Shown piece by piece: positions 1 to 64,000 of a stretch of DNA of 64,000 bases; the stretch's first letter is position 1; each line of letters opens with the position of its first letter. This DNA is from Branchiostoma floridae (taxonomy: Eukaryota; Chordata; Leptocardii; Amphioxiformes; Branchiostomatidae): positions 23,704,172 to 23,768,171 of the forward strand of contig NC_049988.1 of the NCBI RefSeq assembly GCF_000003815.2, written 5' to 3'. The notes beneath the pieces were generated by a model that did not search any database, was not told where the DNA came from, and was given only the letters and a program-made list of their open reading frames with translations. Made by a program: the position numbers and the translations under genes.

Positions 1-2765
1 AATGAGTTTTAAACTACTAGTATCAGACTGTAGTGACACGCACCCGTGTCTGTTGCCGGCTCCCCAGAGATTGCAATTGTTTTTATTCTGTGAAGTTAAA
101 TGAATAGAATGCAACTACGCTCTACCACACTGAGTGTCATGTTACACGCCAAAAAAGAATGGCGCGAAACAAAGCGACCATACTAAAGAAATGGATCGCG
201 AGTTGTTGCATATTTGCTTTGCTTCATTAGTGGGGCTAATTTTATATGTTTGTTTGTTTCTGCTGGATTTGTTTGGAATAATGAAAAAAACTTAGAGCAG
301 AATTAGAAGTCAGCAGCTTAATTTCCTAACTGTAAAAGACGGGAACTTCCTACCACAGCTCGAGGTTGACTCTAAACCGGTTGAATAGTTGAGGACCAGA
401 CTAATGAACAGTCATTGGTAAAAATAAAAATTTCACGTTAAGAACTGCAAGAGATAGAGAAGACCGGAACTCTACAGGCCTGAATGTCTTCTTTCCCGAA
501 GAAGGTATTCAGAAAGTGACACGGCAAAATTTCTCAGCAGTGACATTAACTTAAAAGATCTAGAATTTAAAAAAAAAAGGTAGCAGATGTGTCAAGGCAC
601 TGATTCTATTGCTACAACTGCAAGACACTAGAAATGCCTTGGTTGAATACAACAATCACGTTTATACTACATACCAAAACATGGGGAATCGGTATTGGGA
701 CATAACAGATGTGCTTGTAACACAGCTTTACCACATTTTTTTTTCTTTAGGGAGACGATTGCATCAAAGACGTTATGTAACTTCATTAGAAATTAAGCAG
801 ATAATTGTATAGATATTTTTTATGTACACAGCAATGGTACAGGTTTCGTATTACTCATGCATTTAATTAGTGAAATTGATAGGTCAGATTTTAACTTTTA
901 TTTTGTCAAAACTGAGAGCAAATACATTATGGATATCAGCATTCCTGACTGGTAATGTCAATTACTCAATGAAACTATTTCTCTATACTGAAGAAGAGAG
1001 AGTATGCGAGGAAGCTGACGGGGAAAAATAAAAAATAAAAGTTGAAAGAAGAAAAGAGTTCTGCATACAGCAAAAGGGATAAGTCCGTGGTAAGGATTAT
1101 TTAATGCACATACAGCATGTATGTATGTACAAAAATTGTATATAGTACACATTTTTTTAAATGTCATCTAGGACAATGGAAGGAATCCCAATCGACATCC
1201 AAAATATCAATGCATTTAAAATATTCTTATAGACTTATATAATTTTTGTCTTACTCTTGATATGAACTTCCATTTTTACCTTTTTTTTCAGGGTAAAACA
1301 CTTAAATGATAAAATGTTGGAAAAAAACTCCACAGCCCTCTGTCAACGTGGTACAAGAGATGAACATTGTTTCATGTCAGGAACCATTCAGACTACATGT
1401 TAACTACTGTGTATCGACCACGGACCAAGAAATGTATTCGGCCCTAGAAAATGGTCGTTCCTGGTAACTTGCTTTGCAAAGCCAATAGGTGGATTTTCCA
1501 GCCAGCCCATCTAGCTACACTGTGTCAGCTCCATCCGCCCGTAAACGGTCCCCGAAGTCTGGGTTTCCAAGGAGCTGACCAATGAATTTGAACCTGACTA
1601 ACGTTAGTTATTACCCCGAGCTGGCTGGAATCTCCCGAGTTTTATTTTATAGCAAGCTGACCTGAGTAAACAGCCAAGTACAGATAGCTTCTGACACATG
1701 TAAGCTTGTAGAAAATACCGTCGACACAACTATTAGACCAAGGAGCTTTTTGACGAGACGGAATGAAAAAATTGTGGTCAAGCAGTAAAAAAAATCCCAC
1801 TAAAAAGGAAGTAGTGCGCTGAGCCGCTGACTAAAGTACAATTAGCAAAATTTGGCAAGGCAGGATTTTTTATAGTTACAGCCACTCTTCGTAAGTCGTT
1901 GGCAGCATATTCTGACAATTCCATTTATTCGTAGGGAAAGCCGTCTTATTCACGTAATTCGTAGTGAATCGACCAAACTGGCGTTCACGCTGCATTTCTT
2001 GACTCCAGCGTGATGATATCTATTTCAGCGTAATTCATTCTAAAGCGTTTTTGGGTCCCGCCGATATTATGATAAAGCGTGAGAGAAGAATAAGGGGTTC
2101 TTGTATCACATTGACAAGGGAATGCGTTCCACCAACCCCTAGTGACGAGACAGGAAGGGAGGTACAAGCATCACAAGGAATATGATAGGGAGGTCCGGAC
2201 GGAAATCTGACCAAGGAATGGGGCAAATCGCTAAATATTCACTCAATTGCAATAGAATGTGACTAATAGAATGTCGGGTAGGGCCACAATGTTTCCTAGC
2301 ACACCAGTGTCGCATATACAAGCGTCGGCAAACTATAAACGCAATGGCAGAAACAGCATGGAAAAGTAGACACATGCAATACATGCCCGGGCAAACATGG
2401 CGGTCAGCTCCGAACCTTCACAGATACGAACCCGACAAGACCGGGCCAACAACGCTCAAAATTAGCAACACTACCGGCTCCAACAGCGTTCTATGAGGTT
2501 CAATGGCTTTACAACAATCCCACAAAATTATGGGCACAGTTTAAACAAGAAAATAGACCAAAACCAACGACCAGGAGGGAATAACCCGCCACAACAAAAC
2601 ACAACGACCGCCCTGAACGGAAGACTCTCTCCGTCTGAAGTTGACTCACAGAAGAACAAGTTATATCTCTCCGCAGATCGCGTCCAGCGTCAAAGCACCG
2701 AATTAGCTATCGAAGAAACAGAAAATAAGACGTTTTAACACGGCAAAATTATTTTTACGACCAAA
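1..2765. other. Non-coding stretch without recognisable gene
   Basis: I see no coding exon in this AT-rich stretch; the short open frames on both strands have no protein-like composition and no convincing splice borders. The piece around 120-190 (containing TTACACGCCAAAA and GGCGCGAAA) recurs in diverged form near 14955-15030, so it belongs to a local low-copy repeat. A 9-base inverted repeat (CCAGCCAGC near 1498 and GCTGGCTGG near 1620) may bound a very small element but is too short to call. Confidence 0.5.
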
Positions 2766-2770
2766 GCAAA

Positions 2771-3403
2771 CAGGGGTGCCTAAGCATTTGCACGATCCCT
2801 ATGAAATTCGTACGAATATTATGTGATACACACGAATCACTATGCGAAAACGCACGAATATTATGAAATTCGCACGAATCACTATGCGAAATCGTACGAA
2901 TTTTATGAAATTCGCACGAATCACTATGTGACACACACGAGCCTTATGTGATTTGCACGATCCTTATGCGAAATTGCGCAACCACTGGCGGGGTCACGTG
3001 ACAAACGGAGCGGGATTTTCAAGATGGCGGCTTCGCCGCTTCGGCGACTGAAAATACGATGTAACACGCCGAAATGAAGCTAAACAGTAGCTCACAGGCT
3101 ATCAAATACATCTTTGCGACGGTAAATGTCCATTCCATGCCTTGAAATATAAATATCTCGGGTAGAAACGCTCAAAATCATGCCTCCTCCCGGCCGCCGC
3201 TTTTGCATAAGGATCGTGCAAATCACATAAGGCTCGTGTGTGTCACATAGTGATTCGTGCGAATTTCATAAAATTCGTACGATTTCGCATAGTGATTCGT
3301 GCGAATTTCATAATATTCGTGCGTTTTCGCATAGTGATTCGTGTGTATCACATAATATTCGTACGAATTTCATAGGGTTCGTGCAAATGCTCAGGCACCC
3401 CTG
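2771..3403. mobile_element. hAT-like MITE with long iteron-filled inverted repeats
   Basis: The ends read CAGGGGTGCCTAAGCATTTG and the reverse complement of nearly the same sequence, followed inward by about 200 bp of inverted repeat on each side (about 2771-2976 and 3204-3403). Each arm is a row of about ten 18-22 bp units built on ACGAAT..TATG..GAAA. The element is flanked by a direct repeat GCAAA (2766-2770 and 3404-3408). There is no transposase, so it is non-autonomous. CAGGG termini are typical of hAT elements, but those normally make 8-bp target duplications, so the superfamily is uncertain. A decayed relative lies at 27492-27796 and shares the core around GGAGCGGGATTTTCAAGATGG. Confidence 0.8.
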
Positions 3404-3742
3404 GCAAAAGTCCTATTTCCTCAAAATAAAAAAAAGGAATCCTATTTCTGAATCAAGTCGCTGAACAGAGATGTGTACTACTTTCTGTCGGCGCCTGAGT
3501 ATTGGTGAGAAGCGGCAGCCTGTCACTCAGTTCTGGCGGGAAATGGAAGCATTCAATCGGATTATCCATTATATCCATCCGCAGATTATTTGGAATATGT
3601 ACAGGCCGTCAAATATTGACTTTTACACGATTATAACACCATTAAAAATTAGTTGTTAAATATTAATGATTTTAAGATACAAGATATGCTCAGTATCTGT
3701 GAACAATTAAGTGGTACAATCTTGTACTACTTTTTGTCGGTG

Positions 3743-3952
3743 TGTTGCCATGTAGAAATAACCCCCTTTATGGATAATGGGATAGTCCGGGCCGACGCGC
3801 ATGTGTCCGGGCCGACGCGCATGCGTCGGGGCAGTAGCCGGAAGAAGGAATAAACATCAGTTCACGTCGTTTCAACTCCAGTCTCCTAGTCGCTCTTGTG
3901 TCACCTCTGGGCTCCCTAAACATCATCTAAAGTGGACAGAACGAGGGTAACA
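3743..3952 (+). repeat. LTR of a Ty3/gypsy element (5' LTR)
   Basis: This 210-bp sequence runs from TGTTGCCATG to GAGGGTAACA. Its reverse complement is found at 34657-34846, next to the pol gene of the minus-strand element, which identifies it as an LTR of the same family. It holds an AATAAA signal. It is 20 bp longer than the other copy because a CCGGGCCGACGCGCATG-type unit is present twice. A primer site and gag follow directly, so this is the 5' LTR of a + strand copy. No 3' LTR of this copy is visible. Confidence 0.8.
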
Positions 3953-3955
3953 AAA

Positions 3956-3974
3956 TGGAGGTTCTACCGAGATC
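3956..3974 (+). other. Primer binding site, tRNA-Gln type
   Basis: TGGAGGTTCTACCGAGATC lies three bases after the LTR. It complements the 3' end of metazoan tRNA-Gln (…TCTCGGTGGAACCTCCA) with one mismatch. The element at 40091-41976 has the exact version of the same site, so both LTR families appear to be primed by the same tRNA. Confidence 0.65.
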
Positions 3975-4231
3975 AAAAGTTCCAGGAAAAACGGAGCGGA
4001 TGGTGCGGTAACAGCCCGTGAAGTTTGAGAGAAGCGGCAAGAGGGAAAGGTCGTCTGACGGAAGTTCCCGCCGAAACGGTCACGTGACGCGACGGAACGT
4101 GGGACGAGAGGTCAGAGGTTAGTGTCTCCGGTTTCACAACAAAGATGGCGGCGCCCATGAGACGAGAATAAGTGGGGAGGGCGACCGTACCGATAAGAAC
4201 TGTTGTTGTGGGAAGAGATACAAAGGGAAGA

Positions 4232-5234
4232 ATGGCGCAAGGTGGAATCAAAATGGAATCGGTAGAGGAGTTAACAAGATCAGTGGAAGAATTCCTACGT
4301 CCAAAACAGTCCACAACACCTGATGTGAAGCCTAAGAGACAGTCTGATATGACGAAACCTAGCGACCTTCCACAGTTAAGCGGGCCTTATCCCCTCCATT
4401 CCCAGACGCCACCAGGGCTACAGCTGAATAAGAATAGTGTTGAAGTCACCGTGAAAGAGTTGGTTGATGCCACTACTCACCTAGCAAATGTTGTCACGGG
4501 GTGTTGCACAGAGGTTAAGAAATTAGGAGGAAGGTTGGACCACCTGGAGTCACCTGAGGGGATTGACACTGTAAGGAAGACCCTATGGAACACTAACACT
4601 CGATCAGTTGCTGGAGGGGTTGACACTGTCAGGAAGACCCACTGGAAGACTAACACTAGACCAGCTGCACCTCACCATGTGAGCAGGAAGGAGTTCAAAA
4701 TAATCGGCCAAGTGGGTACCCTCAGCTTCAAGTCCCTCACGTACCAGGTCAACAGTGGCCTGAAGCAGGGATATACAGAGGAGGAGGTCGTAGACGCGGT
4801 GATTAGAGCCATCCCAGCAGAATCAGCCCTCCGTTCTTACCTGGAAGGTAAGGAAATGGACCTGGAGACAGTCGAGCAGGTGGTGAAGGCCCAGTGTCCA
4901 CAGTGTACAGCTACTGACCTGTATCGTAAGCTGAGCATGGGGAAACAGGCAAATGAGGAGTCTCCCCAGAACTTCCTGATGAGAATGATGGATCTGAGGG
5001 ACCGAGTTATAGAGGCTAATGAAGAAGAAGACGAGTTGTACAGCGCAGGTCTTGTGCAGGCCATGTTCCTGCGGGCAGTCCTGACTGGCCTGAGTGATGA
5101 TGCAATCAGGCTGGAAATACAGCCTCACCTCGACCGGAAGTGTGGGACCACGGATGTTGAGCTGTTGGAGAAAGTGGGCAGGGCAGTGATTGACAAGCAG
5201 GAGAGAGAGGAGAAGAAGAGAAGTGCTGCCAGAG
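4232..5234 (+). CDS. gag: Ty3/gypsy gag (5' part, cut by a gap)
   Basis: This is an open frame of about 334 residues after the LTR and primer site, encoding the structural Gag protein that would form the particle for reverse transcription. I start at ATG 4232 (MAQGGIK); a second ATG at 4253 is possible. The N-terminal third is charged and low in structure. The second half is helical and capsid-like, with segments such as LTYQVNSGLKQGYTEEEVVD and SPQNFLMRMMDLRDRVIE. It ends in a basic EREEKKRSAAR just before the run of N. The nucleocapsid end is missing here, but the same KKRSAAR sequence opens the gag fragment at 39855-40090 on the other strand, so both belong to one family. No intact full-length element can be shown at this position. 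Confidence 0.7.
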
Positions 5235-5334
5235 NNNNNNNNNNNNNNNNNNNNNNNNNNNNNNNNNNNNNNNNNNNNNNNNNNNNNNNNNNNNNNNNNN
5301 NNNNNNNNNNNNNNNNNNNNNNNNNNNNNNNNNN
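5235..5334. other. Assembly gap (100 N)
   Basis: The run of N begins immediately after gag and ends just before sequence that does not look like the retroelement. The rest of the element, and possibly upstream exons of the coding exon at 5458, would lie here; the round length suggests an arbitrary gap size. Confidence 0.95.
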
Positions 5335-5457
5335 GGTAAAACTCATCCTTAAAAATGACAAATGTTAGTTATCATATACTTTCATCCAGTATCCAAAATA
5401 CACAAATCTTAATCTGAGACAGAGTTCTGTTCCCTGCCCTTGTAGTACTTACAACAG

Positions 5458-5581
5458 GAACAAGAAGGCCACCCCAACTGAGCCCACTCCACCGGCAAAG
5501 AATCCAGCACCGGTAAAGGCACACAAGGCACAGACCTATCCCTGGATAGGAGCTGGACCAGACTACGAACAGGGGTTCTAA
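5458..5581 (+). CDS. Orphan terminal coding exon, Pro/Ala/Lys-rich C terminus
   Basis: A good acceptor (TTACAACAG) is followed by one base completing a codon and then 40 open codons to TAA at 5579-5581. The peptide is rich in Lys, Pro, Ala and Thr (TPTEPTPPAKNPAPVKAHKA) and ends YPWIGAGPDYEQGF. The composition shift to a conserved-looking aromatic/acidic tail suggests a genuine C-terminal exon. I do not recognise the family. Upstream exons were not found and may lie in the adjacent gap or have been displaced by the retroelement. It could also be a retained fragment of a duplicated gene. Confidence 0.4.
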
Positions 5582-8090
5582 TGCATGGATCATCAAGAAT
5601 ACCTGGGTAGAACAATTTTTACAATTGGATCAGGATAAACAAGTTAAAGTGATTTTCGAGAGAACCATTACCAGATTACATCCAATGGATACTGATTCGT
5701 GGTGAAAAGTACACTATGGTCAAATAATTGATATGGAAAAATAAGGTCGCCGCATGAAGAGTAGGGTTATTTCTTGCTTAGTAGGATCATAGTAGTAAAC
5801 TGTGACGGGGAAGATGTCAACTTTTTCGAGTACAATAGCCAGTTCCCGAGAAGACAACGAGGATTCTGGAGCCGACATTACAGCCTGAATCTCAGTGAGG
5901 ATTTCGGAATGAAGAGTTGAAGGAGGCGATTCGACAGGGCAAAAAACGAAGGAGAGAGAGAGAGAGCGAGAAAAAGAGACGACATTGTAATTATTCGCGT
6001 AAATATTGTACATTATCGCGTTTGTTTTTCTCCATAACTTGATTGTAAATCTCGGCACAATTCAGTGTTTACTGCAATGCAGATTTTATACATGTTTTTG
6101 TCAATAAACCAATTACTACTACTACATCAGTTAGAAGAATAGGGAATTAACAATGGAACTAGAGATAGTGAATCAAAAGTTAAAGGAGAAAAGGAAAGAG
6201 TGTTGCAACCAACACCCTCGTAGATGCAGTAGGCACGAAGGACTGGTATGACGAGCTGACGGCAACAAATGCCTTCCAGCGCCTTGAACTATTTTGAAAG
6301 CAGAATTGACAAACATCTTTCAATACGACAAGGTGACTGACCATGACACTATGCCAATGTATAGCTGTTACCATCAGGTAAGATTAATACATGTGTGTAA
6401 GAATTCAAGGAAAATTCGTAAACTGTGACTACAGACTTCTGTAAAAAAATATGAACACATCCTAGTTTTTTCTTGATGCTATAGTGAATGTGAAGCATAC
6501 ATAGCGTAAGTTAAAGCTTTCTTTATTAAGATGTCAAAGCTCGCCGGTTTTTGTATACTTTCTTGACGCCTCTAAAGCATTTGACCGTGTAAACCACCAC
6601 CAATTATTCTACGAACTGCTCAACAGAGGACTGTCTTATTTTTACAAATTAATGTAACATGCAAATTTATGTACAAGGTTTATGTTATTTTTGATATGGG
6701 CCCTGACCTGATGCACATAATAAATAGATAAATAAAAGCTTCACATGCTTTTCTATTTTCAGTATATAGTATGTTCGGTTGTCTCTCCGTGTTTTTTTGT
6801 TGGTTTCCGATTTTGGCAGTTGGCAAGTGACAATTATACAGGAGAGAGCGGCAAACGTGACCATCTGTATAAGATTTCAAGGAAAATTATGAAACTATGA
6901 CTACAGAATTCTGTAAAAAAAATATGAATACATCCTAGTTTTTTTCTTATGCTATTGCCATTAGTACGGGTCAGAAAAAGAGGCGTTGCAAAGGTATGTT
7001 CCATGGTTTGCCGGGGGTACCTCGTAATCTTTGGAATGTCCTACCACAACGACTGAATGTGGCATACCTAGAAATTGGCTGCAATGACTTGTGAGATTTC
7101 TGCTATTGACCAGATCAGCTGGCAAACAGGGGCTCGGAAGGTAGTAATGGCCTTCTCCGTCCGGCGAGTGTTTTAAGTTTGTAAAGTGCATGTTGAAGTT
7201 TAGAACTGCTAATAGAGAAGTCAGGCAAGCTGCCTTTACTCTTGAGTTATACGCAATATATCCGAAGACGAGAGATGCGTAATATTCAAACTTGCCGCTA
7301 CCTTGCCTCTTTCTGTACATCCTTGAGAACTTCCAGAATTTTTATGATCAAAGACGTAAAGCAATATCCAAAGACGAGAGATACGGACAAAAAACTGTCA
7401 CCCAAATTAAAAAGGGACCAAAAAAGAAGGAAGACAAAAATATAGCAATAAGTTTGGACTAATGTTCTGTTAAAATGCGTTAGATATGCATTGGGGTATG
7501 CGTTTAATTTGTGAATTACATGTCGAAGTTAGAACTGGTGACTAGATTCAGGACAGCAGTGAGTATACTGTAGTAATTGAAGACGTAATCATCCAAGATT
7601 CACCCCTGGCTGACATTATCAAGAAGGTTGAGGTTCCAGCACTCCCAGTGGAGTTGTGCAATATGACGCGGATGGAAATGATATAAAGTACATCTACAGA
7701 TCAATAGAAATTACGATGGTAATGATGATAATAATGAGCGTTTTAGACTTATTCTTCGTGATGTGTACACGTTGGTGTTACATCAACTTGGCAAAATTTA
7801 AACGATGGATAGTAATAGTGAGTGAGTGAGTAAATGGATTAAGGACGATGCTTGCGACTATTTGAGAAGAACGCAATTCAGACTAATGTCTTCAAGTTAC
7901 TTCAATAAGATAAATCATATTCTATAAAATAAATCATCTTCTATAACATCTTGTAGAGGCGGAAAAGTACGTCACCATTTTAACACCGATATCTGAATTT
8001 TTATGGCAGCCGTTTTATTTGATATTTCATGTAATACTAGAAGTACTAGAGATGTATGTTGGAGTTTGCGAGCCGTGAGATCAAACCAAC
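5582..8090. other. Repeat-rich, gene-poor stretch
   Basis: Apart from the LINE fragment at 6547-6650 I find no coding sequence. A direct repeat of about 95 bp occurs at 6390-6484 and 6866-6958 (shared core CAAGGAAAATT, ACATCCTAGTTTTTT) on either side of that fragment. A shorter one (CCAAAGACGAGAGAT type) occurs near 7260 and 7370. The piece at 6207-6300 resembles the module found again at about 14785, 20705 and 21590. Confidence 0.5.
6547..6650 (+). pseudogene. LINE reverse transcriptase fragment
   Basis: About 33 codons read VFVYFLDASKAFDRVNHHQL and continue FYELLNRGLS before a stop. The FLDASKAFDRV segment is the catalytic motif A region of non-LTR reverse transcriptases (CR1/L2/Jockey type), with the first catalytic Asp. 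No flanking RT motifs (for example YADD) are present, so this is a short dead remnant. Confidence 0.7.
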
Positions 8091-8350
8091 CCATCAGGAT
8101 CAGACAGATGTCCCATGTCCTGATGCCGTCCCGTACCGAGCCGTTCGGTCTAGTCGGACTGCAGGCAATCGTACAGAGCACCCCTGTACAGGCCAAAGGC
8201 CATGTCAGACAACATCCCTGTACAGGGTACAGGCCATGCTGTCAGGAACCCTGTATAGGCTACGGGCCATCAGGATCTGACAGATGTCCCATGTCCTTGT
8301 GCCATCCCGTGCCGAGCCGTTCGGACTAGTCGGACTTCAAGCCATCGCTG
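8090..8350. repeat. Tandem pair of ~80 bp repeats, ~176 bp apart
   Basis: The sequences at about 8094-8173 and 8270-8349 are near copies (shared stretches CAGATGTCCCATGTCC and GCCGAGCCGTTCGG). Between them lie shorter repeats of CCCTGTACAGG and CCCTGTATAGG type. The open frames across the unit are by-products of the repeat and have no recognisable domain. Confidence 0.6.
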
Positions 8351-8999
8351 CAGGCATTCCAGTTCAGTAGCAATGATGTCTTGTTCACACAATCGTTTAA
8401 AGAGTGTTCATATCAATTAAAATCGAGATGATAAAGAGTTCCAGCAAAAGTATTTTATCAGTGTAGGTCAGAGATGATAACAATGAAATATTGATTTAAT
8501 CTACGTTTCATTCACATCTCCGTTGATTGCTTCGTCTGACTTTGCATTTTGTTATTTATGTATGGTTTAAATACGATTTCATGTAAATAGTTACTTTCCT
8601 TCTGCGCATTGATAATGCAATCTCAACCTGGACGTTATTTTCCAAGAAAGTTGATGGAGAGTTCTCTTACTGTGGCCTTCTACTCTTAAGGCTTGGCTTT
8701 ACAGATTCTTGGTGAAATGACGTTTTGTTACAATATGTTATGTTCTGTTAACAGTTCTATTTTAATGTTGGGGTTAGCCCCCCAAATCTCTGAAAACCGA
8801 CAACTGGCGAAATACAATTCCTAGTTGAGTAAATAAAATGAAAGGCGAGATCAAGAAAATAAATCATCAAAACGAGGCGTCTATCCCCTACTCATCTCAG
8901 GCTAGGGCTTGCACTCCTTTTCGCATTTACGATTGTTTACCAATGGCGTAAATTTGAGAACGCGAAAGAAGGAGAGACCTAAAACACGTGGAGACGCCA

Positions 9000-10110
9000 T
9001 TTGATTCTTTCTTCAACAGGACAGTGTAAATGTTTGGAACTGGTGCCTGATGGGGGCGAGGCCAGTCAACATGCTGGCAAGTAAGGTTTCATTCCCAACT
9101 TCTCTTCTAACAATACTGATGTAAAGAAGGTAGTCGAAACGCAGAGAAAGGCTAGAAACCAGCATTCCAGTCACAGGCAACAAAATACATTTGATAAGAA
9201 GACTACAGGAGTCCCAAAGACCCCAACAGGGTTGAGGTCACCAGGATAGACCTGGGCCTGATAGGGGCGAGGCCAAGAAACATACCAACTTCTCTTTTAA
9301 CAATACTGATGTACAAATGTTATTCGGGTAGGTTGGTTCATTGATAACTGTAATGATGGGGGCGAGACAATATCTTATTCTTTCAACAGGATAGCGTAAA
9401 TGTTAGAAACCCTGGGCAGGGCCGCTATGCGGGGCCTGGTAGGGGCGAAGCCAGTCAACATGCCGGCAGATAAAGTTTCATTACCAACTTCTCTTTTACA
9501 ATACTGATGTACAGAAGGTAGACAAGATGCACAGAAAGGCTAGAAACCAGCATTCCAGTCACAGGCAACAAAGAACATTTGATAAGAAGACTACAGGAGC
9601 ATGATTGTCTGCATTGATGAAGTCCCAAAGGGTTTAGATCACCAGGATAGACGTGGGCCTGATGGGGACAAAGCCAATCAACATACCAACTTCTCTTTTA
9701 ACAATACTGATGTACAGATGTTGGTCGGGCAGGTTGGTTAATTGATAACTGTAATGATGGAGGCGAGACAATATCTTATTCTTTCTTCAACAGGATCAGC
9801 CCTATGTTTGGAACCCTGGGCAGGGCCGCTTTGAGGGGCCTGATTGGGGCGAAGCCAGTCAACATGCTGACAGTTAAAGGTTCATTACCAAGGTTCAAAG
9901 GTAACAAAGAACATTTGATAAGAAGAATACAGGAGTATGTCTACATTGATGGAGTCCCAAAGCTCCCAACTGGGTTGAGATCACCAGGATAGACGTGGGC
10001 CTGGCTAGAAACCAGCATTCCAGTCACAGGCAACAACAACAACAAAAAACATTTGATAAGAAGACTACAGGAGTATGTCTGTATTGATGGAGTCCCAAAG
10101 CTCCCTACAG
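9000..10110 (+). repeat. Tandem exon-like modules (NPGQG / QHSSHRQQ), three copies
   Basis: A unit of roughly 370-400 bp is repeated with starts near 9019, 9389 and 9793, with a further copy at 16830-17105. Each unit has an acceptor-like TTCTTCAACAG, then an open stretch (VRNPGQGRYAGPGRGEASQH in the second copy) ending at a donor-like GGCAG/GTAAAG. A second piece encodes KARNQHSSHRQQ…TFDKKTTG. The borders look like exons, but the reading frames differ between copies and several have stops. I therefore annotate a duplicated module, possibly relics of a small disordered-protein gene, not a proven gene. Confidence 0.5.
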
Positions 10111-10295
10111 AAAAGACCAAGCGTTGATGCCGTTTTATTATGCAAGTTAAATGAATAAATACATTCCAATTTCCCAATTGCGATTATTTACATATATCAA
10201 TGCCACGTGTTTGTTATGATTAGACTTGTATGTCATTAATTAATTTCATTGTCACATGTACCGCGATCCTTTGCGACAAATTTCCCTCCTCGAAA

Positions 10296-10418
10296 ATGGC
10301 AGCGCCAAACTCCTCGGAGATTACTAGTACTCTCCCTCTCCAAGCAGAGGAGACCACAGAGAGAATGGAAGTTGAAGTTGAGGACGAGTCCACGCTCGTG
10401 GGTCCTGTAGCAGAGTAG
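10296..10418 (+). CDS. Small acidic ORF beginning MAAPN, copy 1 (40 aa)
   Basis: An ATG in good context (GAAAATGGC) opens 40 codons, MAAPNSSEITSTLPLQAEET followed by an acidic stretch with ERMEVEVEDEST, to TAG. A paralogous copy at 17256-17351 keeps the start, the ERMEV core and a stop at the same alignment position, while length differences are multiples of three. The upstream 70 bp are also conserved (CATGTACCGCGATC). It may be a small protein or the first exon of the zinc-knuckle genes downstream, but I found no good donor before the stop. Function unknown. Confidence 0.4.
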   Translation: MAAPNSSEITSTLPLQAEETTERMEVEVEDESTLVGPVAE

Positions 10419-11635
10419 GTATTTATTATTAACAACTCAGGTAGGTATTATCAATGAAGCAAAGACGTAAGCTCTACATGATAGTAAAATACTTACAAAA
10501 GTTTACATTTTCATGGACCAGTTTCATTCAACTTCAAGTAATTGACTTTGTTATTATCTAAAAAGCCTTAGAACTGAAATAGATCCGACTATTATCCCGA
10601 ATCATTGCATTTGTATTCTTAAATCGTATTCAAAAATTTTCTTTTGTTCCAGGAAATTCACAGTAGCTTCAAGCAGAACAAGGATTTGGCTTGTGCAAAT
10701 ACTGCATACAAGAAACACAAAGGAAAATGGTCTACACAGGGTTCAATGGTCAATCCACGAGTTCTACAGGAATAACAGGATCGTCCTCATTTCAGTCTTA
10801 CACTACAGCTCGATGACGAAGGTGACAAAGGGAAACTAGGCAACAAGCTTGAAGCAGAAAAAAACAAGGACGCTTACTAAGCTGTCTTGTACCCTATTCG
10901 TAGTGTTAACGTGTGGTGTGGTGCAATATCATGGTGCCATATCACTATATAAATTGGCACCTAAGACACCAGAGCCTGATTTTTTCAATAAACGCAATCA
11001 TAATTTTATATATCAATCTTTGGCTCGTAATTTCCATATTGGTAAGCCTTTTTTTAAATCTAAAGTTGCATTAATGATTGATAGCAAGGGCAGCCAATCA
11101 TGTACATGATTTATACTCCTCCATGAACGTACAGGGCCCACTTGCTGTACTTTTCACATAACAAGTGGAAAATGTCTTTTTTATTGTAAAGTTGTATATT
11201 GATGATTGATATTCCTCCAGGAAGCACGTAAAGGGTTCACTTGATATAAGTGAAACAAGTCTTTTTTTTATTTTAAAGTTGTAGGATGTCGTGTTAATGA
11301 TTGATATCCATGACAAGAGGGTAGCGTATAGAATTGTTACGGTGGCAGAGGATATCAAAGACACCATTCTGCACGGGTGGCTATACCAATCAAGCGAGTA
11401 TTTGATCTTGAGAGAGAGTGAAATATGATTCAAGTATACACTTTTTGTCGTAATGTTCTCCAGAGCGATGGATGTACGCGTGAGGCGCGAAGATGTTCGA
11501 CAAGCTTGCCGAAGCGTTGACCCTGTTGGGACGGCCCTACGCCACGCAATGTTCCGGACAAGGATTACAAACCATACATGTTATGATGCACAGTTTGCAC
11601 AGCATACTTGGCATTTGGGTACGATATTCTTAGAT

Positions 11636-12059
11636 ATGATTTGTTTGATCAGCGATCGTGACCTCCTGAGTCTTGTAGAAACTCATTTCCTTGGTTGTGA
11701 GGAAATAGAGGTGTGAACTGCAGGACAATGCTGCACTGAAGTCGTATGTAGAATTGTCAAATTGCAGCTGTGAACACTCCTGCCACTGGTCTGTGTGCTG
11801 ATTGTACTTTCTCATCGACACCACGCCTTCCTTATTTTCAGTAAGGTAGTATAAAGTCCTATCAACTTCAACAAGGTGCTCATCGTAGCGATTCAAATCG
11901 TTTTCCACAGTCTTATCGACTTAGCTACTGAGGACATGCCAACATCTTCCCACACATTCTCCGCATGGTTGTACTTAAACACAGACAACTGTTTGCTATT
12001 GTCCCGCTCACGAGTCAGTCTGTAGATGTTGTTATCACTGGTGACTGCCAGTAACATTT
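11636..12059 (-). pseudogene. Kelch-repeat fragment (KLHL-like), frameshifted
   Basis: Read on the minus strand, the first part encodes VTSDNNIYRLTRERDNSKQL and continues with FKYNHAENVWEDVG. After a frame change near 11905 a second part encodes LVEVDRTLYYLTENKEG, YNQHTDQWQECSQL and AALSCSSHLYFLT. The spacing of Tyr-X-h-T, the paired aromatic residues and the W in the fourth strand are typical kelch blades, as in BTB-kelch cullin-3 adaptors. No BTB or BACK domain, no start and no full propeller are present, so this is a decayed duplicate. Confidence 0.6.
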
Positions 12060-12224
12060 AGGATAGTCGAGTATCGGAGTGCCTGAGTGAGTAGCTTAAA
12101 GAAGTCAACGATGAGAGCTACAAGGGGCCTACCATTAACATGCAGGATAGTCACAACTTTAACTATTGACCATTACTACAGAGGTACTTTGCTGCATGGT
12201 TACAACATTAGTACATGGATCAGG

Positions 12225-14240
12225 CTTTTGTTTAGAATAAATAGATAAATTTCCAAAGTACTAGTGTGTAGGCATGTTTTCGTCTCCTGGCTGGAATGGC
12301 GCCGTCCAAAACATGCATGTATGTGTTCGATGACCGTAAAATTATGATGGAGCAGCTTCTTGGTTACAATAAATAGATTAAACTTCACAGAAGTGTGTAG
12401 CATGTTTTGCTCTCCTGGCTTTAATGGCACCTTCCTAGGAATGCGTGTAAATGTTCGATGACTGTAAAATTAGTACTTGGACCAGGTGCTTGGTTACATT
12501 AAGTGGATGAAGAGGTACTACATTTGCTTGTACTATGAAAAAAGCGCTATGATGAGAAGTGGTGACGTTTCGTTGATATCGTCTGCCACCTGCGACGTGG
12601 GAACAAAGATCACAAGCTGTGACGTTTGTCAATTACGAAACAAAAATTCAAATGCACCATGCAGTTAAAAGCGTACGGAACCCAAGTAAATCATTTGTAT
12701 TTCATAATCATATTCAACAGACATCCACAAAAGAAACTCGCAACATCAAAAAAACACTCAGCCGCCAGAGTAAAGAGTAACGTGAACCGTGGAGCCAAGA
12801 CCAGGACCAAACAGTTGCCGTGAAACAGCGCTTAGATGGAATTTGGCATATTATTTCCGCCGGGATCTCGAGACAAAAGAAAGAAAGCCCAGTTCCTGTG
12901 AACACGACTTTCCCTCCTGGGGCCGAAGCCCACACAAACCCGGCCCCACCGAGATACCAACAGGTGAAACGAGAGGGATTCAACTCTGTTATTTTTTCGT
13001 AAGACAGGCAGGTCTCGTTATTAACTAATAAGTCCAGAGACAATGTCACTAGAGAACAGCAAATCTCCGAGCTGAAGGCACAGCTACTTCGGTAGGTCCT
13101 TGTTCATGTCTCAACATGCGTTAGATTTTGCTGAGTACGTTCACAATATAAGAAATAAGCGCTTGGATGCCTTCGACATCAAGTGTCAGCGAAGGATCCT
13201 TGATGGAATGATGATTGGTACCGTAAAACTATTACATGAGCCAAAGGAGGTTAAGCACGTATAAGGAAAGTGCTTGCTTAGGCCACACCAATTTAATTTA
13301 TTGGTTCACGGATTCGCTCCCTCCTATTTTTTGGAAAAAAAAATTACCACTCAGCAAATTTTCACCATTAATGAAACCAGTCACCAACTTTCTGGTGTAG
13401 CAAATTAGCCTTTATAATTATATTACAAGCTCCTTAAAGTTTGGGAACATGTGCTGTTACTGTACAATAATAGTGTTTTGTACTTTTTTCAAGCTGAAAA
13501 CTTTTTTTCTTTATGTTTTGGATTAGCCGTTACCTTTACCCCAAGCATTTTACAATTTTTTTTTTTTAATTTTTATTTCGCCCTCTCGCTCCATATTTTT
13601 TATGAAAAAATCCGTGAACCAAGAAATTAAATTGGTGTGGCCTTAAAATGAATAGATAAAACTCTACAGGAAAGGTGTGTTGTGGTCTCCAAGCTGGAAT
13701 GACCCCTTTCGGACATGAAACCTGGACTTAACACTCTATAGCTGCCGTGAACAACGCTTATAATCAGATGACACTAAGTGTCAGTCATTTCTTGACTGTT
13801 GACTGTTACTGTAAGATTATCACATGGGCTAATTGCTTGCTTAAAATAAATAGATGAAACTCCAGAAGGAGAGGTGTGTGCCATGTTGTGGTCTCCAAGC
13901 TGGAATGTCCCCTTCCGGACAAGAGACCTAAACTCAACAGTCAATAGCTGTGAAACAGCGCTTATAATTAGATGCCTTCGATGAAATTTAAAAGGAGAAG
14001 TACTAGTGCGTAGCATGTTTTGGTCTCCTGGCTAGAATGGCCCCTTATGGACAAGAGAATTGGATTCAACAGTCAACAACTATCGTGGAACAACGCTTAT
14101 ATTTACATCAGCAAGTGCCAGCGAAGGATCATTGATTGACTGATGACGGGTACCATAATATAAGTACATGGCATGGGCCAGATACGGAGAAGAGATGTGT
14201 GCCCTGAAGTGGTCACCAGGCTGGAATGGCGCCTTCCAAT
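12225..14240 (+). repeat. Diverged ~200 bp repeats with GTCTCCTGGCTGGAATGG core
   Basis: A unit containing AATAAATAGAT…CTCCACAGGAGAGGTGTGT, then GGTCTCCTGGCTGGAATGGC and often CCTTCCGGACAAGAGA, recurs at about 12270, 12400, 13690, 13890, 14030 and 14210, and again at 18100 and 18310. Copies are 75-90% alike by eye and carry scattered stops in all frames. They appear to be non-coding local duplications. The block 12605-12895 is also duplicated at 17583-17883. Confidence 0.6.
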
Positions 14241-15805
14241 ACATGCGTTTAGGAAAACTACAAAGCAGTTTTCGCGCGACCATTTGCTTGTAATGATTTT
14301 TTTTACCAAAAATAACTTATTATCAAACTTAACGATTCCACAGAAAATGTCATTTGATCCTCTTTCCATCGAACACATTGGATTGTCCTGAAAACCTACT
14401 TCTATAATAACTACATGTTTAAAGAAGCACCAGCGGCCCAGTGCCTTTCTGATACTGTGTCATGCTGGCCCCCAATCATGAGAAAAAACCTTGCAGTTTC
14501 TCGCAGTACTGAAGTACACATTGGAATTTTCTTCACGTGGAAGTCCAAAGAAGCAACAGTTACTTAAAATGCATGTTGTAAGCAGAAAACGTTCATTAGT
14601 AATACAATGCATTTTAGTGAGTACCCTATTGTGTTGGTATAGCCTTTTTACGTATCAACATTCGTAGACAGTACAGGCACCGACATGCATGTTTTAGTTT
14701 TGTTCATATTCCTGTTATTCTGATTTCCAAATGTTACATGAAAAGTGGACTTTAGCATGGATTGATAGTGCAAAAATTCTATGGCATGGCCCTCGTAGAA
14801 GACACGAAGGACTTCTATGAGGAGCATGACGATAATGAATGCCTTCAGCCACTGTGACGGCAGAATGGATAATCATCCTTCAACAAGTGACTATTTACCA
14901 GGCACAAATTAAAGGACTTACACAGATGATCAGCACACGCACGGATTCTTATACACTTGGTCACTGGAGTATCATATTACACGCCAAAGCAAAAAGGCGC
15001 GAAAAAAGGCGACCAACAAATGGATACCGTTGGCAGTGTGACGGATCAACACATGACTATTCTGTAGCATAAAAAAGAAATCTGGACATAGCAAAAAAAC
15101 ACAGGCTGATGAGTGTGGGCACAGGAAAACACAACGTTTTTGCGTTAGACGGTAGATGAATATTCTCGATTAGGTATTGGGAGTTTAAGACATCCATTGG
15201 ACACAGGAACCACTATTTACGTTGAAAATGATGGGATCCGAGCGGCCAACCGGAGAGCCTTTGGCCGCATATAAGCATGCCATTAACGATAAATATATAT
15301 AGAGAGAGATATTTCTTTACAAATGTCATGGCAGAAACGGACTGGCTACAAGAGAACCCATATCCGTAAGTATTCATTGTATCATATTATGTTAGATTCT
15401 AAGATCCCAGGCATATCTAGTACACCTAAGACATCAATTGGACTTTTCATCGCACATCCATACTATGATTGTGTTTATATGTCAACTGTTAGCGCCACTG
15501 TAACTACATGCAGCTAAAATTTTCAAACAGGGCAAAGAAGAATAGTAAGGAAATGAAGTAAGTTGGTGTTTGTCAGAACTGACAATGTTATAACAATAAA
15601 TACAATCATTTTTAAGACTAAAGTCATTGAAATATGATTTGCTTTGCTTTCATTGTCAATTTTAATTAGAATAGACATTTCACAACGGCTCACAAAAGCT
15701 TCCTCGCTTTCTCTGATGTTTCTTATTCTTTGCTTTTACAGGCGATGCTTTGGGTGTCAGGGAACGGACCACCTGGTCAGAGACTGCCATTCCAAATACA
15801 AGTAA
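13038..15805 (+). CDS. Candidate small gene 1: coiled-coil exon plus CCHC zinc knuckle (3' end)
   Basis: Exon 13038-13091 (acceptor TCCAG, donor CTTCG/GTAGG) encodes DNVTREQQISELKAQLLR, a short amphipathic helix, and ends two bases into a codon. The next exon, 15742-15805 (acceptor TTTTACAG), supplies the missing base and encodes RCFGCQGTDHLVRDCHSKYK then TAA. CFGCQGTDHLVRDC fits C-X2-C-X4-H-X4-C exactly, the zinc knuckle of nucleic-acid-binding and Gag proteins. The same exon pair with the same phase recurs in candidate gene 2. Upstream exons and the start are not established. It could be a small RNA-binding protein or a relic of a captured gag; I cannot decide which. Confidence 0.45.
13281..13642. 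mobile_element. MITE with ~36 bp inverted repeats and TTA target site
   Basis: The left end GGCCACACCAATTTAATTTA TTGGTTCACGGATT is mirrored at the right end with one or two changes, and TTA lies on both sides. A 3-bp TTA duplication fits PIF/Harbinger-type elements (inference). The interior is A/T-rich and non-coding. Related ends occur at about 45965, 46490 and 48391 in and around the KCTD gene. Confidence 0.7.
14785..15165 (+). repeat. Local repeat module (copies at 20705-20940 and 21590-21680)
   Basis: The module contains GGCATGGCCCTCGTAGAAGACACGAAGGAC, GACGATAATGAATGCCTTCAG, a piece near CTGTAGCATAAAAAAGAAATCT and AACGTTTTTGCGTTAGACGGTAGATGAA. The same order is seen at 20705-20940; a shorter copy lies at 21590-21680 and a more distant one at 6207-6300. 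It carries no consistent open frame. Together with the zinc-knuckle exons it shows that 14-16 kb and 20-22 kb descend from one duplicated segment. Confidence 0.55.
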
Positions 15806-16829
15806 GTCTAAGTGCAACCCTTCTCATTTAATTTTTATGTTACTCGTTTTTTTATTATTCATACAAAATTGCATGTATAACTTTTCTGCGTAACATTTGC
15901 TAACTAATCAGGCAACTAATTATTGCAAAACTATTGTTGGTGACATGAACATCGTCTATGTCATTTCTTTTACAGGAAGAACTGTTAGCGACAGCTATAA
16001 CACGACACTAAAATTCTACATCGTCGGCCTCGGACTTAGTAATTTTGATCGATCAGCAGCCTTATAACACTAGAGGATAGATCGACGGCGTGAAAATGGC
16101 ACCCAGAGACTGACTGTCCACAAGTCTGGAACGCCTTCTCATCATCCACGCGACACCCCCAACGATACAAGCGGACGGATGAAGTAAAGTAAAAATCATT
16201 GTCTGATAAACCAATGATCTGCTTCACCAGCGGTGACCAGCAAACTTCCGAATCGGTGCTGCGTGACGACATGGAGGAAGGAACTGGACCTCACCACCAG
16301 CCTTCCAAACCGTATCAACAACACACAGAGAGATTGGAGCAAACAGCTTGTTGCCGTCAGACACAGTACCACCATACTGGATGATATCGATGGTAGTTAT
16401 GAAACAAAATAAACTTTAGGAGACAAAAGGAAAATATTCCTTTTTACTTCAAACTTTGTCTGAGTTTGTTTGATAACCAGAACTTCTTCAACAATACAAA
16501 ACCGACAGCCATTGTACCAAACTGTATCAACACCACGTATGCAGATAGGGGGAAACAGTTTGTTGCCGTCAGACGCAGTACCACCATAACGTAAAGCTGC
16601 TGCCAGTCTCTTACAATTTTTATTTTTGATATCGATATTTTCGTTACGCAGCAAAATGTGATTGGGCGTTGCTAGCTGTTCATTGCGAGAAATTGTAACT
16701 TTCTATTAGACATTTCATTACAGACTTGAACCAGAGAGGAGCTAGTACGATTGTTTACCTTATGAATGGCGTTAATTTGAGGAAGCGACATACAAAGAGA
16801 ATACACGGATACGTCATCTGGTTATTTCT

Positions 16830-17105
16830 TCAACAAGAGAGACTTAATGTTAGAAACCCTGGGCAGGGCCACTATGCGGGGACTGATAGAGGCAAGACCA
16901 CCGAACATGCTGGCAGGTAAAGATTCATCACCGACTTGTTTTTTTAATAATACTGATGTACAGAAGGTAGTCAAGATCTTGAGAAAAGTTAGAAACCAGC
17001 ATTCCAGTCACAGACAGCAAGGAACATTTGATAAGAAGACTACAGGAGTATGTCTACATTGATGGAGTCCCAAAGCCCCCAACAAGGTTGAGATCACCAA
17101 GATAG
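16830..17105 (+). repeat. Fourth copy of the NPGQG / QHSSHRQ module
   Basis: It encodes LNVRNPGQGHYAGTDRGK and, after a donor-like GGCAG/GTAAAG, a piece with VRNQHSSHRQQGTFDKKTTG. It is the counterpart of the 9.0-10.1 kb units and sits upstream of MAAPN copy 2, as those sit upstream of copy 1. This places the border of the large duplication at about 16.7 kb. Confidence 0.5.
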
Positions 17106-17255
17106 AAAAGACCAAAAGTTTTTTATGTAAAGGTAAATTAATTAAATACATTCAAATTTCCTACTGGTATTTGTTATGATCATACTTGTATGTCATGAGT
17201 TATTTTCATTCTCCCATGTACCGCGATCATTTGTGACCCACTTCACTCTTTGAAA

Positions 17256-17351
17256 ATGGCAGCGCCAAACCAGGAGACGACGACGACCACGGAGAGAATG
17301 GAGGTTTCGGACGACTCCACGCCTGTGGAACTTTCTGGATTGACAGATTAG
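17256..17351 (+). CDS. Small acidic ORF beginning MAAPN, copy 2 (31 aa)
   Basis: The open frame runs MAAPNQETTTTTERMEV then SDDSTPVELSGLTD to TAG. It is the paralogue of 10296-10418: same start, same ERMEV core, same stop position, and in-frame length changes despite clear base divergence. The donor-like GT after the stop of copy 1 is CT here, which argues that the stop and not a splice site ends the coding part. Function unknown. Confidence 0.4.
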   Translation: MAAPNQETTTTTERMEVSDDSTPVELSGLTD

Positions 17352-17582
17352 CTATTTATCAACGAATTCAAATGAAGCAAAGACGCATGCTCTACGTGAT
17401 AGTATATATAAATATAATATAATATGGATAATAATTAAAAAATAAATAAAAATAGTAAGATACTGTAACGTTGCCTCGTAATAAAATTCATAGCTGTGTA
17501 TTAAGAACTTTTGTGATTTGATTTGGGTATTAGCTATGGAACGTTTAATCTTTCTATAGAGATGGAATTGGGAAGGACGTGA

Positions 17583-18330
17583 CAGCAAAGATCAGAAGTG
17601 TTGTCGCTTGTCAATTACGAAACTAAAATTCAAATGCACCATGCAGAACAGAAATACGCCTTTTGTATGTCATGATCATATTCAAGAGACAACCACAAGA
17701 GAAACTCGCCACACCAAAAGCCACTCAGTCGCCAGAGTAAAGCCCATGTTTGAACGCAACGTCAACCATGGAGCCGAGACCACGACTCAACAGTTGCCGT
17801 GGAACAGCGCTTGTATGAGAAATTGGCAATGTTACTCCGCCAGAATCTCGAGACAAACGTCACCAAGCCCAGTTCCAAGAAAGTTATCAGTCTCCTGTCT
17901 GTTTCGCATACAACAATGGGACGTGTTCTGTCCCTATTGATGCCAATCGGTCACATCAGGTCGACTCATGCCTAGTAGTATACCTCATCTGTCGCCCAAC
18001 ATCATGTATCAACATGCGTCAGATTCTGCGGAGTACGTTCACAACATTAAGAAATTCGCGTTTGGATGCCTCGACACCAAGTGTGCGTAGCATGTTTTGG
18101 TCTCCTGGCTGGAATGGCCCCTTCCGGACAAGAAAACTGAACTCAACAATCAACAGCTGTCGTGGAACTTGTACGCTTATAATTAGATGACACCAAGTGC
18201 CACCGAGGGATCCTTTATGGACTGATGATTGGTACCGTAGTATTAGTACATGGGACAGATGCTTAGTTAAACTAAATAGATTTAACTCCACAGGAGAGGT
18301 ATGTGCCATGAAGTGGTCACCTGGTCACCG
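17583..18330 (+). repeat. Second copy of the 12.6-14.2 kb segment
   Basis: 17583-17883 matches 12605-12895 (shared GTCAATTACGAAAC, AAAATTCAAATGCACCATGCAG and ACAGTTGCCGTG). 18001-18330 matches 13105-13260 plus the GTCTCCTGGCTGGAATGG units. A frame starting MSITK.KFKCTMQ is open in both copies but diverges in length and has no known domain. I therefore call it a segmental duplicate rather than a gene. Confidence 0.55.
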
Positions 18331-20322
18331 ACACACAAACTCCTCAATCGAATCTACCACATCAATGGTGTTGTACTTCCCCAGGCTTGAAACACAAAAC
18401 TTTTTGTTTCCACTCACCCTGCGACACTTGATGAGATGGTAAGGCATGCGGGAGGCTCGGATCACGTGCACCGGGTCATAGGGACCGGGAAGGATCGTGA
18501 CATTATGAAGACATTAGTCAAATGAGACCGCAACAGCGTGTAAAAGTAGACTGGTACTCTAACTTAATACATGTGATGCTAGCCATTCCACGTTTCTCGT
18601 CCCCTTATCATATATAATATACAATGTTGTGTGTACTTTTTGGTACAAATTTATAACCTACTGTAAATAATAAAATTTATTTTCCTAGTACTTTAAGGCC
18701 CTGATCTTTTCTTCCCCTCGTTACGTATACCAGTCTTGCTACTGTCCACCAATGTCTCTAAAAGCTCTTTTCCTTCTTTCCTTAACCTCACTAAGAATGC
18801 TTCCCCGCAACTTCTGCAGACAGATCTGCAAGCAGCGAGTACTTTCATGGGATGTGTTGCAGTGGAACTCGTGAGAGCAAGACTGTCCTCTACCCCCTTA
18901 TTTCAACCCCCGACCGATCTTAGTGCCAAATCTGAAGGACTGCGTGAGATAGTATATTTGAGTGAGCAGTAGGAGATGCAAGGGCAGTGGTATAAGGCGA
19001 CGCTACAGTAGTCAATGATTCTACCAGTAGAATGAATGGTGCAGAGACGAGAGCAAAAGGAGTGGGAGTTGTTACAAAACATGCTTCACTAGGATGTCGA
19101 AATACGTCACGAACAAGATGCTGACCAACGTCACCAACAAGACGTTGCCAGTGTAGATGCTACATATGAAAATGATGTATTGTGCAACTACTGTACTCAA
19201 GTCTAATGTAACTACTGTATTCTATTATAATTTTTAAAAAAAGTAATGGAATTTAAGTTCATAATATTATTTGGACCGCAACCTCTAAGACTGTTATACA
19301 GCAATGGCAGTTGATGGTTCTTTTTTTAAAACTAGGAGAATACAGAATGCAGTACAGGAGCAGTCAAAAATGGGTTCCAAAATGTCAGACCCAAATCGGT
19401 CAGATTCTTCGTAAAAACTGAACTGATCGGGTGAAGGTTTATATTGATGCTTTCCTGCTATCAAGACCTTCTATGAGTATATGGAAGCTCAAGTCGCTGA
19501 TCCGGATAAATGATTTCCCTCTGAAACTCACTTAACAGCAGGGAGGAAACTTAGTGAAGAAGGAAGCTAATGCAGATGTCCCAATGCTGCTACAAAAAGG
19601 GGGTGGATAGAGCTTGTGAAAAAGATGTTGGAACAGGTAAGGATGAGAAATCTGTTGTTGAACCGTGTGCGCAAGGTAACCTTTGTTAAAAAGCGTACTT
19701 ATAAATGCAGTGCCAGCCTACAGGAGTGTTAACTACCCACGAGATCTACATGAAGAGCAGAGTAAAGCAGAGCGAACGTGTCCGAATTATCTTGGCTTTT
19801 ATGTCAAAACACTGCAGCTGATACTACTGAAAATAATATTTTAATACTAATCAAAAACAAACGAGGATTACTTCTTCAGTTCACTTACAAATTTAATGCC
19901 CCCTGCCCATTTTCCACTGTGATCCCCAGGTTGTACCACCAAACTACTTAGTGAGGGACATTGAAGCGATGAATCTGAGTCGGTCACATGCCTACTACGG
20001 CAAAGTACAAATGCAAATGCCAGTCACCAACATAACATGGTGTGACTTCTTATGTTCATTAGTCATTTATTACTAATCAAAAACAGAATTGCTTCTTCTG
20101 TTCATTTATTAATAGGACAGCGCTACGCCCGAACTGGCATTCCAGTCAAGGACTGAACCCCTGCTTTATGAACATAGGAATGTGGTGAAATGTGTGTTTC
20201 TTAATCTGCACAAAGCGATCGACAAGGTCTGAACAAAGGATTCCTTATCATTACGTGTACATGAGATTTTGTTGACTAATTAATTACAGAAAAGTCGAGG
20301 ACCTGTAAACAGAAGTGACCAG

Positions 20323-22163
20323 CACGATGAGAGATAAAGAAGAGATGAAGGCGCGCCTGGAGAAGGTGAAGCGGTACGCAACACTTGTGGGTTTTCTTAT
20401 ATATGTATCTGTGTGCTGTGATTTCCAAATTCATTAGTCTGGTTAAGGGAAGTATGGCCAGTGTTTGACACTGGAATTCAGCAAGATTTTATTGAAAGAG
20501 GAAAAGAACATAATTTATATTTGTATGTCAATGTTTATCAGACTTATAATGTTACTCTATTTTCATGCCAAGAAATTTCCATGTGATACTGTCTGTCAAC
20601 TTTGTCATGGCGTTGTGAAAGTGCCACACAATCACACAATACGTGTCAATAAGTGTGAAAAAAATAACACTAACTAGAAGCGGGATTTTTAATATGACAT
20701 TTTTCTATGGGCAATGCCCACGTAGCAGATATTTAGGACTAGTACGGTATGAGGAATTTGACAATAAGGAATGCCTTCGGTCATCGTGAAGGTAGAATGG
20801 CTAAGCATCCCTCAACATATGACTATTCTGCAGCAGAAAAGAGAAATCTCGACATAACAAAAAATAAATAAAACACTGGTGAGTGCGGCACAGAAAAAAT
20901 TTTGAGAGAACACGACGTTTTTTGCGTTAGCCGGTAGATGAAATGTTGCTTATGTCGATACATATTTTCTGTATTTTCCAGATTAGGTACTCGAGTTTGA
21001 AGACATTCGTTCGGTTGAAAACGGAGCACTGCTTGTGTCCCAAGTCCGTTAACATCCCGTGCTTGTCTGTATACAACACAAATACTAACAAGGAGTATTG
21101 AACGAGATCTACAATAAGCCGCATTTAACTCAGGTCAACAACCCCTTCACAGCAGCGTCCCCTGTCGTTTTCCCTTCATATGTGCACGAACCTGAAACCT
21201 ATGAATGGCAAACCATTGTTGATTTTTAGTTTGTGCATTTCATACAGCACAATGAAAGAAAGAGATGAACTGATGGCGCGCCTAGAGAAAGGAAGCGGTA
21301 GGCAACACTTGGGATGTTCATGTGCTGTGATGTCAAACTACGAGTTTGATTAAGCGAAGTGTGACCAGTGTTTGACACTGTAATCAAGATTTGATTAAAT
21401 GAGAAAAAGAACGTGATTCCTATGTGTATGCCTATATTTATCAGACTTGTAATGTAACTCTATTTTCATGCCAAGAAATTTCAATGCTATACTGTCAAAT
21501 TTGTCATGGCTTTGTAAAAGTGTCACACAATGCATGTCTTGTGAAGTGTGAAAAAAACTAGAAGCGGGATTTTAATATGACATTTTTCTACGGGTAATGC
21601 CACGTAGAAGACATGAAGGACTCGTACGGTATGAGGAACTTGACGATAGCGAATGCCTTCAGTCACCGTGACGCCAGAATGAGCAATGAACATTATAAAA
21701 CAAAACAAACTTTAAAGTTTTTATCTAAAGCTGTGTTTTCTAAGAATGAAATTAAAGAATTGAAAAAAAATTATTCAACACAATAGAATTATGCAAGATT
21801 TGATTTTGTAATTTTCCATCTTGTATATAGCCTTCTTTTCCCTTCCATTCCAGGAGTTGCTGGTTCTGCAAAAAACGTGGGCATAAGAAAAAGGAGTGCA
21901 GGAAACTGAAAAAGTAATTGCACACATTTAGTTTGTTCTTCGTCTGTATTGCATCAAGTTAGAGCATGCAAAGAGTTCAATTCTAGTTTTCAAATGGTAG
22001 AAAGTCATTTAAGGTAACCAGGTTACTAACTTTTAAAATTTTTTTAAGTTCATATACATGTTGCTACTTTTCCTTCTAAAGCTGGCCACCAGCAAAGTGC
22101 AAGGCCGCTTACACATGCCGGGGATGCAACGGCAAAGGCCACTACCAGCTGCAGAGAGAATGA
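20323..22163 (+). CDS. Candidate small gene 2: coiled-coil exons plus CCHC zinc knuckle (3' end)
   Basis: Exon 20323-20373 (GACCAG/CACGATG…AAGCG/GTACGC) contains ATG and encodes MRDKEEMKARLEKVKR, ending two bases into a codon. Exon 21854-21917 (acceptor ATTCCAG) completes Arg and encodes SCWFCKKRGHKKKECRKLKK then TAA. CWFCKKRGHKKKEC is an exact C-X2-C-X4-H-X4-C knuckle with a very basic tail, suggesting nucleic-acid binding. A second copy of the helical exon at 21248-21297 (MKERDELMARLEKGS) has lost one base. A third knuckle-like exon at 22082-22163 (CRGCNGKGHYQLQRE, last Cys lost) could be an alternative end. The start of the gene is not found. Confidence 0.45.
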
Positions 22164-23635
22164 AAGAGTATCAAGTAAGTGCAACCATTTATTTTTATTA
22201 CATATCTTCCTCTCCTTGTTCTTATTCATTCATTCTAAATTGCAGGCATAATTTTTCATTGCAACTTGTGCTAACAGTCCATGACACTGTAATGTTTATC
22301 TTAAAAGAGGGCACACTAATCAAGCAACTATTTCACTATTGTTTGGTAAGTCCACTGACTGGTAACGTTACATCTTGTATTCTACATGCTTCTGCAGAAG
22401 CCGTGTACGAGATAGGCGAGTAGAAAGTGAACTGAAGAAGAGGGCGGAGGGGGCTTTGCTTTGGGGGAATATGTATGTATCATTTTTACATTGCTGAACT
22501 GATTATATTTCAATCCATACTATGATATTACCATCTGCAAAATATTCGATTGGACTAAATTGATTCATTCACAATATACAAGGATCTTATTCCAGATGCC
22601 GCTGCAGCTCATTGCTATGACGAAGATATACAACTTGAAGGAAGTGCAGTGTGGACTTTATTACGGAATCGAAAATAACACAAAATTGGTAGCAAGTATA
22701 TGGTCCGATTACAAAGGAGTAGTAAAGCCATGTTGCTTGAGCGATGGCTAAAGCAAACTCAATGCTCAGTCACACTCAGGCTGAGAGGCGCAGAGTACAT
22801 TGCGTACTGTAGGATTTACTACTTTTTTTTTCAAATGTAAAACTAAAGGTTTTTTTACGGGAATGTTGATACCATATCGACTTAAAAGGGGGTAGTACAT
22901 GCTTGTAAGGACTAAACAAGTCACTATTTCAGTCTTCAAAGATAGTGTCATCACAACATTGGGCAAACCATTGGGACAACCATGACTGGCATGACCAGAG
23001 GACATTTCTATTCACATTGAAGGAAACAAGATTGCGGACAGTCGGCTTCCTACCAACTTTATCAATAGCCGTATGTGCATGGACCAAGCAGAACTCCTCG
23101 ATTTATTCCTATGGTTGAACTAAACGTATGTACTAAATAACAGCGTTAAACCTTTTTCGAGACTTTCCAATACGAACAATGCCATAATGAATACCTTTTA
23201 CAAGACTTGTCAATATTACACATAAACAAATATGTCGCCGATTTTCTGAAGTAAATACAAGGTACTGCATAGAGGGTGGTACCATCGGCTTTCCAGATCC
23301 TGAGCCACTCCCCAACGACATCCATGAGTTTTTTTAAAGCTTTAATCTTTAAACAAATAGTACATTTGTAAAATCTACGTATCTTCAAAATCTATAGCTA
23401 TTGCACAGGAACTAATACAAAGTACTTAGTGTACCTCACCTCACCGGCCGTAGGGGCAGCAACGCCATACAACACAAGTACTAGTGCCTAATATACACGA
23501 CTAAAAGTACATTGCAGCGCGCAATAAGACGGATATCTCTGGGGATCATCTAGAGTCCGCATGCAGCATGCAGCTGACGCTGCCGTCTGCAGGCCGCCGG
23601 GTGACCTCTCTTTTTTTTTGTTTTTTTTGTTTTTT
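22164..23635. other. Non-coding stretch upstream of SMO
   Basis: No frame here resembles the Frizzled-like cysteine-rich domain that should precede the first visible SMO exon, and no other gene is recognisable. The end of the stretch is T-rich just before the gap, which probably caused the assembly break. Confidence 0.5.
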
Positions 23636-23735
23636 NNNNNNNNNNNNNNNNNNNNNNNNNNNNNNNNNNNNNNNNNNNNNNNNNNNNNNNNNNNNNNNNN
23701 NNNNNNNNNNNNNNNNNNNNNNNNNNNNNNNNNNN
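23636..23735. other. Assembly gap (100 N) at the 5' side of SMO
   Basis: The first visible SMO exon continues directly out of this gap with no acceptor in view. The exon start is therefore hidden, and possibly the cysteine-rich-domain exons if the true gap is larger than shown. Confidence 0.95.
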
Positions 23736-26700
23736 AGTTCATGTACTGGTGGTTGTGAGCGCCCTTTGGTGGAAACAGACAATGAGAAAAGCTTCTACGA
23801 AGGTGTTGAAGGCTGTGGGATCCAGTGTCAAAATCCACTCTTCACAGACGCTGAACATGAGCGCATCCACAAGTTCATCGCTGGGTTTGGAGCCGTGACT
23901 GTTGTTTTTACATTCTTCACTTTGGTGAGTGGTCAGAAAACTACGTTGTCTTATTGTCTATAGCCTTCAGAATGTATGGGTCATGCAGTCTCCCTGCTCT
24001 TGTTGGAGGTCTGTTTTCACAAGATGGAAACATGAACAATGGTGGCAATGATAGTATGAGACATTTGCTCCCATCGGTGGATTTGTTATCTTACCTGCTA
24101 GAATCAGACAATTTTCTTTGTGAAAAGACATCCAGTCTCGCTTCCAACAAAGAAATTACTCATGCTGTATGTTATCCTTAGCCTCCAAGCAGACCCTACG
24201 GTTCATTAGAGATAGTATCAAAGCTGACAAAGGAGTATAGCCGGCCAAAAGGAGTCAAACGGGCACCGCTATACTCCTTTGCCAGCTTTGATACTATCTC
24301 TAAGGCACTGTAGGGTCTGCTTGGATTTACTGTGTTATCCTGTTCACTGTTCAGCCAAGGTGTTGCAGGGCTTTAGTCGTATTGACAAGCCCCGCGCGGC
24401 CGTGTAAACTGGACCGAGCTTGGTGCTGCGGCGGCCAGCTGCACTCAGTTTACACTGGGGGTCCGGCTCCCGTACTCTGACTCTAAAGGGTAGCTGTAAG
24501 TTGGAAATTAATTCAAACTGAAAAAGTCAATATTTTGACTCTTAAAATTGATAACTGGGGATTACATCTCAAGTACTCATTTCCCCAACTACAACCATGG
24601 AGGATGCCAAAGGTATGTCCTCACTTTTCAACTTGCCTAAAAAACACCAACGTTACGTGTTTGGTTCCACCATGCTGTTTACAACAAATTAACCCACATT
24701 TTCGTTTTTATCTCCAACTAGATCAAATTTCCCTGTGTGGGGGGGGGGGGACATTTCATCCTCCAAGGAGCTTTTGCTGGAACAGTTTATAATTTATACG
24801 ATAAATTTCAAGACATTTCACTGGAAAGGTAGGTCACACATATAACCTTATACATAGTAAGACTAAGACATTATTTAATCCTACGTACAACAGGCTACAT
24901 TCTTGGTGGACTGGAAGAACTCTAGCCGCTACCCGGCCCTCATCTTGTTCTACATCAATGGCTGCTTCTTTGTGGGCAGCATCGGTTGGCTGGCTCAGTT
25001 CAGCGAGGGAGCGAGGGATGACATCGTTTGTAGATCAGATGGGACCATGAGAATTGCAGAACCCAGGTACATGTGTCAATCTTCTTCTGTAGTAAGTCAA
25101 CTATAAACAGACATCCATGGATAGGGATATGGATATTATACAACACAGGAAGTTTGAATGGGATGTTATATAGTAGGACCATAGTAGCATTTGTATCTGA
25201 CTTCATATTGCAGTAAAATACAATATAAGACACAACTGACTTACTTACAAATATGAAGATGTGAAATGTGTGTTTCTAAGGGACCTGACGTTATTTACCG
25301 GGGGGAGGGCTGGTGCAAAATAGGTCTGGTAAAAAATTTTTCAATGGCCCTCCCCCCGCCCCAAAAATTTTTTCAATGGCCCCCCCCCCCAAATTTTTCC
25401 TTGCCTTTTCCATTGCACCAAGGAGCTTTTATCTTTGATTACACACAGTCTGTCATTAAATAATATAGCAATAACAATAGCGGTAGCATTGTTTGAACGT
25501 GACGACAATCGGGGTGTCAAGACCCGCGCGTCAACAAATTACGCACGTTGGAGTCCTACTGGGGCATATGTTATCTCCCAAAGTTTTACAACAGCCGAGT
25601 TTTCATTTTGATGATATATTATATACAAACATGTAGCACTTGATGTTGTTACACTCACGCTGCAACGGTTATAAGACTTACCTTGTCTGATATCACTTCT
25701 CCGATCTACGTGAAAAATTTCGCGCCACCATGAGTACGTCATATGCAGCAGAGAGCCCGCTGTCACGAAAGTAAACATCGTAATGTTTTATCCCTTTGCC
25801 GTCCGTGAACCATTCCGTATACAAAGAACAGATGCACGCAGGATTGATATTTATACCAATTTTAGTTTCTATAGTTTTCTTAAACTTCGTGCGAACATGG
25901 AATCACACGACAGAGGTGGCTGCAGAAAATTTCTCAGTATGGGGAGGGCGAACTATATCAACGTAATCCTTGGGGTTCCGGGGGCATGCTCCCCCGGGAA
26001 AATTTGGAAATCTTGACTATCTGAAACGATCTTTCCTAAATTTTGATGGGCAAAATTTGCTGGCAGACTAAGCTTTAAGTTTAATAGCCTTTCTATTAGA
26101 ACTTCACATGGTTTTGAGGGCGACGTCACGACGCCCCCAACATATTTCCACGATTTCGAGCGCCGGGCATGGCACGAGCCGTCGCAAGGTAGGTCTGGAG
26201 AAATGTCAGGGGCACATTTTGCTTGTATTTATCAAGGCCCCTAAGGCAATTTTTTTTTCAATGGCCCCCCCCCCCTCGGCTCAAAAATTTTTTCAATGGC
26301 TCCCCCCCCCCCCCACCAAAAATTTTTCAATGACCCCCCCCCACCTATNNNNNNNNNNNNNNNNNNNNNNNNNNNNNNNNNNNNNNNNNNNNNNNNNNNN
26401 NNNNNNNNNNNNNNNNNNNNNNNNNNNNNNNNNNNNNNNNNNNNNNNNNNNNNNNNNNNNNNNNNNNNNNNNNNNNNNNNNNNNNNNNNNNNNNNNNNNN
26501 NNNNNNNNNNNNNNNNNNNNNNNNNNNNNNNNNNNNNNNNNNNNNNNNNNNNNNNNNNNNNNNNNNNNNNNNNNNNNNNNNNNNNNNNNNNNNNNNNNNN
26601 NNNNNNNNNNNNNNNNNNNNNNNNNNNNNNNNNNNNNNNNNNNNNNNNNNNNNNNNNNNNNNNNNNNNNNNNNNNNNNNNNNNTCGTTCACTTGTCCTCT

Positions 26701-29700
26701 GGCCAGTGGTGCGTAGAGTTGACTAGGATTTGCCGTCTGCTTTGTATGACTTTGTGTTAATGTAAAGTGGAGCATAGTTCTCTCAGGTCACAATAGTGAC
26801 TGCCTAGAGAAGCTCTTAGTTCCTACTCTATCTCTACCCTAGTCATTAAGGCAACTGTATATACCACAGGGCTCGAAATTCCATACATAAACCTAAGAAA
26901 ATATTTGGGTGCACCCTGTGCACCCACTGAAAAAAATAGGGTGCACAGTTCCAATTTTGGCACTGAAAAAAATTGGGTGCACAGTTCCAATTTTGGGTGC
27001 ACCTGGGTGCACATGCACCCAGTATTTCGAGCCCTTTACCAGTATATGAAATGTGTTTGAGTTGACTAATCTTATTGTTGTTTGTCAGGTGGATGGTGAC
27101 TCCTTGAGTGGTATTTGCTTCGTGGGTTACCAGAACCATGAATATCGTGCTGGGTTCCTGCTGGCACCAGTAGCCGTGGTATTAGCCAGCGGGCTGTGGT
27201 TCCTGGGCAATGGTAGGATATCTCTACCTACAGTTAACTGTGATATACATGTTATTAGCAAAAGTGACTTTCATTCAGTTTTGTACAAGAGAAGGAGCTA
27301 GGATAAAACTACAGTTATGGTGCATCCAGTGTATAATCACCCTTGATATATGATTGTATAGTAGAATAAAATAAAATAACTCTCCCATGCATTGGAAGTT
27401 GAATTAATCATATTGCAAGTAAGATTTGACGTCTGATTGGAACTCCAGTTTGTATTTGTTAAAGGATGTACTTTTTCTATAATGACATAATCAGGGGTGC
27501 CTAGACATTTGTACAAATTTTATGACAAACGCATAAACCAACTATGTGAAAGCGTACAAATCTTATGTGAGTGATGTAACCCTGGTGAAACGAAATAAAT
27601 GGAATGAATTGTGATAAGAATGAATCACCATATGAAATGCACAAATGTTATGAGATGCGCACAAACCTTATACAAGATGAGCCAACTGCTGCCAGGGTCT
27701 AGTGACAAATGGAGCGGGATTTTCAAGATGGTGGCCTCGGTCTTCGACAAAATTCTTATGAATCATCAAATGCATGCAAATGTTGAGGCACCCCTGAGTG
27801 TGCTCCCTCAAAATGTTGTATGTGTCAAAAGCAGTGAGATAGTCTATTTCTGACAAACTTACTGCCCTTATTTTCTACCTGACATGCTCAACATAAAGGG
27901 ATCTCAGCTGTGGTAGGTGTGATGTAGGAGTTCTGTGTTTGTAAGTGTAAGATATTTACAACATTAAGAGAAACCAAAAGATTCAAAAATCTATCACTCA
28001 CTATGATTATACTAAGCAACATAAACTCGGCACAAAAAGTTTCGCATATCAACTTTGGTTGATCATATGATGTTTCTGCATTATTGATTTTAATGTATTA
28101 TATATCAATTGAAAGCTTGTATGATTCCCTTTCCTATGGTATCAAACTCATCATGCTTGTAAACTCACGAAATGAGCATGGGGCTCCTCTGGTACTCTTG
28201 TAGTTTAAAAATCACTGTAAGCAACAGCCTGGATCTGATCTTCCACCTTTGTGATATTAGGAGGAAAACTTTTTTGTGTTATGTAATAAAAAAAAAAACA
28301 TCTAGATTTGACGATTTGAGCGCTGACCAGTTTTATATGCTAAGTAGTGACCAGCCACTGGTGTGGCTTGTTCTTATAAGTAAGAAAGGAGACATCTTTG
28401 TTCTGGCTACAATTTCTGTAAGCCATACATGTAGACATGATGACAGAAAAAGATAATTCTACCCAAGTTAACATTTGGGTTCTGTTTATTATCTATTGGG
28501 ATAAGACTATCATGGCCTGTATTCCTTGGTAGAAGTACAGATTTATTTGTTTGCATGAATGACATGATATTTGTCCTTCCATAGGAATGTTCACCTTGGT
28601 GAAGATACAGATTGACAACCCAGACATCCTCAGTAGCAGGGCCTCCACCAAGATCAAGGAGACAATAGTCCGACTAGGTAAACATGGCAGCAAACAACAT
28701 AGATGATAGAGCACAAGTACACTGTATACCTTTATGTACACACTGTTATCTACAGCCCCCGTCCTCAATAGCAGTTAGGGTGTAAAAATGTGCGTCACAG
28801 ACTCACAGTACTTACCAAAGCTGTAGAGATTCCTCTGTGCACAACAGCGCTGAATGGTAGGAGAATACATCAGTTTTCAGACTTTTAAGTTGGATTAAGA
28901 TGTTGTTCTGTCTGTCTTTTATTACTGAACTGAACTCTGCATGAATTTGTGCCTAGATACTGTTACTGGTTACAGCCTATGCGTTGGCTGCTGTTCCATG
29001 ACCTCCGCTGGGTTTCAAAATTAATATAAATGGGATCAAAATAGCCGGCAAATTTAAGCTTGTTTTCTCATATTTTGTACATTGTACTCTGAACTCACAC
29101 ATATTCAATTTTTATACCTTTCTTGTTCACCCTGCTATAGATTTTGAGGACCTTTACCATGTAAATCCCCATAGGCAAAATACTGTGTTTGGCTACCTTA
29201 TCTTTACTTAGTTATTTCTATATACTTTAACTAGGGTAACTCTCTAACTGACCAATTTTAGGTAGCAGTATAGCACTGTCAGATAAAGGACTAGGTAGGA
29301 ATGTGAAATTTACTTCCCTCTACTATGCTCATACAGTGCTTCAGTACAAATCTCTCGTGTTCTTGAATGAATTTTTTTCCTACTGACTGCTCAATGAGGT
29401 TTGATTTTCTTTCAGGAATTTTTGCCTTTCTTGCCCTTGGGTTTGTGTTCATCACATTTGCCTGCCACGTGTACGAGTTCTCCAACCATGCAGAGTGGGA
29501 GCAGAGTTTCAGAGATTACATCAGGTAAGGTTCCTCCTACATTAGTCCATGTCTTAATCTGGTGACGGAGGAAACATTCTATATAGTCCACGGGCCAGGT
29601 CCCCCAAAATTTGATAAAAAAGTCCGTTGAGTGTAATTATTGAAATACTCGTAACTCTTGATAGAATTGACAGATTTTGCTTTAAAGCTCAAAATGCAGA

Positions 29701-32700
29701 TAAACATGTGGCATATTGAGAAAACGTATCAGGCAGGCTGAACGAAATAATGCCAGGATGTAAAATACTGACAAAAAGCTTAATCCTTTGTAATTCCTGT
29801 GGTATGTTTCACTTATAACCCAATTTTCACTGGATATTATTGATATTTTATTTATCTGTCCCGTCCTTTTCAATAAAGGACCAAATGGCCAGGTCAATTT
29901 GGATGACATGACTTGGTCACGTGACTACAGTAGGATAGCCGTGCATGACAACTGGTTATCATAGCTTAAAATAAACTTTGGTTCCTGCTAATAGAAAAAG
30001 CCATGATAGCACTTGTCCCTCTTGGTGTTACCAAAAAAAACCCCGGCCCATGGACTTATAGAACAGTGGAGTATGAAGTACAAAATGTATACGGACTAGG
30101 TGTATGTATATATGAACCTGAGGCTGTGTTTGTCAGGTGTGAGGCAAACGTGACAATAGCAGAGCAGCTGTCCAACCAGCCCATCCCGGAGTGCTCCATG
30201 AAGAGTCGGCCAAGTCTCATCATCATGGAGATTCACTTGTTCGCCTTCTTTGGTGCAGGTGAGCCATTATTGTTTACACTATAATTCATATTACAGGTAC
30301 CAATATTCAGTCTGGCCTTTGTCAGGTAAGGTCAACTACAAATTTTTCAATTAAAGGAAAAAACAACTGTTTTCTGTATCAGGCACAAACAATGACAAAC
30401 ATACCCAAAACATAACCTTCAAGGCGAAGGCAATAAAAAAGACAAATATCCTGCATAGCATTAATCTACTCTAACTTGCATGTGCTTGCCCACAAGTTAC
30501 ATTAAAAATGATGACAGTTAAAACAGATCAACATAACTGAATAGATGGAAACATCAACAACATAGTGTAAGTATGGTGGTGGAACTGATACATGTATTGT
30601 ATTTTTGTGCACAGGTATTACAATGAGTACCTGGGTCTGGACTAAAGCCACCTTTGCAACCTGGAAGAGATTCTGGAAGAGGTAGGTTTCCTGTACCTGA
30701 CCTGGGACTGGGTACACACTCATCAAAGCCCAGACAAAATGGTTGAATTTTCTAGAAGGACTTTTATACTTTGAGTCAAAAATCCAACAGAATGATGCTT
30801 GTTTATCAATATGAATATTTACCTTGGTTAGTGCTACAAGTCCAGTCTGGATGTGTACACTATGATGACGATGATGATGATGTGTACAGTGATAAACTTG
30901 TGCCCCAGTCCTGGGCTGTCTTCATGTCTGCTGGGGACCTCTGCTCACCATCATCTGCACCAATAGTCTCTTCCATTATGTTCCCACAATAGTTGTTACC
31001 ATTACTTCTTTTTTAAAACTTCTAATTACTTGTACTTTGATGATGTAAATCGTACCTGTAAAGATGTAAATCTTACCTATCTACCCAATAGTTTTCTGGC
31101 ACAGCAACACTACAGGGTGTCCATAGGTTTGCAATCATATTGTATAACCATGTGGCTTTGAATATGGAGGGCTTCACCAAATACACTAGGGAAAGAAGAC
31201 AAAACAAGATGAAAGGAACTGTACCTAAGTTTAAGTTTAAAGGACAGCATCAGAAAATTTTCAATTCATTATTTTCCAGTAGTTTACTCATTAAAAAGTT
31301 GATGTACGTCAATTTTTACATTGATCCGCCTAATATGGCCCTGTAGACACGTTTGAACTTCGCGCTCTCCTCCTTTCCCCGCCGCGCTGGCCGATGACGT
31401 AATGGCCGCGTTCTGAGAGTCTGACGTCACAGATCCAAAACTTCTAGCCAGCCATTTTGCTCCGTGAACCTCGGTCCTCTCAGCGGTAAATAATCACTCC
31501 GCCATTCTGGAGTTCAGTCCGTAGTTGTTGACAATTACTTTCGTGGACCTGTAAGTCGCATTGTGAGCTGTCTACGAAGCCATAGTCCCCGGGAGACTAA
31601 ACATGAATGAGCTTGCCTGCGAGTAAACCGCGCGGCGACGGGACGAAATCAAAACAATGGCGGTGGGGAAGGTTCACGCACCGTGCCATTCTGGACTGTT
31701 ACAAGAGCGAGTTTGGGTCAATCCTTACCTTCTCCTTTCCAGACAGCACAGCGATAATTACACGTAAGCTTCCACGAATTTTGGTTGAATTCACAGTTGT
31801 CCAACTGGCAGTGACATTAAAAAAAAGAAACATTTTCCTCTGACAACATACCCTTGATCACTACATATCGAACGATCCCCTTATCGCGCCGAAACAGATA
31901 GCACCGCAACTTGTACAGATTCGAGCGAGTTACGCCTCGCCTCTCACTTTATTTTCTGTTTCTCAGGTAAATTATCTGCACTGTCCGGTTTTTCAATCAT
32001 GTAGCTTTGGCGGAGATTGTTGGGTGTTCCATCAAAATAAATCACGGACTCTGAAACGAAGCCGACATTTCGCGCCATTCACAATGCCGGCCTGTGTTGT
32101 ATGTATGTTTCGGCGCGAAAAGGGGATCGTCCGATGTTGTCAGAGGAAAATGTTTCTTTTTTTTTTAATGTCACTGCCAGTTGGACAACTGTGAATTCAA
32201 CCAAAATTCGTGGAAGCTTACGTGTAATTATCGCTGTGCTGTCCGGAAAGGAGAAGGTAAGGATTGACCCAAACTCGCTCTTGTAACAGTCCAGAATGGC
32301 ACGGTGCGTGAACCTTCCCCACAGCCATTGTTTTGATTTCGTCCCGTCGCCGCGCGGTTTACTCGCAGGCAAGCTCATTCATGTTTAGTCTCCCGGGGAC
32401 TATGGCTTCGTAGACAGGTCACAATGCGACTTACAGGTCCACGAAAGTAATTGTCAACAACTACGGACTGAACTCCAGAATGGCGGAGTGATTATTTACC
32501 GCTGAGAGGACCGAGGTTCACGGAGCAAAATGGCTGGCTAGAAGTTTTGGATCTGTGACGTCAGACTCTCAGAACGCGGCCATTACGTCATCGGCCAGCG
32601 CGGCGGGGAAAGGAGGAGAGCGCGAAGTTCAAACGTGTCTACAGGGTCATTTTAGGCGGATCAATGTAAAAATTGACGTACATCAACTTTTTAATGAGTA

Positions 32701-34221
32701 AACTACTGGAAAATAATGAATTGAAAATTTTCTGATGCTGTCCTTTAAGAAAAGGATTATGAAAATCTGAAGAAGGCAAATGGGAACTAGAAACTTTAAG
32801 GCAGAATTTTTGCAGACATGCAGCTAATATCCTAACCTAGTTCTAAGCTCTAAGTCTGATTAATTCACTGAAGTTCTAAGCTCCGATTGTCTCTTGATAG
32901 AAGGAAAAATGATAATAACACACAACAGCGAAATCAATATGTATATATATAGCTAGGGAAAACATAAGAAGACCTGAAAAATTCCTGTAACAAGTGTGAT
33001 GTCTCATGCTCAAAATTTCAATTTTTGCTGTGTCCTGTTTTAATCTTCATATAACCAGAATTTCTAATCTATACCTGCAGTTGCCATGTTTAATGCCTTT
33101 TTGTCCCTATACTTTATAGGATCACAGGAAAGGCAGGTGATGAGCCCAGAAGGTTACATAAAACCAGGATGATAGCCAAGGCTTTTGCCCGACGAAGAGA
33201 ACTGCAAGATGGTGACCAGGCTGAGCGCCTGTCCTACAGCTTCCAGACAGTCTCCCATGATGACCCTGTCGGTAGGTAGCAAAGCTCATTAATTCGGGGG
33301 AGGGGGCGTGCGTCTCTTTAATGAAAATATTTTTCAAAGTAATATGTTTTTCTAATCGTCTTGTGTAGGTAAAAAAGTAGATGATGACAGGAATACATAT
33401 GTACATGACATTGTACATTTGCAGTTTCATAGATGCAAAATATATACTATAGTCTTACTGATGTTGGTAGATCAGACTTAGAGACTAAGACAGGAAAAAA
33501 TGATGAAGAGAGAAGCTCCTACAGAGAGAGAGCTCTGATGTTGATACTAAAGTCTCACTGTTTTGGGACCTGAAGTCAGATTTGTCTTTGATTTACAGTC
33601 TGGGGAGAAATCTTTGTTTTGTTTGTTTGTGCCTTTATTTATACTCCAAAGTTTATACTCGTCGGTGCCGCTTTTCATGGAGGTCGAGTTGGGAGGAGTA
33701 TCAGGTCAAATAATAATGTTAACACAAAATTTCTATCGATAATACAGAGAATAGCAGAATGCTGAATACATAAATAAATAAATGAATGATAATAATCATT
33801 AGCTCGTTAATTCCATACTCGTTCGTGGATTGCCACCATGACAGAAGTCTTTTGAAAGTTGAGGTTGCAGCTCTAGCGTCCAGTACGAGTCAATTCCAAA
33901 GAAGTAGTAGAGCCAGAGTAGGCCAGTGATCTTCTGTAAACCTGTCTCATGGGTTCAGGTACTACTAGAAGATTGGAAGCTCTACGTCTGGTGCTCCTGA
34001 CAGACTTGTCCCTGCAGTAGTCAAGGTGTTCCCGTTATTGTTTAAAGTTGTATTGAAACATGGCTGTATCTTGTCAGGGATAAACCTGAACCTGGATAAG
34101 GAAGAAGACCAGGAGCAGCCGAGTGACTCCAATGAGAAACCTCAGAACTTTGCCAAAGCTGTGCCCAAGCTGGTGGCCCGGAGAGGAGCCATCGTACCCC
34201 GCATGCCACAGGCACTGGCAG
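23736..34221 (+). CDS. SMO: Smoothened, Hedgehog pathway seven-pass receptor (5' incomplete)
   Basis: This is a class F seven-pass receptor that carries the Hedgehog signal from Patched to PKA/GLI at the membrane and cilium. Visible exons: 23736-23924, 24894-25066, 27089-27212, 28585-28677, 29416-29524, 30137-30258, 30615-30681, 33120-33271 and 34078-34221, all with GT/AG borders and matching phases. Diagnostic segments are [20 protein letters not shown] (end of the Cys-rich region), [13 protein letters not shown] (TM2), [16 protein letters not shown] (ECL2/TM5), [19 protein letters not shown] (ECL3) and [19 protein letters not shown] (TM7/helix 8). The tail keeps RRGAI, the reported PKA-pseudosubstrate core. 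The exon covering TM3 to early TM5 should lie in the 26349-26683 gap: the flanking phases (2 and 0) need one more exon. The Cys-rich domain is not found. The visible tail is only about 100 residues, shorter than in vertebrates. Confidence 0.95.
24183..24325. mobile_element. Hairpin MITE (CTCCAAGCAGA ends) in SMO intron
   Basis: The two halves are near-perfect reverse complements: CTCCAAGCAGACCCTACGG, then AGAGATAGTATCAAAGCTG and AAAGGAGTATAGC, mirrored after a loop of about 26 bases. With almost 60 bp of stem on each side the transcript would fold into one long hairpin. A relative with the same ends is at 42282-42459. No coding capacity. Confidence 0.8.
25290..26348. repeat. Low-complexity TTTTTCAATGGCCCCCCCC repeats
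   Basis: Units of AAAAATTTTTTCAATGGC followed by 8-13 C occur twice at about 25330-25395 and three times at about 26245-26345, running into a gap. The surroundings (TAGGTCTGG, GGGGAGGGC) are also partly shared, which suggests two copies of one element in the intron between SMO exons 24894-25066 and 27089-27212. No coding sequence recognised. Confidence 0.55.
26349..26683. other. Assembly gap (335 N) hiding an SMO exon
   Basis: It lies between exons for TM1-2 and for ECL2/TM5. The missing part of a standard Smoothened is about 70 residues (about 215 bp), which fits in this gap. The C-runs just before it are a likely cause of the break. Confidence 0.95.
26869..27034. mobile_element. Small MITE with GGGCTCGAAAT inverted ends
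   Basis: GGGCTCGAAAT opens and ATTTCGAGCCC closes a 166-bp element. The interior has repeated GGGTGCACAGTTCCAATTTTGG units. It sits 55 bp upstream of the SMO exon at 27089, close enough to matter for acceptor choice. No coding capacity. Confidence 0.75.
27492..27796. mobile_element. Decayed second copy of the CAGGGGTGCC MITE
   Basis: It starts CAGGGGTGCCTAGACATTTG and ends with AAATGTTGAGGCACCCCTG; the core GGAGCGGGATTTTCAAGATGG is shared with 2771-3403. The iterons (ACAAAT..TATG) are eroded and the flanks show no clear target duplication, so this is an older insertion. Confidence 0.75.
31241..32744. mobile_element. 1.5 kb foldback element with TTAA target sites
   Basis: Two arms of about 640-665 bp (31241-31905 and 32106-32744) are inverted copies with only scattered differences, separated by a spacer of about 200 bp. 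The ends read AGGACAGCATCAG, and TTAA lies immediately outside both (31237-31240 and 32745-32748). The same 78-residue open frame ([18 protein letters not shown]…) therefore appears on both strands, which is a by-product of symmetry. TTAA target sites are typical of piggyBac-type transposition (inference). It lies in the SMO intron between 30681 and 33120. Confidence 0.85.
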
Positions 34222-34656
34222 GTAGGACTTTTCTTTTGTTTTTACGATATTGGAATAAGTTCACTAGTCATTGCCTTTTTACCTTGTACAATGTATGATA
34301 TCTAATATTATGCAATGTCATTTATACATTAATATATCAATGTTTGATACGACACTTGGCACAATAATGAACTATTTAAAGACCAAGAAGTGTGCAAAGT
34401 TTGAATCCTCTCAGTAGCTGACTTTTATCGGCCCACCCTTGTTCCAGGACGCTGACGACCGCTCTCATACCTGACTTCACCCCAGGAATGAAAAAAGAAA
34501 AACTGATTGGATTTCAAAAGTGAAAATAGGCATGTGACTTAACGAGGAATGTAGCTTGATACGTTGGCAGGTTCATTTTTTTCCAAAGCTACATGTGAGT
34601 TATGGATATCAATAATTACACGTAAATTGAGCCTCTCATTTGTTCCAATGGGCTAC
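34222..34656 (+). other. 3' side of SMO; possible two-codon terminal exon
   Basis: The last visible SMO exon ends in phase 1 at a donor GCAG/GTAGG. The first strong acceptor after it (CCACCCTTGTTCCAG, exon from 34448) would add GGA CGC TGA, ending the protein in …ALAGR. No vertebrate-like extended tail is recognisable before the retroelement begins at 34657. Either the tail is naturally short, or the true last exon lies elsewhere. Confidence 0.3.
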
Positions 34657-34846
34657 TGTTACCCTCGTTCTGTCCACTTTAGATGATGTTTAGGGAGCCC
34701 AGAGGTGACACAAGAGCGACTAGGAGACTGGAGTTGAAACGACGTGAATTGATGTTTATTCCTTTTCCCGGCTACTCTCCCGACGCCTGCGCGTCGGCCC
34801 GGACTATCCCATTATCCATAAAGGGGGTTATTTCTACATGGCAACA
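34657..34846 (-). repeat. 3' LTR of the minus-strand Ty3/gypsy element
   Basis: Reverse complement of the LTR at 3743-3952, 190 bp, with TG…CA ends. Just upstream in element orientation (34847-34865) is the purine tract AAAAGAGGGGAGAG, which primes plus-strand synthesis. An AATAAA signal lies inside the LTR. Confidence 0.85.
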
Positions 34847-35469
34847 CTCTCCCCTCTTTTAAAGTCGTCTCGGAACAATAACAATAACAATAAGAAACTA
34901 TTAATGAACACATATATATCGTTGTTTAGTACTATGAAAAATAAAGGATATATTCTATTCTATTCTCCTTTGCGTTAGCCTCTTTTTTTTTTTTTTTTTT
35001 TTTTAGCTTTGGCACCGATAACATCTTTAACCTTGGCACTGATAACATCTTTAACTTTGGCACAGATAGCATCTTCAATAAACTGGCTTCACTGCTACTA
35101 ACAGAAGCTCCAATGTACTGACTGTTTTAGAACAGTTAACACAACATTAGGCCTGGTCTAAATTCTGAGCTGGAAGTCCTGCAGAGTCCACACAACTGGA
35201 ATCCATCAGTCTCTTTGTTATCTATAAATAACCAACATCAATATAGAAATATGGAATGATTTTCCACAATAACCTTGCATTTACTGTCCACGATATAATT
35301 GTCCCATGAGACTCTTCTCATTCAGCGGGTAATCCACAGGCACAGCGGCACTGGTACAGCGGGTAATCCACAGGAATAGTAATATCCACAATAACAGCAG
35401 GTAATCCACAAGAATAGTAATCCATAGCAGTTCACAGTCCACACGAATAACAGGTACTCCATGATCCCC

Positions 35470-38400
35470 TTAGCTGGGCGCGTACATGCGAATTATCGGT
35501 ATTAACTGTCCACAGTGAAGGCACGACTGATATAATTGCCCCGGATGCCCTGCTCCCGCGTTCCACATGTTCAGTGGCCATGGTGTCCCCACATTCCACT
35601 CTGCTGCATTTACTGTGTTCACCGTTGGTACTCTCAAGTAGCCTGGTTGGCCACCTACATCATATGTGAGAGTCCGTGGTGGTCTCCTATTTCGTCTTGG
35701 TCTGTTCTCTTCTACTTCTGCTGGGTCTGGAACATCCTCAGCACCCTGAGACACACAGGGCTGGTCCTCAGACTCAACTTCAACATCAGTTTCTTCATCC
35801 CTTTCACTACCTGTACTTCCTCTCTGGTCTTCTTGTTCAGCTCCAATTTCGACTCTGTTGTCTGCAAGTTCTTCTTCCTCATTATCACTCCTCTTGTCCT
35901 CTCTTTGAGGTGTTTTCTCTTTGCTTCGTTTGTCCACTGGAACCTCTAGAGGCAGTCCGTCACACGGTAGTAGCATATTTCTATGCAACACTCTTGACCT
36001 TCCTTCTCTGCATTCTGGGCGTACCTCATACACTGGAATATCTTTCCCCTTCTGCTTCACAATGATGTGGACTTTGTCCTCCCAGTGGGAACGCAACTTG
36101 CCCGGTCCTCCTCTGTCCGTCATATTTCGAACAAGGACCCGGTCACCACTGGACAGCCTGAGACCGTGCACCTTTCTGTCGTACTGCTTCTTCCCTTTTG
36201 CACCTGTTTTCCTGGCATGCTGACTCGCAATCCTGTAGGCCTCCTGCATGCCACGTTTCCATTTCTTGACATACTCAGGATACGATTGAACCTCATTCTC
36301 CTTGTCTTCAATCCCGAACATAAGGTCCACTGGCAGGCGGGGGTGATGTCCATACAACAGAAAGTGAGGCGAATACCCAGTGCTCTCATGTCGGGTGCAG
36401 TTGTACGCATGAACCACTTTGTTAAGAGACGCCTTCCAATCTGTTTTCTGGGATTCTGGGAGAGCACGTAACATCGCTAGCAAAGTCCGATTAAACCTCT
36501 CCACCTGACCATTCCCCTGGGGGTGATACGGGGTTGTTCTCGAGGGCGACACTCCACTCAGCTGATGTAGGCGTTGAAACAACCTATTTTCAAATTCTGC
36601 TCCCTGGTCATGGTGAATCTTGAGAGGGTACCCAAATCTAGGAATGAAGTCATTAAAGAGCTTCTCTGCCGCTGTTCTCCCTGACTTGTTCCTGGTTGCA
36701 TATGCTTGAGCGAACCGTGTGAAATGGTCCACAACCACCAACATGTACTCGTAGCCACCTTTGCTCCTTTCAAGGTGGACATAGTCAATGGACACCAGTT
36801 GTAGCGGCTCAGTGGTGATGATGTTAGTAAGTGGGGCTTTGTCTGGAATGTTTGGCTTCCGGCGCTTAATGCACTGACACTTGGAGGTACAGTATTCAAC
36901 TATGTCTCTCTGCATCTTTGGCCAGTAGAACCGTTGTCTTGCCAGGCTGACAACCCTGTCTGCTCCCAGATGGCCCATTTTGTCATGTAGTTCTTGGTAC
37001 ACAATGTTTCTATATTCCTTCGGGAGCACTACTTGCAGTACTGGACCAGCTCTCCGGCGGAGAATGCCCTCATCATCGATCTGCAGCTTTTTCCACTCCC
37101 GCATGTATTCTCTTGTACCAATTGAGTTGTCTTGCCTCTCTCGGGTAGTGGGATTCCTCCCCCCTTCTTTCAGCTCTATCACCTTTCTAATGGCCGAGTC
37201 CCGACGTTGCGCTTCACCGATCTCCTTCTTGCTCAATGGTCCTATACTTGCACTCTTGTCTTCAGGTGGTAGACTGTCAATGTTCGTAGTGATAGCACTT
37301 ATCCATGTGGCATCTCCTTGATCCACTGCCTGCATGGCCTGGGTGGTGGCACTCAGTACATCACCACTCACTTCTTCTGTGCAGGTAGCCATAAACTGCT
37401 CAGCATCTCCTGGACTTGGTAATCTTGACAGCACATCTGCATCTGCATTGGCTTTCCCAGGTCGGTACTTGATGCTGAAGTTATAGTCCACCAACTCTGC
37501 CACCCATCGGTGACCTGTCGCATTCAACTTGGCCGTGCTCAGAACGTAGGTGAGTGGATTATTGTCGGTATATACTTCAAAAGATGGGGCGTAGTACAGG
37601 TAGTCTCGGAACTTCTCAGTAATGGACCACTTGAGAGCCAAGAACTCCAACTTCCCCGAGTGCATGTGGTAATTCTTCTCTGCCGGTGACAGTGTCCGTG
37701 AACCATATGCAATCACCCGGAGCTTGCCCTCTTGCTGTTGATATAATACTGCGCCCAAACCATTGGCTGATGCATCTGTGTGCAGGATAAATGGTTTCTC
37801 AAAGTCAGGGTAGGCCATCACAGGTGGGCTGGTCAGCTGTTCTGTCAGTTGATTAAGGATATCTTGGTGTTCCTCAGTCCACTGGACTGGTTGCTTCGCA
37901 GCACTGTCCGACAGCAGGTCGTACAGTGGTTTAGCAATTCTACTGAAGTCCTTGATGTACGTCCTGTAGTACCCGAGGAACCCAAGCACCCGTCGTACAT
38001 CTCCTACAGTAGTGGGCTTCTTGTCTCTGATTGCCTTGACTGCTGCTGTATCTTCTGGATCCATCGTGTACCCATCTGCAGTGACTAGCTTCCCGACATA
38101 CCTCACCTGTCGTCGGAACATCACACATTTCTTTGGCTTCAACTTACAGCCATGTTCCTGGAACCTGCGCAACACTCTCCTGATGCGCTCGACATGTGAC
38201 TCAAAGCCTTCGCTGTAGACCATGGTGTCATCCATATACGGCTCGCATATTTCATGGCTCAAGCCCTCGAGTACTTCTTCCATATGCCGTTGGAATGCTG
38301 GAGGCGCGTTCTTTAATCCCATGGGGACGCGAACCCACTCATAGAGTCCGTATGGCGTTACAAATGCTGTGTATTTCCTACTTTCTTCCTCCATGTACCC

Positions 38401-38955
38401 CTGATGGTACGCCTTTCCTAGATCCAGTACAGAGAACCATGTGTTTCCCTTCAACCTGTTGAGCACATCTTGAATCCTCGGGAGGGGCTGGCGATCTGGC
38501 ACTGTTTTCTCGTTCAGTGCCCGGTAATCAATACATAGTCTCATTCCTCCATCCTTCTTCCGTACGCACACCATTGGTGATGAATATGGTGATTTGGATT
38601 TCGTGATCCATTCTTGGTTAATCAAATCTTCGATATATTCCTTAACCTCCTTGTACAGTGGGGTGGGAATTGACACATAATTCTTCTGAACTGGTTCTTT
38701 ATCAGTCAGGTTGATGTTTAACTTGAGCCCCTCCATGCTGCCAATGTCGGACTCATCTCTGGAGAATGCCCCCGATTCCTCACGAAGCATCTGTCGCACT
38801 ATCTTCCTCTGTTCTTCACTCAGATGAGACAAGTCAACTGGAGGGTCCCACAACTCATCAGGTGCATCCTGCTCTGCCTGGACTGTGTTGACTTGAGCTG
38901 GTTGTTTTGTTTGCTGATGGCTGTCGTTTACTGGTCTCACATCAACTGGAACCAT
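35470..38955 (-). CDS. pol: Ty3/gypsy pol: reverse transcriptase, RNase H, integrase
   Basis: The frame is 1161 codons, open from just after a gap; the true N terminus is probably continuous with protease through the gap. Order: reverse transcriptase with [20 protein letters not shown], the motif A region [10 protein letters not shown] and the catalytic YMDD ([10 protein letters not shown]). Next comes RNase H with [16 protein letters not shown] and [10 protein letters not shown], then integrase with an HHCC zinc site ([11 protein letters not shown] … CTSKCQC). The DDE core reads [17 protein letters not shown] and [12 protein letters not shown]-terminal GPY/F-like part ([14 protein letters not shown]) and an acidic tail follow. 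All catalytic residues I can place are present, so the enzyme part looks intact. Confidence 0.93.
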
Positions 38956-38969
38956 TCAATGGGAACTGC

Positions 38970-39127
38970 NNNNNNNNNNNNNNNNNNNNNNNNNNNNNNN
39001 NNNNNNNNNNNNNNNNNNNNNNNNNNNNNNNNNNNNNNNNNNNNNNNNNNNNNNNNNNNNNNNNNNNNNNNNNNNNNNNNNNNNNNNNNNNNNNNNNNNN
39101 NNNNNNNNNNNNNNNNNNNNNNNNNNN
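38970..39127. other. Assembly gap (158 N) between protease and pol
   Basis: The gap splits the Gag-Pol frame. Frames on the two sides differ as drawn, but the number of N is an estimate, so a real frameshift cannot be claimed. Confidence 0.95.
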
Positions 39128-39753
39128 CTGGTTCGAACAGGACCAGATTGTTTCTCTTCCACTGAACCTGTAGGAATTCTACATCTAACCTGGACAGTGG
39201 CTCCTCGTGATATCTTGATTCTCTTCCGGCCAACCCTTACTCTCACCAAGTTTGTCTTACTAAAATCTTCCATCATGCAGACCAGCGCCTCTGCCTCTCC
39301 AGCTTCTACTGGCACCGCCTGAGACAGCAGAGCAGCTCCGGAGCAGCCGTTCCTGGCACACACACTCTGCATCTCCTCAATCACGTTGTAGCCAATTATT
39401 GGGTGCTCCTGTTTGTCATCTGATGTCACCAAGAATGGCACAGTTAGCTCTGGTGTGTCTTTCTCGCTAACCATTTTAAACTTCACTTCGATCCAGCCAT
39501 CATATGGTATGTTGGTGCCGTTTGCAGCCTGTAAGTTGAAGTCTACTCCTCCCAGTATGTCGATCAATGGCTGAATTTCTGTTTTGGGCAGGTATTTTGT
39601 TCTCCACTTGTTTGTCATGATACTCACTTGGGCTCCCGTGTCCCATAACGCTTGGGTTTGTACGTCCTCTAAGTGACAAGAGACAAGGCACTTGTTTCCA
39701 ACCAGCCTGGTTAACTTTCCTCTTTGTTTGGGTGTTAAGCGTGATGACATCAT
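39128..39753 (-). CDS. Ty3/gypsy aspartic protease
   Basis: The frame contains the active-site motif ALWDTGAQVSIM, preceded by a hydrophobic strand (CLVSCHLEDVQTQ). It is followed by the flap and fold-closing region (NLQAANGTNIPYDGW, HPIIGYNVIEEM), the layout of retropepsins that cut Gag-Pol. It runs into the gap and then into reverse transcriptase. It probably belongs to one Gag-Pol reading unit. Confidence 0.85.
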
Positions 39754-39854
39754 ATTGACATTACCGGTATATTGACTCTGTTCTGTTCTCTTTGGTTCTG
39801 TTCTACTTCTAGTATCTACTGGTGGGTGGTGGGACTGCGTGGTATTCTTCAGGG

Positions 39855-40090
39855 CTACTCCCCGTCCCTTGGGAGGGCCCTGGACTCGTTTCCCCGGGGA
39901 GCAGCCTGACTACGGCATTCCCTGGCTTGGTGGTTGGTTCTTCCACACACGAAGCAGTGGTTGCATCTCTCTGCGCGCGCCTGCCAGCATTGGTCGCACA
40001 GCCTTCTTGATCTTGCTGTCACCACATTGATCCCAGTACGAGTAGTATTTGTATCTGTAGTGTTTACTCTGGCAGCACTTCTCTTCTTTG
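39855..40090 (-). CDS. gag: Gag C-terminal fragment with CCHC nucleocapsid motif
   Basis: The frame encodes KKRSAARVNTTDTNT and then CNHCFVCGRTNHQAREC, a C-X2-C-X4-H-X4-C zinc knuckle that binds the element's RNA. The KKRSAAR start matches the last residues of the + strand gag at 5234, so about 24 nt overlap between the two pieces. Its N-terminal part is cut off by the LTR beginning at 40091. Confidence 0.8.
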
Positions 40091-40281
40091 TGTAACGATG
40101 TGGAAACACCCCTAGTTGAAAATGGTTTGGTCCAAGCGCGCAAAGGAGCGTGGGACTAGAGTTCTGTGAAGTGAATCCATCTTGTTTGACATTAAAAGTT
40201 TGGTCTCCCGAAGTCTGGGCTCTGACGTCGTCTGTAGTCCCCGTCTAGCGCCCGGCCCTGGCGGTCGGGCGGGTAACAATT

Positions 40282-40300
40282 TGGAGGTTCCACCGAGATT
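40282..40300 (+). other. Primer binding site, exact tRNA-Gln complement
   Basis: TGGAGGTTCCACCGAGATT is the exact complement of the 3' end of metazoan tRNA-Gln including CCA, as I know that tRNA from human. It stands three bases after the left LTR. Confidence 0.75.
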
Positions 40301-40888
40301 GACTTTGACAGGATCCAAGGCCTGTCACAGAAGCAGTGCAAGGGGAAAATAGCAGACTTCCACTCGTCAGTGTGGCCTGTACCAGCTTCGGCGGGAAAAC
40401 CAGGGAAAACGGGCACATGTGGTTGGTGTCAAATTACCTATCAGCCCTGCAGAACAGTTGCGTCATTCACCAGCATAGCCAGAGGTCAACCCACTGAGGT
40501 AACCCTAGTAAACAAGATACAGGAGACTCAAGTAATGGAGGAGATCGGGAGGGCACTGGGGAGATCAAGAACGTCAATCATGTGTCTCCACAATGGAAAG
40601 AAGATGACAAGCACAGGCCGGCAAGCACACAAGACTGTGGCAAAAACAGAGGAAGAACTGATGCAGTCAGGACTGTCAAGACAAGTAGACATCAAGCACA
40701 AGCAAGCAGGACTCTCGCATGTTCAACATTTTGTTACGTTATAGATTGAATTCATAGTGTATGTTTGGTATGTAGATTAACAATTAGCATTCATACGAAG
40801 TTGTCTAGTTATTGTCTATGCTGAAGAAGTCTGGTACCAGAGATATAATATCAAGCAATGGGCATGGAGGCTCAGTCTTAAGAAGAAA

Positions 40889-40916
40889 GGTAGCCTTTTG
40901 GACTCTGAATCCAGCG
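40889..40916 (+). other. tRNA-Gln-like fragment inside the LTR element
   Basis: TGGACTCTGAATCCAGCG is identical to the anticodon arm (anticodon CTG) of human tRNA-Gln, and GGTAGC before it resembles the GGTTAGC of the D arm. It has the same sense as the tRNA, not the complement. The rest of a tRNA (acceptor stem, T arm) is not present, so it is not a tRNA gene. Confidence 0.6.
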
Positions 40917-40964
40917 CTACAATAAAACATGGTTGAGGATTTTAGGTAGAAATTAGAATTCAAG

Positions 40965-41185
40965 AATGCTTAGTTTGAGGGTTGAGGACAGTCCAAGACA
41001 ACAGAGTTGAGGATGGCCGGATGTAAACCCAAGATACCGAGTTTGAGGGTGTTGTGGAACCAAACCCAAGACAACAGAGTTGAGGATGTCCGGTAAGAAA
41101 TCCAAGATACCGAGTTTGAGGATGTCCCGAAACCAAGCCCAAGACAACTGAAGTTGAGAATTCTGAAGGAAAATCCAAGACTGCC
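40965..41185 (+). repeat. Internal tandem repeats of the non-autonomous LTR element
   Basis: Three to four diverged units of about 60 bp contain GAGTTTGAGG, CCAAGACAACAGAGTTGAGGATG and CCAAGATACC. A second, exact-looking 30-bp duplication (CTCCGAAGGTAGATGAGATG) is at 41369-41429. They create apparent frames on the minus strand that I do not regard as genes. Confidence 0.65.
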
Positions 41186-42281
41186 ATGTTTGAAGTCACT
41201 TCCAGAAAGTGGATGTCATCCAGAGAAGTTTGAATGAAGCCAACTGAAAATGTACGGAGATACGGGTGCCAGACGGACATTAAGCTCCAACTCAGCTCCA
41301 TAGTTATTCAATTGTGAAAGAGAAACTGTGGAAATACATGAAATGTGGAAATACATTAGTATATTATGTACTCCGAAGGTAGATGAGATGAACCAATAAC
41401 TCCGAAGGTAGATGAGATGAACCAATAGCTCTGACTATATAAAAGACTGAGAAGTTTATTCTGTGTCTATTATCTGTAGAGCACAAGAAGAACAGACGAA
41501 CATTTGATCAAACTTTTGCGGTAATTGGTCATCCAAGAAGATGTTAAATTGGATAGTTAAGTCCAATAGTTTTGTTATATGTTAGGAAAGGTTTTTGTAA
41601 ACTGTTGTAACATGCAACAACTTGCCAGAAGTAGAGGTTAGAGTTGTAAAAAGAAGTTAGTTAAAAGGAACACAGTTTGTTTTATTGCATGCTCAATTAT
41701 TACTCAAAGTTATACGTTCAGTTATTGTTAAGTAGATATAGCATTGTAACAGTAATGTCGGGACGCCATTTGATTTTGAGGGGGCGTGTGTAACGATGTG
41801 GAAACACCCCTAGTTGAAAATGGTTTGGTCCAAGCGCGCAAAGGAGCGTGGGACTAGAGTTCTGTGAAGTGAATCCATCTTGTTTGACATTAAAAGTTTG
41901 GTCTCCCGAAGTCTGGGCTCTGACGTCGTCTGTAGTCCCCGTCTAGCGCCCGGCCCTGGCGGTCGGGCGGGTAACAATTGCATGGATATCCAGAAAATAC
42001 GGCATGCAGCGGTGGAGTGTTGTAGAATTGTGAGCACCCATATGATTAAAATCTTCTAAATATTTTTGTTGGAAAGCGTTGGGTCCCATCCAATGGACCC
42101 TTGGCGAAATTCGGATACCTTTGAGGAATATTAGAAATGATTGAACGATCATAACAATTGAATGTTTTCTGTTTGGTTTGGTTTGGTTTTCTGTTATGAA
42201 AGTCTGGACTACCCCCTCAAGACCCCCACAAATAATAACTATGCGGAGATTTGATTGGGTTATACGCCGCGAGAACAAAAC

Positions 42282-42459
42282 CTCCAAGCAGATACTACGG
42301 TAGCGTAATATACTGACTAGTAGCAAAGTAGGCCAAGATGGTTAGCTTGTCAGAGTGAGACCATTGGATTCCGGTCGCTAATACACTCCTAAGACGGCTT
42401 CACTCCTCTGCCAGTTTTTATACAGTACTATCTTATGCTACTGTATGATTTGCTTGGAG
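42282..42459. mobile_element. Second CTCCAAGCAGA MITE
   Basis: Ends CTCCAAGCAGAT…ACGGTAGC and GCTACTGTATGATTTGCTTGGAG form a 25-bp imperfect inverted repeat, with internal matches to the hairpin element at 24183-24325 (CACTCCT.TGCCAG, TAGTATC). More diverged and less symmetrical than that copy. Confidence 0.65.
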
Positions 42460-44849
42460 ATTAACACGAGAACACACGTAACTCAACCGACCGCAACCCG
42501 GGCATGTTCATTCGATTACATGGGTGCCGTCCCTACGAACCACAACATTTATCCAAGCGTGCTCAGAAAAAGACAAACGTTTGGCAAACAAAAAAGAGTT
42601 GTGTTCAGACATTATGGTAGGATCTAGTGGTCGGCAAAGTGGAATAGATAACTAAACGCATATTTACATATTTATTACGAAATGTAAGTCTAAACGCATA
42701 TAAACGTTGCAATGTAGTATGGAGTTCCAAGCAATAAAAGGAGTGGATTCTTCATTTTTCTCTCTTTCACATTTTCTTCTTTGACTTTTTTGAATATGGA
42801 ATTCACTTTTGTATCCTGTGGCACCTTAGAGATGGCCTTGCTTTGCATACGGCTCATTTAGCAGCTACTTTATACGACTCACGGCATGATTAAAACATTT
42901 TTTTCCTTTAATCGAACGAAATTAATCATAGTCAAATTAACATGACCAAACGGATGAAAATATGATCCTAGCGAGGGTCATTTATTTATCTTTAATACTG
43001 GCGGATGAAAGCTCAGGTCAGTGGCTTGTTTTCAAGCGTCCATTGCTACACAAAGAGGGACACTGCAAAGCATTAAGATACTAAAAGCAGATTTATCATG
43101 GGCATTTATTACATTTTGGACATTACAAGCATTTTCAAACGATTACATCTAATGTTATTACCTCCATGAAATGTCATGGAGGTTATATTTTCTGTTATGT
43201 GTCTCTGTCTGTGTACAAGATTACTCAAGAACGGCTGGATGGATTGGTTTCATACTTGTTGTGTTGGTGGGCTGTGATGAAAGCTTGAATCGATGTGATT
43301 TTGGACGCCGTATCTGTCGTTATTATCGATGTAATAATATATCAGAAATCCCCCCTATATCTGCGATATATTGCAACAGGCATCGTGCTTTAAGTGTTTG
43401 TTAATGGGCTTAGCTCCAAGCAGATAGTGAGGTGATTTGTATGACAGCTGTTTGGGGAACCCCGAGTTTTTTTAATATGATAATTAGTTTTATTTATGTC
43501 TGCTTAGGATATCATGGAGATGTGAAGCGTAAGTATAATTGCAACGCCACCTACATCGGCTATAAGTAGCAGCAAGAAGTAGTTCCCGTCATTCCACCCT
43601 GATGATGGTGTCTGACAGACACCGAAACGTCGGAAGTAAGTTATTTTCTGGTTGTGCTAAAAGAACCTTACTATATGAATAATTGCCAACCTGATGAAGT
43701 TATTCACGGACGTAAGTATAATTGTAAGAAATTGAGGTACATTATAACGGTAATGCTTAACATGTATGGATGTCTCACATACTGTACTGCTGGTTTGAGT
43801 GACATGGTGATTAAAATGCCATTAGGTCCTCTCATCTTAGATGGGTTGGGTGTCAGAAGTTTTATGGGCGATACAGATGTTCTGATTTCGTTACGATAAG
43901 GGACAGTTGTTAGTTGTCTCTTTTGTAGCCAATGGTACTTGTTTTTTAGCAGACGGGGTTGGCGCCAAGTATTCATCTTACAGTTGATGTAGGGCTATCA
44001 GAGGAAAGTGTGCATCTCATTTTTGTACCGTGTGAACAGCTGATGTTATGACATATTAGTGGAAAATCAAATCACCATCTGACTAAAGTTGGCCACATCC
44101 CTTCTTCTTTCTGAGTTTCCCAACTTCCTCCCACCACACCGCTCTGAGGCACATAGTCGAACCTCAATAATGCTGACAACCTTAGACAGTTTAAATGCCA
44201 AACATCAAGCTTAAGGAACACCACGCTACCATATGCCGTCGACCTCTTAAACGCACATTACACAATTAAGTGTCACATTTTAATAATTACTAATCAGATG
44301 GACATCCTCTGTGTCATTAAATAAATACACCACTACTTTCCCATAACATTTATAACCATTACTCTCAAATACAACCGACTATAAACATACATACCATCCA
44401 CAAAAAAGCAATAAATATTTCATGGAGGTATGAGGTCCCCAAACTCTAGTTGTTGATCTGATTTGCATGTTAACGGATACGTGATTTTTAAGAGTTAAGT
44501 TAGTGTACATCTTATTCCCTAGTTAGCAATAGATCTATCATTCCATCAATTAATCGATCAATTGATCAATGAGTTGATTTATGGTTACAAAATTTATAGG
44601 CTTTCTTATGGAAAACAATTTAATATTTTGAGTTGTTGCGCGTCAAATCCTTCAAGTTTGGCGCTCTTTTGCACCGCACATTGACGTACGTGTAATGCGA
44701 TACCCCATGGGACACTCTTACCAACTGCACTTCCATTTCATTCCGCTAGCTGTCACTATTTCACGGCCCACCGGATACCATCTCAAAAGGTCACAGGGCA
44801 GGGCGTCAGGAAGACAACATTTTATTCCCTGTTTGACCATTTGGACGAC
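42460..44849. other. Intergenic stretch with repeat remnants
   Basis: No coding exon recognised. At 43158-43184 a near-palindrome CCTCCATGAAATGTCATGGAGG opens a repeat-like block that continues through AACGGCTGGATGGATTGGTTTCATACTTG to about 43430; CATGGAGGT recurs at 44421. At 43600-43640 CTGATGATGGTGTCTGACAGACACCGAAACGTCGG contains a small hairpin of a type often seen in dispersed repeats. Confidence 0.5.
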
Positions 44850-46311
44850 ATGGCAGACGAAGAAGAGGTAAAAATCTTAAATGTGCTTAACCATAGACCT
44901 ATCTTTAAATGATGAAATCGTTTTATTCGCCTTGTTGTAGTTGTATGGGTAGCTATGTGTCAAGTATAGTCTGCAAGTGGGGAGGGGGGCACAACTAACG
45001 TTACTGTATCCAACTTTAATACTGTAGTTCTCTCACTAAAAATCGAATTATTAGATGATTCACGCAGGTTTAGTGAGGCTTGCAAAATACACAGTAGCTA
45101 TAAAATGTAAAATTACAGTCAATAACAACAAAATACCGGTAGGATATTGACTTATTTGTCTATACCCCCTCCCCACCTAGGTGCACCTCTATACCTGCAG
45201 CCGGGTGACATAGCAAATTACATTATACAAATTACAAGAATGAGAGGAAGCCGAATTTCTATGCTAGACTAAATATATAATAATGTTACATTTCTGTTTT
45301 ATCTTCCGCTTGTTCTCTGTCAAAATAGTCTTAGCAACAAGAGAGAGAGAGAACTGTTTTTTTTTTTCTGGTATGGACAAAACCCACTGCCGTTATGCCG
45401 CACGACCCGACATGAACATAGAGTACTTGTATGGCGATAGACATTCTTTGTCCAAGGTGTATGAAAATGAATGTCGTGTTTCTGATAACAATAATTAAAA
45501 AAACTATTCCTTTAAATGTCTGTGGTCTCACACCACAGTTCTAACAGTTTTTGTGACATAACCCAAGAGTGCTGACGTTATTACTTTCAATATTTGTGGT
45601 AGTTCTAAAAGTTTTTGTAGTCTCACCCCACAATTCCAACAAGTAATTCCTATTGATATCTGTGGTCTCAACCTAAAGTTCTGACAGTTTTTTTTTGTCT
45701 CACCCCATAGTTCCCACAAGTCATTCCTCTCAACGTCGGCGGCCACACCTTCACCACGACCTTGATGACCTTGCGTCGCCACGAGGACTCCATGCTGGCG
45801 GCCATGTTCTCCGGGCGCCACCGGGCTACCCAGGATGCCGAGGGGCGCTACTTCATCGACCGGGAAGGAACGTACTTCATCCACATCTTAAACTTCCTTC
45901 GTAGCGAGACATTACCACCTTACGAGATATCCACTCAGGTTCGCTTGTTTGTTTGTTGGTATTAGGCTACACCAATTTATTTTCTTGTTTGTTAAATTGA
46001 TTTAGCAACCTGATGAAACTATTTATTTGTTTCACATAACTAGTAACTTGCATGTGGCACGCAAGTTTTGTACAAGCTGTTGTAAGACCGGACTGTGAGG
46101 TTTGATCAGCTCACCCCATGCCAGGTGTAGAAAGATGCTTTGTTTTATGTTTGTTCTATGCATATTCTCCATGAAGGGATGGATCCCAAACACAGACACA
46201 GACACATGTACACACACACACACACACACACTCACACACACACACACTCACACACACACACACACACACACAGAAACACAGACACACACACACACAGAAA
46301 CACAGACACAT

Positions 46312-46346
<35 letters not shown>

Positions 46347-48445
46347 CACATACACCTACACACACACAAACACACACAAATCCACATCTTAATTTAGACT
46401 TAAACTTCCTTTGTAGCGAGACATTACCACCTTACGAGATCTCCACTCAGGTTTGTTTGTTTTGTTGTTGTTGTTTTTCTTTTGCATCAGGCTACAGCAA
46501 TTCATATTCTTGGTTCTCCTACATTTTATTTGGATGTAAAAATTTAGCTATTGGTGAAGATGAAAACAGAATGCTGAGATGAAAACAGAAGGCTGAGAGG
46601 AAAACTTGAAAATTTTCTGCACCTGTATGCAATCCTTGAAACGATTTGTTCCTGGGTATAGGTACACTCCTCAAACTCTGTTTTCATGGTAACATACATA
46701 CATACATCATCGACCGGAGGTCGGGACAAGGCAAGTACATATTTCATTCCATAGGGCCCTATCTGACATAGCTTGCTCTAATTCTAAATTCTCAAAATCA
46801 ATACCAGAGTCTCTAGTCAAAGTGTCTGTAAAAGTCAAACTTCTGCAATGTACCCGGCCACTTGGTTTCCATAGAAGAACAAAAAACACTTATTCCTGTT
46901 TTGCTCGGCAACAGTGTCCCGCAACATTTCAATATAAAATTGTTCTTTTATCCGAGAACCAATAAATGAAATTGCTCTTGCCTTATACCAGCACCATTTG
47001 TCAACATCCCAGTTCCGTACAGTAGATAGATTCTGCCAAAGACCAGATTGTAAGTTTTGGTCAGATGATGGACTAACACCTGCTCTCTTGGACATTACCC
47101 TTCCGACATCCACACATATGTACACAGGTCTGCTTGTTGGTTATTTGTGTGTTGTGTGTATTATTGACAAAGTGTATTCAGGCATAATGCATCAGTTGTG
47201 TAAAGTAGGTACAAGTGTAAGTAAGTAGCTGTGTAACACACATGCACAAACATACTTTCTCAGTGATGCGTACTTCTTGTAATCCTTAAAAACATTTCCA
47301 CCTTTTTTACAGGTGTACAAGGAAGCTCTTTCCTACAGAATCCTCCCCCTAATACACACACACACTCAAATACACAGACACACACACTAAATGTGCATGG
47401 TTCTTGTAATCCTTAAAGACATTTCCACCTATTTTACAGGTGTACAAGGAGGCTCTGTTCTACGGCATCCTCCCCCTCATGGAACAGCTGGGCGAGCACA
47501 TTCGTCACGATTTCCTCACGCAGATCCCCAGCTACAACGAAAAACCTGGCCTGGAGCGGTGTAACACACACAAATTTCTTCACTAAGTGCTGCATCGTTC
47601 TTTAAAGACATTTCCACCTTTTTTTTTTAGGTGTACATTAGTACAAGGAAGTACTTTTCAACAGAATCCTCCCCTAACAAACACACACACGTGCGCACAG
47701 ACACATCCCCCACACCGAAGCTGGTATGTTACGCCGAATGGCGGTGATACCGGCTATACTGATACAGATACAGATACACACACACTTTGTGCTGTGTGGT
47801 TCTTGTAATCCTTATAGACATTTCTACCTTTTACAGGTGTACAAGGAAGCTCTGTTCTATGGCATCCTTCCCCTCATGGAGCAGCTTGGCGAGCACATAC
47901 GGCACGAGTTCCTCTCGCAGATCCCCAGCTACAACGAAAGCCTGGAGCGAATGATTGAGCACGCCAGGAAAGAAGCCATGGCGGAGTACGGGCGTTACTC
48001 CAAAGTTCCTGTCTGCATCTTTAAACGGGCCTTTGAGCAGGTTAAAGCAAGACAAGAAGATCCTGACTTAGACCCGACCATCGCGGAAGACTATGTAGAA
48101 GAGCACGAGTGTAAGGAACAAGAAGGGATCGCGAGTTTTGGACCGTGGGAAGGGATACCCACAGAAGGCGACCTTATAGAGTGTATAATACTGGACCTAG
48201 CAGATAAAGGGTACAAGTGTATTAATGAATACGAGGCAGGGGGCGCGCCTACATGTAAAAAGTTCTGGGTGGTCGAAAAACCGGAGTTCTTTTGCGGACG
48301 CGTCGGCGACGAGGAAAAGCAAGATCGTCTGCAAGAAGAGATTGTATCATTTCAGGTTCAAATGGTGGTGACTGGAAGTGATGATAGATTCCGGCCAACC
48401 CAATTTTTATTTCTTGGTTCACAGAGTTTTAAAAAGTATTGCTAA
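44850..48445 (+). CDS. KCTD7-like BTB/T1 protein (284 aa, three exons)
   Basis: Exons: 44850-44867 (MADEEE, donor GAG/GTAAAA), 45711-45938 and 47837-48445, all phase 0. Exon 2 encodes a complete KCTD-type BTB/T1 core: VIPLNVGGHTFTTTLMTL, DSMLAAMFSGRH, GRYFIDREGTYFIHILNFLR. Exon 3 has VYKEALFYGILPLMEQLG, a basic helix (ESLERMIEHARKEAMAEYGR) and the C-terminal part with SFGPWEGIPTEGDLIECI. The SFGPWE segment and overall order match the KCTD7/KCTD14 group, whose members pair with cullin-3 and, for KCTD7, affect neuronal K+ currents. The length is close to human KCTD7 (289). The last 17 residues come from a transposon end. Exon 1 is inferred from phase and acidic start only. Confidence 0.85.
45506..45742 (+). 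repeat. Four tandem units spanning the exon 2 acceptor of the KCTD gene
   Basis: Units at about 66-77 bp spacing carry an ATTCC-type phrase equivalent to IPLNVGG: 45506 (IPLNVCG), 45580 (ITFNICG), 45646 (IPIDICG) and the real exon at 45723. Before each stands a TTTTTGT.TCTCACCCCA-like acceptor tract. Only the last unit has the intact acceptor CCCCATAG and continues into the BTB frame. Confidence 0.7.
46210..46376. repeat. (CA)n microsatellite
   Basis: About 165 bp of CA dinucleotides with CAGAAACACAGACACATGTAC interruptions, in the KCTD intron between exon 2 and its copied 3' edge. Long frames on both strands (Thr-His or Val-Cys repeats) are artefacts of the repeat. Confidence 0.95.
46379..46530 (+). 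pseudogene. Copied 3' edge of KCTD exon 2 with its donor
   Basis: ATCCACATCTTAA…TTCCTTTGTAGCGAGACATTACCACCTTACGAGAT.TCCACTCAG/GTTTG repeats the last ~65 bp of exon 2 (45874-45938), with a 12-bp insertion that brings a TAG, and the following intron sequence (GGCTACA.CAATT.AT). The (CA)n tract separates the original and the copy. Confidence 0.75.
47313..47680 (+). pseudogene. Three incomplete copies of KCTD exon 3
   Basis: Each copy begins with the same intron tail (TTCTTGTAATCCTTAAAGACATTTCCACCT…ACAG) and GTGTACAAGGAAGCTCT. 47313 keeps about 38 bp, and 47631 about 50 bp in damaged form. 47440-47565 keeps about 38 codons (VYKEALFYGILPLMEQLG … IPSYNE) before an insertion and stop. The genuine exon starts at 47837. 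The 47440 copy has a usable acceptor, so aberrant or alternative splicing is possible. Confidence 0.75.
48391..48425 (+). mobile_element. MITE terminal repeat inside the KCTD reading frame
   Basis: CGGCCAACCCAATTTTTATTTCTTGGTTCAC closely matches the terminal repeat of the MITE at 13281-13642 (GGCCACACCAATTTAATTTC TTGGTTCAC). Here it is read as RPTQFLFLGSQ, followed by SFKKYC and TAA, and so supplies the end of the predicted protein. Confidence 0.65.
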
Positions 48446-48799
48446 GTTGAAATTTCCTTTGAAAGCAGAGTCTGAGGGCTGTACCTTGGTACACACAGTA
48501 TCAGGGAGTGAATGTACATGTAGTAAGGTGCAAGTTTTCCTCCCAGCCTTCTGTTTTCATTTTAACCAAGAGCTTAATTTTTACTTGAAAATGTCTTGGA
48601 ACTGAGGACAGGAATTATTGTGGCCATGGCCATAGAATGCATATACTGATATATTGATACTATATGAGTGTTGTTATTTTCATATGAAGTGATATTTGCC
48701 TGTTGTGTTGTTGCTTATGTAAAATGAATTTGTTTAGATACAATCTTGTTATAGAATATAAGAGTTAGTGTATGATACTGAATTGAGGATACAACAATG

Positions 48800-49000
48800 G
48801 TGGTATATAGTGTTGGTGCAACTGTTAGAGAGTTAGGCCCAGCACCCAGAGATCCTGGGTTTGAATCCTCTGACATGCCACCTATGTTATGAAAGGCACC
48901 ACCTTACATTACTTTCCTCTCTCCGCCCTGGTGTACAATGGATAGAAACGTAAAATGACTTTGTTTGGGAAGGTAAATTCATAATATTTAAATGTTCTTC
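48800..49000 (+). repeat. tRNA-derived SINE-like sequence
   Basis: TTGGTGCAACTG (48814-48825) resembles an RNA polymerase III A box and GGTTTGAATCC (48858-48868) a B box, with spacing as in a tRNA. The surrounding sequence cannot fold as a full tRNA. The 3' border is not clear. Confidence 0.45.
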
Positions 49001-49116
49001 ATTCTTCAGTGACATACAAAGTACATATGACCACCTGATATCCAAATATGGCTTGTGTTCTTTGAGGGCCTGTCGAGTCATTATCAATAAATCAAAAGTG
49101 TCCTCTGTATTCAACC

Positions 49117-49416
49117 TTGTGCCTGTGTATGTGTTTGTGTGTGTATATGTTTGTGTGTGTGTTTATGTGTTTGTGTGTGTGTGTGTATATGTTTGTGTGT
49201 GTGTTTATGTGTTTGTGTGTGTATATGTTTGTGTGTGTGTGTGTGTGTGTATATGTTTGTGTGTGTGTTTATGTGTTTGTGTGTGTGTGCCTGTGTGTGT
49301 GTATGTGTTTGTGTGTGTGTGTGTTTGTGTGTGTGCGTGTTGTGTGTGTGTTTGTGTGTGTGTGTGTGTTGTGTGCGTATGTGTTTGTGTGTGTGTTATT
49401 TGTGTGTATGTATTTG
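49117..49416. repeat. (TG)n microsatellite
   Basis: About 300 bp of TG repeats broken by TTTATGTG, TATATG and TTGTG. The Val-Cys and Thr-His frames across it are not genes. Confidence 0.95.
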
Positions 49417-49429
49417 TTGAGTTCAGATA

Positions 49430-51110
49430 AGGCCACACTGACTTAGTTTTATGGATGGCATCCTCTGGAGACCCCCAAACTAATGTGAGAAGGCTTGTAA
49501 GAAAACAGTCCAACAAAAAATGCTGCTATACCACAGAACTAAACATTCAGTCCATTCTTTCCCGGCCTTGGCTTGTCTTACAAATGTATGTTCACCTCTA
49601 GTAAGACTAAGATACAATAATTGCCATGGCAATAATAATTTTATTGATATTCTATTTTTTTAAGAGGGGAACAAGGGCAATGTGGACCCATGCCATGACC
49701 ATGTGGCAAGCAAATTCTGATTGACCAGGGATGTTATTGTGTCATATGTGGACATAGTTTTATTTTTTAGAACAGACAAAAACTAATGCGCAATTAGATG
49801 TCATCCATAAAATCAAGTCAGTGCGTCAATTGCACATTACCAAGAGGATGTTTCTTGCCTTTTGTTCTGACATTTTGGAAATCTTTGTAACAATCTGACT
49901 GTAATAAGTAACTGTTTAGAACTATTTGTAACTTCTGTGTGACGTTCTAAATATTTTATAAATATAAATAATTATGAAGCTAGATTAATGACACTGAAAA
50001 CGCAAGTTTACTGTCTGGCGGACACACCTCGACTGATTTGGATAATCAGGTGGTACTTTCAGTGACCTTTTGGCGAATATATCCGGGTCATGGTTCGATG
50101 ACCTCCAGCTGTGTTCGAGTCTTTCCAAAACGTTTCCAACTTTCCGGCTCAGATCCTTCGTTTTGCGTAAGTTTCTCAAGGTTCCTTGCGATACACGTGA
50201 GCTCACAGGTAAGGAGAATAGATAAGGAAATTATGGGTAGCGAAGAAAAACATAAGGCCAATTTTAATGCTGTAACTTCTTTGTTGGTCCATTCTTAGCT
50301 CGGCACGGGAGACTATCCGCACNNNNNNNNNNNNNNNNNNNNNNNNNNNNNNNNNNNNNNNNNNNNNNNNNNNNNNNNNNNNNNNNNNNNNNNNNNNNNN
50401 NNNNNNNNNNNNNNNNNNNNNNTAATGACATTTGTCTGAGTATTTTCAATTCCATCAATGGAATTCTTTATTGTTGGCTATATTTCTTTGACCAATGCTT
50501 GATTCTATGACTGTATATCAAAATCTCTCTCATTAAAAATCATTACTTGCCCGGTCGGACAAGTGGGGTAGGAAATGTACTTGCCCAAACAGCATTTTCA
50601 CTTGCCCTGGACAATCGGGCTAGTGGACTTGTCCAACCCTGGCATGGGTGCTGCGATACAGACAGAACAGTCCACCTTTGACTTTGACTATGCTGGCGTG
50701 ATCAACCGTTATTGATCTAATCATGTCCATCCTCGGAATACGTAGTGAAGTGCTACTTTCCTGCCATGGTGATATAAATAAGTTTGTATGGAGAAATGAA
50801 TCAATGCAAACTCCAAAAAAATGTGTATTTGTAAGTATTTTTGTGTCTTCACTGTAGCAAGTACCTCAAACATTTCATTATACTGTGACAATATACACTA
50901 GTTAGTAGGCGGTGCAAGCTGAAGACAGAAGGAAAATATTCTTGGACCAATGGTGTTTTGAGTTCGCGGTGTAGTGACCATGGCAAACACAAAACCACCG
51001 CAAAATGTTTCTGCATTTATAGAATTTACTTACTCGCAAGCACACAGACCAACAAAACTACTTGATATTAAATTGTTTTAATTACTTATATTTACTATGT
51101 GTTGATTTTT
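49430..51110. other. Gene-poor interval before the zinc-finger gene, with a gap
   Basis: It contains a 100-N gap (50323-50422) and, at about 50545-50643, a hAT-like end read on the minus strand (CAGGGTTGGACAAGTCCAC … ACTTGCCC). The stretch 49990-50320 is less AT-rich and could hold a promoter or 5' exon of the zinc-finger gene, but I cannot place a donor. A pyrimidine tract and acceptor TTTTTCTTTCAG end at 51117. Confidence 0.5.
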
Positions 51111-51152
51111 CTTTCAGTTTCTCGGAACTGCTGCATCCGATCAAACTTTACG

Positions 51153-54100
51153 ATGGCAACAAATAGTCCATCAACCATCAACAGCGAAGATCTGAGTCAC
51201 TGTCGAGAAGCTGTTGAGTACTTCAGCCTTCCAGAGCTCAACATGCTGACTAACACTGAGGAGAAACCCTCTATGGAAACTCTCCCTGTGGAGATACCCT
51301 CCATGGAAAATTTCACTGAGGACATACACAACATACAGACTAACGCTGGTGAGAGACCCTCCATGGAAACTCACGCTGTTGAGAGACCCTCCATTGAAAC
51401 TAACATTGATGAAGAACCCTCCATGGAATCTCACGCTGGTGAGAGACCCTTCTTTGAAATTAGCACTGAAGAGAAACCCTTCATGGGAACTCATGCTTGT
51501 GAGAGACCCTCCATGCAAACTCACGCTGGTGAGAGACCCTCCATGCAAACTTACACCAGTGAGAGACCCAACGTGCAAACTCACACCAGTGAGAGACCCA
51601 ATGTGCAAACTCACACTTGTGAGAGACCCTCCATGCAAACTCACGCTGGTGAGAGACCCTCTATGCAAACTGGCACCGGTGAGAGACCCAACGTACAAAC
51701 TTACACCAGTGAGAGACCCAACTTGCAAACCCACACTTGTGAGAGACCCTCCATACAAACTAACACTGGTGAGAGACCCAACCTACAAACACACACCGGT
51801 GTGAAACCCAACATGCAAGCTCACACTGATGAGAGACTCTCCATGGAAGCTCACACTGGTGAGAGACCCTCCATGCAAACTGACACCGGTGAGAGACCCT
51901 CCATACAAACTGACACTGGTGAGAAACCCAATGTACAAACACACACCTGTGAGAAACCCAACGTGCAAGCTCACACTGATGAGAGACCCTCCATGCAAAC
52001 TCACGCTGGTGAGAGACCTTCCGTGCAAACTGACGTCGGTGAGATACCCAACGTACAAACTCACACAAGTGAGAGACCCAACGTACAAACTTGCACCGTT
52101 GAGAGACCCAACGTGCAAATTTGCACTGGTGAGAGACCCTCCATGCAAAATCACTCCGGTGAGAAACCCAACGTACAAACTGGAGCTGGTGAGATGCCCT
52201 CCATGCAAACTCATGCCGGTAAGAGACCCAACATGGAAACTCAAACTGGTGAGAGACCCAACCCAGAAACGCACACAGGTGAGAAACCCAACACGAAAAC
52301 TTGCACAGGTGAGGAACTCTACATGCAGACCATTACATACACATGTGGAAGATGTAAGCAGATCTTTAGTAGCTTGTGTGAGATAACACTCCACATGCAT
52401 GCTCACACCGGTGAGAGACCTTACAGGTGTTACGTGTGTGGAAAGAAGTTCTTTGATGTTACCCACCTACTGGCACACGTGCGGACTCACTCAGGGGAGA
52501 AACCCTACAAATGCGAGGAGTGCGGCAGTCAGTTTAATACCCCAAGTGCTCGTAAAAGACACATGCAGACCCACTCTGGAGAGAAACCGTACAAGTGTGA
52601 GGAGTGCAGCAAGCAGTTTATGTTACCAAGTCTCTTGACGAGCCACATGTTGACTCACACTGGGGAGAGACCCAGACCCTATAGCTGTGACCTGTGCAGC
52701 AAGAAGTTTCAACACAAGGGAGGTCTGAAGACACACTTGCTGATTCACACAGGGGAGAAACCTTACGGCTGTATGGAATGCGGCAAGCAGTTCAGATCAC
52801 AATATAATCTAAAAGCTCACATGCACACTCACACAGGTGAGAAACCCTACCAGTGTGAGGAGTGCAGCAAGCAGTTCAGTACCCTTAGTGATTGCAGAAG
52901 ACATATGAAGACCCACTCCAGAGAAAAGCCGTACAAGTGTGAGAAGTGCAGCAAACAGTTTAAGACATCTGGTTATCTGAAGACACATGCATTGACTGTT
53001 GGACATACTTTGACTCAAATTGGTGGACAAACTTTGAGTCACGCTGATGGACATACTTTGGCTCACACTGATGGACAAACTTTGAATCACAGTGGTGAGA
53101 AACCCTATGCATGTGATGTGTGTGAAAAGAAGTTTCAATATCAGTGTAACTTGACGGAACATATGAGGACTCACACCGGGGAGAAGCCATATAGCTGTGA
53201 AGAGTGCAGCAGGCAGTTTAGTTTCCAATGTAGCCTAAAGAGGCACGTGCGCACTCACACAGGTGAGAAACCTTACAGCTGTGAGGTGTGCGGCAAGCAG
53301 TTTACAGACGCTAGTAGTCGCAATAAGCACATGTGGACCCACTCCCAATCTGGTGAAAAGCCGTACAAGTGCGATGAGTGCAGCAAACACTTTGTTACTC
53401 TGAGTGGATTGAAATCACACACAATGACTCACACAGGGGAAAAGCCCTATAGCTGTGACCTGTGCAACAGGGAGTTTCGACACCGGTATGGTCTCAAAAT
53501 ACACATGCAGACTCACACAGGGGAGAAACCATACGGCTGTAAGGAATGCGGCAAGCAGTTTAGTCAGGCAAGCAACCTAAAGCAACACATGTTTACTCAC
53601 ACCGGGGAAAAACCCTACAAGTGTGACCAGTGCAGTAAGGAGTACAGTGTACTCTCTTGTCTAAATGCACACCTGAAAACTCACAGTGGTGAGAAACCCT
53701 ACATGTGTGAAAAGTGTGGAATGTGTTATAGAACAATGAGTAGACTGAAGGAGCACATGTTGACCCACACAGGTGAGAAACCCCACATGTGTGAAAAATG
53801 CGGCATGCAGTTTAGGACTGTTATTAACCTTAAGGATCACATGCGGACACACACAGGTGAGAAACCGTACAGATGTGAGAAATGCAGCAAGCAGTTCGCT
53901 CGAATGGCTCACCTACGACTACACATGCGGACTCACACCGGCGAGAAACCCTACAGATGTGAAAAGTGTGGCAAACAGTTTAGCGATTCTAGCTCTTGTA
54001 GGAGACACATGCGGACTCACACAGGGGAGAAACCGTACAGCTGTGAAGAGTGCGGCAAACAGTTCATTGAGCTCGGTGGGCTAAGGAGTCACATGAGGAC

Positions 54101-54479
54101 TCACACTGGTGAAAAACCGTACAACTGTAAGGAGTGCAGCAGGCAGTTCAGACAGCCGAGTGCACTGAAGAGTCACATGCTAACTCACACAGGTGACAAA
54201 CCTCACAGCTGCGAGTACTGCAGCAAAACCTTTTGTTTTGCCAGTGAATTAAAAAGACACATGAGGACTCACACTAAAGAAAAGCCCTACAGTTGCAAGG
54301 AGTGCAGCAAAAGCTTTAGTCACACCAATGACCTGAAGAAACACATGTTCACTCACAGTGTTGAGAAGCCTTTCTGTTGTGAGGAATGCAACAAAGGGTT
54401 TTGTTCTGCCAAGGATCTGAGAAGTCACACGCGTACGTTGACTCACACAAGTGAGAAATCCCACAGAGAAGTGCAGTAA
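51153..54479 (+). CDS. C2H2 zinc-finger protein, 24 fingers, with linker-repeat N terminus (1108 aa)
   Basis: I start at ATG 51153 (MATNSPSTIN), 36 bp after a strong acceptor at 51117, so an untranslated 5' exon is likely. Residues ~1-35 are unique. Residues ~36-390 are about 35 copies of a 10-residue unit such as MQTHAGERPS or VQTHTSERPN. From residue 396 (TCGRCKQIF) there are 24 Krüppel-type fingers (C-X2-C-X12-H-X3-5-H) joined by TGEKP linkers, as in YKCEECSKQF and YRCEKCGKQF. Finger 8 carries a 32-residue in-frame insert. Finger 11 has THSQSGEKP and finger 4 TGERPRP linkers. No KRAB, BTB or SCAN domain. The C terminus is cut short by a frameshift in a former 25th finger. It is probably a nuclear DNA-binding protein; target unknown. 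Confidence 0.92.
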   Translation: MATNSPSTINSEDLSHCREAVEYFSLPELNMLTNTEEKPSMETLPVEIPSMENFTEDIHNIQTNAGERPSMETHAVERPSIETNIDEEPSMESHAGERPFFEISTEEKPFMGTHACERPSMQTHAGERPSMQTYTSERPNVQTHTSERPNVQTHTCERPSMQTHAGERPSMQTGTGERPNVQTYTSERPNLQTHTCERPSIQTNTGERPNLQTHTGVKPNMQAHTDERLSMEAHTGERPSMQTDTGERPSIQTDTGEKPNVQTHTCEKPNVQAHTDERPSMQTHAGERPSVQTDVGEIPNVQTHTSERPNVQTCTVERPNVQICTGERPSMQNHSGEKPNVQTGAGEMPSMQTHAGKRPNMETQTGERPNPETHTGEKPNTKTCTGEELYMQTITYTCGRCKQIFSSLCEITLHMHAHTGERPYRCYVCGKKFFDVTHLLAHVRTHSGEKPYKCEECGSQFNTPSARKRHMQTHSGEKPYKCEECSKQFMLPSLLTSHMLTHTGERPRPYSCDLCSKKFQHKGGLKTHLLIHTGEKPYGCMECGKQFRSQYNLKAHMHTHTGEKPYQCEECSKQFSTLSDCRRHMKTHSREKPYKCEKCSKQFKTSGYLKTHALTVGHTLTQIGGQTLSHADGHTLAHTDGQTLNHSGEKPYACDVCEKKFQYQCNLTEHMRTHTGEKPYSCEECSRQFSFQCSLKRHVRTHTGEKPYSCEVCGKQFTDASSRNKHMWTHSQSGEKPYKCDECSKHFVTLSGLKSHTMTHTGEKPYSCDLCNREFRHRYGLKIHMQTHTGEKPYGCKECGKQFSQASNLKQHMFTHTGEKPYKCDQCSKEYSVLSCLNAHLKTHSGEKPYMCEKCGMCYRTMSRLKEHMLTHTGEKPHMCEKCGMQFRTVINLKDHMRTHTGEKPYRCEKCSKQFARMAHLRLHMRTHTGEKPYRCEKCGKQFSDSSSCRRHMRTHTGEKPYSCEECGKQFIELGGLRSHMRTHTGEKPYNCKECSRQFRQPSALKSHMLTHTGDKPHSCEYCSKTFCFASELKRHMRTHTKEKPYSCKECSKSFSHTNDLKKHMFTHSVEKPFCCEECNKGFCSAKDLRSHTRTLTHTSEKSHREVQ
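51240..52330 (+). repeat. 30-bp coding minisatellite in the zinc-finger gene
   Basis: Units of the form GAGAGACCCTCCATGCAAAC TCACGCTGGT are repeated about 36 times in frame with 70-95% similarity. Five more units with the same phase length lie after the stop codon (54552-54701), outside the coding frame. Confidence 0.9.
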
Positions 54480-54701
54480 ATGCTATGCTGACAGCAGTGG
54501 TCTTAGAAAACACTTGAAGAATCATCACAATGAAGAGAAACCCTCCTAAACACTGGTGAGGGACCCTTCATTGGAACTAACACTAGTGAGAGACCCTACA
54601 TGGAAACTCACACTGGCGAGAGACCCTCAATTAAAACTAACACTGGTGAGAGACCCTCCATTGGAACTAACACTGGTGAGAGACCCTCCATTGGAACTAA
54701 C
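54480..54701 (+). pseudogene. Remnant of a 25th finger and linker repeats after the stop
   Basis: After the stop, another frame reads CSKCYADSSGLRKHLKNHHN EEKPS and stops. This is a finger whose first cysteine region (TSEKSHREVQ in the used frame) has lost a few bases. Five 30-bp units (ACTGGTGAGAGACCCTCCAT TGGAACTAAC) follow. Confidence 0.75.
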
Positions 54702-55136
54702 AATATGTGAATGTGAATGAGTACGAAAAGGGGTTTTAAGGAGTTTACTACTGCACTACTGTTTGGCATTTCCATCTTTTGCTCATTTGTGCAAAACTGA
54801 AGCTAAAATGATTATTAGTATCTTTGCGGACTTCCCTCTTCAGGCGTTAGGAAATGTTGAGAATCGCGAATCGGCGACCCCCAAAAGCTGCTAAAAGTCT
54901 TCAACGAAGGATAACTTTGTGCTAGACGCCTACATTAGATCTTGGTTCAAATGCCTCCAGTCATGCTTTCAGCCATGAAAAGTTATTAAATACCAAAGAT
55001 TAACGTTTTGTTCCAGAGTCTTTCTTTGCAGTCGTAACCATCCAAGGCATCTAAGGGGCTTGTATGGAGAGTAGTGCTGCGTGTAATTTGTATTGTAGTC
55101 GTCCGTGTCGCTTAGGTTCTTTTGCGTAGCATAGTG

Positions 55137-55470
55137 TCAATATAGAATACAACACGGTGTATTCTATTTATGTCATACCCACCTGAGAAAACCGCTGTTT
55201 TGATACGAAATGCGCCAGAAGTTGAACAAATTTGTTGCCCTCGAAAAAAAAAAAAAAACGTTGCAACAGTAATGCTCCAACGTCCGAATCAGGAATTCGA
55301 ACTTTCGATGGCGTCGTAATCGGCCCACTCGAAACAGTTCGATTTATTCGAAAATGGAGCCCGTGTGATAACCCCGGGCCGTACGGAAAGTTATCATCCG
55401 GTCCGGAACACCCGTATCGAACGTTTTCGCGTCACAGCTATGACATACTAGTCTGTGTAAACTGACTCAC
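55137..55470 (+). repeat. Dispersed repeat, copy A (palindrome AATACAACACGGTGTATT)
   Basis: It includes TAGAATACAACACGGTGTATTCTA, CCACCTGAGAAAACC, an A-run, TTCGAACTTTCGATGGCG, and CCGTACGGAAAGTTATC. The same order is found inverted at 60413-60890. No protein is encoded; the apparent frames are chance. Confidence 0.7.
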
Positions 55471-55723
55471 AGATAGAGAGGGGGGGGGGGGGGGTCACCC
55501 AATGCAACTTACAAAGAAGTCATGAAGGTCGACTTCGCTTTATGCTGAATTTAAAATACTCACCACGCCTACATTCATTACGCAAATAGAATTGGCGTTC
55601 AAGAAGAAGATTTGCCAAAAATATTGAAAAATAGGAATAGGGTAAGCAGGCCAGAATCAGCCGAATGTCAAGTAAACCTAGCCAAAGGTTCATAACCTTG
55701 TTTTCTTTACTACACTTAGAACT

Positions 55724-56123
55724 AGGGCTGTGTACCTAAACAAATTTTCAGGTACAGGTACAGGTACACAGGTTTAGGTACAGGTCCGGACCTACACCTG
55801 TACCTAAAAAAGTTTAACCAAGTATATGTAAGTTAAACATGTAGCTAACTGTATGATAAAATGTCATCTTTGTATTGGCAATTACATATTTGAATCTCAA
55901 AACAATTTCTTTGCAAGTTTTCTTAAGTTTCAACTCCAAGATTATCACCATTGTCATTGTGGATTTGGGATTTACTTGTCCAGCAGTCTCAAAAAGTAGT
56001 GTTTAATAGTTTTAGATTTAGTTTGTTAAGGTACAGGTACACAGATGTTTAGGTCCGGACCTGTACCTAAACAATTTTTTAGGTACGGTACAGGTACGGG
56101 TATTTAGGTACGTACATAGCCCT
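55724..56123. mobile_element. 400-bp MITE (AGGGCTGTGTACC ends), intact flanking repeat
   Basis: Ends AGGGCTGTGTACCTAAA and TTTAGGTACGTACATAGCCCT are inverted, and the subterminal regions are full of GGTACAGGTAC and GGTCCGGACC units. ACTTAGAACT lies on both sides (55714-55723 and 56124-56133), a clean target duplication of 8-10 bp as made by hAT-type enzymes. Recent insertion, non-coding. Confidence 0.8.
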
Positions 56124-56133
56124 ACTTAGAACT

Positions 56134-57164
56134 TTGCTTCATCAGTGCACTCTCAACTGTAGCGATCCCGCGGGATAGTGGCTTTCAGGAGTTGACCAAA
56201 GCTAACAAGGACAATAGAACGACAGCATGTGACTAACAAGCTGTTAGCTGATTGGGTGCAAAGATCTAAAGAGCTGTCAGAAGCAAACGTCGGTACGGGG
56301 GTTTAGATTATATGGATGACATCCTCTGGGAATTCCAAAATTGATGCGAGCGAGCGAATAAAAAAAAAGTTTGGCCAAAAAAAAAAAGTTGGCTTCAGTA
56401 TGAAATCAATGTGGCCAAGAAGGTTGAACATAGGACTACAAACACATAGTATGGTATACCAACAGTTAGGTGTTCAATAGTTGGGACCAATACATCATAC
56501 GGATGCAAAACGTTTTTTTTTTCTCCTTGGACCAATCCGAAAAAAAAGACCTGAAAAAAAATCAGACGAACGGGTTTCACCAATTGCAAAATGGACACAC
56601 TATGTGTTTTGGGTCTTACCGGGCCAAGAAGACAACAAAAGCGAATTGTGTAGAGGTTATAGTCACTTGTACCATGTTTCTACAGTCAAAGGTACAGAGA
56701 CAGTTAGCCTTTATTACATGGAGATGGGATTTTAAAATGCCAGTGGTAGTCCAATAATCCACCAAAGAGATTTCTTTGTAGCAAAATTGACCAATTACCA
56801 AGTTTTGTTTTGAGTATTGCCAGTTCCACAGACAATCAGGTTCAGGTTCAGGTCCACCTGGAAATGATCCTTTGGACCTGAACGGGACCTATCCTGAATT
56901 TACTGGTACCTACCCCTACCAATAATACTTTTTTTCTTTCTGTCCTTTCACGTCGATCTTATTCTTTGACTTAAGATTTATTTTGGCATTCTATGGCATT
57001 TATCATCTGTTTTTGGATATTTGTTTTCAATCTACGGAATATTTGTGCTCATTTTACAGCTGCTTTGCACAATTTACTGTGTGCTCCAAAATTTTTTTTT
57101 GGGGGGAAATGGCCGAAAATTGGTGCGAGCGCGGATGTCATCCATACAATCAAATCAACATGGC
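56134..57164. other. Non-coding interval downstream of the fibrinogen-domain gene
   Basis: Homopolymer-rich (A9, T8, T9) with no recognisable exon. A small patch at 56836-56920 (CAGGTTCAGGTTCAGGTCC, GGACCTGAACGGGACC) looks like a remnant of a GGTACAGG-type element. Confidence 0.5.
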
Positions 57165-60100
57165 CTAAGGACCAGGTCTGATCTTCATGACAGAAGACTT
57201 AATGGAGAACCGGTGAGCCGCCCACGGCCACCACTGCATACCATGTGTCTTATTCCCCCCGCCGCCATGCTTGTACGGCTGGTTCAGGTTAACGATGTCA
57301 CAAATTTCATACCACCAACCACCACGACCGCCGTTGCTAGCGACGCAGTCATAGCCCGAAACATCCTGGTCGTGTGTTGAGAATCTGCAACCATCATGAT
57401 AGCTTAACCCTTCCCCACCATCCCCAGCAGTGCCGCTATAGGCACCAACATGCAGACGGTATTTCGCTGCTTCATCCTCGATATAGAAACTATCATATTC
57501 AGCGTATACCGTTTCCGAGGACCAATTCTCGAGATCAATGCGCAGAATGTATGCCCTGAAGCTAGAAACCTGATAGATCTTGTCATTTCCCAGCCAAAAC
57601 TCGCCGACAAGAGCCCCAAACCCAATTTTGTAACTTTTCCAGTCCTTAGCAAAATCTACAGAACCGTCGAAGCGCTTCTGGAGGACAGTCCAGCCGCCGA
57701 CTCCGGCTTCCATCTCACAGAAGACCCGGAACGAGGCACCGGCGGCGTCTGGCTGGATGGTGTAGACACCGCTGGTGGTCTGGCCTGCCTTGTAGACGTC
57801 GTCACAATCTGTAAGTCATTTTGAGTTACATTTTAACTTACATGTATATCAAATAATACATGACAAGAATGAAGTTTATATCAAAATAGCGAACTTGCCA
57901 TCTAAACAATTATTGACGAAAGTAGGTGTTGGCCGAAAACTACATGTTAATTGTAGACTATGAAGATAGTGCCAAATCTAGAATGAAAGGAAAGTCGATT
58001 GAGAATTATATATACCTCTCACTGGCTGCAGGATGACAGCGTTACCGGAACAATTACAGCTTCCTGGAGGTTCAGGGAGTCCGAAAGGGAAATTAGTCAT
58101 TTCAACAAGTGACGTAAAAACACAATTCTGTCTCCCAATAGACTGATAATGCATTAAAGCTACGTCTCCTTTTTTCTGTCAATATGGCTTGAATTTGAGT
58201 GTTGAGATCTTTATTTGTTAATGTCTTCGACACACTGACACACGTACATATGAAACTAACTCACCCCTAGCCGCGAAAGCTACTGGATGTGAAGGGTTCA
58301 GTTTACTTCAGTTTATTTATTTTACCAGGAATACATCTCTGGTCAGCGTAGACCTGTAGATACTACAATGTCTTAGTATGAGACAACCAACAGACAGTTT
58401 ACCACAAAACGGCAGAGTGAGAGTGTTGGCCACTCTCTCCGCCCTGCGGTGGCCGGCGGGATCAGACAGGACGGGCGGCCGGGCCCCGCTCTCCGGCCCG
58501 TCTGCTGCAGGACGGACGGCCGGGCCCCGCTCACCGACCCGTCTGCTGCAGGACGGAGCGTCTCGAGACGGAACATGACGTCTGTCTATGCTCACGATGC
58601 TTCTCAATATAGTATCACAAATAATAGATATTATAATGAAAACCAAACTTACCTGGCGTCTTACTCAGCTCGTCAAGACGCTGCTCCAAGGCGGCGGTTC
58701 GGTTTCGCTCCTTGTCCAGGTCGCGGTGCATGTCGTCTTGGTCGCGCTTCAAGGCGTCAACAGTGTTGGACATGTCGTCTTGGTCGCGATTTAAGTCGTC
58801 AACAGTGGAGGACAGTTGAGATAACCCCTGCAAATGTATAAACGTATGTATACGCACGTCCGTAACCAACCGTAAAGTAAGAAGATGTTCTGGCTCTAAG
58901 AACTCAATAGGCTTGATCAACAAAACGGAATCAGTGGTAGAGAAAATCGGCCTTATGGCACAGGGTTAATTACCTCTTTATTGCTGAACGTCAGACAGGC
59001 GAGTCCTACAGCAACCAGACCAAGCAGGACGACAATGCCGGCGATCATGTAGCTGCGGTGGGAGCGGATGAAGCTGAAAAGAGCACCGTGGCCACTTGCT
59101 TCACCCGAATGCGTGCGGTCTGTTAGAAAAGAAGAGCTTTTTAAACAACGAAGACTCTCTTTTTCATATCGTTCGATTGTAATTTCCAACAAATAGTACT
59201 AACAAAGTTCTTCTGCTGTCTAACTCCAGTCGTAGTCAAGGAACGAAGACGGGAGTTGGACAGTCGTACGTATTGACGTAGTCACATTCGTCATAGTCAG
59301 TATTACGATTTCGATGTCGTACCTTTTTGAGCAAGATAAGGCAGGACAGGTGCAAGACAAAATCCGCAAGATAACAAAGTTTTACCTGCTCTGGAGCCGT
59401 ACAAAGCGTTGGGTATGCTCGCAGCGGCGTCCGCAATGGGCCGCCAATCAGTCGGCGGCTGCTGCACGGGAGCACTTGCGGCGTCTGGAGAAAAATCACC
59501 AAATTAACCGACCACTTACTCCATACTGTAAAAAGTACAAAATCGAGACAAGAACAGTACAACGTAGGCCGCCGTAATTCTACCTTCTATGGAGGCGTAC
59601 GTAGAGTTGGTTTCACTCTCAGCGGAGTCGCCACGTGCCTGGCAATCAGTCTGCGGCTGCTGCACGGGAGCACTTGTGGCATCTGGGGATAGATTACAAA
59701 AAAGTTACACTTCATACAGTAAAAAGAAGAAAATCGAGCGAAGAACAGTACAGTGTAGGCGGGCTTGAGAAAATTCTACCTTCTCCGGAGGCGTACATAG
59801 GGTTGGGAAAACTCTCAGCGGAGTCGCCACGTGCCTTGCAATCAGTCTGCGGCTGCTGCATAGGAGTACTTGTGGTTTCTGGGGATAGATTACAAAAAGT
59901 TACAGTTCATACAGTAAAAAGAGAAAAATCGAGCTAAGATACATCGTACTGGAGAAAATTCTACCTTCTGCGGAGGCGTACATAGGGTTGGGAAAACTCG
60001 CAGTGGCGTCGCCACGTGCCTGCCGATCAGTCTGCTGCTCCTGCATGGGTGTGGTACCTGGAGAAAATCACAAATGATAAACACATACTTCATACAGTAC

Positions 60101-61329
60101 AAGTATAAAAGCAAGACAAGAACAGTACGCCCTCTGTGTACACAGGGTTTGAAGTACGCCATATAAGCTGACTTGACTCCTCAAGGGAAACGCAACAGAG
60201 GCAAGGCTCTAGCGACCTCGAGAAGGACTGTAGAAGGGGGATTAAGACCTAACACGAGATCAGATGGATGATTTAAGATAAGAAGGACTGGAGAAAGTTC
60301 TTGATCGCTTTATTCTCCAACAAAGGGAGCGAAGAGGATTAGGTAGGTAGGATAAGTGAACTTCAGAAATGTTTTACCTTCTGCGGAGGCGTACAAAGTG
60401 TTGTGTCCACGCGCAGCCCGCCGATAAGTCTGAACCAGAAGTCCGTGTATCTCAGACGTATAAACACACTTATGTCATACCTGTGACACGAAAACGTTCG
60501 ATACGGGTATTCCGGACCGGCTGATAACTTTCCGTACGGCCCGGGCTTATCACACGGGCTCCATTCGAATAAATCGAACTGTTTCGAGTGGGCCGAGTAC
60601 GGCGCCATCGAAAGTTCGAATACCTGATTCGGACGTTGGAACATTACTGTTGCAACGCTTTTTTTTCCAGGGCACCAAATTTTTTCAACTTCTGGTGCAT
60701 CAAAACATGGGTTTTCTCAGGTGGGTATGACATGAACAAAATACAACACGGTGTATTCCGCATCACCCTCGGTCTCAGCCCTCCCGCGGGTCGGATCACC
60801 CTCCGGCCGTCGGGCGATCCGACCCGCGGTCGGGCTGATACCTTGGGCGATACTGAATACACCGTGTTGTATTCTATATTGATCACGACTTCTGCTTGTA
60901 GAAAAACGAACAACGCTGCCGCTGATGGAGAAGACTTGCTAGTAAACAGATAAAACCGAAAACGCGCTCTCAGAAATGAAATCTTGGAACAAAAGTAGAG
61001 TTGTTGCTAATTTCATGATAGTGAGAGATGCTACTTGATTCGAGTCCGTTCATTTCCGTTACTTTAAGATTGTCTTAAAGGAAACCAATGTCTTAAAGCC
61101 AGAGTCTTAAAGGAAGCCAGAGTGAATTCGAAGTTAGTTCTGTAACCATACTTTTATTTTATTTTACGGCTTTCCAAAAGCACGCCGTGAGCAGTGATAC
61201 TGGGCTCCAAACTAGTTATGTTTTTATAGATTTTTGACAAACAACCCCCCTTGGCCGCTGGCATGTGTAGAGAGAAGATATCTACGTACCTGTGTCACCA
61301 GTTTGGGACTGCTGTTCCTCTCCCGGCAT
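57165..61329 (-). CDS. Type II membrane receptor with fibrinogen C-terminal domain (480 aa, nine exons)
   Basis: Exons in order: 61329-61290, 60057-59965, 59878-59780, 59682-59584, 59484-59386, 59119-58974, 58827-58653, 58063-58016, 57808-57165; sum 1443 nt, all phases fit. The cytoplasmic tail (MPGEEQQSQTGDTG plus four repeated exons of 31-33 residues) carries PNPMYAS twice, NSTYASIEG and PNALYGS. A membrane span follows at residues ~167-189 (YMIAGIVVLLGLVAVGLACL) with no signal peptide, hence type II. Next is a coiled coil at ~193-250 (DLNRDQDDMSNTVDALKRD), then a short Cys linker (SCNCSGN). The fibrinogen domain is at ~267-480: DCDDVYKAGQTTSGVYTI, VGGWTVLQKR, THDQDVSGYDC (calcium region), GGWWYEICDIVNLN. 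This is the layout of FIBCD1, a chitin/acetyl-group-binding endocytic receptor; ligand here unknown. Confidence 0.9.
58471..58552. repeat. GC-rich 41-bp tandem duplication in the receptor intron
   Basis: Two copies of GGACGG.CGGCCGGGCCCCGCTC followed by CGACCCGTCTGCTGCAG-type sequence. It lies in the intron between the coiled-coil exon and the short Cys exon. Frames across it are not coding. Confidence 0.7.
60378..60430 (-). pseudogene. Broken fifth tail exon of the receptor gene
   Basis: It retains the 3' part of the repeated tail exon (HNTLYASAEG, then donor GAAG/GTAAAAC) but its 5' half and acceptor are replaced by dispersed repeat B. It lies between exon 1 and the first intact tail exon, so the normal transcript probably skips it. 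Confidence 0.65.
60413..60890 (-). repeat. Dispersed repeat, copy B, with nested hairpin
   Basis: Inverted relative of 55137-55470. Where copy A has one AATACAACACGGTGTATT palindrome, copy B has two (60740-60757 and 60855-60874). Between them is a GC-rich hairpin, CAGCCCTCCCGCGGGTCGGA against TCCGACCCGCGGTCGGGCTG. It sits in the first intron of the receptor gene. Confidence 0.7.
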
Positions 61330-61652
61330 GGAGCGACTTGTCAGGTTTCTGTACAGCAAAAATACACGCTCTTCGTCAGGCGGGGTCCGAGACACAATGT
61401 AAAAAATGAATAAATCGGAAACTGAAGATGAAAGAAAATCATATTGAGTGGGTGGAAAGCTGCGCACGTTCCATTCGGTGGAGACAAATCAAATATGCGC
61501 GTAATCTTGGTCTTTGTATATTGGTTACATATTGAAAGAGGGGTATCAACAACAACATTCAAAGATATTCTGCCCTTTTGATAATGTTTCTATCGGATAT
61601 GTTGAATTCATTGATGTTTGCAGCCACAGGGGAGAAACAATTTTCACTCTTA

Positions 61653-62011
61653 CGCCAAAAAGCAGTTACTCAAGCAACTGGATATGATTTTGGAAACTGT
61701 AAGACGTTTCAACTGGTATCCACTAGTTTTTGTCAGTGACACTGGAGAAACCCTGTATGAGAGGGTTTTTATGTCCTAACCATGAATTGATATGTAAAAG
61801 AGATCTAGTTGAAGAACAGGTTTAACCTATGAATTAAAATGCAAAATGATGGAAGACAATTTTGCCAATAGTCCAAAAGCTACAAAGGTAAGACAAGTTA
61901 AGGCTATGTTGATGCAAATGAGTTAATTAGCTCCTGTTGTTTGAATCACAGTTGAAACGTCTGACCGTTTCCAAAATCATATCCAGTTGCTTGAGTAACT
62001 GCTTATTGGCA
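61653..62011. mobile_element. MITE with ~57 bp inverted repeats
   Basis: GCCAAAAAGCAGTTACTCAA GCAACTGGATATG… at the left is mirrored at the right by CATATCCAGTTGCTTGAGTA ACTGCTTATTGGC. About 57 bp pair with two or three mismatches and a base indel. Interior non-coding. Upstream of the receptor gene (minus strand), so it may lie close to its promoter. Confidence 0.7.
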
Positions 62012-62163
62012 TATTTTATTACCTGGATGTCTAATCTACATCAAAGTAATTTTCCTTCTTCTTTCTTCGTCTGATAGTTTCCGTGTTCCGCACACAACAT
62101 GCCGTCAGTCAACAGACAAAAGAATGATGCGTTTACGCATAATTTATTAATTTTCCGCAGTGA

Positions 62164-62490
62164 ATGTACATTTCATGCGGACCCCGAGCAACGCCCAATT
62201 GGCAAACTCATGATAACCGCACTCCTCTAGAACAACGAATATGTAGATACTGCAATCTAGATAAGTTAGAAGACGAAAATCATTTTGTAGTAGAATGTAG
62301 TTTGTACAAGAAAGAGAGAGCTGAACTCTACAGACTAATAGAATCCATGTTCCCCCACTTCATACAACTAAGTAATATAGACAAATTTATATTCCTTATG
62401 AATCTAGACAAACCTTTACTTATAAAGCATATCTGTTCTTACATTTTCAATATCACAAAGAAACGAGAAGAAGCCGAATGTACGCAGTAG
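62164..62490 (+). pseudogene. LINE 3' end: zinc-binding tail of a reverse transcriptase ORF
   Basis: The frame encodes TPLEQRICRYCNLDKLEDEN and HFVVECSLYKKERAELYRLI, the C-X2-C…H-X4-C zinc-binding end found after reverse transcriptase in many non-LTR elements. The 3' end at about 62580-62605 has TTCATTCATTC, a short repeat tail typical of CR1/RTE-like elements. The 5' part is absent. Confidence 0.75.
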
Positions 62491-62599
62491 AATACGATCC
62501 TTGAGTAGTGTAGATTCATTGTATCATTATATCATGTTGTATCATTTGTTGTGACCTGTACTAAACCCAGTGGTATGAATGTACAATAAAGGTCTTCAT

Positions 62600-62764
62600 T
62601 CATTCAATATACCAACCAACCAGAGACAGTGTCCTTCTTGTCAAGATGGTGTCGAAGATGAATATCATTTTCTAATGACATGCCCCGCCTATACTGCAGA
62701 TAGACAAAAATTAATGATAACATATAATTCCTCAAACATCAGCAAGATGATGGTGGCCACCTAA
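62600..62764 (+). pseudogene. Second LINE zinc-tail fragment
   Basis: NQRQCPSCQDGVEDEYHFLM TCPAY continues the same kind of C-X2-C…H-X4-C tail directly after the previous element's 3' tail. It belongs to a different copy or family and was probably inserted next to it. Confidence 0.65.
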
Positions 62765-63283
62765 ACACTAAGAAGAAGAAGAAAAACACCCTTGCCAAAG
62801 GCAAACACATGTATTTTCAATTTGTCATGTCCTGACTCCATGTCCACGCACGTAGGCCAATACATATGTAACGCTCTAAAAAGAGAGAATGTATTGTAAC
62901 AAACTGAAACGTTAAGTTGTATACCACAATATGTCAATACACCATTTACGTTCATATTTCTGTAGTCATAGACCTTAGAGGTAGACGAGACAAGTTTTAT
63001 TGTATTAATTGTTGTATCATTTTTGTTGTTGTTGTTGTTGTTGTTGCCTTACATTGTACCATGTACAAATGTCGTGCAAGTTCATTCATTCATTCTATGC
63101 TTAGTACTGCAGTGTCGCCTGGAGTTGTCAGGTGGCGTCATTTTCAGGACCTAGCTTCAAACATGTCACAGAAGGTCAGGATCGACCAGGAGGTCAGGCC
63201 TTGGAAAAATACTGTGTTAATATGTCAACACACAATTTACGTTCATATTCCTGTAGTCATAAACCTCACATGACAACCTTACA

Positions 63284-64000
63284 TTGATTACCAAGGCAAT
63301 GAAGCGAATCAATCTTCTGAAGAGGATATCTTATTTTGTCCCTCGGGGAACATTAGAAACTCTGTATATCACTATGATTCGCCTATTACTCGAATATGCT
63401 GACATTGTTTGGTGTGGGCTTCTAGGCAAAGATTGTGATCTTCTTGAGTCTGTCCAATTGGCCGCGGCACGAGTTTGTACCGGAGCCATGAGAGGCACTA
63501 AACATGAGAGGTTGTTAGCCGAGGTTGCATAGGACACACTAGCAGACAGAAGGAAAAAGCATCAGTTGATTCAGTTTTGGAAAATTATGAATGGTCTCGC
63601 ACCACTGTACTTACATAACATTATCCCGCCACGTATCTGTGATACGGTCCCTTACAACCTTCGCGCAAACCAAAACCTTACTTCCATTGCCTGTAAAACT
63701 GAAAAGTATAAAAGATCCTTCCTACCTTCAACTGTTCACTTGTGGAATGAACTGCCTACGATGCTAAAGCCGTCCTCACGATCAACATTTTCAAAAAAGA
63801 GCTGGACTCACTATTCAACAAGCCGACAAAATACTCCCATTTCTCTCATGGCCAAGGTCGTTCCGCAGTTCATCTTACAAGGCTCCGTCTAAACTTCAGC
63901 CAGTTAAACTACCATCTATTTCAACACCATTGTATTGATTATCCTACATGTAAATGCGGCTATCATTGTGAAACAACATTACCACATCTTATTCTTTGAC
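63284..64000 (+). pseudogene. LINE reverse transcriptase C-terminal region, disabled, runs off the window
   Basis: The frame RINLLKRISYFVPRGTLETL YITMIRLLLEYADIVW, then CDLLESVQLAAARVCTGAMR, is the thumb/connection region of a non-LTR reverse transcriptase. A TAG interrupts at 63529-63531, and a later frame change near 63845 leads to LNYHLFQHHCIDYPTCKCGYHCETTLPHLI-type zinc tail (read in pieces). At least two disabling changes; it continues beyond 64000. Confidence 0.8.

Follow-up and report, generated by a model that had tools for sequence, protein, structure and literature searches.

A predicted type II fibrinogen-domain receptor of amphioxus with a cytoplasmic tail of tandemly duplicated N-x-x-Y exons

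Introduction

FIBCD1 is described as a type II endocytic receptor in which an N-terminal cytoplasmic tail is followed by a transmembrane segment, a coiled coil, and a C-terminal fibrinogen domain (PMC9449597, PMC6153955). Its binding of acetyl groups is attributed to backbone atoms of Cys414 and of His415, to the hydroxyl of Tyr431, and at times Tyr405 (PMC10825690). A second point of reference is the engulfment receptor CED-1, whose tail, in the account given by PMC11228867, has FQNPLY plus YASL and YADI, with CED-6 binding the CED-1 NPXY. The same account gives (F/Y)XNPX(Y/F) as the form read by PTB proteins, and places NPXY internalisation signals in LDLR and LRP1, two in each (PMC11228867). 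For integrins, NPxY is described as the site for ARH, Numb, and Dab2, and NxxY as the motif used by kindlins (PMC9234671).

The gene we analyze here lies in a 64-kb window of the Branchiostoma floridae genome, the window being the whole stretch of DNA that was examined. Its product has the tail, transmembrane segment, probable coiled coil, and fibrinogen domain in the FIBCD1 layout. The difference is in the tail: published descriptions give FIBCD1 a short one with three possible sites of phosphorylation (PMC9449597, PMC6153955), whereas here it is about 167 residues long and has four modules. With CED-1 the protein shares the presence, within one tail, of an FxNPxY and a YxxPhi of the YAS(L/I) type; it differs in that one NPXY is described for CED-1 (PMC11228867), whereas here the motif comes in serial exon copies. 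NPXY signals are likewise the point of resemblance to LDLR and LRP1. The ectodomains of these two differ from the one here, and that of CED-1 is unrelated to a fibrinogen-domain ectodomain. We know of no LDLR or LRP1 tail constructed from tandem symmetrical exons, and the FxNPxY receptors known to us carry the motif in type I tails, so that the type II orientation here would be unusual. A search of the open literature for the FIBCD1 cytoplasmic region in amphioxus, for Branchiostoma fibrinogen with NPXY, and for lancelet fibrinogen domain combinations in innate immunity returned nothing on those subjects. A receptor of FIBCD1 layout with a serial N-x-x-Y tail is a variant on known kinds of receptor, and the account below is concerned with how the series is built and what it might do.

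Gene model

The gene runs on the minus strand from 61329 to 57165, as do all of the exons given below, and consists of nine exons rebuilt from the sequence with AG/GT borders. The spliced reading frame, from the start at 61329 to the stop at 57165, has no internal stops and consistent phases across exons, and encodes 480 residues in the order cytoplasmic tail, transmembrane helix, probable coiled coil, and fibrinogen C domain. Exon 1 as modelled (61290-61329) has the ATG with 13 codons and 1 nt of the N-terminal tail, and ends in phase 1 at the donor GTACGTAG. A start codon at 61329 is plausible but not certain, because the frame upstream of the modelled ATG is open over the 30 codons examined and an acceptor-like TACAG stands just 5' of it.

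The 4 exons that follow form most of the tail. They are T1 (59965-60057, 93 nt) with FPNPMY at Y40, T2 (59780-59878, 99 nt) with FPNPMY at Y73, T3 (59584-59682, 99 nt) with NSTYASI at Y106, a fit to both the ITIM and YxxPhi patterns, and T4 (59386-59484, 99 nt) with IPNALYGS at Y139. The initial annotation had described 4 symmetrical phase-1 exons of these lengths, and the rebuilt exons agree, with AG/GT borders and phase 1-1 throughout. The coding frame is the sole frame open throughout all four, and any combination of them can be skipped without a frameshift.

Next is the transmembrane exon (58974-59119), hydrophobic from residue 168 with the basic stretch FIRSHRSYM on the tail side. The highest 19-residue hydropathy is 2.81, at residues 168-186, and the position of the basic residues on the tail side is as in type II proteins. 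The stalk exon (58653-58827) has an internal 42-nt tandem duplication, amounting to 14 residues or two heptads. We regard the stalk as a probable coiled coil; its sequence is heptad-like, and its matches to coiled-coil families are all below the curated cut-offs. A 48-nt linker exon of phase 1-1 with a cysteine (58016-58063) leads to the exon for the fibrinogen C domain and the stop codon (57165-57808). No convincing paralogue is found elsewhere in the 64-kb window, where no tblastn match beyond the gene has an E below 0.34. Runs of N are present elsewhere in the window.

Fibrinogen domain

The last exon matches PF00147 with E = 9.6e-74 and a score of 248.4 bits (curated cut-off 22), covering profile positions 3-220 of 221. 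Among the best 60 of 68 solved-chain matches, the top score is to angiopoietin-2 (E = 1.3e-54), followed by angiopoietin-1 and then FIBCD1 (E = 2.9e-48). Angiopoietins are secreted, whereas the protein here is, by its sequence, membrane-anchored in type II orientation. When the acetyl pocket is compared, with the FIBCD1 letters confirmed in PDB ID: 4m7f and the residue numbers counted from Cys414, FIBCD1 Tyr405, His415, and Tyr431 align with Gly, Asp, and Lys in the amphioxus protein, while Cys414 is kept. The absence of these pocket side chains does not prove that acetyl binding is lost, because two of the contacts are to backbone atoms, but it would be unsafe to presume a ligand of the FIBCD1 kind. 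The ectodomain had been annotated as FIBCD1-like and the protein as a lectin receptor. In layout the comparison to FIBCD1 stands, but among those best 60 of 68 matches both angiopoietins score above it, and the lectin reading is uncertain because the acetyl-pocket side chains are not conserved.

Tandem duplication of the tail exons

The tail exons together with flanking intron are tandem copies, forming a 127-nt family of 4 members spaced at 185-198 nt, in which identity to the reference copy is 71%, 76%, and 89% for the other three. The earlier proposal, that exon duplication has multiplied a tyrosine-bearing module in the tail of a fibrinogen-domain receptor, is supported by these joint copies of exon and intron. 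Between the tail exons, the sole indel is one of 6 nt, in frame; in the aligned introns between them there are gaps of 10, 5, and 7-8 nt.

A fifth copy of the module, additional to those in the initial annotation, lies outside the gene model on the minus strand at 60368-60417, and with it the family has 5 copies over 50 nt. This decayed module, T0, is identical to T1 and T4 at 39/50 positions each, to T2 at 38/50, and to T3 at 35/50, and no similar match outside 59300-60450 reaches 29/50. It reads ..HNTLYASAE up to an exon end at 60378 and then has a GTAAAA donor, so that the N-x-x-Y and the GT are retained, while the 5' half is unrecognisable. We considered and rejected the possibility that T0 serves as a functional fifth exon spliced after exon 1: 19 AG sites lie 20-450 nt 5' of its donor, and not one of them as acceptor yields an exon that is both free of stops and in frame with T1. 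The history of this gene includes both gain and loss of tail modules.

Tyrosine motifs in the tail

Aligned on the tyrosine, the module motifs are FPNPMYASA in T1, FPNPMYASG in T2, ETNSTYASI in T3, and IPNALYGSR in T4. These are the two NPMY, the STYASI, and the ALYGS that the initial annotation had read, although what is common to all four is N-x-x-Y and not only NPxY. Over 33 aligned codons, two of which T1 does not have, 9 residues are invariant among T1-T4, and these include the N (−3) and the Y (0), both of which are found in T0 as well. The earlier suggestion that NPMY fits the endocytic/PTB motif gains in strength, as two modules have the complete FxNPxY, at residues 35-40 in T1 and 68-73 in T2. 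T3 is without the F and the P of that motif, and T4 has I in place of F and is without the P. A fifth tail tyrosine that had not been noted before, Y167, is at the membrane border and outside the modules.

The ITIM consensus [SIVL]xYxx[ILV] has a single match in the tail, STYASI at residues 104-109 in T3, and the same YASI fits the YxxPhi adaptor signal equally well. Two T3 residues that differ from T1 and T2 suffice to create the ITIM match: P to S at −2, and A or G to I at +3.

Chance occurrence was estimated by shuffling the 164-residue tail, without Y167, 100,000 times. At least one NPxY is found in 0.9% of shuffles, at least two in 0.003%, and at least one FxNPxY in 0.02%, and four N-x-x-Y are found in none of the 100,000; an ITIM match appears in 3.0% and a YxxPhi in 35%. 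If instead four tyrosines are placed among residues at general frequencies, at least one ITIM match is expected in about 24% of cases. Since the module tyrosines are copies of one, the shuffle figures speak to the ancestral motif and not to four independent events. The two complete FxNPxY support the presence of an uptake signal in the tail. The ITIM claim fares less well: the consensus is there, but a match is not rare for a tail with four tyrosines, there is no second ITIM in the tail, and YxxPhi fits too.

Divergence among the modules

T1 and T2 differ at 12/93 exon positions versus 11/86 in introns i1-i2, which is equal divergence. T2 and T3 differ at 14/99 exon positions versus 23/92 in introns i2-i3, lower in the exon but not significantly (p = 0.068), and the T3-T4 exons differ at 23/99. 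This comparison of exon to intron divergence in the pairs T1-T2 and T2-T3 does not demonstrate purifying selection on the modules. The identity of N and Y cannot separate selection from recent copying, because the N and Y codons of N-x-x-Y carry no synonymous changes.

Nominally, dN exceeds dS in 6/6 module pairs, which are not independent of each other. Over two disjoint pairs, synonymous changes are 6/35 against an expected 23%, and neutrality is not rejected (p = 0.55), nor is it by the synonymous and nonsynonymous balance of T2-T3 alone (p = 0.33). Positive selection on the modules was dropped as a candidate, given the non-independence of the pairs and the outcome of the disjoint-pair test. 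The T2-T3 differences cluster in the motif, at 8/27 sites as opposed to 6/72 elsewhere, with an uncorrected p = 0.019. This is the lowest value among the six pairs, and p in the remaining five ranges from 0.15 to 1.0. The clustering may be a hint of motif diversification, at a p value that would fail correction.

Proposed function and alternatives

We think, at about even confidence, that the gene encodes a type II and probably oligomeric receptor for endocytosis or engulfment, with multivalent docking of PTB adaptors. If it is expressed, the fibrinogen C domain would bind ligand outside, and the receptor would then internalise that ligand. The tail would present a row of four N-x-x-Y docking modules, of which T1 and T2 have the strong FxNPxY; PTB-domain clathrin or engulfment adaptors of the ARH/Dab2/Numb/GULP type could dock on this row, and AP-2 might bind in addition through the YASI of module 3. 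Each duplication of the exon would have given the chain a further docking site, and thereby the clustered receptor a higher avidity for adaptors. We favor uptake because the reading frame is complete, the fibrinogen domain is nearly full-length, the basic residues are on the tail side, FxNPxY is present, N-x-x-Y is invariant, and FIBCD1 is endocytic. If the modules do work, they would be a natural series in which exon copying has altered the valency and the kind of uptake motif within one receptor, so that adaptor avidity and motif drift become testable in a single gene. They would also join recognition with engulfment, in that a receptor with a fibrinogen domain would carry an uptake tail of the LDLR/CED-1 type.

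The same series might have grown by near-neutral elongation of the tail, in which duplication of a symmetrical exon was tolerated, leaving the additional tyrosine motifs as by-products of little function, apart perhaps from a single ancestral copy. This would agree with the equal divergence of exon and intron in T1-T2, with dN above dS in 6/6 pairs while neutrality is not rejected, with the degenerate motifs of T3 and T4, and with the decay of T0. We consider it rather unlikely, as all four modelled copies retain their reading frame, splice borders, and N-x-x-Y, the tail exons have only the 6-nt indel whereas the introns have out-of-frame gaps, and the T2-T3 exons diverge less than their introns, at the p = 0.068 given above. 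In another reading, T1 and T2 would serve uptake and T3 would be an ITIM recruiting SH2 phosphatases, with splicing setting the balance between them. A single ITIM that YxxPhi matches equally well, found by chance in 3% of tail shuffles and in about 24% of cases from four tyrosines at general residue frequencies, makes such a mixed-signal receptor distinctly unlikely, even though STYASI does match the consensus and every combination of the symmetrical exons keeps the frame. The concentration of T2-T3 differences in the motif (8/27 versus 6/72, p = 0.019 uncorrected) could be cited for it, but as the best of six pairs this would fail correction.

The initial annotation had also suggested that exon choice varies the signalling output, and this is possible on the exon phases, because all four tail exons are skippable in frame. 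The fullest version would be a combinatorial tail code, in which the inclusion or skipping of symmetrical exons determines how many docking motifs the tail has and of which kind, and so wires one recognition domain to different outputs. The motifs would be FxNPxY for uptake, the YxxPhi or ITIM-like YASI, and the bare NxxY, with flanks diversifying around a fixed N-x-x-Y, and tandem exon duplication would drive the gain and loss of copies, as with the decayed T0 and the close copies T1 and T2. Taken jointly, these claims are distinctly unlikely to hold. We hold it very unlikely that the N-x-x-Y modules instead dock cytoskeletal PTB/FERM proteins of the talin or kindlin type, as part of a signalling or adhesion receptor. 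In integrin beta tails NPxY and NxxY are described as serving talin and kindlin (PMC9234671), and angiopoietin-2 is the best match of the fibrinogen domain in the best 60 of 68 solved-chain matches, but FIBCD1, with the same layout, is described as endocytic (PMC9449597, PMC6153955). That the locus is a pseudogene or an unexpressed gene we regard as highly unlikely in view of nine exons with intact borders, zero stops or frameshifts, and a nearly full-length domain; what might be said for it is the uncertain start exon, the transposon-like repeat in intron 1, and the runs of N present in other parts of the window. That repeat is at 60471-60758, with no strand assigned, and has a second, inverted copy at about 55145-55447; its near edge is 53 nt from the T0 match.

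Repeats within the receptor gene

The coiled-coil exon encoding the stalk of the fibrinogen-domain receptor contains a tandem duplication of 42 nt at 58729-58812, with the copies 88% identical, and because this unit amounts to two heptads, the length of the stalk has also been changed via in-frame duplication. The intron separating this exon from the short cysteine-bearing linker exon has a GC-rich 41-nt tandem duplication at 58467-58548 (93% identical). In intron 1, two inverted arms of 67 nt each directly abut at 60740-60873 and are 84% complementary. That intron also holds one copy of a transposon-like repeat (60471-60758), close to T0, the decayed fifth copy of the tail module. The other copy, at 55145-55447, is inverted relative to it, and the two are matched through four arm pairs that are 85-95% complementary.

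Other open reading frames

A C2H2 zinc-finger ORF is found on the plus strand at 51072-54479. An in-frame 30-bp unit, repeated in tandem about 36 times (51241-52327), makes up the N-terminal third of this ORF; the unit resembles the finger linker alone (..THTGERPSMQ..), and inspection by eye shows no fingers in it. Past the stop, a similar 30-bp unit is seen again at 54549-54702, in about 5 copies. Two long ORFs on the minus strand at 35470-39909, the second containing a run of N, look on inspection like a Gypsy-type retroelement.
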